From a virus, in the IMG/VR virus record IMGVR_UViG_3300046169_000093, positions 1 to 37,908 of that record: a DNA stretch of 37,908 nucleotides. One strand, given 5' to 3'. Positions within the stretch are counted from its first letter, which is position 1, and each line of letters starts with the position of its first letter. The notes beneath the pieces are model-generated. The model saw only the letters and a list, made by a program, of their open reading frames with translations, did no database searches and was not told where the DNA came from. Below, one piece after another: positions 1-37,908 of the stretch. Both the position numbers and the translations under genes were made by a program.

Positions 1-2933
1 CCCAATGCAAATCTAGATTTATCTTCTACACCATAGTTAGTAGGTATAGGATCCTCTGTAGATACAGCAACTGTTGATGGTCTAAATAAATTATTTATTT
101 TATATTTATTATTATCAAAAGTTTGAAATGATGATCCAATATAATTTGATGCTTCGTTTTTAACTCTAAATAAATCATTTAATGAAGCAGCTGTAAAATC
201 ATTAAAAAACCCATGTGAATTGTATTTTAATACATGCTCTTGAAAAGAAACTAAGTTATATAATAAATCAATAATTTCTTGACCGCCAACAGCAATATTT
301 TTTTGCATCAAGATAAGTGACATTGCTTTTTTAAATTCAGGACCTAAGTTTGATTCAGAAGTATCAAGAGTCACCCCTTCTTGATTACCACCACCCATCA
401 AACCTCCATTTTCAGTCTCTGAGGTAGCTTTAATATTTTCTATACCTCGTTCTTGAAGCCTTTGTTGAGTAGATTTATCTAAACCTGATGCTGCTGCAAT
501 ATCACTAGCTCCTCCGAGAAATAAATCTAATGCTTCATTTAAAAAATTACCAAGATTAAAACCACCGCCAGGGCCAGAGCCAGAACCTCCACCTTGACTA
601 TTTACATAATTTTCAATTGCTTCATGTGCATCCGTATAAGCTCCACCACCTTTTGCATTATTATTAAAATCACCACCACTAATTTGTCCCCCACTTCTTG
701 GACTCCAGTTTACAGTAGCAACACCGGGCGGTACAGTTAAACTAACAAATCCATTATTACCTCTTTGTTCTTTACCAATTATTTCTTCACCATCAAATTC
801 AGGATATGCATTATTTATAGCTTGGACAGGAAGAGATGTAGTTTGTGGTGTACCATTTAAATTTCTAATAGCATAACCTATACCAACTAATGCACCCAGT
901 ATAGCAGATATGTTTCTAAGCAGTTTAAACTGAGGATGATTTTCTGAAGGTTTAAAATAACCATTTGACTCTCCACTTATTTGCCCGTAAAATATGCTTT
1001 CATATGCATTTAAAAAAGGTTGAGTAAACATTAACTCAGGAGAGTGAAATGTAAATACATTATCTGTAAATCCACTAAGAGGTGGATAATCACCAAATTC
1101 ACTTCCTGTAAATGGCCCACCATTAGGACACCCGGAAGTTTTTCTTACAGTAGTATGAAATATATCAGGTCTTAAATCATTATAAGGGTAATTAGGATAT
1201 AACCCTTGTGCATTACCTAAAAGATTATCTTCACTCGGTAAGTTATACTTACGCATGTTCTTAAACATACCTTTAGCAAGAATAGATTTGTTACCCAATC
1301 TTGATCCTCTTAGTATTTCATAACCTACAATATTAGATATATATGTACCATCATTATATTTAGGTCTTTCAATATTAGTAAACTCAACACCTAAAATTCT
1401 TATTCCTGTATCAACCCCATCTGTAAGTCCTAATACAGGGTTAATCATCTCATTAGGCATTTTATGGTGTCTTATAGGTTTACCACATAAATCACCCCAT
1501 ATCTCAGGTTTTTTATCAGGATATTTTTCAGTTGATTCCCAATATCCCATTTTACCTCTGGCAATAATTGTAGAACTATCAGGTTGGATTTCAGTAACTA
1601 ATGCATCTACACTAGCTGTATTATAAACTTTATATACTGGATCACCTGCTGGATCTATTGTATTAACACCAAAAATATCATCTGTTTCATTAACTGTAAT
1701 CCCATTAGGCAATGTATAATTTTGTGGTGCTCTACCAGGAATATGATATGAAAAAGATCTTTCACCCGTATTATAAATCCATCTTATGAAAAAAGCATAT
1801 TGCTCATCTCTCATAAAACCAATTTTATTTCCAGCATTTATATAATATTGTTCACTAACTTCATTAAGAACCCAGTTAACATTAATATTGTTTGCAAGCG
1901 GTTGATAGTTAAAATCAAATTGTTCTGTAGGCCCTTGTCTTATTAAATAGTCATTGAGAACATACATTGACTCAGACTTCTCATAACTAGGTGATTGTCT
2001 AAATAATTCTTCAAATGATACAGATGGTAAAGACTGATCTATGTAATCAATATTAACATGTTTAGTTTCAGTACTATAGTTACCAATCTTCTTTGTATAA
2101 ATTTGACCTTGCTGTCTTATCAAAAGAATTAAATCAAAATAAAAATAATCTTTATCTAATCCATCAAACTCAATATCTAAAGATCCGTTAGAACCTTCAT
2201 GTGACCATATTGTTTGAATATTTGAAATACCTATATAATCACTTATAACTTGACTATTTTCTGTATATGCTATATATACTTGGTATGCACCATTTTTAAT
2301 TGTACCACCATCAGTAGCTTTTGTAAGTAGAACACATGGAGTATCAACCAATGGATGTAATCTTATCTTCTCACAGTCTAAAAAAGAAGTATCTTGAAAT
2401 GTAATACAAGGATCTCCTGTAGCAGAAGTAATAGCTTGAACATAAGGTACATTATCTATATTCATTGATCTTGATGGATTATTTCCATCATCCCAATATA
2501 CTTGCCATGTACAATCAAAGTTTTCTTTTGCTGCACCGGTAATTAAATGTTTCCTATTAAAATTTAAACAAGGATCACTTACAATAGCTTCATACTTACA
2601 CTCACTATCATTAAATCTCCCTATCTCAGAACTAATATCATCAGTAGAGTATACAACCCATTCATCACCGTATCTATGTATAGCACCTATAACAGTATAT
2701 GGAATTACACCACATTGCAAATTTGCAGGTTCATTTCCTATGACACCTACATCACCATCAGAACTATTATTAGCAACATTAATAGCATGATACCAGGAAT
2801 CATTTTTTTCAAAAGATGGTGTAACATCTTTATTCATTCCTTTAATAAATGAATTAGTGTTTACACTTGAAGAGCTTGGGGCCTTGGTGTTTCTTTTAGG
2901 TGTATTAGATTGTGTAGACTTTTTCTTTGCCAT
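1..2933 (-). CDS. Large tail stabilisation/muzzle-type protein, 3' end outside window
   Basis: An open frame runs from the ATG at 2931-2933 to the left edge with no stop, giving 977 codons in the window and more beyond it. The N-terminus is basic and Ser/Thr/Asn-rich, followed near residues 25-80 by a 'FIKGMNKD ... NSSDGDVGVIGNE' stretch. This pattern is typical of the large P22 gp10-like stabilisation proteins of crAss-like phages, which form the tail end (muzzle). A Gly/Ser linker (GGGSGSGPGGG) interrupts the C-terminal half seen here. It is the last gene visible in the tail block, directly after the ring-protein candidates, where such a protein is expected. The family is inferred from the pattern and gene order. 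The lack of internal stops and the consistent coding pattern make the gene itself near certain. Confidence 0.8.
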   Translation of the reverse strand, partial: MAKKKSTQSNTPKRNTKAPSSSSVNTNSFIKGMNKDVTPSFEKNDSWYHAINVANNSSDGDVGVIGNEPANLQCGVIPYTVIGAIHRYGDEWVVYSTDDISSEIGRFNDSECKYEAIVSDPCLNFNRKHLITGAAKENFDCTWQVYWDDGNNPSRSMNIDNVPYVQAITSATGDPCITFQDTSFLDCEKIRLHPLVDTPCVLLTKATDGGTIKNGAYQVYIAYTENSQVISDYIGISNIQTIWSHEGSNGSLDIEFDGLDKDYFYFDLILLIRQQGQIYTKKIGNYSTETKHVNIDYIDQSLPSVSFEELFRQSPSYEKSESMYVLNDYLIRQGPTEQFDFNYQPLANNINVNWVLNEVSEQYYINAGNKIGFMRDEQYAFFIRWIYNTGERSFSYHIPGRAPQNYTLPNGITVNETDDIFGVNTIDPAGDPVYKVYNTASVDALVTEIQPDSSTIIARGKMGYWESTEKYPDKKPEIWGDLCGKPIRHHKMPNEMINPVLGLTDGVDTGIRILGVEFTNIERPKYNDGTYISNIVGYEILRGSRLGNKSILAKGMFKNMRKYNLPSEDNLLGNAQGLYPNYPYNDLRPDIFHTTVRKTSGCPNGGPFTGSEFGDYPPLSGFTDNVFTFHSPELMFTQPFLNAYESIFYGQISGESNGYFKPSENHPQFKLLRNISAILGALVGIGYAIRNLNGTPQTTSLPVQAINNAYPEFDGEEIIGKEQRGNNGFVSLTVPPGVATVNWSPRSGGQISGGDFNNNAKGGGAYTDAHEAIENYVNSQGGGSGSGPGGGFNLGNFLNEALDLFLGGASDIAAASGLDKSTQQRLQERGIENIKATSETENGGLMGGGNQEGVTLDTSESNLGPEFKKAMSLILMQKNIAVGGQEIIDLLYNLVSFQEHVLKYNSHGFFNDFTAASLNDLFRVKNEASNYIGSSFQTFDNNKYKINNLFRPSTVAVSTEDPIPTNYGVEDKSRFAL

Positions 2934-2949
2934 AACAAATTAAAATATT

Positions 2950-3900
2950 TTAATAAGTGTTTCTTACTGTAGTTGTACCATCACTAGCCACTACAGCTGG
3001 ACCAGCTATTCTTGGGTTAACGGGAGCATAACTTAAAAACATATTATAATAATTATGATATTGTGCTCTTCTATTAACAGTCCACATTTTTTGCATTTCT
3101 CTAAAATCTGGAGTATTAATAAAACCAAGAGCATTGTTTCTTGCAGCTCTTAGTCTTTGCTCAATTAAACCTAATTGATTAGAAACGTTTTCACCATTAA
3201 AAACCATGTTTTCCAGTATTCTTTGTTTTATTGCATATTCGTAATATTCATTACAATATGGGTGATCTAAAACTAATAAATCACCTTCAGCATTTTCCAT
3301 AGATCCTTGATAGCTTATATAAACCTTACCTGTTTTAAATGTTGTAATTAAAAAGCCATCTTTAACTTCAGCAATATCTAAAGCTTGTGCTCCCAACTCT
3401 GGGCAAAAACATGTAGGAGTATTTACACTTTGAATTCTAAGCTGTGTCCAACTACTAAACTGTCTGTATTGATCTGGACCAATTCTTTGAATAAGTTGAT
3501 ACTCATTTTTATCATTACATGTTTTTATTACACATACATCTTTACAATCTGTTTGATTATCACATGAATCACTATCACTTGGTGCAGGAACATATGGCAC
3601 ATCATTAAATGTTTCAACATGTGTTCCTGAAGGCAATGTGTTATTAATTTTATATGATCCACATCTAAATGCATAGTTTATATATGCAAAATCCATTGGT
3701 AATTGAGCTTTACCATGTTCAATATCTAATACAACTTCTTTGGTTCTGTGTATACGTAAACCTAAATCATAATTTACTCTTGTTGCAACTTTAATTAATT
3801 GCTGAGGTTCTATCATCCCTTCTAATGCATAATTAGAAAAGTCAATAGACACATCTTCCATTAACTGACTGAACGTTCTATATTTATTTGATACTCCCAT
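2950..3900 (-). CDS. Ring/tail-tube-type structural protein (316 aa)
   Basis: A 316-residue soluble protein with no signal peptide or membrane segment. Its N-terminal third (MIEPQQLIKVATRVNYDLGLR, followed by a 'LPMDFAYINYA' segment) looks like the helical start and beta core of head-tail connector/ring proteins in crAss-like and other podoviruses. A Cys-rich insertion (about residues 110-130) is unusual for a connector. The ATG at 3898-3900 overlaps the stop of the upstream 224-residue gene in TAATG, so the two are probably translationally coupled. It lies 16 bases before the large tail protein. I infer a neck or tail-tube ring role from order and general pattern. I cannot say which ring it corresponds to in known structures. 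Confidence 0.6.
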   Translation of the reverse strand: MGVSNKYRTFSQLMEDVSIDFSNYALEGMIEPQQLIKVATRVNYDLGLRIHRTKEVVLDIEHGKAQLPMDFAYINYAFRCGSYKINNTLPSGTHVETFNDVPYVPAPSDSDSCDNQTDCKDVCVIKTCNDKNEYQLIQRIGPDQYRQFSSWTQLRIQSVNTPTCFCPELGAQALDIAEVKDGFLITTFKTGKVYISYQGSMENAEGDLLVLDHPYCNEYYEYAIKQRILENMVFNGENVSNQLGLIEQRLRAARNNALGFINTPDFREMQKMWTVNRRAQYHNYYNMFLSYAPVNPRIAGPAVVASDGTTTVRNTY

Positions 3901-4574
3901 TATTGTCTATTTATGTTACGTTTATTATCAGAATCTTCAGATGGTATTTGCATAGTACCAACCATTGTTTGAACTACTTGCATTTCTATCTCTGCAAACA
4001 ATGCTTCAGGAATATAAATAGGTTGTTCATACCTAGGAGTGCAATCATCTTGTGTATCACAATTCCACTTAGTAATATCTGAACTAAATACACCCTCAAG
4101 TTTAATTGCATCCCATGCAATATTTGGGCAATAAATATAACCGTCTAACCACCAAAAATATAAAGTTTTATTATATTTAAATGATGTTGTTTTAGTCATT
4201 GATGTATAAGTACCGGGTTGTGTTGCTTTTAATTCTTGTGATCCATCTATTGAACTTACTGTTCTAATTAGTGGCCCCCAATATCCTTCTATCATTTCAG
4301 GTAATCTAACTTTACTTCTTTTAATTGTACACCCACTTGAGATACCAGAACAACCTGCCTCAACTTTATCTACATTAATCATTTCAATATAGGGAAGAGT
4401 TTTCCAAACTGAATTAAACTTCATCAACTTATTTGCATAGTCTTGTCTCCTCATTAATACCTGAGCAAACTTTTCTATCAAACTATATATGTATCTATCG
4501 GTAATAAAGGCATCTTGAACTTCAGCTTTAACCTGACCCCTTATTCTTGATACTGCTTCTGCTATTGTTGACAT
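3900..4574 (-). CDS. Tail tubular/connector-type protein (224 aa)
   Basis: A 224-residue protein starting with a helical region (IAEAVSRIRGQVKAEVQDAF) that resembles the first helices of P22 gp4-like head-completion or T7 gp11-like tail tubular proteins. A beta-rich middle with 'LPYIEMINVDKVEA' follows, and the C-terminus includes 'IYIPEALFAEIEMQVVQTM', which also fits connector proteins. It sits between the conserved 188-residue protein and the 316-residue ring candidate, overlapping the latter by one base. This order matches crAss-like tail blocks. The function is inferred from family pattern and neighbours. Cysteines at about residues 74, 78 and 82 are again more frequent than usual for a phage connector. 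Confidence 0.6.
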   Translation of the reverse strand: MSTIAEAVSRIRGQVKAEVQDAFITDRYIYSLIEKFAQVLMRRQDYANKLMKFNSVWKTLPYIEMINVDKVEAGCSGISSGCTIKRSKVRLPEMIEGYWGPLIRTVSSIDGSQELKATQPGTYTSMTKTTSFKYNKTLYFWWLDGYIYCPNIAWDAIKLEGVFSSDITKWNCDTQDDCTPRYEQPIYIPEALFAEIEMQVVQTMVGTMQIPSEDSDNKRNINRQ

Positions 4575-4579
4575 ATTAT

Positions 4580-5146
4580 TTACATTTCAAATTCATTATA
4601 ATCTTTAAGAGTCTGTTTGGTTTTCTGCGGTGTCTCATCATATAAATGAGCAACTCTATATTTATTCTTCATTACTACATACTTTGTCCAATTTTGAGGG
4701 TAACTTTTTGCAACAGATCTTTTAAATTTTCTACATGCCGTAAATCTCCAAAGCTCTCTATTTTTAAATCTATACTTAGCAGACCAGTTTGTATAAAATA
4801 TTTTTCCTATGTTGCCGTCTGTTTCCCAATTTTTGTTTTGCAAGACTTTTCCATATTGATTTGAAAGTGCATAGTTTGTATTTACCGTGTTGCTTTTTGG
4901 ACAAGTACCTATAAATAAATATCCTAAAGAATCAGGTAACTCTACACCACCTCTATTATCAATTACACCTTGCCATAATTTTTCATTATATGTTTTAATT
5001 ATTAATTTTAATTTACTATTATCTATTTCTGAATACAAAGGCTTTTTTTCTTTGAACTCATCAAATGTTTCTTTATTTAATAAACCTAATCTTTTTGCTC
5101 TATACCTAGCCGCATTTAAATTAGGTTTTCTAAAATTATTAATCAT
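4580..5146 (-). CDS. Conserved crAss-type virion-block protein (188 aa), function unknown
   Basis: A basic 188-residue protein beginning 'MINNFRKPNLNAARYRAKR'. Short basic openings of this type followed by 'LLNKETFDEFKEKKP' and later 'LPDSLGYLFIGTCP', 'KIFYTNWSAKYRFKN' and 'KFKRSVAKSYPQNW' are, as I recall, a recurring family in crAss-like and flavobacterial phage tail blocks. Its biochemical role is unknown to me. No catalytic motif or membrane segment is visible. It has its own intergenic lead (5147-5168) after the terminator of the metallophosphoesterase, so it probably starts the tail transcription unit: 188-residue protein, 224-residue connector, 316-residue ring protein, then the large tail protein. 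Confidence 0.6.
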   Translation of the reverse strand: MINNFRKPNLNAARYRAKRLGLLNKETFDEFKEKKPLYSEIDNSKLKLIIKTYNEKLWQGVIDNRGGVELPDSLGYLFIGTCPKSNTVNTNYALSNQYGKVLQNKNWETDGNIGKIFYTNWSAKYRFKNRELWRFTACRKFKRSVAKSYPQNWTKYVVMKNKYRVAHLYDETPQKTKQTLKDYNEFEM

Positions 5147-5168
5147 ACAGTCTACATTTATAATTTAC

Positions 5169-5204
5169 AAAAAAAACCTCACTTTATGAAATTAAAAGTA
5201 AGGT
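5169..5204 (-). terminator. Rho-independent terminator after the metallophosphoesterase
   Basis: On the minus strand a 10-bp stem (ACCTTACTTT with AAAGTGAGGT, one T-G wobble) encloses a nine-base loop and is followed by eight T residues. It begins three bases beyond the stop of the metallophosphoesterase gene and would separate that gene from the tail block. Confidence 0.85.
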
Positions 5205-5206
5205 CT

Positions 5207-6430
5207 TTACAAAGCTTGATAGGTTAATACACATATATTACCCATAGTTGGATGCTGTAGTTCTAATTTACCTGATCTTCTGTTACCAACATACTTATTA
5301 CTATAATGGTAGTAATCTGTTTTACCTAAACTTGGTAATGTCTTTTCAATAAATCCTGCAGTTTCATTTGATGTCATATACTCAACTTTTCTATCTGTAT
5401 GAATATGACCTTTAAATAAAGTTCTGTTTGTAGTAGCACCCCACTCTTTTGGATATTCTGATGCATATATTAATGGGTTATTTTTACTCCTTTTATCACC
5501 ATGCTCAAATGCATTAAAGTTGTTATGCCAAACATGCACTTTTCTTTCTTCATATTTTATATCCCAAATGATTTCATCACTTATGATTGACTTTGACAAT
5601 GCATGCACAAGGTGAAAAGAAGAAAGTCTATCATGATTACCGGGTACATAAACTATAACTAATTCTTTACAATATGCTTTTATAAAATTTATTGCCCAAT
5701 GCATTGCATCAAATGCTTGTATATAAGCTTCAGTTGCTGTCATACAATTGTCTAAACCAGTACCACTTGTTGTAGTACCTTCAAATGTATCCATATTTAT
5801 TAAATCACCACCTACAACAAAATACATTTTTTCAATATAATTAACCGGAGCAGCTTTTTGTATTAGATATTTGATAGTATCTTCAAACTCTTTATCTATA
5901 GTATCATTGCCCTCCTTGCCAAAATGTATATCCTGTAAAGACATAACACCACATACGGGTTCACTATTTTTAATGTTTTTTAAATTTACTTTAGGTAACT
6001 TATATGTTTTTGGTTTCCAGTTTTCTAGTAAATCTTTAAAAAGTCTTTCTTCCGGATTTTTAATTTGAGATATTAAAGCAGATACTCTCCAATGGTCACC
6101 CATTTGTTTATTCCAATATTGTGATAATCTCCACTTATCTGTATCTATTTTTAATAACTCAATTATTTCTTCTGCACTTTTAGGTTCATAATCAAAGGTT
6201 CCAGATATTTTACCTTCTCCTTTGTCTAAATCAATTGACTCTACAAGCTTAGACTGTTCAGCAGCTTTTGAAAAAAATCTGCTTTTTCTTTTTTGTTTTT
6301 TCCTTTCATTTAAAATTTCCTTTTTAATTTTAACATACTCTTTCTCATCTAAACCACATCTTTCAGCAGAAATGGAAGAATTTTTTTTCCATTTTAATGA
6401 GTTTAATACTTTTTGTTTAATATTATCCAT
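5207..6430 (-). CDS. Calcineurin-like metallophosphoesterase with N-terminal HTH-like segment
   Basis: A 407-residue protein with the full metallophosphoesterase motif series: DIH (167-169), GGD (207-209), GNHD (264-267), HGD (310-312) and GHIH (341-344). These residues bind two metal ions and hydrolyse phosphoesters (nucleotides, nucleic acids or phosphoproteins). The substrate cannot be read from sequence. Residues 10-50 look like a helix-turn-helix followed by a very basic stretch (NERKKQKRKSR), suggesting DNA contact and hence a nuclease-like role, but that is inference. 'WRLSQYWNKQMGDHWRVSALIS' features at 100-121 recur in phage members of this family. The gene has its own promoter-like element and terminator, so it forms a single-gene unit inside a structural region. 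Confidence 0.88.
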   Translation of the reverse strand: MDNIKQKVLNSLKWKKNSSISAERCGLDEKEYVKIKKEILNERKKQKRKSRFFSKAAEQSKLVESIDLDKGEGKISGTFDYEPKSAEEIIELLKIDTDKWRLSQYWNKQMGDHWRVSALISQIKNPEERLFKDLLENWKPKTYKLPKVNLKNIKNSEPVCGVMSLQDIHFGKEGNDTIDKEFEDTIKYLIQKAAPVNYIEKMYFVVGGDLINMDTFEGTTTSGTGLDNCMTATEAYIQAFDAMHWAINFIKAYCKELVIVYVPGNHDRLSSFHLVHALSKSIISDEIIWDIKYEERKVHVWHNNFNAFEHGDKRSKNNPLIYASEYPKEWGATTNRTLFKGHIHTDRKVEYMTSNETAGFIEKTLPSLGKTDYYHYSNKYVGNRRSGKLELQHPTMGNICVLTYQAL

Positions 6431-6449
6431 AAGTTTTTAAATAAATTTT

Positions 6450-6484
6450 TATAAATATACAAAAAAAAAGAGACTGGTCAAACC
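6450..6484 (-). promoter_or_regulatory. Candidate Bacteroidota-type promoter for the metallophosphoesterase
   Basis: On the minus strand TTTG (6482-6479), a 21-base spacer and TATTTATA (6457-6450) resemble the Bacteroidota TTTG / TAnnTTTG promoter, with weak agreement at the downstream element. The spacer contains a T run then GTATA, as in three other places in the window. The TTTG lies in the loop of the preceding terminator. The start codon is about 20 bases downstream. Confidence 0.45.
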
Positions 6485-6491
6485 AGCCTCT
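6461..6491 (-). terminator. Terminator after the Cys-rich fibronectin III gene
   Basis: On the minus strand AGAG-CTGGT pairs with ACCAG-CTCT around one mismatch (loop of three bases) and is followed by nine T residues. It lies about 55 bases beyond the stop of the upstream gene and overlaps the candidate promoter of the next gene. Confidence 0.8.
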
Positions 6492-6546
6492 TCCCAACGT
6501 TTGCAGTAGAAAACCAACAAACCACTTGCACATGTTGTATTTTATA

Positions 6547-7107
6547 TTATGCTGACAAGGTAGAAAATAGTATTTCAATTGGTTTACATGCAGCAGAGTT
6601 TCCAGCATCAACTACTTTAACTTTATAAGCTGTGCTAGATAACAAATTTGTTATAGTAAAATTATTAATGGTTGTTACAATTGGTGTAGCATTTGCTAGT
6701 ATCCATCCGCTTGGTGCTACTTGAGTATCATAATAAATGTTAACACCAGTGCTACTTCCATATACACCATTCCATAAAATACTTGCTGATGAACTTGTTA
6801 TAGTTCCTGCAAATACATTATAAGGATCGTGTTGCAAATCTTCTGAAGTACAAGAACCTAATCCATTAGCAAATAACATAGCAAATTTTTGAATGATTGA
6901 ATCAAGTCTATCACCAGATTTTATTACTATCTGTGCGCTTGGGTCACCAATTTGAAAGGATGTACCACAATAGCTTACACATGCAGCACATTGTATATCA
7001 TCACACCTTTCACTACCCACACTACAATCAGTGTATGAACAAGGATTGGTTAATGCTGTATCAGCACAACTACATTTACTACTACACTTTGTACAATTAC
7101 ATGCCAT
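6547..7107 (-). CDS. Cys-rich N-terminus plus fibronectin type III-like domain (186 aa)
   Basis: The first 47 residues hold eleven cysteines (CNC, CxxC, CxC and further pairs), after which the protein becomes ordinary. Residues about 98-186 look like a fibronectin III-like beta sandwich: 'SASILWNGVYG', 'VNIYYDTQ', 'FTITNLLSSTAYKVKVV', ending 'IEILFSTLSA'. The middle part (SGDRLDSIIQKFAMLFANG) resembles a repeated structural element also found in the neighbouring 736-residue protein. I infer a virion surface or adhesion role. The Cys cluster could bind metal or form disulfides after release. The gene follows the von Willebrand A gene by 19 bases and shares its transcription unit. No signal peptide is visible. 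Confidence 0.7.
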   Translation of the reverse strand: MACNCTKCSSKCSCADTALTNPCSYTDCSVGSERCDDIQCAACVSYCGTSFQIGDPSAQIVIKSGDRLDSIIQKFAMLFANGLGSCTSEDLQHDPYNVFAGTITSSSASILWNGVYGSSTGVNIYYDTQVAPSGWILANATPIVTTINNFTITNLLSSTAYKVKVVDAGNSAACKPIEILFSTLSA

Positions 7108-7126
7108 TTTTTAAACTTTTATTTTA

Positions 7127-9337
7127 TTATGCTGAACAACCAGCAGTTATTTCATTACTAATTGTTGTTACATCTTCACTTACATTCCAATTACCTCCGG
7201 TATTAATAGCTAATTCTCTCCATGGATATACTATAGTACCTCCATTATTATAAGTTCCACTAGTACCTGCACCGCAAACAAATATCTTAATTCCATTTGC
7301 ATTAGCAGTTTGAGTTAATTGATTAATAGTTGCATAATCTACTGAAGTAAATGCACCATCTGCACCTCCCGGTAATACATCTGTTACAACAATTACATAT
7401 TTAGCAACATTAGATCTAAATGTTCCTGCAAACTCAGTAGGTCCTATAATTGCTTCTATTGCTACATCAGTTGGTTCAGGTCCAGATACGCCTCCATCAC
7501 CCATATTAATACAAGTGCCATCAACACCACCATTTAATTTTTGAACTTGTGTAGTTGCTGATGTACCATTATTATCTGAGAATACTTCCCATGTTGTAAG
7601 TACAGCAGTGTGATTTATACCACTAACTTCTAGTACTTGACCAGATGGTAAAGCCGTGTAATCAACACAAGATCCGTAATCTGGTGATGTGTAAGGATTA
7701 TCATATTCATCTACAGTTGTAACTGCAATTCTATAATTATTTGATCCAGAAGCTGCATCTATGGTATTTACTAATGTTGCAAAATTAGTTTTTATATCTT
7801 CTATTTCATCTTCCATTGAACCTGAGTAATCAAGAACAAATGCTACATCCATACCATCCGTACATGGTTGAGCTAAAGAACTTGTAGTAAATGGAATATT
7901 TGAACATACTTCAGTCTGACCTTTTATATCAATAGTGAGTCTTACCTCATAATCTATATTAGGGCTAAGACCTGTAACAACTTGAGAAACATTTACACCT
8001 GGATTATTAATCACGTATGTTGCAGTAACAAGACCAGTACTAACTGTTATTACATCAATTGTAAATACAGCTGTTGTTCCAAAATTATTTGTAAAGCTAA
8101 CTGTCACAGTATCTCCTCCTATTGCTGATAGTGTTAATAGCGGACAAGGTATAATACCTGATATTACAGAAGATTTTGTTGCATCACATGTAGATGAACC
8201 ATCTGTAACTCCAAACTCAACACTAGTATTTAAATTACCAAATTGATTGATTGTTGCAGGTAAGGTAAATGTAAAACCTGCTGGTTGGTTTTGCAATGTT
8301 GTTACTTGAACTTGCGTATTAACTGCTACACCATCTGCATCTGTAATAGTAATAATTGATTTACCCACTTCTTCAGTAAATGTAGCTGGAATAGTTGATC
8401 CTGTAAAATTAAAATTAACAGCGCTCATAAAACCTGCAGCATCTAAAACATTAGATGTTGTATATGCAAAAGTAACAGAATCACAACCTGTTGGGCAACA
8501 GTTATTTTGTATTTCAAGAACAGCAGCATATAAATCATCTATTACAGACCATGCATTTTGAACACTCTGCGCTAAAGTGCTTGGACTACTTTGCCATCCA
8601 GTCACACTAGAATATGTACCATTGGTAGAAAGCATATCCGTGCTACCTTGAATAGTAGTTTGGCTAATTGCATTATTAATTAAAGCCGGAGATCCAACAG
8701 CAGTTTCTAAAGCACAAAATCTTGTCTCTAATGCAAGTAATAGAACAGAAACATCTGTTAATTGACCAACATTAATTATACAAGTTGGAACTACTTGTTT
8801 TTCTGGCACAACTTGATTGCAAGGTAAAACACATTGTTCTAATGTTGAAATCCTTGTATCATAATTAGTTAAAGTTGCATTTATTGTTTGTATGCTTGAT
8901 AAGTTAGTACAAACTTGATTTGCAATAAGCGTAGCAAATTGATCTAATGGTAGTTGGGTTACTGGATTACCTTGAGCATCATTATACTGTAAACATGCAG
9001 GTAATGTCATTATTGGTAAAGGAGTGCTTGTGCCTCCGCTACCTTGACCATTTATACATATTTGATTCACCATTGCCTGAAGAACAGGCACTAATTCCGT
9101 AGGTGTTACCCCTTGTATATTTAAACATGTAAGATCCAAACCTGTAAGATCTGGATTAGCAACTACACCACCTGTGATTATATCACATACTTCTTGTGCT
9201 AGCTTTGCAGTTACATCACTAATTGTATCACCTGTACATAAATCAATACACGAAATGTCTGGACCTTGCCAAACTACGCAATTAGATGATATATTATCAC
9301 ACCCGTTAGTTGTGGCGCTTGAGCTTGTTGGAATCAT
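7127..9337 (-). CDS. Virion adhesion-like protein with C-terminal von Willebrand A domain
   Basis: A 736-residue protein. Residues about 496-736 form a von Willebrand factor A domain with all parts of a metal-ion-dependent adhesion site: DYSGS at 503-507 (DxSxS), T623 in 'EPTD', and D653 at the end of 'YVIVVTD'. Residues about 395-485 look like a fibronectin III-type sandwich. The N-terminal 280 residues contain Cys-rich repeated segments of the form 'CTGDTISDVTAKLAQEVC'. Such domains bind protein or glycan ligands through the metal, so a host-surface or particle-surface binding role is likely, but the ligand is unknown. It has a candidate promoter upstream and forms a two-gene unit with the fibronectin III gene. 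No signal peptide is visible, consistent with assembly in the cytoplasm. Confidence 0.85.
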   Translation of the reverse strand: MIPTSSSATTNGCDNISSNCVVWQGPDISCIDLCTGDTISDVTAKLAQEVCDIITGGVVANPDLTGLDLTCLNIQGVTPTELVPVLQAMVNQICINGQGSGGTSTPLPIMTLPACLQYNDAQGNPVTQLPLDQFATLIANQVCTNLSSIQTINATLTNYDTRISTLEQCVLPCNQVVPEKQVVPTCIINVGQLTDVSVLLLALETRFCALETAVGSPALINNAISQTTIQGSTDMLSTNGTYSSVTGWQSSPSTLAQSVQNAWSVIDDLYAAVLEIQNNCCPTGCDSVTFAYTTSNVLDAAGFMSAVNFNFTGSTIPATFTEEVGKSIITITDADGVAVNTQVQVTTLQNQPAGFTFTLPATINQFGNLNTSVEFGVTDGSSTCDATKSSVISGIIPCPLLTLSAIGGDTVTVSFTNNFGTTAVFTIDVITVSTGLVTATYVINNPGVNVSQVVTGLSPNIDYEVRLTIDIKGQTEVCSNIPFTTSSLAQPCTDGMDVAFVLDYSGSMEDEIEDIKTNFATLVNTIDAASGSNNYRIAVTTVDEYDNPYTSPDYGSCVDYTALPSGQVLEVSGINHTAVLTTWEVFSDNNGTSATTQVQKLNGGVDGTCINMGDGGVSGPEPTDVAIEAIIGPTEFAGTFRSNVAKYVIVVTDVLPGGADGAFTSVDYATINQLTQTANANGIKIFVCGAGTSGTYNNGGTIVYPWRELAINTGGNWNVSEDVTTISNEITAGCSA

Positions 9338-9380
9338 ATATACTTAATTTAAATATATCTTACTGTTCAGTAATAAACTA

Positions 9381-9415
9381 TACAATAATAATATACAAAA
9401 AATTTTAAAACCAAA
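9381..9415 (-). promoter_or_regulatory. Candidate promoter for the von Willebrand A gene
   Basis: On the minus strand TTTG (9415-9412), a 21-base spacer and TATTATTG (9390-9383) fit the Bacteroidota promoter pattern with one base off in the downstream element. The 18 bases at 9381-9398 (tacaataataatatacaa on the plus strand) recur exactly at 18379-18396. The start codon lies about 45 bases downstream. Confidence 0.55.
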
Positions 9416-9442
9416 CAAGAAATGCTCAGTTTTAAAATTTTT
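9397..9442 (-). terminator. AT-rich terminator after the 91-residue coiled-coil gene
   Basis: The arms AAAAATTTTAAAAC (9398-9411) and GTTTTAAAATTTTT (9429-9442) form a 14-bp inverted repeat with a 17-base loop. On the minus strand the run of T residues follows the hairpin. The stem is mostly A-T pairs, so efficiency is uncertain. The TTTG of the next promoter lies in the loop. Confidence 0.6.
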
Positions 9443-9475
9443 ATATTAATTAAGTATTATGGGAGTAAATTGCTA

Positions 9476-9751
9476 TTACGCTAAAGTAGTTTCTTCTTCT
9501 TTTTCTTCCACTTCAGTAATTGATCCATCTTCTAAACTAATGTTTACAGATCCATATTTTTCTTCTAATGAAATAGTCATATCTTTCCACTCTGCTTGAA
9601 GTTCTGTATGTCTATTTGTTAATTGATTTTTAATCAATTCTTGATTACCAATATTCAACACTACAGTATTAATTTGGTTTTGAAGTGATTTAACTTCTTC
9701 TAATTCTTTAGCTGTAAGCTTTTTAGCTTTTTTTGTTTTAGACTTTGCCAT
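9476..9751 (-). CDS. Small coiled-coil protein (91 aa)
   Basis: A Lys-rich start (MAKSKTKKAKKLTAKE) leads into a predicted coiled coil at about residues 15-65 (heptad-like LEEVKSLQNQINTVV and NQLTNRHTELQAEWK), ending in an acidic tail with many Glu. Short coiled coils of this kind in marine phages often sit beside tail-fibre genes and may be assembly factors or fibre chaperones, but I recognise no family. The start is supported by the A-rich leader with AACCAAATAC just before the ATG. It follows the DUF7936-like pair and is closed by the AT-rich terminator. Confidence 0.65.
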   Translation of the reverse strand: MAKSKTKKAKKLTAKELEEVKSLQNQINTVVLNIGNQELIKNQLTNRHTELQAEWKDMTISLEEKYGSVNISLEDGSITEVEEKEEETTLA

Positions 9752-9818
9752 TGTATTTGGTTTTTTAAATTATAATTTATAATTCAAATATATAATCTTT
9801 TTTTTAATTTTCAAAATC

Positions 9819-10157
9819 TTACCAAGGAACATTTTTAGTTACACTGGTTGGAGTAATCAAATTTTGAATGGTATTATCAAGGCCGGCTTTAATTTCTTCA
9901 ATATTCATATCACTAGCTTCTAACCAAGATATTACATCATCTTCTGTCAAACTATCAAAATCAACAAATTGATCCGGAGTTGGAGGTCTAACAATTTGTG
10001 TTCCAATTACATTTGTTGTATATGGATTACCTTCAGAATCTGTTTGGTCTGAAGTAGCTGTCATTCCCCAATGTACATTATATACTACATTACTTAAGTT
10101 ATTTTCATTTGGATGTACATCTAATGCATTAATTTTCCAAGTGTATGTATTTGCCAT
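9819..10157 (-). CDS. DUF7936-like small protein, copy 1 (112 aa)
   Basis: A short all-beta protein with the pattern of the phage family DUF7936: 'TYTWKINALDVHP', 'VVYNVHWGMTAT', then 'FVDFDSLTEDDVISWLEAS' and a short helix with an Asp/Glu-rich end. The family is common in marine phages next to tail-fibre genes. Its function is not established. The upstream gene encodes a diverged relative, so this is a tandem duplication. Only three bases separate them. It probably belongs to the same transcript as the two fibres upstream of it, though a terminator lies between those fibres. Confidence 0.7.
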   Translation of the reverse strand: MANTYTWKINALDVHPNENNLSNVVYNVHWGMTATSDQTDSEGNPYTTNVIGTQIVRPPTPDQFVDFDSLTEDDVISWLEASDMNIEEIKAGLDNTIQNLITPTSVTKNVPW

Positions 10158-10160
10158 TTT

Positions 10161-10472
10161 TTATGTGTTTAGTTTTTTAGATTGAACTGTTGAATTATTA
10201 ATATAATTATTTCTTTCTGTAGCTTCATATACTACTTTTGTTTCTATCCTATTTACTTCATCTGTTCCTAAATCTTCTTTAACCCAATCTAGCACTTGTT
10301 CTTTAGTTAATTGTTCAAAAGGTATAAAATTTTCATCAGGTTCACCTTCAAAAGTTGACGTGTGGACAACAACTGATTTACCACGACCTTCGGTATGTTT
10401 ACATGTAGCCATAACTTCAACAACATAGTTATTTTCTGTTTTAACTTTTATGTCTATTATATTCCACTCCAT
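10161..10472 (-). CDS. DUF7936-like small protein, copy 2 (103 aa)
   Basis: Same layout as the neighbouring 112-residue protein: an N-terminal beta strand ('EWNIIDIKVKTENNYVVEVMA'-type opening, Trp at 3), a central strand with 'VVVHTSTFEG', and the shared motif F-x-P-F-x-x-L-T-x-E-x-V-x-x-W-V. Identity between the two is clearly limited to motif positions, so the duplication is old. It starts one base after the stop of the S74 fibre gene, which suggests coupled translation and a role with that fibre. Function unknown. Confidence 0.7.
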   Translation of the reverse strand: MEWNIIDIKVKTENNYVVEVMATCKHTEGRGKSVVVHTSTFEGEPDENFIPFEQLTKEQVLDWVKEDLGTDEVNRIETKVVYEATERNNYINNSTVQSKKLNT

Positions 10473-10473
10473 A

Positions 10474-13400
10474 TTAATTTCCTTCTAATGTTTGTATTCT
10501 AGCCTCTAAGGTTTCTATTTTTGCATTTAACTCTTTTACGGCATTTATTAAAGCATATGTAACGGGGCTTATATCAACTGTATATAGTTCAGTTTCCTGC
10601 TCATCTTCAGGGTTTAATTTTTTATTTACTGTCCCAACCGTTTCTGGAAAAACCTCTTTAATCTCTTGCGCTAACACACCTATAGACTCTACGTCTTCTA
10701 TGGTATTTCCTTTTCCGTTAAAGGCGTATGATTTTGGCTGAACTTGGATTATTTCTGCCAAACCCTTACTGTAATCTACTATATTCTTTTTAACTCTTTC
10801 ATCTGAAGTAGTAGTAAAAGTAGAGCTGTAAGAACTAGTGGCTCTTCCATTAACATGAAATACAGAATATGGAATACTTGTATATGCAAAACCATCAGCA
10901 TCATTTATACTTACTTGGCCATTTGTATATGTTCCAGATCCTATAACACAAAAAGGTGTATCTCTTGATGCATCACTTGATCCATTACCAACGGCAAATC
11001 TATGTGGTAAAAAACTTGAGTTTGTATATTCATTAAATTTACCAACTACAAACTGGTCAGGTCCATATGCATTACCAGAAAATGTAGGTGTTGTTACACC
11101 GGTGCCAAACGCATATTGGTTGTTACCTGCACTTGCTGTAGCTCCAGCACCTATTGCAACACTACCATAAAAACCAAAGTTATTTGAATCAAAACCACCT
11201 GTTAAAGAATTATCTGCATATTGATCTACAAAACAAGAGTAACCAAAAGCAAGTGAGTTATTTCCATTTACTGAATTTACATTACCACAAACTAAGATAC
11301 CAGCAACACTATTAGAAGGAGTATCAAAGGCACCAATTGCATTGTCTTGTCCAAATGCAGCATTTGCATGGGAATATAAATTATTTATTTCATTGTTCAA
11401 GCCAGCTATAAAATTACCACCTAAATTTAACCATGGTTCATTTGTACATTCTATAGTATTACCAATTCCAATAATACCATTAGATATACCACCTAGTGTA
11501 TTACTTGACCCAACTACTAAACTGTTTTGAGCTGAATAAGTACAAGATTTTAAAGTATTTCCACTACCAACATAAAGATTGTTAGTAATAGATGCGTTTC
11601 CTGCTACTACTAGCTTTTCGCTAAGACTAGTAGTTCCAATACCAACGTTTCCTGAAAAATAACCCTTACCATCAAAATATCCAGCCCATCCACCTGCTCC
11701 GCTAGTATCTCCATATATAGCAAGACCTCCTGAAGTACTTACTTTTCCAGCTACACCAACAGAGTTAGCGTATATTGTATCTGTGCTATCGTTTATTCCT
11801 AATATTGCCGCACGGTTTCTATAATCCGTTGGACCACTATTTGTAGTAACCGAGTGCAGTCTACTAGTTGGATTAGTGGTCCCAACACCTAGTTTTCCGT
11901 CAACTATAACATTGGAAGACTCTGCAGTAGAATCTACTCCTCCATACCTCCAACCTTCAGTAGCCGTATGCTCGTATTCAGCGCCTGTATAGCCTGGGTC
12001 TGTAGTTGTTGGTGTTATTATTTCGTCAGCTAAAGGAAATATACATACTTCAGCCTGCGTAGTTGTGCTTCCGTTATGTTTAGCTTCAATAGAAAAATCT
12101 TCATTGCCATCAGAAGTTATTCTTAGCGTAACCTCCGTATAGTCACCATTTGAAGATTTAACATGTATATCCTGGCTATGATTAACAGTTATATCAAAAG
12201 CACAAGCAAATACAACACTATTGCTCGTTCCAGTCATGGTCATCTTTAAAACAGAAGCAAGGTTGTTTCCATTTACAGTAGCTATCATAGTATATGTGCT
12301 ACTGTTTATTCCTGATCTATTAAACTTAACCATAGGTGCAAAACCAGAGGTTCCACCAGCAGAAACCCAATCAGTTCCTGTAGCTGTAGAACTTAATACT
12401 TGACCTGATGTACCTGGTGAGTTGCTGCTGTCATAATAAGCACCGGTAACTCTTGCGTTACCTGACACGTGAAGTTTTTGACTAGGACTTGTCCCAATCC
12501 CAACGTTGCCAGATGAGTCTAAAAGCATCTTATCGGAATTATTTATTCTAAACCTTATACTTTGTCCACTGCTAGCGTTTAAAAAAGTTGTGCCGCTAGC
12601 TTCTTGCAACAATGCATAGTTTCCTTGTGAATTTCTATCTACGTGACTAAAACCAGCATATCCGTTATATCCTACGTTACCAACGTGAGCATACCCAAAT
12701 TCACCTGAAACATCAGTGCTGGGCGCAACAGAAAGCTTTTGTCCAGGGTTAGTATCACCTATTCCAACGTTGCCCCCGTCTTCAATTTTAACCGCTTGAG
12801 AATCATTTACTATAATATCAACCCCGTTAGTATCATGCAAGTTTATATAAGAATCCCCACGCCCTGAAAGCGGAGGGCCTGTGTATTGCCATCTAGTCCC
12901 TATAATACCTGTTGTAACATTGGCCCAAGTTAAAAACCCGTTTTGGGCGTCTATTGTACCGTAAACAGCAAAACCTCCTGGCGGGCTTGTTGTCTGCAGT
13001 TTAATTTTCGGGTTATTATCCGCGGCAATATGTAATTTTTCTTGAGGATTAGTTGTCCCAATCCCTACGTTAGAAGATCCGTTTACTTGCTTGATTAAAA
13101 ATTTAGTTCGTCCATAACCAGAAGTTATTTCAAATAAGCTATGTCCGTCTGGCGCTTCGTAGTTTTGGTTTTGATGTCTACAATCAAAAGTTACAATACC
13201 TCTTGATGAAGCTGTTGAGCTGTTATTACTTACAGTGTAATAAACACCACCCCCATTTGTTGTATTAGCATCAAATTTATAGCCAATACAATTAAGAGTT
13301 GGGCTCGTTGACATGTTCATTCTAGAAGCTGTTGGGCTTGCCCCAGCTTGAAAAACTGAGTCTAGAACATTCTCACTATATGCATTAAAAAAATAATAGT

Positions 13401-13752
13401 CATTTGTACTTGTTGGCGGGGGAAAATAACCTACAAAACCACCTACATTAGAAAAAGCTTGATTTGCTTGTACACTATCATTAAAGTTTAATACACCAGT
13501 TGTATTAAGAGAACTAGCTCCTGTATTATCAGTCCTACCTAATCTTAAAGTTCTATCAGTAATTACTGTGTTACCATATCTACCACTATTTGAATCTCCT
13601 ATAATAGTATTTGTATTACTATCAACTGTACTTAAAGTAGTTGCATTGTTATTTGCACCAATAATACTTGCATTAATACTACCAATTGTATTTCCAGAGC
13701 CTATTATACCCCTTCCGTCTACGTCTATTGAAGATTCAAATTGAATTGCCAT
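10474..13752 (-). CDS. Tail fibre with C-terminal S74 intramolecular chaperone (1092 aa)
   Basis: The last 110 residues form a peptidase S74 domain: S983-D-E-R-V-K988 gives the Ser and Lys (spacing five) used for self-cleavage, followed by 'GVLAQE' and a closing coiled coil (KELNAKIETLEARIQTLEG). In endosialidase-type fibres this domain guides trimer folding and then cuts itself off. The stem carries at least five copies of a VGIGTTNP-x-x-KLHV-type repeat (near 229, 329 and 417, with two more later) and YadA-like 'NSLVVGSSNTLGG' beta-roll segments near both ends. The N-terminus 'MAIQFESSIDVDG' matches that of the upstream fibre. Base use in about 11600-13400 is visibly richer in G and C than its flanks, suggesting exchange of the receptor-binding part. 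Confidence 0.9.
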   Translation of the reverse strand: MAIQFESSIDVDGRGIIGSGNTIGSINASIIGANNNATTLSTVDSNTNTIIGDSNSGRYGNTVITDRTLRLGRTDNTGASSLNTTGVLNFNDSVQANQAFSNVGGFVGYFPPPTSTNDYYFFNAYSENVLDSVFQAGASPTASRMNMSTSPTLNCIGYKFDANTTNGGGVYYTVSNNSSTASSRGIVTFDCRHQNQNYEAPDGHSLFEITSGYGRTKFLIKQVNGSSNVGIGTTNPQEKLHIAADNNPKIKLQTTSPPGGFAVYGTIDAQNGFLTWANVTTGIIGTRWQYTGPPLSGRGDSYINLHDTNGVDIIVNDSQAVKIEDGGNVGIGDTNPGQKLSVAPSTDVSGEFGYAHVGNVGYNGYAGFSHVDRNSQGNYALLQEASGTTFLNASSGQSIRFRINNSDKMLLDSSGNVGIGTSPSQKLHVSGNARVTGAYYDSSNSPGTSGQVLSSTATGTDWVSAGGTSGFAPMVKFNRSGINSSTYTMIATVNGNNLASVLKMTMTGTSNSVVFACAFDITVNHSQDIHVKSSNGDYTEVTLRITSDGNEDFSIEAKHNGSTTTQAEVCIFPLADEIITPTTTDPGYTGAEYEHTATEGWRYGGVDSTAESSNVIVDGKLGVGTTNPTSRLHSVTTNSGPTDYRNRAAILGINDSTDTIYANSVGVAGKVSTSGGLAIYGDTSGAGGWAGYFDGKGYFSGNVGIGTTSLSEKLVVAGNASITNNLYVGSGNTLKSCTYSAQNSLVVGSSNTLGGISNGIIGIGNTIECTNEPWLNLGGNFIAGLNNEINNLYSHANAAFGQDNAIGAFDTPSNSVAGILVCGNVNSVNGNNSLAFGYSCFVDQYADNSLTGGFDSNNFGFYGSVAIGAGATASAGNNQYAFGTGVTTPTFSGNAYGPDQFVVGKFNEYTNSSFLPHRFAVGNGSSDASRDTPFCVIGSGTYTNGQVSINDADGFAYTSIPYSVFHVNGRATSSYSSTFTTTSDERVKKNIVDYSKGLAEIIQVQPKSYAFNGKGNTIEDVESIGVLAQEIKEVFPETVGTVNKKLNPEDEQETELYTVDISPVTYALINAVKELNAKIETLEARIQTLEGN

Positions 13753-13773
13753 ATTTTAAATAAAATTTTAAGA

Positions 13774-13798
13774 GGAGATCTATCTACAATAAATCTCC
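13774..13798 (-). terminator. Possible weak terminator between the two fibre genes
   Basis: GGAGAT (13774-13779) pairs with ATCTCC (13793-13798) around a 13-base loop. On the minus strand it is followed by an AT-rich stretch with short T runs and no long T tract. It lies 18 bases beyond the stop of the 513-residue fibre gene, so it may be an attenuator or an RNA-processing site. Confidence 0.5.
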
Positions 13799-13815
13799 CC
13801 GTAAATTTACAAAAA

Positions 13816-15357
13816 TTAATTTACTTTGAGAATATTTACTCTATAAGTATTTGCAGCCACAGATGTTGTCCAAGATAATGAAATAGCACCTGTAGATGGA
13901 TTTGCTGTATTGTCTATATAAACTTGAACTCCCGTTGTTGCATTATAAATCTGTACAATAAATGGTCCAGTACCTAATCCATGTGTTGCAGCTGAAACTG
14001 AATGAGTATTAGTTGTTGTACTTGGAAAAGTTTCACTGTATCCATTGCTATTTACATAACCAGATAATGTTGCTGGTGTAACATATTTAAATGTTTCAGT
14101 TCCTGCATTAACTTCAACTTGAGTTGCAATTTGAGTTACACCTTTTGTAGTTGTTGTTGCATCTGGCAGTGATCTTGTACTAAATGATTGAATTACACCA
14201 TCAGTCATATTTATTTGATCAATAACAACAATACCATCAGTATCAATATCTGAATCAGTACCAATAATTTTGTTAAATGTACTTGCTAATTGTGCATCGC
14301 TAATACCACCAGCTTTAATTGTAATAAAGCCATTTGCAGTTGCATCAAATGAAGCACTACTAAATCCAGCAACACCTTTTTCAGTTGCACCATCAGTTGC
14401 ACCTGTACCTGCAATATTTTGATCTTGAATAACAATTGTATAATCTGTAGATGCAGGGTTAGAGTTTGCAGAAATATTTGAATTTGCAAATATTAAATCG
14501 CCCACTTCTACAGTAACTGTTGTATCACTAAATGTAATATCTCCATCGGCAGTTACAACATAAAAATCTCCTGTAGTTAAAGCAACGTTACTAGCTCCAC
14601 TAATATTTGGTGTTCCAGGATCATTTGTTGCATCATATCCTCCTTGGAATACACCAACTCCAGCAACTAAAGATTGAACTTGTGCTAAGTTAACACCATC
14701 TGTGCCAGCTGTACCTGTTGCAACGTTTGTAAGTTTTTGTGATCCAATGCTTAAATCAGCTGTTGGAGCACCCCACATATTTAGTGTAAAACTTGTTGTA
14801 GCAGCAGCATTAACATTTGAACTAGAATCAGAAAAAACTAGAAAATTTCCAGATGCTGGAGTTCCCCCACCTGCTGTTAAAATAAAGTTATCCGCACCTG
14901 CATAATCTACATTTACTGTAGGATTAACTGTAGATGTTCCTGTAATAACAATACCATCACCACCACTTACAGAAGTTACTGTACCTACAAATGAATCACT
15001 ACTATTTACTGTGAGAGTATTACCACTTCTTGTAACTGTGGTATTTCCTGTACCTGTAATTAATACTTGATCTGTACTAGCATCTGAACCAACTAATTGA
15101 ATACCTGAAGCACCATTAGCACCTCCATATCCTTCTAAATCATAAGTTGTATCATCATCTGCACCAGTAGTAATATCAACCCATTGAGAACCATCATATA
15201 GTCTCAATTTACTTGTACCCGTGTTAAAATAAATCCTACCACTTGTGCCAGTAGGATCACCAGTAAGGTTGTCTATCCTAGCTGCTTTTATTTCTGCTGA
15301 GTTTAATAAAGAAATATTACCATCAACATCTATTCCTGTTAAAAATTGTAAAGCCAT
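13816..15357 (-). CDS. Tail fibre/virion adhesin (513 aa)
   Basis: A Gly/Ser/Thr-rich 513-residue protein. The start 'MALQFLTGIDVDGNI' matches the tag of the S74 fibre downstream. Residues 30-70 carry the common fibre segment 'GRIYFNTGTSKLRLYDGSQW'. The middle holds 'LTNVATGTAGTDGVNLAQV' and long beta-rich repeats, and the C-terminus (from about residue 440, 'HSVSAATHGLGTGPFIVQIY') looks like a small beta-sandwich tip of a kind frequent in phage fibres. It carries no enzyme motif. The protein is probably a trimeric fibre or spike subunit. It follows the 179-residue protein by 23 bases and precedes the S74 fibre, and the shared N-terminal tag suggests both bind the same site on the particle. 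Confidence 0.8.
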   Translation of the reverse strand: MALQFLTGIDVDGNISLLNSAEIKAARIDNLTGDPTGTSGRIYFNTGTSKLRLYDGSQWVDITTGADDDTTYDLEGYGGANGASGIQLVGSDASTDQVLITGTGNTTVTRSGNTLTVNSSDSFVGTVTSVSGGDGIVITGTSTVNPTVNVDYAGADNFILTAGGGTPASGNFLVFSDSSSNVNAAATTSFTLNMWGAPTADLSIGSQKLTNVATGTAGTDGVNLAQVQSLVAGVGVFQGGYDATNDPGTPNISGASNVALTTGDFYVVTADGDITFSDTTVTVEVGDLIFANSNISANSNPASTDYTIVIQDQNIAGTGATDGATEKGVAGFSSASFDATANGFITIKAGGISDAQLASTFNKIIGTDSDIDTDGIVVIDQINMTDGVIQSFSTRSLPDATTTTKGVTQIATQVEVNAGTETFKYVTPATLSGYVNSNGYSETFPSTTTNTHSVSAATHGLGTGPFIVQIYNATTGVQVYIDNTANPSTGAISLSWTTSVAANTYRVNILKVN

Positions 15358-15380
15358 TTTATTTTTGTTTTATATATATA

Positions 15381-15920
15381 TTAATTTAAAAATGCACATC
15401 CGGCAAATGGTCTGCTAAATGATACACGTATTTGATTAGTGTTTAAATAATCTACTTCACCAACTACAACATTATTATCTAAATCAACTACTGTTACAGA
15501 TGGATACTCTCCAAGATTATGATTTATATTCCAAACTTGTGCAGCACTTTCAAAGCATTTTGTAAATGTTGCATCATTTGCTAATATCTCTTCTAAGTCT
15601 AAGACAGTACAAACATTGGTTGGTGTAGCTGGGCAAGATATACTTGCTGAAGTATTAATTCTTGCCAATGGTTCTACAAATATTCCGGCTTCTTCAGTTG
15701 CCACAACTGTTTGATCTGATTTACTATTCAACCAATCACAAAGTTCTTTTTGTAATAAAGCATTTTGAAAATCTGTATAGCAACAAGAAGCTATACCAAA
15801 CTTTAATGACTTAAAATTTGCATAAGCTTGATTAGCAAAGTTTTGTTCAACTTTGATTTGTTTCATCAAAGCAACATGTTTTACTTGTTCCTCATTAGAT
15901 ATTTCTATAGGTTTACCCAT
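15381..15920 (-). CDS. Virion protein with fibre-tip-like C-terminus (179 aa)
   Basis: The first 100 residues are helical (two segments, 'EEQVKHVALMKQIKVEQNFANQ' and 'DFQNALLQKELCDWLNSK') with a CC pair. The last 50 residues carry the recognisable phage fibre module 'WNINHNLGEYPSVTVVD ... VVVGEVDYLN ... VSFSRPFAGCAFLN'. This module is common at the ends of tail-fibre and baseplate-associated proteins and forms a small beta domain. I infer a short adaptor or tip protein for the fibres encoded next to it. It lies between a zinc-ribbon gene and the 513-residue fibre. Seven or more cysteines are present, matching the high Cys content of neighbouring virion proteins. Confidence 0.7.
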   Translation of the reverse strand: MGKPIEISNEEQVKHVALMKQIKVEQNFANQAYANFKSLKFGIASCCYTDFQNALLQKELCDWLNSKSDQTVVATEEAGIFVEPLARINTSASISCPATPTNVCTVLDLEEILANDATFTKCFESAAQVWNINHNLGEYPSVTVVDLDNNVVVGEVDYLNTNQIRVSFSRPFAGCAFLN

Positions 15921-15923
15921 TGT

Positions 15924-16094
15924 TTATTTTTTCAAACTATTTATTTTTTGTTGAGCTAAATTCATATTTAAACTCCTACTAGTTTCTTCTTGTTTTGGTG
16001 CAACACAGGTTTTACAAATTGCGGCTCCATTTTCATCATATGTTTTTTGACATCCACATGTAAACCTTTTTCCACATTTAACACAATTACTCAT
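15924..16094 (-). CDS. Small zinc-ribbon protein (56 aa)
   Basis: A 56-residue open frame starting at the ATG 16092-16094. It has the Cys pattern C4-x2-C7, C13-x-C15, then C27-x2-C30, enough for one or two zinc sites, and ends in a Lys-rich helix. The start is supported by AACCAACAAATT directly before the ATG, the same leader found before the scaffold gene and others in this window. It fills the gap between the 179- and 192-residue genes. Its partner is unknown; in this setting a role in virion assembly or late regulation is possible. Confidence 0.7.
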   Translation of the reverse strand: MSNCVKCGKRFTCGCQKTYDENGAAICKTCVAPKQEETSRSLNMNLAQQKINSLKK

Positions 16095-16114
16095 AATTTG
16101 TTGGTTTAATTAAT

Positions 16115-16693
16115 TTATACTACATAATAATTTTCTTTTGAACCACAGTTACCCGTAGGACAAGTTATTTTATTTAATCTTTCTTTAGCATAATTATAAA
16201 TTTGCATACCTTGTGCTGATGATTGACAATATTCTACATTTGAAACTGCAGCATCAATCATAGTTTTTATATAATGCATTTCTGCTAATAGAGTTGCTTT
16301 ATCAGTATCTGGTTGGCAAGGTTTTACATCTAAATCACATAAAACCTCATAATACTGTGTAAGTAGTTTTGTTACTCTTAAGTGGTTATATTCTACATAA
16401 ACCTTTGAGTTTGGTGATACACTATATCTTATAATATAAATACCGTCTGGTATATTTTCTTGTTTAGTACCACAATTTTCTTTTTGTAAAGCTAAAGTGC
16501 ATGCTGTTAAACACATGTCAAAATCCTTATCTACATTTATAAGTACTGGTACAGTGTATCCCGGAAGAGTTATTAGTAATTCTTCACAGTCAACAGCTAA
16601 GTCTTTAGAATACTGACTTGTATCTTTTATACATAATAAATTACAATTTGATACTGTTGGTATTTCTAAGCTTAATATATGTCTATCTGCCAT
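16115..16693 (-). CDS. Cys-rich conserved virion-region protein (192 aa)
   Basis: A 192-residue protein with at least fourteen cysteines. Residues 1-110 are beta-rich ('LSLEIPTVSNCNLLCIKD', 'EELLITLPGYTVPVLINVD', 'DGIYIIRYSVSP'), and the C-terminal half is helical with 'AEMHYIKTMIDAAVSN'. I recognise the general type from flavobacterial phage structural regions but know no function. It is the first gene after a strong terminator and a candidate promoter, so it starts the fibre transcription unit (this gene, zinc ribbon, 179-residue adaptor, fibres). A role as tail or fibre attachment protein is plausible from order only. Confidence 0.6.
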   Translation of the reverse strand: MADRHILSLEIPTVSNCNLLCIKDTSQYSKDLAVDCEELLITLPGYTVPVLINVDKDFDMCLTACTLALQKENCGTKQENIPDGIYIIRYSVSPNSKVYVEYNHLRVTKLLTQYYEVLCDLDVKPCQPDTDKATLLAEMHYIKTMIDAAVSNVEYCQSSAQGMQIYNYAKERLNKITCPTGNCGSKENYYVV

Positions 16694-16716
16694 CTCAGTT
16701 TAATTTATAAATAGTA

Positions 16717-16747
16717 TATAAATAATATACAAAAAAAACTAGACAAT
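16717..16747 (-). promoter_or_regulatory. Candidate promoter for the Cys-rich/fibre unit
   Basis: On the minus strand ATTG (16747-16744), a 19-base spacer with eight T then GTATAT, and TATTTATA (16724-16717). The element resembles three others in the window. It lies between the terminator at 16755-16787 and the ATG at 16693. Confidence 0.45.
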
Positions 16748-16754
16748 ATGAAAT

Positions 16755-16787
16755 AAAAAAGGCAGGAGATTAACCCCTGCCCTTTTT
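16755..16787 (-). terminator. Strong terminator after the 494-residue structural gene
   Basis: GGCAGG (16761-16766) pairs with CCTGCC (16776-16781) around a nine-base loop. Flanking A and T runs extend the stem, and six T residues follow on the minus strand. It starts about 20 bases beyond the stop codon and is one of the most GC-rich hairpins in an AT-rich window. Confidence 0.88.
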
Positions 16788-16805
16788 AAATAAAGTTTGT
16801 AAGTA

Positions 16806-18290
16806 CTACCAAACTGCGTTATCTTCAATAGCAATTTTATTACCATTGTCACCAGCCCATGCTTGAAGACCTTCAAATAGATCATCAAGTTGACCTTGAG
16901 CAGCAGTATCAGAACATTTTACATAGATCTTATAAACATACTGATCATTATCAAAAACACCTGTTGGGTTGTTGAATCTAGGTACAGAATGTTGTACATA
17001 ATAAGCTCTATAAGTAGCTGATCTATCAACAGCAGCAAGAATTTCAGAAGACATTTCAATCTCTCTTATTCTTGAACTATCTTTAGCTCCTTGACTAAAA
17101 GGACTTTGGCGATATCTTTCAGAAATAATTAAATCTCTAATTACTTGCTCACCTTGAGTTTGTTGCATTGAACCTGGAGTGTTTGTTGCAACACCACAAT
17201 CATTACATGGGTTACCAGTTTCATCAAGTAAAGATACAATGATTTCAACAGGCTCTGCATTAAAATGATCTCTAGTATCAAATGAACAGTTACCAAATAC
17301 GGTATCAACATATGCTCCAACATAACTTACTTTAGCACTTACTTTAGAAGTACCGTTTGGATCAGTTGAGGGAGTATAGTTTCCAGAAGCAGCTTCACCC
17401 AATGTTTGTTCAATAGTATATACTTCTTGTACAACTTGAGTTCCAGTAGTTACTGAAATAATTACACCACCTTCAGAAACAGTGTCAACAAGAATTTCAG
17501 CATCTCCGTTACCTGCATCTACAGTAAGAACATCTCCTGCAGTATAACCAGATCCAGCAGCAGATACAGAATAAGTACCAATTGCATCACTAGCTCCTAA
17601 TGTAAGAACGTTAACTGCAAATCCACTACCAGAACCTCCAGTAGTTGCAACAGCATCAGCTACAGCATAACCTGTACCTGCAGCAGAAAGAGTTGAAGTT
17701 TTAACAGCATCAAGATCAGCTTCTGCAACAAAAGGTTTAATTAGCGGATTAGCTAATACCATTTTAGACATTGTAGCAGCAACTACAGCAGGGTCAATAA
17801 ATTCTTGACCTTCAATGCAGCATACATTTGCTGAATCTCCAATAGAATAAGCATTGTGATTTAAGAATCTAAGTGCAGGTGAACCTTTCACATCAATTCT
17901 CATAAATTGTGTTTTTCCGCAAGGTGCACAATCAGATGCTAGCGAAAGACTAGCTGTTGATTGACTTGCAGTAAGACAGTTTGTTTTCCATAGTCTTGTA
18001 ATATATCTAGGGTTAAGACCTTTAGATTTTACAGATTCTTTGTAACCACCGTGTCCAGGATTGTTTCCAATAGTGTCTTTAGAATAGAAAGAACCTTGAA
18101 CTAGGTAAGCAAGCTCTCCAGTTGTAAGTGCAGGTACACCTGCTCCACCTGGAAGGGCTACTGATTCCCAATCTGCTCCATCAACTAAAGCCAACTGACC
18201 AGCAGTTAGTGCACTTGTAGCAGTACCAGCATTTAATAATGTGCTGTCTGCAATAAACGTTTTTTCAAACGCGTGATTAAAATAAGCCAT
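16806..18290 (-). CDS. Abundant-type virion structural protein (494 aa)
   Basis: A 494-residue protein without a catalytic motif. Residues about 205-265 form an inserted Gly/Ala-rich double repeat: 'AAGTGYAVADAVATTGG' and 'AAGSGYTAGDVLTVDAG'. This small beta module is common in phage structural proteins. Both flanks look like one ordered domain, the C-terminal part including 'ERYRQSPFSQGAKDSSRIREIEM'. The gene stands alone between a candidate promoter and a strong terminator, a layout otherwise seen for the capsid gene, which suggests a high-copy virion component. Candidates are a head decoration or fibre protein, or a major tail protein if the particle has a long tail. Sequence alone does not separate these. 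Confidence 0.65.
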   Translation of the reverse strand: MAYFNHAFEKTFIADSTLLNAGTATSALTAGQLALVDGADWESVALPGGAGVPALTTGELAYLVQGSFYSKDTIGNNPGHGGYKESVKSKGLNPRYITRLWKTNCLTASQSTASLSLASDCAPCGKTQFMRIDVKGSPALRFLNHNAYSIGDSANVCCIEGQEFIDPAVVAATMSKMVLANPLIKPFVAEADLDAVKTSTLSAAGTGYAVADAVATTGGSGSGFAVNVLTLGASDAIGTYSVSAAGSGYTAGDVLTVDAGNGDAEILVDTVSEGGVIISVTTGTQVVQEVYTIEQTLGEAASGNYTPSTDPNGTSKVSAKVSYVGAYVDTVFGNCSFDTRDHFNAEPVEIIVSLLDETGNPCNDCGVATNTPGSMQQTQGEQVIRDLIISERYRQSPFSQGAKDSSRIREIEMSSEILAAVDRSATYRAYYVQHSVPRFNNPTGVFDNDQYVYKIYVKCSDTAAQGQLDDLFEGLQAWAGDNGNKIAIEDNAVW

Positions 18291-18365
18291 AATAAATAAA
18301 ATTTATGCAAGGACCATTACCCCTGCTAGTTAATAAATAATTTGATTTGAAACAGTTTACTCTGG

Positions 18366-18382
18366 TGTAACAACGTGTTACA
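18366..18382. promoter_or_regulatory. Operator-like palindrome overlapping the promoter of the 494-residue gene
   Basis: TGTAAC (18366-18371), five bases, GTTACA (18377-18382) form a perfect 6-5-6 inverted repeat. It overlaps the last bases of the candidate downstream promoter element at 18381-18388, the position expected of a repressor or activator site. It is too short to act as a terminator. Confidence 0.4.
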
Positions 18383-18416
18383 ATAATAATATACAATTTT
18401 TATCTGTAAAAACAAA
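18379..18416 (-). promoter_or_regulatory. Candidate promoter for the 494-residue structural gene
   Basis: TATTATTG (18388-18381 on the minus strand) with TTTG at 18416-18413, spacer 24, longer than usual. The 18 bases at 18379-18396 are identical to those at 9381-9398. About 90 bases of untranslated leader would follow before the ATG at 18290. Confidence 0.5.
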
Positions 18417-18896
18417 TTAACTCAAAAATAATAACTTGTATTTTGCAGAGTTTATTGCATCTTTTACTAGATCTAAATTATTAACAACTTCTGAGTGTGG
18501 CATCACAGCCTGCAACTCATCTACTTGCATTTTCATTTGCCTCATATATTCTATCGCATCATCAACAGAGCTTAGTATTGCTGGACCCTCTGATTCATAA
18601 GCTAATATTACTTCACAAGCTCCTTGATAACCTTCTGAAATATCATCTGCTAAATCTGGTAAAGCATCGTAAATCTCATTTAATGCTTTATGCTGTGCAT
18701 AAGAACCTTCACCTCTAACCTGAAGATGTAGTTTATGAAAACTAGTTGATGCATTCATTAATTCTTGAACAAGTGATGCAGTCATAGCATCCACCTTTTG
18801 CATTTCAGGAGATCTAGTTTGAGTGCTTTCTAATGTTGCTTTTCTTTTAAGCTTTGCATCAGTAGACTTTTTCTTTAAAGTTCTAGAATAATCCAT
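18417..18896 (-). CDS. Helical protein of the head/neck block (159 aa)
   Basis: An almost wholly helical 159-residue protein with a basic start (SRTLKKKSTDAKLKRKATLE). The central heptad-like segments (MTASLVQELMNASTSFHKLHLQ, then IYDALPDLADDISEGYQG) resemble the four-helix ferritin/Dps fold: 'STSFHKLHLQVRGEGSYAQHKALNEIYDALPDLADDISEGYQGA' has the H...E...D spacing of such bundles but lacks a clearly complete metal site. I mention that as a possibility only. It follows the 233-residue protein by two bases and is the last gene before the promoter of the 494-residue gene. Function unknown. Confidence 0.6.
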   Translation of the reverse strand: MDYSRTLKKKSTDAKLKRKATLESTQTRSPEMQKVDAMTASLVQELMNASTSFHKLHLQVRGEGSYAQHKALNEIYDALPDLADDISEGYQGACEVILAYESEGPAILSSVDDAIEYMRQMKMQVDELQAVMPHSEVVNNLDLVKDAINSAKYKLLFLS

Positions 18897-18898
18897 AA

Positions 18899-19600
18899 TT
18901 AATTATTTCTTTCTGCTGATTGCATTCCTCTTTGTTGTTGATATAAATTTTCTATGTCTCCAGCAATTAAAGCTGCTGTATCATCTAAAATAACCTCAAC
19001 TAAATCATCTTTGAATTCACAATCAACATCAACTGTACTAATATTACCCGTATATGGATCTACACAATCTGTAATTTGTATATATACAGGCTTTCTATAA
19101 TAAGTTAAAACTGGAGTTACTATATCAAAATCTTTTCTATAAATTCTTATAGTATTATTTATCATAGTACAAAATGTTTCACCCCATTCAAAACTTGGAT
19201 TTTTTAATGGATCACGCATTATTAATTCTACATTAGCTTCTTCAGCTAAATAAACCGTCATTGATCTTGGATTGCAACAATCATCTTTTGCTTTTGTAGT
19301 AACTTTTTTAAATTCAAGATATTCTTCTTCAGGAAAATTATTTGTCTCAAAATAATTATCTGTAATAGTTCCTGTTAATGAATGTTCAATAAGTAAAGGT
19401 TGGAGATCATCTATTCTTTTTTTAGATAGTTCATCTCCCTCCTTATACATATTTCCACCATGCAAATTTCTTCTGCACCACTCTAATTGAGCTTTATTAA
19501 AAGCCTCAACAAATTGCCAACATTCAATATTATCATAATCTTGACTATCAAGTTTATTTAGCCTTTGTTTAAGCTTAAGTAAGAGTGTACTATTTTCCAT
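18899..19600 (-). CDS. Conserved head/neck-block protein (233 aa)
   Basis: A 233-residue acidic protein. It starts with a helical segment ('LLLKLKQRLNKLDSQDYDNI ... FNKAQLEWCRRNLHGG') and has a beta-rich middle ('MTVYLAEEANVELIMRD', 'FEWGETFCTMINNTIRIY') and a conserved-looking 'CEFKDDLVEVILDDTAALIAGDIE' helix near the end. This architecture resembles head-to-tail connector (gp6/gp15-like adaptor) proteins, where an N-terminal helical bundle is followed by a beta insertion, but I cannot confirm it. The order capsid, small protein, 339-residue protein, this protein supports a connector or completion role. It is separated by 12 bases from its upstream neighbour. Confidence 0.6.
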   Translation of the reverse strand: MENSTLLLKLKQRLNKLDSQDYDNIECWQFVEAFNKAQLEWCRRNLHGGNMYKEGDELSKKRIDDLQPLLIEHSLTGTITDNYFETNNFPEEEYLEFKKVTTKAKDDCCNPRSMTVYLAEEANVELIMRDPLKNPSFEWGETFCTMINNTIRIYRKDFDIVTPVLTYYRKPVYIQITDCVDPYTGNISTVDVDCEFKDDLVEVILDDTAALIAGDIENLYQQQRGMQSAERNN

Positions 19601-19612
19601 TATTAATTATAT

Positions 19613-20632
19613 TTATGAATTCCAATATGGTTCAACTTTATCCATCAAAGAAAGAAGCTGTTCTTCATTATCAGGTTTTTGTAAAAACTCTAATACTTCA
19701 GAAGGTCTTTTACCCATTCTTACACCACTGTCAATTGGTTCAATCCAACCACCAGCTTTTGTAGTAATAAATCTATAATAAAGACCATCTTTAATTAATG
19801 CTCTAATTTTTAATTCTTCCATTCCTAATTTTGAAACTTCTAAAAATTGAGAGGCTGCTCTTTTTTTGTTTGATTCAGCACCATGACCATTAATATATGT
19901 ATCCATATTTTCATACATAATATCATTAGGGGTATTCTTTGTATACTGTACACTATCTACATCAGCTACTTTAGCTACATACATTAATTTTGTAGTATTT
20001 TCATCAAACATCTTTTGCAATTCTACAAGAGCTTTATTTCTAATTTTAGTTAGTTCAGTTCTTGTTGTCAAACTTTCTTCTAGTGTATCCAAATAAAATT
20101 TTACACCTTTTGGGCTTGACTTTGCTTCTTTTAAAGATTTAGCTATTATAGAAAACCCTCCTGCTTTTATTGCATAAATTTTTATTTTGTCATAAGGATC
20201 TAATTCAGGATCTAAAAATACAGGATCATTACCACACTTAATTGAAATTTTATCCCAAAATTTAGAGTTGTCAGGACGCATAATTTGTAAGTCATTCCAA
20301 AATGTTGGGCTTTCTGGATCAACTACATTTGCTGCTAATTCTGCTTCTAGTTCTGCAACTACTTTTCTTATTTCTTTTATTTTAGCCTTTTTTTCTTTTG
20401 GAGCAAGCATTTTTACTTCTGGCGCAAATTCATTTAAACCAGTAACATATCTTTTAACTCCATTCATTTCAAGACATGCTAAAGACTCTTGATGAAACAC
20501 TCCGTCATGTAATGATAAACCATAGGTCTCTAACCCCATGTTTTCTTTATTTGGATTAAAGTATGGTCTTATAGCAATAGTGCTACTCTTTTTTGCTTGT
20601 TGATACTTTTCAACAATTGTGTAATCTTCCAT
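19613..20632 (-). CDS. Head-block protein of unknown function (339 aa)
   Basis: A 339-residue protein with a coiled-coil segment at about residues 75-100 (KEKKAKIKEIRKVVAELEAEL), a middle region rich in Asp/Pro turns ('NDPVFLDPELDPYDKIKIYAIKAGG') and a helical C-terminus ending 'LLSLMDKVEPYWNS'. No catalytic motif or signal is visible and I do not recognise the family. The leader AACCAAAAA before the ATG supports the start. It lies between the small 64-residue protein and the connector candidate. A virion or assembly role is inferred from order only. Confidence 0.6.
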   Translation of the reverse strand: MEDYTIVEKYQQAKKSSTIAIRPYFNPNKENMGLETYGLSLHDGVFHQESLACLEMNGVKRYVTGLNEFAPEVKMLAPKEKKAKIKEIRKVVAELEAELAANVVDPESPTFWNDLQIMRPDNSKFWDKISIKCGNDPVFLDPELDPYDKIKIYAIKAGGFSIIAKSLKEAKSSPKGVKFYLDTLEESLTTRTELTKIRNKALVELQKMFDENTTKLMYVAKVADVDSVQYTKNTPNDIMYENMDTYINGHGAESNKKRAASQFLEVSKLGMEELKIRALIKDGLYYRFITTKAGGWIEPIDSGVRMGKRPSEVLEFLQKPDNEEQLLSLMDKVEPYWNS

Positions 20633-20716
20633 TTTTTGGTTTTTAAAAATTAATAATTATTACTCTAGTCAAATAATGCACCGTAATGCACAATCTATTA
20701 TTACTAATATTTCTAA

Positions 20717-20736
20717 AGCAAGTTTTTACACTTGCT
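20717..20736 (-). terminator. Weak hairpin after the 64-residue gene
   Basis: AGCAAGT (20717-20723) and ACTTGCT (20730-20736) form a perfect 7-bp stem with a six-base loop. On the minus strand only a short T-rich stretch follows, so it may be a weak terminator or an RNA-processing site. It sits in the 122-base gap between the 64- and 339-residue genes. Confidence 0.5.
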
Positions 20737-20754
20737 AAAGTTTTTGACTATGTA

Positions 20755-20949
20755 TTAAACTACTACCATCAAAACACCCGCATTGTGATATATATCACCT
20801 TTAGCAAGTCCTGCAGCTTTAGCCGCAGCATCATCAGCATGATCTCTAGGGAGAACAAGCAATCCAAATGCTTTTGAAGAAAGTATTTTATCTACACTTG
20901 AGTTTGAAAACTCATATGTCTTGTTACCTTTTTTAATGTCTAGTGCCAT
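20755..20949 (-). CDS. Small conserved virion-block protein (64 aa)
   Basis: A 64-residue protein ending in a motif that I associate with short phage structural proteins: 'LPRDHADDAAAKAAGLAKGD', then Y-x-x-x-G-x-L and a run of hydrophobic residues. The same A-x-x-A-G-L-x-x-G-D-x-Y pattern occurs at the ends of many virion proteins. It lies directly after the capsid terminator, so it depends either on read-through of that terminator or on its own promoter. A capsid-associated role is plausible. Confidence 0.65.
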   Translation of the reverse strand: MALDIKKGNKTYEFSNSSVDKILSSKAFGLLVLPRDHADDAAAKAAGLAKGDIYHNAGVLMVVV

Positions 20950-20974
20950 GATAATCTATTTATAGGTTAAAAAT

Positions 20975-21007
20975 AAAAAGGGAGGAGGCATAAACCACCT
21001 CCCCTTT
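20975..21007 (-). terminator. Strong terminator after the capsid gene
   Basis: GGGAGG-A-GG (20980-20988) pairs with CC-A-CCTCCC (20995-21003) around a six-base loop. Five A residues on the plus strand give a T tract on the minus strand. It begins 12 bases beyond the capsid stop codon. Confidence 0.88.
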
Positions 21008-21018
21008 AATTATAGTTC

Positions 21019-22638
21019 TTAGAATGATCCTCCTGTTACAGGGTTTCTCATTACAATTTTTAGAACTTTGGTTGGATCTTTAACCCATATAGCTGGCATG
21101 GTCTGAGTCATATAAACTCTATATCCATTAAACTGACCAGTAGATGCAAACCCTTGAGTTCTTCCCATGTAGTCCATAGTACCATTTTGGTAGAACCACT
21201 TAAGTTGATTATCCCAAGAAAGTTTCAACAAGTGAATGTTGTCATTTCCTTCATCAGTTACATCAAAGATAATAAAGCTAAATGAACTTAGAGGTCTACC
21301 ATCAATTAATGGATTCTCAATGTCATTTGTATTTAAGTTATCAAATGCTGGATTCAATACAAACTTAACGTTAGCTAAGAAAGGAATAGTAAAGCTTGTG
21401 TAAGCAAAACCATAATCTAAATCCATACCAGAACCTTTAACAGCTCCTATATCAGATGCATTTTGAACTAAACCAGAACCATACACTTCATCAGCAATTG
21501 CTTTGTTGATTAGTTGCATACCACCAATACCTGTTTGTACAACAAGTGATCTTTGTGGGTCTGGCCCTTTAAACTCAACTTTACCTTGATAGAAGTTGTA
21601 AAGCTCAGACTTAAACATGTCAAGAGTAAATGAAGACTTGTTATATACTCTTTTGAAAGAGTTGTCTAACTGTGCCCATAAACCTACAGATAATCTAATA
21701 TCATCTGGTCCGTCTTGTTTAATTCTACCACCTTTACCCCACATTAGGTAAGTTTCAATATCCGTTGCAATTTTAGATAAGTGAGCTGCTTCCATATTTG
21801 TAATGAAAGTACGTGTAAGAGTTCCATTCTCAAATGCTTCTCTTGCACCCGCTTTACCCATAGTTGCTACTAAACCTTCAATACTTGGTACTGATGGATT
21901 GTTTGGATCATTATCAAAGTTTCTCCAGATTTCAGTAACAGGTACAGTACCATCAGCGTTTAATCCACCTTTGATCATTAAATCTGCTCTTGAAGAAATT
22001 GAATAGTGTACGTGTGCTTCTGCTCCTCCTACAAAGTTGTAGAATTCACGGAAACCAGAACCTGTTTCAATGTCAGAGAATCTTTCTCCATACTCACCTC
22101 TTGCAGAACCTTTTCTGAAGAATTTAGTACCTTTAGCTAAATACTTGTTATCCAAGATAGCCGCATTGTTGTTGTTAACTAATTGTACAGTGTATACAAA
22201 ACCGTCACCTGCTGGGATAATATCATCCGCAGTGATGTAAAGTTCTAATCCATTATACTTATCATAAGTAATAATGTCACCATGTCCAAAAGTTCTTTTG
22301 TTAATTTTGATCTTAAACGTTGTACCATCTACACCTTTGTTTGCGTTACCTGGTTCAATATCCGCTACTACGTAAGGAAGATCTTGTGCAATAGGAGTTT
22401 GCCACTTGTACTCACCTCTAGCGTTATCCACCATGATAGTATTCTTTCCACCAAAAGAAGCCATTTGATACAAAGGCATTTCTACCTTTTGGGTCATTGC
22501 CCAAAGATCAATTGGTCCCATATCCATAGGCTCGGAAGAACCAAGCATCTGGGTAAGGTGATACGAATCAACATGTGAACTTGCTTTATAGCTTGTATCA
22601 CGTAGGAAAATCCCATTATTTAAAACTGGAGTTGCCAT
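21019..22638 (-). CDS. Major capsid protein (HK97-fold, crAss-like type)
   Basis: A 539-residue protein placed directly after the portal and scaffold candidate, with its own terminator and no enzyme motif. These are the marks of a major capsid protein. The N-terminal arm (MATPVLNNGIFLRDTSYKAS) is followed by 'MPLYQMASFGGKNTIMVDNA', which resembles the start of the crAss-like capsid family as I recall it. The length also fits that family (about 490-540). Later segments include a 'DGRPLSSFSFIIFDV' strand and an ordered C-terminus 'IMRNPVTGGSF'. No delta-domain protease was seen next to it. The leader contains a repeated TTAATTGTTA (22651-22660 and 22670-22679). I am confident of the capsid role and less so of the exact family. 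Confidence 0.85.
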   Translation of the reverse strand: MATPVLNNGIFLRDTSYKASSHVDSYHLTQMLGSSEPMDMGPIDLWAMTQKVEMPLYQMASFGGKNTIMVDNARGEYKWQTPIAQDLPYVVADIEPGNANKGVDGTTFKIKINKRTFGHGDIITYDKYNGLELYITADDIIPAGDGFVYTVQLVNNNNAAILDNKYLAKGTKFFRKGSARGEYGERFSDIETGSGFREFYNFVGGAEAHVHYSISSRADLMIKGGLNADGTVPVTEIWRNFDNDPNNPSVPSIEGLVATMGKAGAREAFENGTLTRTFITNMEAAHLSKIATDIETYLMWGKGGRIKQDGPDDIRLSVGLWAQLDNSFKRVYNKSSFTLDMFKSELYNFYQGKVEFKGPDPQRSLVVQTGIGGMQLINKAIADEVYGSGLVQNASDIGAVKGSGMDLDYGFAYTSFTIPFLANVKFVLNPAFDNLNTNDIENPLIDGRPLSSFSFIIFDVTDEGNDNIHLLKLSWDNQLKWFYQNGTMDYMGRTQGFASTGQFNGYRVYMTQTMPAIWVKDPTKVLKIVMRNPVTGGSF

Positions 22639-22701
22639 AATTTGATTGTTTTAATTGTTAATATTAATGTTAATTGTTACTCTATTTATTTAATTACTTA
22701 A

Positions 22702-24000
22702 TTAAATTCGTTTAAATATGTTGTTAGCTCTTGGTATTTTTCTTTTAGCTGTTCTCTCTGCAACTGGTTCAGTATCTTTAACACCTAAAGATGAAGTTCC
22801 ACCAGCATTAGCTTGTTCAGTTTTAAGCTTTCTTACCGTTTGCTCTACAGATTTTTGAGCTCCTTGCTTCATGATTTTTGATTTATATCCGTCCGGGTCT
22901 TGCAATAACCATAAAGCTTCAGAAATCAAACTGTAGTTTGGTTCAACAAATTGATATTTTTCTAATAAGTGACCCAATAGATTTGTATTCTTCCCACTTA
23001 CAGATGGATATGCTGGTTGTACTAAACCATTATATAACATAGCTTGTGTTTTTTTATCTATTTTTAATTCACCCAATGAACCTTCTTTTAAGGTCTCATA
23101 TACATTTTTCATATATTGTTGAGATGCTTGTTCTTGCTGTTTTTTCTTAAGCTGTTGTTCTTCAAGCTTTCTTTGAACAATTTTTTCTTGCATCTTATCT
23201 AACTTAGGTTTAAACTTATTAGCTTGTTGTTCTAATTTTCCTAAGTCTTTCCATATCTCTATTTCCTCACCGATTTCTTCAGCAGTACCATATCCTGTTG
23301 CTGACAGATATTCAGTAATAATTCTTTCTTGGTCAGATTCATTTTTAACATCAAGACTCTTTTGTTCTTCAACTTGAGCTAATGTTGAAAATAAACCTTT
23401 CATATCTTGACCACCATCTGCAACATATCTTGCAGCAACTTGCAACTCTTTAGGTAAACTCTCAAAAAATTGTTTTGGAGTTTCTCTTCTAACTTGATTT
23501 GCTCTTTCCTCTAAATTAGCTTCAATTAACTCTTGCCAATCTTTTGCTGAATATTCTTCAAATGGTTTATCATCATCAAAAGGAACTATTTTATCATCTT
23601 TAATAAGTTTTTGAAATACATCACTTATTCCAGAAATCTTTTTTCTTCCTCTTGTTTCTTCTTTTTTATCTTCTCCTTCTTCATCATCTAATGAACCAAT
23701 AACATCATCAATGTTTACTTCTTCGTTTTTTTCAGATGCTTTTATTTCTTCTGGTTTTTCTTCTTCAGAAACTTCTTCCTTTTTTTCTTCTACTTTAGAA
23801 TTCAAATCATCTTTATCATCATTGTCAGGATCAGCAAATGACATATCTGCTTTTTCACCTGTACCAGAAAAAATATTTTTGTTTCCCTTTTCTTGGGGTA
23901 AAGTAACATCTCCGGCATTTGGTGCCGCATCAAAAATTTCATCTAAATTAATATCTAATGTTTCTACGTTACTATCCACAGTTTCAGTTTTTGTGCTCAT
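22702..24000 (-). CDS. Scaffold-type head assembly protein (432 aa)
   Basis: A 432-residue acidic and coiled-coil protein between portal and capsid, the usual place of a scaffold. Residues about 55-120 are very rich in Asp/Glu/Lys (DDKDDLNSKVEEKKEEVSEE and similar). Residues about 240-300 contain long Gln/Glu/Lys helices ('KLEQQANKFKPKLDKMQEKI', 'KKKQQEQASQQYMKN'). The C-terminus is basic (KRKIPRANNIFKRI), as expected for the capsid-binding end of many scaffolds. No protease motif is present, so processing would need another enzyme. The start is supported by AAAACCAACAAATATT immediately before the ATG. Confidence 0.75.
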   Translation of the reverse strand: MSTKTETVDSNVETLDINLDEIFDAAPNAGDVTLPQEKGNKNIFSGTGEKADMSFADPDNDDKDDLNSKVEEKKEEVSEEEKPEEIKASEKNEEVNIDDVIGSLDDEEGEDKKEETRGRKKISGISDVFQKLIKDDKIVPFDDDKPFEEYSAKDWQELIEANLEERANQVRRETPKQFFESLPKELQVAARYVADGGQDMKGLFSTLAQVEEQKSLDVKNESDQERIITEYLSATGYGTAEEIGEEIEIWKDLGKLEQQANKFKPKLDKMQEKIVQRKLEEQQLKKKQQEQASQQYMKNVYETLKEGSLGELKIDKKTQAMLYNGLVQPAYPSVSGKNTNLLGHLLEKYQFVEPNYSLISEALWLLQDPDGYKSKIMKQGAQKSVEQTVRKLKTEQANAGGTSSLGVKDTEPVAERTAKRKIPRANNIFKRI

Positions 24001-24047
24001 AATATTTGTTGGTTTTAATATTAATACTATCTATACATATATAATAT

Positions 24048-24072
24048 AAGAATAAACTTTAAGAATAAACTT
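24048..24072. repeat. Tandem 12-base repeat in the leader of the scaffold-type gene
   Basis: AAGAATAAACTT occurs twice (24048-24059 and 24061-24072), separated by one T, in the 119-base gap between scaffold and portal genes. It may be a binding site for a regulator or simply low-complexity DNA. No convincing terminator or promoter was seen in the rest of this gap. Confidence 0.5.
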
Positions 24073-24119
24073 ATAATATTTTAAAAAAAATAAAATTTTT
24101 AGCAGTATATAGCTAACAC

Positions 24120-26879
24120 TTATTTTTTATCTTTATTTTTAGTTGAACTTTGGACATCATACTTATTTTTGTTTTCTCTAGCTATATCCAATTTAGTTTG
24201 TGCAATGCTTTTTTGTGCGGCAATTTTTTCTCTTTCAACAGATAATCTATTGTTTTCCATAGTAGATTTACTAATGTTTTCTTCTCTTTTTAAAGATAGT
24301 TGATCTTGATATCTTTGAGACTCTCTTATATCTGCCATAGCATCTTGATAATCAGACTGTTGATTTTGGTTTATATCTACCATTGATCCATAACCAGCAG
24401 ATCTAATTTCAGCCAACAAAACATTATTTTGTCTGTCTTTTTCATTTTCTTGCATTTCAACTTGAAGTTTCATTTGTTCTTCTTGCTGTTTAGCTTCAAT
24501 CTGTGCTTTTTGCATTTCTTGCTGCTGTTGCATTTCCTGCTGTCTTTCTTTTTCAAGTCTAGTTTGAGAATCTTTAAGTATATCTTGTACTTCTGCTATA
24601 GAATCTGCTTTTACAATATTACCCAATTCATAAATACTTGCACCTGTAGTGTTATTTGTAAGAGCCATTTGTTTAAGATTTTCCAATATAGCTCTGTGAT
24701 TTGTTTTAGTTGTAGCAAAAATATTAAAGTCTCTTAGTAACAAATCAGTTCCATTAATCATAAAATTAACTTTTTCTGCCTCAGAAGAAATATAACTTAA
24801 TCTTATACTAGGATTTGTACTATAATAATATTGTGCTAAATCAGTTCTCATTTGATGTACTCTAGGCATCAACTGATCAGAGTGTTGCACAAAATACATT
24901 TCAGTTTGTGCATATGATTGCTGCATTGCTTGAACTACACCTGTTGCTGTTTGTTGAGAAACAGGACCACCCAGTCTTTGTGGATTAACACCTATTGCTT
25001 CAAAACACTGCTGTTTAAAGTAATTAGCTAAATTTACTCTTGACATCAATCTATTAGTTTGCTCCATATTTAGAGTCTGGTAATGATTGAAGTTGGTTGC
25101 ATTTTCTGTATTTGTAATAGATGTATCAAGAGGGAGCATCTGAAAGTCTTTCATTGCTACCCAAGCTTTAGCATAATTGTTTTTTCCCCAGTCTTCTCCC
25201 ATAGAGTGACGAGGTAAAGCATTTTGATCAAACATAATTACAGTTCCTAATTCATCTATAAGAATATCTGCAATTTGGTTATTTACCATGTTATAACCGA
25301 CTTGATATGCTTTCATTAAATCTACAAGTGAAGTAGATCTAGTATTTCTATCAGAAAAAACTCTACCTTCTACAGGAAGTTTACAACCATAAAGTGTATT
25401 ATTTCCTTTAAATTGAAATGGTATTCTTCCTGCTTTTGTTCTGTTAATACCAATATAAATAGGATTTACATTATCAGACATAGTAGATCTCCACATTGCT
25501 GGTAAATTTGGTCCTATCTTAACTCCTCCCCATACTTCATTAATCCAAATCCAATCTATGTGCTCACCTTGTAATAATGTTTCTTTAGTTTTATTTTTAA
25601 AAATAGAAGTATCATATACAGCCTTTTCTGTAATCTTATATGTTTCATCTATTATTTCTTGAACAACAGCACCATCATATTCTATTTTAGTTAAATGACC
25701 TATTCTTCTTTGTGTTTTCCAATATATTGTAGAAACTCTCATTAAACTACCTTCATCTAAAGGTTTCATGTCTTCTGAATTTTCTAAAATTTGTGAAACA
25801 ATATCACCACCAACTGCTGGATTATCCCAATAATTACTAGTGTATTGTCTATAAGGTAATCCAGGCATGTTTGTATTCCACTCATGTGATCTTGTTGCAT
25901 CATAGTAAGAACCGTCATTTTGATAACCATTAACTTGATATTGTGCAGATCTTGCCGGATAAATTTTATCTAATGATTTGAGTTGTTTCTCATCCATTAA
26001 ATAACCATATTTATCTATTACATCAGCAACAGTCATGAGGTCAATCTTACCAACATAATTAGAATCAGATATATATCTTTGATCCGGGGACTTTTGATAA
26101 AATGTTAAAACAGGATTCCATAACTCTACGTCATAATCATCTTCTAACATTCTAAAATGCCAAAACTCTCTATCTGAAATAAGCATATCTCTAAATGCTC
26201 TTTCTTCTAACTCTTGCATATGAAATCTTTCTTCATCTACAGCAAGCTGATGAGATGCCCATTCTTCAACCATGCTTCTATAGTTTTTACTAAAGAAGTC
26301 TTCTATTTCAGGAAGTGTTTTTAAATTTTCAGGATTAAGTTGTTGTTTAGCTTCCTCAGATCCTGGGTCTAATCCCATATCTATCATTTTCATTACAAGA
26401 TTTCTTTCTGCATCAGCAATCAAAGACTCTTCAATTTGCATCCTTTTTTCTTCTAACATTTCATTGTAAGAAGTATCATCTACAGCTCTAAATTGTACTT
26501 TAGAATATCTCTTTGCGAATTCACCTGTAAGAACATTTACAACATTAGGAATGATTGGATAAAATTTAAGTTCTAATGCAGAATTGTTTTCTTCTGTCAA
26601 AACATCCATCAACTCCTTGTAATCATTATCTGGTTCAACTACATAATCAGATTTATCAATAATACCTTTTGCTAGCTTGTAGTTTTTTAATAATCTTCTA
26701 GCATTTGTACGCAGAAATTCAATACCTTGTAACTCCAGCCAATCTAAATTCCAGGCTGCCCAATCATCTGTTTTTTTGGAGTAAGGTAAAAACTGAGTTG
26801 GTTGAGTTAAGCTTGAAAAAGTAGGTCCTCCTTCAGCTTTTGCACCATTCTTTAATTGCATTGCATTTAATACTCTCAT
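24120..26879 (-). CDS. Portal protein (919 aa)
   Basis: A 919-residue protein directly after the terminase. Portals form a dodecameric ring at one capsid vertex through which DNA is pumped. Features that fit are the opening 'WNLDWLELQGIEFLRTNARR', a long alpha/beta middle, and 'QQCFEAIGVNPQRLGGPVSQQTATGVVQ' near residue 630, which matches the portal clip/stem segment as I know it from crAss-like phages (N-P-x-R-x-G ... Q-T-A-T-G-V). The last 150 residues are a Gln/Glu/Lys-rich coiled coil ('KERQQEMQQQQEMQKAQIEAK') ending in a basic tail. Long C-terminal helices form the portal barrel in several podoviruses. The length is at the upper end of the family. Confidence 0.88.
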   Translation of the reverse strand: MRVLNAMQLKNGAKAEGGPTFSSLTQPTQFLPYSKKTDDWAAWNLDWLELQGIEFLRTNARRLLKNYKLAKGIIDKSDYVVEPDNDYKELMDVLTEENNSALELKFYPIIPNVVNVLTGEFAKRYSKVQFRAVDDTSYNEMLEEKRMQIEESLIADAERNLVMKMIDMGLDPGSEEAKQQLNPENLKTLPEIEDFFSKNYRSMVEEWASHQLAVDEERFHMQELEERAFRDMLISDREFWHFRMLEDDYDVELWNPVLTFYQKSPDQRYISDSNYVGKIDLMTVADVIDKYGYLMDEKQLKSLDKIYPARSAQYQVNGYQNDGSYYDATRSHEWNTNMPGLPYRQYTSNYWDNPAVGGDIVSQILENSEDMKPLDEGSLMRVSTIYWKTQRRIGHLTKIEYDGAVVQEIIDETYKITEKAVYDTSIFKNKTKETLLQGEHIDWIWINEVWGGVKIGPNLPAMWRSTMSDNVNPIYIGINRTKAGRIPFQFKGNNTLYGCKLPVEGRVFSDRNTRSTSLVDLMKAYQVGYNMVNNQIADILIDELGTVIMFDQNALPRHSMGEDWGKNNYAKAWVAMKDFQMLPLDTSITNTENATNFNHYQTLNMEQTNRLMSRVNLANYFKQQCFEAIGVNPQRLGGPVSQQTATGVVQAMQQSYAQTEMYFVQHSDQLMPRVHQMRTDLAQYYYSTNPSIRLSYISSEAEKVNFMINGTDLLLRDFNIFATTKTNHRAILENLKQMALTNNTTGASIYELGNIVKADSIAEVQDILKDSQTRLEKERQQEMQQQQEMQKAQIEAKQQEEQMKLQVEMQENEKDRQNNVLLAEIRSAGYGSMVDINQNQQSDYQDAMADIRESQRYQDQLSLKREENISKSTMENNRLSVEREKIAAQKSIAQTKLDIARENKNKYDVQSSTKNKDKK

Positions 26880-26894
26880 GTAAACAAATTTTGG

Positions 26895-29087
26895 CTATTT
26901 AATATTTTTAAAACCAGATCTTCTAATTTTTGGTCCCATACCAGATCTATTACGTCCTAAATTTTTAAACGCACTGGTATACTTTAATTTACTTATTTTT
27001 TCTGAATTTACCAAAGAATCACTATCTGATTCACGTCTTTTAGCATAACCTCTATTAGATTGTTGTATTTTAACAAATGCAACTAATGCACCAAATGCCA
27101 CAAGTCTATCTACGTTAAGACCGGGATAATATGCAAGCATTTCTTTAATTAACATTTTATCTGGTATTCTTTCAACACCAAGAGTTTGTTTCATTACTGA
27201 TCCTTCATCATCTAAATCCTCATCAATCACCTCTCTAATGTATTCAATTGCATATGAAATTAAATGGCTTTTAAATAGAGTTCCTGTGTTCTTCCAACCA
27301 TACTCTTGATATACAGTTCTATTTGATCCGAGATCTTTTAAAAATAATATTTGTTGTTTAGGAACTAAATACTTTTGTTTTTTTCTTGCAATCATGTGTT
27401 GAATAAATAAAGATATGTTATTTTCAACAATTGTCCATGCATTATACCATTCAATAATTAATTCCAGTCTTTCGTGAGTTTTATTAATATCATCAAATCT
27501 ACCACACCAAGCAGCAACTATTTTATCTTTTTCTATAAATTGTTCAACTCCACCACCCTGCGTTTCTCTTGTTACTTCCACTGCATTTTTATATACAAAT
27601 ATGCTACACAATGAATCAGAAGTTGTTGTTTTACCTTCTGATACAGGGTCAATTGATGCATAGTAAGATCCAAAATCAGGACGCTTTGAAGCAGGTCTTT
27701 CCCAAACAACAACTGAACCTGTTTTATCATTAGCTTTTTTGTCAACTGGAAATTGTGAAATTGGTAATTTATTAGTTCTTTTAGCAATAATTCCCTCTTG
27801 TTCTCTTTCAAGTTCAATTAACTCATATGGATATTCTTTTTCTTCAATCTTTTTAAGTTGTTTAGAAAGTATACCCTGTGGAAATATAGAAGCTTTTCTG
27901 TATGCAAATGCCTCAGCAATATTTTTTGGTTTTTGTGATATTCTTAACTGATATTGTTCAGGTGATAAATCATTCTTCCACCTTTCTCTTTCAGCATTTA
28001 TTGCTTCAATTGCTTCTTCTACTTGAGAATTACCGTATTTGTCAATATAAGGTGGCATAGACCACTGTTCTGGTATAAATAGTCCTGCCATACCAATTGT
28101 TCCATCAGCATCCATTAGATTAGTTTCCACAGCGTAAATATCATTAGCGCTAGGATTCATAATCATATCCTTCAAAGGATTACATTGTTCAAGATCACCA
28201 ACAGATCCTGCAGCTATAAACATTCCAGTAGTAACCATACCAGATGACATTGCTGGACGCAAATACTCATAAGTCTCCATCATTTTTGGTGCAATACCTG
28301 CTTCTTCATGGAAAAAATAAGTACAAGGACCACCTACACCTGTTGTTGCGTTTTTTTCAAAAGATGCACCTTGTATCTTTGATTTCAAACCCCTTGATGT
28401 TTTTCTATTGCCAACTTTTACTTCAATTTGTTGTTGCCATAATAAAACCTTTTCAGGATTACTGGGTCTGTACCAAGCTGTATGCTCATTTAAAAATGTT
28501 TTGTATTCTTCTAAAAATTTCCAAGATCCCTTGTCATTAATGTAGTCTTTTAATGATGCACCAATCTTACATATGGAACCTTCTTCAAACCAATACTGAT
28601 TTATGATTTTTGCCATATGAAAATAAGATGATGCAATTTGTCGTTTCTTTAGTATAGCTGAATGTTGATTGCTCAACTCTGCAAGAAGTTCATATAAAGC
28701 CATATGATATTGTGCATCACGTACTTTTGCAAATCCATATTTTTTTTCTTCTTTATCAAAAATAGGAAGAAAATTTAACCACATATAATAGTCTCTGGTT
28801 AAATACCACTCTTTACCTTTACTTTTATATATTACACCGTTTTTACATTTATTTTTTTGATCATTCCAATAAGCTATATAATCTTTTGATCTAAACGGTG
28901 AGTTGCAATAATAACCTTCTTTATTAAACTTTGATGCTTGATCATTAAATCCCCAAGACATATGATCAAAACCATATTCACCAGGCTCACTAAAAATACT
29001 CTCAAGATATTCTCTAAATTCTAGATCAGTATCAAATGTAGTTTCTGTCCATTTATTATTTTCATATGTAGGTATAACTCTACTCAT
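26895..29087 (-). CDS. Terminase large subunit (TerL, 730 aa)
   Basis: This is the DNA-packaging ATPase and nuclease that docks on the portal. The ATPase P-loop region is reduced to 'KKRQIASSYF' (147-156), without the usual GK[S/T]. The acidic Walker B-like segment is 'YFFHEEAG' (257-264), and 'FIAAGSVGD' (290-298) fits the coupling motif. The nuclease domain shows the metal-binding acidic residues D480 ('YASIDPVSEG'), E555 ('WTIVENN') and D660 ('VDRLVAFGALVAF'). The gene overlaps the co-chaperonin gene upstream by eight bases. It ends with TAG. Length, motifs and its place before the portal make the call firm. No small terminase subunit was identified with certainty. Confidence 0.92.
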   Translation of the reverse strand: MSRVIPTYENNKWTETTFDTDLEFREYLESIFSEPGEYGFDHMSWGFNDQASKFNKEGYYCNSPFRSKDYIAYWNDQKNKCKNGVIYKSKGKEWYLTRDYYMWLNFLPIFDKEEKKYGFAKVRDAQYHMALYELLAELSNQHSAILKKRQIASSYFHMAKIINQYWFEEGSICKIGASLKDYINDKGSWKFLEEYKTFLNEHTAWYRPSNPEKVLLWQQQIEVKVGNRKTSRGLKSKIQGASFEKNATTGVGGPCTYFFHEEAGIAPKMMETYEYLRPAMSSGMVTTGMFIAAGSVGDLEQCNPLKDMIMNPSANDIYAVETNLMDADGTIGMAGLFIPEQWSMPPYIDKYGNSQVEEAIEAINAERERWKNDLSPEQYQLRISQKPKNIAEAFAYRKASIFPQGILSKQLKKIEEKEYPYELIELEREQEGIIAKRTNKLPISQFPVDKKANDKTGSVVVWERPASKRPDFGSYYASIDPVSEGKTTTSDSLCSIFVYKNAVEVTRETQGGGVEQFIEKDKIVAAWCGRFDDINKTHERLELIIEWYNAWTIVENNISLFIQHMIARKKQKYLVPKQQILFLKDLGSNRTVYQEYGWKNTGTLFKSHLISYAIEYIREVIDEDLDDEGSVMKQTLGVERIPDKMLIKEMLAYYPGLNVDRLVAFGALVAFVKIQQSNRGYAKRRESDSDSLVNSEKISKLKYTSAFKNLGRNRSGMGPKIRRSGFKNIK

Positions 29088-29355
29088 ATCTCAAAATTGC
29101 AAACACATCTCCTGCTTGAAGTAATAAGTGTTCTTCACCTTCATGTTGCATTGGTGTAGGCATTGCATGTTCAGCATATTGTACAACATCACCTATGTTT
29201 ATTTCTTTAACTTCTGCACCAACCCCAACAACAGCTCCTTTAAACTCTTTCTTTTGTGCAATTTCTGGGATAATAATACCACTTGCTGTTTTGGTTTCAG
29301 CTTTATGTCTTTTAATTAATAATCTTTTACCTACTGGTATGATAATTTGTTTCAT
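29080..29355 (-). CDS. GroES-like co-chaperonin (91 aa)
   Basis: The 91-residue protein has the GroES layout: an N-terminal strand with 'PVGKRLLIKR', a mobile loop with 'ETKTASGIIIPE' (20-31) holding the hydrophobic tripeptide that contacts GroEL, then 'FKGAVVGVGAEV ... INIGDVVQYAEH' and the closing strand 'LLQAGDVFAILRYE'. GroES-family proteins cap GroEL and are often needed to fold phage capsid proteins (T4 gp31 is the known case). Here the gene directly precedes and overlaps terminase, so it would be made with the head genes. Its start lies inside the end of the zinc-finger gene, in another frame. Confidence 0.9.
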   Translation of the reverse strand: MKQIIIPVGKRLLIKRHKAETKTASGIIIPEIAQKKEFKGAVVGVGAEVKEINIGDVVQYAEHAMPTPMQHEGEEHLLLQAGDVFAILRYE

Positions 29356-29500
29356 AATTTAATGTTGTTTTTTTTATGTATTCATTTTTATTTTCTGATT
29401 CCCACCACTCATCTAAATGTTTATCAAAGTGCCATCTGTAATCATAACCATTACAAAATGTTTCTTTACATCTACTACACTGGATAATTGGCTTACACAT
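29327..29500 (-). CDS. Small C2H2 zinc-finger protein (57 aa)
   Basis: A 57-residue frame. It has C8-x2-C11, then F15, Y21, H24-x3-H28: the spacing C-x2-C-x12-H-x3-H with the aromatic residue at +4 after the second Cys, as in classical C2H2 fingers. An acidic/aromatic patch (DEWWESENKNE) follows. The ATG overlaps the stop of the upstream 172-residue gene as TAATG. Its last 29 bases overlap the co-chaperonin gene in another frame, so translation is likely coupled. Such fingers are rare in bacteria and their phages. DNA or protein binding is possible. The open frame and motif are clear; the function is not. Confidence 0.75.
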   Translation of the reverse strand: MCKPIIQCSRCKETFCNGYDYRWHFDKHLDEWWESENKNEYIKKTTLNYETNYHTSR

Positions 29501-30018
29501 TACATTTGATCATATGCAAGACCTGCACCTCCACGCACAGAACTTTCTTGTTCTTGCTTCATATCACTAAATGCACCCTTATATGATTGTCTAATTGATT
29601 CAAATTTAGCAGCAGCATTAACCATAGAATTTATATTACCATCTCTTCCATGTTCAATTGCTGTAACTTCCATATATTTTGCTAATCTATCCAACATAGA
29701 TTTTATACCCACATATGCTCTATAAGTTGGTGTTTCATAAAGCTTTTTACACATGTCTAATGCATATCTAATTGTACCGTCCTCAACAGATTCTTCTAAA
29801 CCTATTTCTTCAATTATAATATCTTCTTTTTCATTTTCTGGTAAATTAAAAAAAGGATTTAAATCAGGATTTGGACAACTCATATAAAAAATATATTTGT
29901 ATACATCTAAGTGTGTATCCGGATATTCATCCATTACCTTTTTTAAAAAGGGTAAAGCATAACAATGCTCTGTTAAAATTAAACTGTTGTTTTGTATATC
30001 AAATAATTTTACTATCAT
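29500..30018 (-). CDS. Conserved pre-terminase protein, function unknown (172 aa)
   Basis: A 172-residue mostly helical acidic protein: 'SCPNPDLNPFFNLPENEKEDIIIEE' in the middle and 'YVGIKSMLDRLAKYMEVTAIEHG' toward the end. Similar short proteins occur just upstream of terminase in crAss-like phages, as I recall. Its position makes a small terminase subunit conceivable, but I see no DNA-binding motif and would not assign it. It overlaps the upstream gene by ATGA and the downstream zinc-finger gene by TAATG. Translation of this group is therefore probably coupled. Confidence 0.6.
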   Translation of the reverse strand: MIVKLFDIQNNSLILTEHCYALPFLKKVMDEYPDTHLDVYKYIFYMSCPNPDLNPFFNLPENEKEDIIIEEIGLEESVEDGTIRYALDMCKKLYETPTYRAYVGIKSMLDRLAKYMEVTAIEHGRDGNINSMVNAAAKFESIRQSYKGAFSDMKQEQESSVRGGAGLAYDQM

Positions 30019-30278
30019 AATGCATTAGGATTAAAATGATTTTCCATTTCTTTTTTAAAATCTTTATAACTTATTTCTAAGTATAATGGAATTTGTTGAC
30101 CATGTACAACTACTTCTACGTGGCTATCCATAAACTTTTCTGTTCCCGAATGATAGTATTCTCTAAAAAATATTACTTTGCCTAAATCAATCATAACTTT
30201 TGTTTTTTCAAACCTAAAGTCTGTTGGTACTTTAGAATGTTTAGATTGAACCGCTACTGTTGTTATAAACTCTTTCAT
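30015..30278 (-). CDS. Small unknown protein (87 aa)
   Basis: An 87-residue protein predicted to be mainly beta ('TKVMIDLGKVIFFREYYH', 'DSHVEVVVHGQQIPLYLEISY') with a helical end. I recognise no family. It starts at 30276-30278 with AACCAATAATT just before the ATG, although those bases also encode the end of the nuclease gene. Its stop overlaps the next start as ATGA. The dense overlaps suggest one transcript from the DNA-binding genes through to terminase. Confidence 0.55.
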   Translation of the reverse strand: MKEFITTVAVQSKHSKVPTDFRFEKTKVMIDLGKVIFFREYYHSGTEKFMDSHVEVVVHGQQIPLYLEISYKDFKKEMENHFNPNAL

Positions 30279-30280
30279 AA

Positions 30281-31096
30281 TTATTGGTTATCTTTTAACC
30301 ACATCATAATAGATATTACTTCATCTTTTAAATATGGTAATTCATAAATTTTAACTTCTTTAATTACAGGTTCTCCATTTATGTGTTCATTGATTGGATA
30401 ACCATTCTTATCTTCTCCAACTTGTTTAAATTTAACATGTTGAATTACAAGCTTACCTATTTTAAGTTTTGGATTGTGCTTTTTAATAATATACGCATAA
30501 ATACTCAGTTGTAAGTTATAATGATTAAGATTACAATCATCAAGGTGACTAATTGGTTTATACATTTTTTTAGTTATACCTTCCCAATTTGTAAACCCTT
30601 TTTCTTTTATTTCTTTATTAGTTTTATAATCTGTTATATTTATATATCCATTTACAATCTCAACTAAATCTGCTTGTCCGCAAACACCAAGAGATTTTAA
30701 ATAAACTAAATGTTCTGGATATATACCTTCTTCTAGTTTTTGAACTGGTGCAACTTTTACACCTGTTTCATCATCATTCAATGGTCTTACAACAGGCAAC
30801 TCAACACCATATCTTGACAATGTATTTAAATCACATATATCAGCTTCACGTTGATCATGATAAAAATTACCAAGTTTTATAGCTCTTTCTGTTTCACTAT
30901 CCCATGCAGCAAGTATCTCTTTTGGTGTCATGCCATACCATTTAGATCTTTTATTTTTAGATGATTTTTTGGCTTGTCCTTCTCTATCAAACTTTGGTTT
31001 AAATTTACCAACTAAAGATGTAACGCTTGTCCAATTAATTTCATCCTGATCAATGCTTTCATAAACATGTCCTTCTTCTTTAAATATAATTGCCAT
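30281..31096 (-). CDS. PD-(D/E)XK nuclease, RecB/Cas4-like (271 aa)
   Basis: Numbering from the ATG at 31096, the protein shows the RecB-type nuclease core: 'GNFYHDQREAD' (76-86, the G-x-x-x-H and E residues), 'CGQADLVEI' (139-147, D143), 'ITDYKTNK' (154-161, D156 and K158) and 'YNLQLSIYAYI' (193-203, Q196). These residues coordinate the metal and cut DNA, usually processively from ends. A frame open to 31147 exists, but the ATG at 31096 overlaps the stop of the previous gene as TAATG and matches the start of the conserved part, so I prefer it. Such a nuclease is often found in the head-packaging block of crAss-like phages. Confidence 0.85.
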   Translation of the reverse strand: MAIIFKEEGHVYESIDQDEINWTSVTSLVGKFKPKFDREGQAKKSSKNKRSKWYGMTPKEILAAWDSETERAIKLGNFYHDQREADICDLNTLSRYGVELPVVRPLNDDETGVKVAPVQKLEEGIYPEHLVYLKSLGVCGQADLVEIVNGYINITDYKTNKEIKEKGFTNWEGITKKMYKPISHLDDCNLNHYNLQLSIYAYIIKKHNPKLKIGKLVIQHVKFKQVGEDKNGYPINEHINGEPVIKEVKIYELPYLKDEVISIMMWLKDNQ

Positions 31097-31332
31097 TATT
31101 CTTCTGTTTTGGTTTTTTCTAAATTTTCTGAAGTAGTTGTATACCAAGTTTGTCCCGGTCTGTAAGGATCATATGTCCAGTCTGGTGTTGGATTTATTTC
31201 TCTATAAGGTACAGGTATAAAATTAGTACCTCCTTTTTGATTAATCGCATCTAAGAGCAAATCTGTTTCCTCTTTAGTTATATGATCCTCTTTAAATAAT
31301 TCTAAAACTAAATCTCTTGCTGTTTTATCCAT
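31096..31332 (-). CDS. Small unknown acidic protein (78 aa)
   Basis: A 78-residue protein with a helical first half (ARDLVLELFKEDHITKEETDLLLDA) and a Pro/Tyr/Trp-rich second half (PDWTYDPYRPGQTWYTTTS). No recognisable family. It lies two bases from the Cys-rich gene upstream and overlaps the nuclease start by TAATG. Its position suggests a role with the zinc protein and nuclease, but nothing in the sequence proves it. Confidence 0.55.
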   Translation of the reverse strand: MDKTARDLVLELFKEDHITKEETDLLLDAINQKGGTNFIPVPYREINPTPDWTYDPYRPGQTWYTTTSENLEKTKTEE

Positions 31333-31334
31333 AA

Positions 31335-31655
31335 CTATAAATTTATTTGTTTATTTATTACATTTTCCTGCTCTTCTGTTACTAGAGCATCCCAATATCC
31401 TTTTGGGCATTCAGATGATAATGATCTGACTTTAAATGCAAGACTGCAACCACAATCAGAACAGCACGGTTGAGATCCCGGTGCTACACAATCATCACCT
31501 TTTGCATCAAACAATGAACATCTGACACATATTTGAAATCTATCAGTAGCAACCGCTTCTATATGTTCTTTTTTAAAAATATTGTTTTTAATACCCTCAG
31601 CTATTTTATCAATATTTTTAAATGCGTCAACATACTTTTTCCACTTATTTGCCAT
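31335..31655 (-). CDS. Cys-rich zinc-ribbon-type protein (106 aa)
   Basis: Residues about 40-85 carry the pattern 'FQICVRCSLFD ... DDC ... PCCSDCGC ... SECPKGYW', giving at least nine cysteines arranged as CxxC, CCxxCxC and a final Cys. I recognise this as a recurring small protein of Bacteroidota phages; it probably binds one or two zinc ions. The N-terminus is helical and basic (NKWKKYVDAFKNIDKI). It overlaps the IHF/HU-like gene by 11 bases. A DNA- or RNA-binding role fits its neighbours but is inferred. Confidence 0.7.
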   Translation of the reverse strand: MANKWKKYVDAFKNIDKIAEGIKNNIFKKEHIEAVATDRFQICVRCSLFDAKGDDCVAPGSQPCCSDCGCSLAFKVRSLSSECPKGYWDALVTEEQENVINKQINL

Positions 31656-32001
31656 TTCTAAATTCTTTTTTATTTATTAAATCTTCTTTTATCTGCTCTA
31701 ATGCCTTTTCCATTTGTAATATGTCTTTTGTTACATTCTCACTTTTAGCATATCCGTTATATGTTCTTTTAGCAATATTACCAAGTAAACTCTTATTCTT
31801 TAAAATTGCTTTTTCTAGTTTATTTTTTCTTATTTCAAAAGTACCTAAACCTTCCACATATATCCTTGGAAAAGATAAATTAGAAAGTTTTTTTCTTAGC
31901 TTACCATAATAAAATGTTATAAAGTCATCAACCACTTGAGGATGCACCCCAACTTGTTCTGCTATTTCTTTACTAAACTCCTTGTGTGATCTCGGATGCA
32001 T
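31645..32001 (-). CDS. IHF/HU-like DNA-bending protein (118 aa)
   Basis: The first 58 residues match the start of the HU/IHF fold: two helices ('SKEIAEQVGVHPQVVDDFITFYYGKLRKKL') then strands with 'FPRIYVEGLGTFEIR', where G-x-G-T-F-x-x-R is the family's central turn. The usual C-terminal strand arms are replaced by a helical, basic extension with 'KRTYNGYAKSE'. IHF-like subunits are conserved in crAss-like genomes near the head genes and may bend DNA for packaging, replication or transcription. It overlaps the winged-helix-like gene upstream by 29 bases. Confidence 0.8.
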   Translation of the reverse strand: MHPRSHKEFSKEIAEQVGVHPQVVDDFITFYYGKLRKKLSNLSFPRIYVEGLGTFEIRKNKLEKAILKNKSLLGNIAKRTYNGYAKSENVTKDILQMEKALEQIKEDLINKKEFRNGK

Positions 32002-32353
32002 TACCTAAAACTTTATAATCTAATAATACTAAACCTTCTTTTTGAACATTTATATTTGGATTAATAGATATTGTTTTTTTATTAGTTCCTTTTTTACTAA
32101 GAAGTCCTTTTTTTTCTGCTTTTGTAATTGCATTTCTAGCAGATTGAGGACTTTTAAAAACATCTTGTTTTACCAAATCAATACAAAACTTTGTTAATTC
32201 AACATTATCATTCTTAGCTAATTCACATAAAAACTTTAAATGAGAGTTACTTAACAAAATATTATTAAAAAAACAATATGTAAGAATCTGATACTTTATT
32301 GAAGTATCTATATCTACTTTTAACTTTAAATTTACTTTTTTTACTAGTGCCAT
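31973..32353 (-). CDS. Winged-helix-type DNA-binding protein (126 aa)
   Basis: A basic 126-residue protein. Residues about 60-100 look like a winged helix-turn-helix: 'VFKSPQSARNAITKAEKKGLLSKKG' carries the recognition-helix pattern and the turn, followed by strand 'KKTISINP'. The opening 'MALVKKVNLKLKVDIDTSIKYQILTYCFF' is also seen, as I recall, next to IHF genes in related phages. It could act as a late-gene regulator or replication protein. It overlaps the endolysin stop by one base and the IHF-like gene by 29 bases. The palindrome at 18366 is a possible target, but no link can be shown. Confidence 0.65.
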   Translation of the reverse strand: MALVKKVNLKLKVDIDTSIKYQILTYCFFNNILLSNSHLKFLCELAKNDNVELTKFCIDLVKQDVFKSPQSARNAITKAEKKGLLSKKGTNKKTISINPNINVQKEGLVLLDYKVLGNASEITQGV

Positions 32354-33273
32354 TATAAACTCATTATCATATCAACAAAGTCTGGATGAGGGTAGCAATC
32401 TGATTTACCAGTACGAACATTACCGTGTACTAATAAACCTTTTACTTTTCCATAATAAGCTTCTTCTTGAAAATCAAAGCCTTTTGATGGACCATACTTT
32501 TTGATAAATTGTTTTAAACCTATTCTTATATCTATACCATCTCTTTCCCCAACCCATCTTATCCACTTCTCAGTTTCTTTAATTTGTTTTTCTGAGTAAG
32601 CATGCCAAAATAATTTACCTTTAAATACTTCTGGTAGTCCCATAACTTGTGATTGTAAGCAAGATGATCCTACATATGTTTTATACTCAGAATCAAGATG
32701 ACCCATATTACATAATTCAATTCCTACAGAATGTCTGTTCATGTGTCCTGATCCTGTTTTCCCTAAATGCCAACCTTGTGCACCTGTTGGAAATGCTTGA
32801 ACCATTACCCCATCATATTCATCATCACCATTTCTATGGTTAATGCCTCCTAAAACAAATTCTGTTGCTACTCTACCTCTGTTATCTCTACCCCAATAAT
32901 CAATACATGCATATGGATTAGAGTTTCCTGCAGTATGGTGTAAAAATATATAATCATTTTTTATAGGGCCTTCTATATACTCACCCTTTGGTAAATAATA
33001 TTTATGAATTAATTGATTCCAAGGAGTTTTAAAGTATTGTTTTGATGTATCATTATCTTCATCAATTTCAATAGTACTACAATCATTTAAAGTTAAAATT
33101 AATGACCAAGTATCTGAACCAACTACTCCATCTGCAACAATACCATGCATCAACTGAAATCTAATTACATGTTTTTCAGTATTAGGTCCAAAATCACCAT
33201 CAGGTGTAATTTTAAGTTTTTGTTGTAAAGTCTTTACATCTAAACCTTTGTCTCCTTTTTTAATTACTTTCAT
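32353..33273 (-). CDS. Endolysin: peptidoglycan-binding plus N-acetylmuramoyl-L-alanine amidase
   Basis: Residues 5-60 form a PG_binding_1 domain ('KGLDVKTLQQKLKITPDGDFGPNT' then 'FQLMHGIVADGVVG'). From about 105 to 300 there is an Amidase_2 (type 2) domain: zinc ligand H112 or H113 in 'LHHTAG' (111-116), 'WHLG' at 168-171, E186 in 'VGIELCN', H283 in 'LVHGNVR' and the K290-S-D292-C293 end. It would cut the bond between muramic acid and L-alanine of the cell wall to release progeny. There is no signal peptide, so a holin or other export route is needed. The 55-residue gene at 34101-34268 is a small possible candidate. Confidence 0.9.
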   Translation of the reverse strand: MKVIKKGDKGLDVKTLQQKLKITPDGDFGPNTEKHVIRFQLMHGIVADGVVGSDTWSLILTLNDCSTIEIDEDNDTSKQYFKTPWNQLIHKYYLPKGEYIEGPIKNDYIFLHHTAGNSNPYACIDYWGRDNRGRVATEFVLGGINHRNGDDEYDGVMVQAFPTGAQGWHLGKTGSGHMNRHSVGIELCNMGHLDSEYKTYVGSSCLQSQVMGLPEVFKGKLFWHAYSEKQIKETEKWIRWVGERDGIDIRIGLKQFIKKYGPSKGFDFQEEAYYGKVKGLLVHGNVRTGKSDCYPHPDFVDMIMSL

Positions 33274-33274
33274 C

Positions 33275-33577
33275 TTACTCTACTTTTGCAGCAGCTTTTT
33301 CCATAGCTTGTTTAAACTCTTTTTCTTCATCAGAAGGTCCTTCACTTGCATTTTGTTGAGCTGTAGCTTGAGCCATAAAAATTTGTGCTTGTAATCTCTC
33401 AGCTCTAGCCTTATCTATAGTAGCAAGCAACTCTTCATATTCAGCTTGAATAGTTAAATGTGGAATATTATCTTTGTAAAATTTTGTAATTTCTTCTCTG
33501 CGTTCTTTAAGTTGTTCTTCTGAAAGCTGAGGATCTGTGTCTTGTAAATCAGAGTTTACTTTTTTTAATTTTGCCAT
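33275..33577 (-). CDS. Small coiled-coil protein (100 aa)
   Basis: A 100-residue, highly helical protein: 'LSEEQLKERREEITKFYKDNIPHL' followed by 'EYEELLATIDKARAERLQAQIFMA' and an Ala/Gln/Glu-rich tail. Similar short coiled coils are common in flavobacterial phages next to lysis or tail genes; the function is unknown to me. It lies one base upstream of the endolysin, so the two are probably co-translated. The leader AATCAACAAA before the ATG is close to the AACCAA-type leaders found elsewhere in the window. Confidence 0.65.
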   Translation of the reverse strand: MAKLKKVNSDLQDTDPQLSEEQLKERREEITKFYKDNIPHLTIQAEYEELLATIDKARAERLQAQIFMAQATAQQNASEGPSDEEKEFKQAMEKAAAKVE

Positions 33578-33670
33578 TTTGTTGATTTTAAAATTTAACT
33601 TAATAACAAATATATAAAAATAGTTTAAACTTTAAAAGTATTTTTATATATTTAACCAATAAATATTAAA

Positions 33671-33856
33671 ATGAAATATCTTAAATCTGTTAACTCATTT
33701 ATTGATGAATCAACATGCACAGTTTATGTATGTATAAATAATTATTGTGGTGATACAGAAGAAGGTGTGCATTTAAAAGACATGAACGAAGAATGGTGGG
33801 CTAAATTAGATCAATCAGATATGGCAAGAATAGATATAAAAGGAGGATTATTTTAA
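33671..33856 (+). CDS. Small plus-strand protein (61 aa), the only likely gene on this strand
   Basis: A 61-residue frame in the gap between two minus-strand genes. It has coherent composition ('STCTVYVCINNYCGDTEEG', 'LKDMNEEWWAKLDQ') rather than the pattern of a shadow frame. Its ATG is preceded by AACCAATAAATATTAAA, nearly the leader of the scaffold gene. Its TAA (33854-33856) overlaps the TAA of the convergent minus-strand gene in the palindrome TTAA. I recognise no family; the two Trp and acidic patch suggest a small folded binding protein. A promoter upstream was not clear. It could regulate the convergent gene through antisense transcription. Confidence 0.6.
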   Translation: MKYLKSVNSFIDESTCTVYVCINNYCGDTEEGVHLKDMNEEWWAKLDQSDMARIDIKGGLF

Positions 33857-34104
33857 CTTATTTTATTTCTCTCTAAAATTTGAATTACCGTTTTTAGTTC
33901 TTTAATATCATGAAATTGTATATCCCCTTCTAAAATTTCTACAATCCACTTATCATTTTGTATATTATCGTTGCTATTAGATATTAAATCAATATGACCT
34001 ATTTTATATCCATAGTAATAAAAAGCAATGTCACCTGACTCTTCTGGAGTAACATCTATTCTTTCAAAGCCTAATTTTTTAATATTAGATTCTGTCATAA
34101 TCAT
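33853..34104 (-). CDS. Conserved small protein, function unknown (83 aa)
   Basis: An 83-residue protein with 'KLGFERIDVTPEESGD', 'FYYYGYKIGHIDLISNSND' and a helical end 'DIKELKTVIQILERNK'. I recognise this as a small family found in Bacteroidota genomes and their phages and plasmids; its role is unknown. The ATG overlaps the stop of the upstream 55-residue gene as ATGA. Its 3' end is convergent with the plus-strand gene, sharing the TTAA. Confidence 0.65.
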   Translation of the reverse strand: MIMTESNIKKLGFERIDVTPEESGDIAFYYYGYKIGHIDLISNSNDNIQNDKWIVEILEGDIQFHDIKELKTVIQILERNKIS

Positions 34105-34268
34105 TTATTTTTACAGTTGCTTTTGTGCTTTTGAAACCAACTACCACATTTACATTTAACATAATAAATAGTTGTTCCTATCACAGGTGTAGAACCTATT
34201 GCAGTCCATATATTTGGATGCCAATGTTCTCCACAAAAACCAAATATGTGCTTTAAAACTTCTACCAT
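34101..34268 (-). CDS. Tiny membrane-like protein (55 aa)
   Basis: A 55-residue frame from the ATG at 34266-34268. A central stretch of about 18 mostly hydrophobic residues (IWTAIGSTPVIGTTIYYV, residues 20-37) is short but could cross a membrane. It is preceded by 'FCGEHWHPN' and followed by 'KCKCGSWFQKHK', which could bind metal. The start overlaps the end of the DUF6321-like gene by seven bases, and the stop overlaps the next start as ATGA. Close linkage to the lysis region makes a holin-like or membrane-associated role possible, but weakly supported. Confidence 0.6.
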   Translation of the reverse strand: MVEVLKHIFGFCGEHWHPNIWTAIGSTPVIGTTIYYVKCKCGSWFQKHKSNCKNK

Positions 34269-34555
34269 TTTACTCTATTAGCCCAGTATGCTGCGGACAT
34301 TTTACCTTTTTTAATATTTTTGGCATGTCTTGCTTTAAAACTTGCACGTTTCTTTTTCATTTTTGCTGACTCGCCTGCTTTTGGTTTACCTGCAGTTTTA
34401 GCACCTTGTTCACCAAAACGTATAGTCTTTATTTTGTCCCCTTGTTTAGCCACAACAATATGTGACTTTTTAGGATGATTTGGTGTACGTTTAGGTTTAT
34501 TATAACCAGATACTCCGGCTCTTGCTAATCTACTATCTTTTTTCTTAGTTGCCAT
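34262..34555 (-). CDS. DUF6321-like small basic protein (97 aa)
   Basis: A strongly basic 97-residue protein with the DUF6321 pattern as I know it: 'GYNKPKRTPNHPKKSHIVVA', 'KIKTIRFGEQGAKTAGK', 'KRASFKARHAKNIKKG' and the C-terminal 'SAAYWANRVKW'. The family is widespread in tailed phages and is thought to be small DNA-associated or virion-associated proteins; no mechanism is established. It follows the 175-residue docking-type protein by two bases. A second basic small protein of similar style (DUF5872-like) lies at the right edge. Confidence 0.8.
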   Translation of the reverse strand: MATKKKDSRLARAGVSGYNKPKRTPNHPKKSHIVVAKQGDKIKTIRFGEQGAKTAGKPKAGESAKMKKKRASFKARHAKNIKKGKMSAAYWANRVKW

Positions 34556-34557
34556 TA

Positions 34558-35085
34558 TTAATGTGCTTTAGCTTGTATAACAATCCATTCTGTTCCATCA
34601 GACCAAAGAGATACACCTTCATATCTTTTAGAAATCTCAAAATCAAGTCCACCATCTATAGTGTCTCCTGGAGCTGCAGTAAGAAAAACTTTATCTTGTG
34701 CTCCATTATCCAGGCTTCCATCTGTAATAATTCTAATATTTCTATATTTTAATGAAGAAGCAGGTGGTATATTAAGAATATAATTTCCATTTCCAAGACC
34801 ATCCCAAGATATATCTATTAAATTATAATTAGTGGGCATTGTAGAAGATCTATCAGCACCGGCTAAAAGTTTAAAAGGTTCTATCTTAACTAGTTGAGAA
34901 GTATTATTATTTATAAAAGACACTAGATCTTTTGCTAATATTAATTCTGTATCTACTTTTGGATTTGGTTTTAATCTTTCCTGGGATGTTTCATATCTAG
35001 ATATAACAAAATAATCATCTTGTTTAACTTTTTTTACTTTCTTTCTTGAAAGCATTCCCATCATGTCTTGTAAAATCGTACTCAT
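34558..35085 (-). CDS. Virion appendage protein with docking N-terminus (175 aa)
   Basis: The start 'MSTILQDMMGMLSRKKVKK' closely matches the start of the fibre gene at 37.7 kb ('ILQDMMGLLSRKKV'), and similarity continues through 'NPK' and the 'KDL' segment near residue 50. The rest is a beta-rich head with 'YNLIDISWDGLGNGNYILNI' and 'AAPGDTIDGGLDFEI', ending 'SLWSDGTEWIVIQAKAH', which resembles small fibre-tip domains that close with a Trp-containing strand. I infer that the N-terminus docks on the particle and the C-terminus is the exposed head. It starts the group followed by the basic DUF6321-like gene. Confidence 0.7.
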   Translation of the reverse strand: MSTILQDMMGMLSRKKVKKVKQDDYFVISRYETSQERLKPNPKVDTELILAKDLVSFINNNTSQLVKIEPFKLLAGADRSSTMPTNYNLIDISWDGLGNGNYILNIPPASSLKYRNIRIITDGSLDNGAQDKVFLTAAPGDTIDGGLDFEISKRYEGVSLWSDGTEWIVIQAKAH

Positions 35086-35130
35086 ATTATATATCTTTAA
35101 ACGTCTTTAATAACAATTTTTCTATTAAGT

Positions 35131-36048
35131 TTATGGTGGGCAAGTACCCCAAACTGGTTTATTTGCTTGTGTTAGTGGGCAGTTAACACTAAAACTAGCT
35201 GGCTCCGAAGTAATATTTGTAACACACCAACTTGATAAATCTTGATTAAAAACATCGGCACCGGCAAACATAATATCCATTCTTGTAACATTGCTTACAT
35301 CCCAACCACCAATATCTTGATTAAATTCATCCGTATTAGCAAACATACCCCACATATCAGTCACATTACTTGTATTCCAATTTGAAATATCTTGGTTAAA
35401 AATCTTTGCTGAATTAAACACAAATATCATTTTACTTATATTACTTGTATCCCAGTTATTAAGTGGTTGATCAAAATCCCGACAACCAAAAAACATTTCT
35501 GATATATCAATCGCACTAGTCACATCCCAAGAATTAATATTTTGATTAAATGATCGTGCATTCTGAAATACTCTGGCCATATTAGTAACGTTGCTAACAT
35601 CCCAGGTGTCAAGAGGTTGATTAAAGGCAAAAGCTCTAAAAAACATGTATTCCATATTAGTAACACTGCTTACATCCCAAGAACTTATATCTTGATTAAA
35701 AGATTCTGCCTCCCAAAACATCTTATACATGTTAGTAACATTACTCACATCCCAGTTTGAAATATCATCATTAAAGTCAGTTTTATCCATAAATAATTCT
35801 GACATATCAGTAATATTACCAGTACACCACGTGTTTATTTGGCCGTAAACACTTTCTGCGTAAACCGGATAACCCACCCATAAATTTACTGCTGTTTGTA
35901 ATTCAGCTTTACTTGTAAATTCATAGCAAGGGGGTGTTGACAGAGGCCAAACAAGTGTTTCACCTTGATATATTTTCTCTACATCTGTATTACCAACTTT
36001 TATTTTACCTACAGCTGGCGTAACCCCATTTAGTTTTAAATCTGCCAT
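35131..36048 (-). CDS. BspA-type (DUF285) repeat surface protein (305 aa)
   Basis: After a phage attachment-type N-terminus ('LNGVTPAVGKIKVGNTDVEKI' features, ending in 'GETLVWP' at about 35) come eight 25-residue repeats, residues 79-279, of the form V-T-x-M-x-x-M-F-x-x-A-x-x-F-N-Q-D-I-x-x-W-D-V-S-N. This is the DUF285/BspA repeat, a solenoid that binds proteins or sugars on bacterial and eukaryotic surfaces. The C-terminus is a short Cys/Pro-rich cap. There is no signal peptide, and the N-terminal domain is typical of virion-bound phage proteins. I infer a receptor-binding appendage. Confidence 0.85.
   Translation of the reverse strand: MADLKLNGVTPAVGKIKVGNTDVEKIYQGETLVWPLSTPPCYEFTSKAELQTAVNLWVGYPVYAESVYGQINTWCTGNITDMSELFMDKTDFNDDISNWDVSNVTNMYKMFWEAESFNQDISSWDVSSVTNMEYMFFRAFAFNQPLDTWDVSNVTNMARVFQNARSFNQNINSWDVTSAIDISEMFFGCRDFDQPLNNWDTSNISKMIFVFNSAKIFNQDISNWNTSNVTDMWGMFANTDEFNQDIGGWDVSNVTRMDIMFAGADVFNQDLSSWCVTNITSEPASFSVNCPLTQANKPVWGTCPP
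35212..35814 (-). repeat. Eight 75-base coding repeats (BspA/DUF285)
   Basis: The eight 25-residue units of the neighbouring gene lie here. Units differ from one another by many substitutions, so they are old, but the fixed 75-base period and conserved Trp, Phe and Asn codons are visible on reading. Repeat number could vary by recombination. Confidence 0.8.
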
Positions 36049-36049
36049 G

Positions 36050-37375
36050 TTATAGTATTATGTATAGTGTGTTAGAATCTATTGTTCCAGCGTTTACTAA
36101 ACCATCATACTCCGCTTGTGTTAAAGATACAATATCTGTTACTTTAGGTGTTGCTATATACGAATCAGAAGTGTTTACAATTGCATCTGGAGCTGAAACA
36201 ATAACATTACCTGTTGTTGGTGATACAACTACATTACCACTTCCTGTAACTGAGTTTACACCTCCTGCTGGTCCTTGAGGCCCTATTGGACCTTGTGCAC
36301 CAGTTGGTCCTGCCGCTCCTTGTGGTCCAATTGGTCCGGTATCACCAGTTGGTCCCGCTGGGCCAGTCGCTCCAGTTGGTCCTGCTGGTCCGGTTGCCCC
36401 TGCTGACCCTGTTGCACCAATTGCTCCTTGAGCCGCTAAAAGAGCCCAATGCGTAGTATCACTATCTGGTGCTGTTGTTCCTCCTGAAATATCAGATATA
36501 CAAAAATACGATGCCCCATTATATGCAACAGCATCATCTTCTACATAATTACCTCCTGAAACCCAGGAACCTTGCCAATTTAATCCTGCAGGCCCCACGG
36601 CTCCTGCCGGTCCTGTAGGACCAGTGTCTCCCGTAGCACCTGTTGGACCTGCTGGCCCTATCGGACCTGTTGGACCTATAGCACCGGCTTCACCAGTATC
36701 TCCTTGTATTCCTTGCTCACCTTGTGGACCTTGAGTACCTGTATAATCAGGTATATTTAAAACACCGCTTATCAATGTTGCAGGTCCTGATGTATTATTT
36801 GTTTGTAGAGTTATACCGGATGAAGTATCATCAACCCATTCAACTCCTGATCCGTTTGAAATTAATATTTGACCTGCTGTTCCAATACTACCTGTATTAT
36901 CAGCAACTGCCCCTCTAAACTCTACAAACCCGGGTACGTCAAAAACAACATTATTATTAAATTCAGAAAGAGAGTTAACAGTTAATTCGTCATTAACATC
37001 ATTTCCAATAATAACAGTACCACTCATAGATACAGAACCAGCGTCTCCTGCAAATATATTGCTTACATAGAAGTTTGTAGTAGTTATACTTGTAGGAACT
37101 GTTAAAATAGAGTTTATTTGGTAAGTATTAGCTGCAGTTTTGATTATATCACTATCACCAATTGTTTGCCCATCTGGGGTAAACATTGCTATGGTGTCAA
37201 GTGTGCCGGAACCACCTATATTACTAGAATTAACCCATAGCACATTAGTTCCAGTAGAACTTAATATTTGACCCGCTGTTCCAGGGTTACTGGTCTCATC
37301 TAATACAGCGCTTTGGAAGTTCTGCTTCCCCCTCAAATGTAGCTTGGCCATTAAAAATTGATTGGTCATTAACAT
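36050..37375 (-). CDS. Collagen-like fibre, C-terminal part of a frame-broken gene
   Basis: A 441-residue frame. Its real coding part starts near 37331; the first 18 or so residues are a shifted reading of the upstream frame. Gly-X-Y collagen blocks occupy residues 213-264 and 315-371 (GPTGPIGPAGPTGATG and similar), interrupted by a small domain (265-313, 'NWQGSWVSGGNYVEDDAVAYN') resembling a CBM5/12-type carbohydrate-binding module. The C-terminus 'LTQAEYDGLVNAGTIDSNT' is a common phage fibre tip. Residues 53-80 repeat a unit that also occurs in the upstream frame. Collagen stretches form long trimeric rods, so this is probably a tail or head fibre. Confidence 0.8.
   Translation of the reverse strand: MLMTNQFLMAKLHLRGKQNFQSAVLDETSNPGTAGQILSSTGTNVLWVNSSNIGGSGTLDTIAMFTPDGQTIGDSDIIKTAANTYQINSILTVPTSITTTNFYVSNIFAGDAGSVSMSGTVIIGNDVNDELTVNSLSEFNNNVVFDVPGFVEFRGAVADNTGSIGTAGQILISNGSGVEWVDDTSSGITLQTNNTSGPATLISGVLNIPDYTGTQGPQGEQGIQGDTGEAGAIGPTGPIGPAGPTGATGDTGPTGPAGAVGPAGLNWQGSWVSGGNYVEDDAVAYNGASYFCISDISGGTTAPDSDTTHWALLAAQGAIGATGSAGATGPAGPTGATGPAGPTGDTGPIGPQGAAGPTGAQGPIGPQGPAGGVNSVTGSGNVVVSPTTGNVIVSAPDAIVNTSDSYIATPKVTDIVSLTQAEYDGLVNAGTIDSNTLYIIL
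36263..36739 (-). repeat. Collagen-like Gly-X-Y repeats, two blocks with an insert
   Basis: Gly-X-Y triplets occur at 36584-36739 and 36263-36433, separated by the carbohydrate-binding-like module. The DNA is richer in G and C than the rest of the window because of Gly, Pro and Ala codons, and is prone to recombination between repeats. Confidence 0.75.
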
Positions 37376-37686
37376 CTAACTGTCCAGATATAGTTACCCC
37401 TTGCCCTGAAGCTGCTTGAGTTATTATAGAGTCACCTAATGTATTCCCATCTGGTGTCCAAAGAGGTATTGTATTTAGTGTACCACTACCTGAAACTTCT
37501 CCTTCATCAAAATGTAGTTTTAAATCTTTAATAGTTATAAGCTGATTATTCATTTTTGGATTAACAAACATGCTATCATCCGGATTAGGTGTTCTACCTA
37601 ATAGAATAAAATCTGTTGGTTCAACTTCTTTAACCACTTTTTTACGGGATAATAATCCCATCATATCTTGTAATATATTTCCCCAT
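37296..37686 (-). pseudogene. N-terminal part of the collagen-like fibre gene, frame broken at both ends
   Basis: The readable frame starts at ATG 37664 ('MMGLLSRKKV') and gives 122 residues, stopping at 37296. Reading upstream in this frame gives N-I-L-Q-D before a stop, matching the docking sequence of the 175-residue protein. An ATG at 37684-37686 overlaps the previous stop as TAATG but is one base out of frame. Removing one C from the run at 37681-37684 would restore it. At the other end, removing one base from the C run at 37328-37332 joins this frame to the downstream collagen part. The unit 'GSGTLNTIPLWTPDGNTLGDS' is repeated in the downstream part. One gene with two extra bases is the simplest reading. 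Confidence 0.7.
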
Positions 37687-37908
37687 TATCTTTTTTTACC
37701 TTTATGCAATCCGTGTTTTGCGTGTTGTTTACCTTTTTTTGTTGCAGCTCTTTTCTTTTTATTTGCGGCAGCAAGCTTAGCTCTACCTTTTTTAGTACTT
37801 TTAAGTTTAGATATTGTACGAGATGGTGCATATACTTCACCGGTCTCCGAACTTTTTTTACCAGAAGGAGTTCTCCACTTCTGTCTTGTCCACTTATCTA
37901 GACTCTTT
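37686..37908 (-). CDS. DUF5872-like small basic protein, 5' end outside window
   Basis: The last 73 codons of a basic protein: 'LDKWTRQKWRTPSGKKSSET', then 'GEVYAPSRTISKLKS', and a Lys/Ala-rich end with 'KKGKQHAKHGLHKGKKR'. The L-D-K-W-x-x-x-K-W opening fits DUF5872, a family of small basic proteins seen in phages and large DNA viruses, of unknown function but probably nucleic-acid- or particle-associated. The stop overlaps a following ATG as TAATG. The gene begins beyond the right edge. Confidence 0.7.
   Translation of the reverse strand, partial: KSLDKWTRQKWRTPSGKKSSETGEVYAPSRTISKLKSTKKGRAKLAAANKKKRAATKKGKQHAKHGLHKGKKR

Follow-up and report, generated by a model that had tools for sequence, protein, structure and literature searches.

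A gene-selective AACCAA leader in a crAss-like phage as a candidate translation-initiation element

The AACCAA leader that precedes a few genes of a crAss-like phage is most likely a gene-specific translation-initiation element. In our main reading, to which we give a probability of about 0.45, AAAACCAA belongs to the mRNA of a small group of phage genes, at their initiation region, where it would act as an enhancer; the scaffold-position gene and the gene behind the capsid gene (gene X) form the core of this group.

The window, i.e. the whole stretch analysed, is an IMG/VR virus contig of 37,908 bases from a crAss-like phage, of which it carries the late module. PHROG matches were obtained for its terminase, portal and capsid genes. 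For the terminase, GenBank matches come from crAss-like, Flavobacterium and Cellulophaga phages and are all below 60% identity (best about 25–27%); IMG/VR holds at least 597 terminase relatives, of which the best 80 loci were retained. Genes were called mechanically throughout, by the longest-ATG rule. The label "scaffold" refers to gene position alone, in the window and in the deep relatives, and the gene of the window has no PHROG or Pfam family. In the relatives TANNTTTG, which we take to be the Bacteroidota -7 box, is in excess before gapped genes (39 against 14.0 +/- 3.4 expected), and from this excess we infer that the host is a member of the Bacteroidota.

Occurrence of the leader in the window and its close relatives

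A sequence-only reading of the window had pointed to near-identical leaders before three start codons. AACCAAYAAAT is indeed present in exact form before the zinc-ribbon gene, the scaffold-position gene and a plus-strand ORF (Table 1), and the AACCAA variants reported before 9751, 20632 and 30278 are all there. With one mismatch allowed, AACCAAYAAAT has 18 matches in the window for 6.1 expected, a number reached in 0 of 100 shuffles. The search of upstream regions called for by that reading found AACCAA between -26 and -1 of 7 of the 43 starts, against 2.39 +/- 1.26 in within-leader dinucleotide shuffles (7 reached in 1 of 1000); the strand background alone predicts 0.76 such starts. The leader observation is real, and chance or AT-rich background as its source is rejected on the shuffles and permutations. 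The absence of Shine-Dalgarno sites was borne out as well: similar words precede 1 of the 43 starts, for 1.35 in shuffles, no more often than by chance, which sets these leaders outside the Shine-Dalgarno class.

Across 13 relatives the position of AACCAA forms a sharp peak at -15 to -6 on the sense strand. Among the 6-mers tested between -22 and -1 (family-weighted; words with at least 2 weighted occurrences) it ranks first, with a z of 7.6. AAACCA and AAAACC, which overlap it, rise alongside, CAACAA does so somewhat, and most other permutations of AAAACC stay near expectation.

Table 1. Leader copies and associated features of the window.
Feature	Position	Strand	Basis or carriage in relatives
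AACCAA before 91-aa gene 9476-9751	9757..9762	-	9/23 distinct leaders, plus 3 AATCAA
AACCAACAAAT before 56-aa zinc-ribbon gene (15924-16094)	16096..16106	-	9/9 relatives
Gene X, crAss001 gp33 homologue	19613..20632	-	hhalign to crAss001 gp33 and relatives
AACCAA, gene X (post-capsid) leader	20636..20641	-	AACCA in 51/51 close-relative leaders
Predicted conserved, covarying RNA structure, closing stem and three hairpins	20660..20754	-	X leader, upstream of AACCAA
Major capsid protein gene	21019-22638	-	PHROG 11589, E 1.3e-31
AATCAA variant before major capsid gene	22642..22647	-	40/68 distinct leaders AATCAA, 0/68 AACCAA
Scaffold-position gene, flanked by the portal and capsid genes	22702-24000	-	synteny
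AACCAACAAAT, scaffold-position gene leader	24004..24014	-	41/41 distinct leaders with AACCAA
Phage GroES	29080-29355	-	Cpn10 match, E 1.2e-16
AACCAA before gene 30015-30278	30284..30289	-	overlaps previous CDS end (Asn-Gln-stop)
AATCAA variant before gene 33275-33577	33582..33587	-	6/34 AACCAA, 2/34 AATCAA
AACCAATAAAT before plus-strand 61-aa ORF (33671-33856)	33654..33664	+	weakest example

Carriage was counted on distinct orthologue leaders among close relatives, as relatedness inflates raw counts. Besides the cases of Table 1, AACCA is found in 12 of 21 distinct leaders of gene 30278 and in 18 of 45 of phage GroES; the leaders of gene 33577 have AAAACCAA in some relatives, 3' of TANNTTTG. 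The motif of the zinc-ribbon gene is contained in a 20-nt gap behind the previous stop codon (10–21 nt in relatives). The upstream neighbour of GroES differs among relatives, and AAACCAA or AAATCAA is seen in these differing contexts. A copy before 31096 falls within a coding region and lacks conservation, being present in 1 of 11 family members. AACCAA occurs in none of the distinct portal (0/57) or terminase (0/48) leaders of close relatives, and the count is zero for most other genes. An EM search for a signal present in all genes returned mainly stop-codon-like TAA and -7-like words, and no AACCAA. AACCAA is thus gene-specific and not a general initiation signal: the proposal of a phage translation-start signal holds in that the word is tied to starts and conserved in relatives, but not in its generality, since most genes never carry it.

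The plus-strand copy adjoins a -7-like box, TATATTTA, and for this reason may lie partly upstream of the transcript. The 61-aa ORF behind it was found at one other locus only, where 4 codons differ synonymously and 6 non-synonymously. This copy had been advanced against a shared ancestry within one operon; it is the weakest one, and the sharing of the motif by non-homologous genes and its persistence at deep divergence speak more strongly against such ancestry. Two promoter-like blocks that are almost identical, AAACTATTTTTATATATTTG on one strand and AAAGTATTTTTATATATTTA on the other, also lie in the divergent intergenic region (33578-33670).

The leader is kept before scaffold and X across deep divergence

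A capsid-profile search gave further distant groups, including phi17:2-like phages. In this deep clade the capsids are about 20–29% identical to that of the window (29% for Lbo-JY46, 20% in the alignment for phi17:2). In the Lbo-JY46 group (L479-L486) AACCAA precedes the scaffold gene in 8 of 8 loci and the post-capsid gene, homologous to X of the window (hhalign 99.3%), in 7 of 8. Lbo-JY46 (L122, PP438436) is described as a Leptolyngbya phage; some of its leaders have Bacteroidota-type TANNTTTG boxes and its relatives are crAss-like, so that its cyanobacterial host may be a mixed-culture artefact.

The counts on the deep clade, in which similar leaders were collapsed, are the safest of the analysis. 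AACCAA is present in 17 of 21 distinct leaders of X (4.76 +/- 1.83 in shuffles, maximum 10 in 500) and in 11 of 20 of scaffold (2.60 +/- 1.42, maximum 8). The corresponding values are 0/23 for portal, 1/22 for capsid and 0/25 for Y, the gene after X. The association of AACCAA with scaffold and X is therefore shown to be kept across deep divergence.

AACCAA stands before X in nearly all deep neighbourhoods examined and is repeated in L540 and in the L533-L539 group. In L540 three copies overlap; they directly follow a hairpin, and the 49-nt gap that contains them shows no promoter box. The word is missing before X in L529, L532 and L535; at L529:6626 and L532:6751 the X leaders are GA-rich and (GAAAAA)n-like where relatives carry AACCAA. 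The exact word is missing before scaffold in phi17:2-like phages, and before both scaffold and the post-capsid gene in phi14:2, FpV4, crAss001 and cr1_1. Over all leaders, crAss001, FpV4 and phi14:2 display no enrichment, cr1_1 has 4 AACCAA leaders for 1.1 expected and phi17:2 has 6 for 2.1. Both phi14:2 and phi17:2 infect Cellulophaga baltica.

Gene X is homologous to gp33 of crAss001, a protein whose annotation includes a double-stranded DNA-binding domain. That gp33 goes unmentioned in the main text of the crAss001 structure paper is no proof of its absence from virions. The AlphaFold model of X (pLDDT 80.5) has weak Foldseek matches in the PDB, all with E >0.1, the best being RecA chains (E 0.27, about 60 aligned residues); further matches are uncharacterised proteins from crAss-like phages and from other phages of Bacteroidota.

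The RNA structure predicted in the X leader comprises, in the window group, 27 pairs with 96.9% of cells paired and 13 pairs changed on both sides. Its covariation score is 0.225 against 0.093 when shuffled (0 of 500), a control that relatedness can inflate, and it collapses with slid partners, a control that preserves relatedness. There is at most one copy per genome, with a convincing score only at this site in that group. Rfam gives no match above threshold and the predicted structure is new. Most deep relatives examined have a terminator-like hairpin in the X gap instead. In the window, a terminator-like hairpin with a T-run is located at 20950-21018 (-), between the capsid gene and 20755-20949, and is kept in relatives.

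Selection and a probable role on the mRNA

The AAACCAA columns of the scaffold leader show 0 Fitch changes on a tree of 41 taxa, on which third codon positions average 7.5 changes and 4.9% of these positions have none. The column count of the X leader was left out of this test because MAFFT gaps are badly placed there. Where the motif of gene 30278 overlaps coding sequence, 12 of 17 orthologues use AAC for the Asn, a codon found in 18.75% of Asn-CAA pairs across the genome (naive p 4.5e-6, overstated since the sequences are related). These patterns of substitution and codon use indicate that AACCAA is under selection.

The spacing from CC to ATG is variable, mostly -4 to -12, the motif lying roughly 4–18 nt before the ATG, and the distance from motif to promoter box is also variable. 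The scaffold, MCP and X leaders contain 0–1% G and have weak predicted folding. Because the motif can stand only 10–21 nt behind the previous stop codon, at a variable distance from the ATG, a translational role on the mRNA appears a better fit than a promoter.

Mode of action and alternative readings

In the main reading AAAACCAA would act as a gene-specific enhancer recruiting the ribosome. The unstructured, A/C-rich stretch with almost no G would be kept close to the 30S platform or to bS1, in a manner akin to the A-rich -14 to -11 region of Flavobacterium mRNAs, and initiation would be raised on chosen morphogenesis genes in hosts that do without Shine-Dalgarno pairing. No phage-encoded bS21, which could alter initiation, was found in 17 partial records; one could exist elsewhere. 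Baez et al. 2019 (PMC6847099) showed for Flavobacterium johnsoniae that initiation increases with adenines at -13/-12, -6 and -3, and they discuss bS1 as a factor that might read the A-rich region. The phage leaders resemble this A-rich, Kozak-like region (PMC6847099) in having no Shine-Dalgarno site and an A-rich, little-structured leader with an expected effect on initiation. They differ from it in that the F. johnsoniae feature is a compositional bias across all genes, with maxima at -12/-13, -6 and -3 (PMC6847099), whereas the phage has a defined AAAACCAA word with variable spacing before selected genes. Base profiles and folding energies likewise place the A-rich -14 to -11 region and the weak structure of the phage leaders with the Bacteroidota A-rich initiation class, from which they depart in that AACCAA is confined to few genes. 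On the simplest reading, AAAACCAA would belong to this class as a strong and gene-specific case.

Several observations speak against an enhancer. An A-rich leader would not require so specific a feature as the invariant CC. The capsid gene, for which high output is expected, has only AATCAA in the window group and almost no motif elsewhere. In addition, phi14:2 has no AACCAA before X, and L529 and L532 have GA-rich leaders there. A specific RNA-binding regulator is conceivable in view of the CC core, of the restriction to scaffold and X over deep divergence, and of the contrast between phi14:2 and phi17:2.

Phages are known to use translational operators, as for the MS2 coat protein and T4 RegA, and the P22 scaffold is autoregulated post-transcriptionally. 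AACCAA could be such an operator, on which a phage or host RNA-binding protein, possibly X itself by feedback, coordinates, represses or times scaffold, X and other genes; we regard this as tenable though somewhat unlikely. The invariance of CC in the scaffold leader is in its favour, as are the persistence of the motif before the same two genes at deep divergence with MCP, portal and Y lacking it, its repetition (e.g. in L540), the lack of a clear enrichment in the sampled host genes, the difference between two phages of one host species, and the DNA-binding annotation of the crAss001 homologue of X with the weak RecA-chain matches of X itself. A short gene-selective element in the initiation region, with a scaffold gene among the targets, is common to AACCAA and the known operators, but no operator hairpin lies at AACCAA itself and its repressor is putative. 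Against an operator, X is also present in lineages without AACCAA, and the motif comes and goes before GroES and other genes in a sporadic way that resembles tuning of strength. A literature search on scaffold autoregulation returned nothing relevant. Unlikely as a whole is the more specific version, a translational regulon of the phage lineage in which a phage-encoded reader would have coordinated scaffold and X, the latter with its new structured leader, across deep crAss-like divergence through AAAACCAA as a sequence-specific single-stranded RNA operator.

That AACCAA is merely a generic A-rich, G-poor Bacteroidota leader is improbable, and we disfavour it. An A-rich bias at -14 to -11 does exist in 22 Flavobacteriia ribosomal-cluster loci, without an AACCAA peak, and such leaders are found in other phages. 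In 969 genes of four Bacteroidota genomes, which may not include the true host, AACCAA is in weak excess (22 against 15.1 +/- 2.7) and AAAACCAA is found 4 times for 3.1 expected. AACCAA is thus not clearly enriched in the sampled Bacteroidota genes and is probably not a simple host signal. Composition-preserving shuffles and permutations fail to reproduce the AACCAA signal of the phages, and the CC of the scaffold leader never changes. The omega leader of tobamoviruses is also G-free, CAA-rich, single-stranded and at times repeated; here the context is a bacterial phage, the effect would be gene-specific and the core is CC.

A promoter or transcription-start element is very improbable. TANNTTTG boxes do lie upstream of several carriers, and the copy at 33654 adjoins a -7-like box, but apart from this copy the motif is not part of the -7/-33 boxes, its position tracks the ATG and not the box, and it occurs in short intra-operon gaps and in the box-free gap of L540. 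Pairing with 16S rRNA, suggested in the sequence-only reading, or with an sRNA is scarcely credible: the C-containing core could match UUGGUU, but TTGGTT is absent from four Flavobacteriia 16S genes, which refutes the idea for those four. The epsilon-type enhancer of T7 gene 10, for which 16S pairing has been proposed, also lies upstream of a phage structural gene; none of the four 16S genes tested here offers a counterpart to its pairing.

Read as a gene-specific initiation element, AACCAA bears on the question of how start codons are chosen in Bacteroidota without Shine-Dalgarno pairing. A short word kept before the same genes in phages whose capsids are about 20–29% identical is a directly testable signal. 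The leader may offer a handle for Bacteroidota expression parts and a possible point of post-transcriptional control in crAss-like phages.
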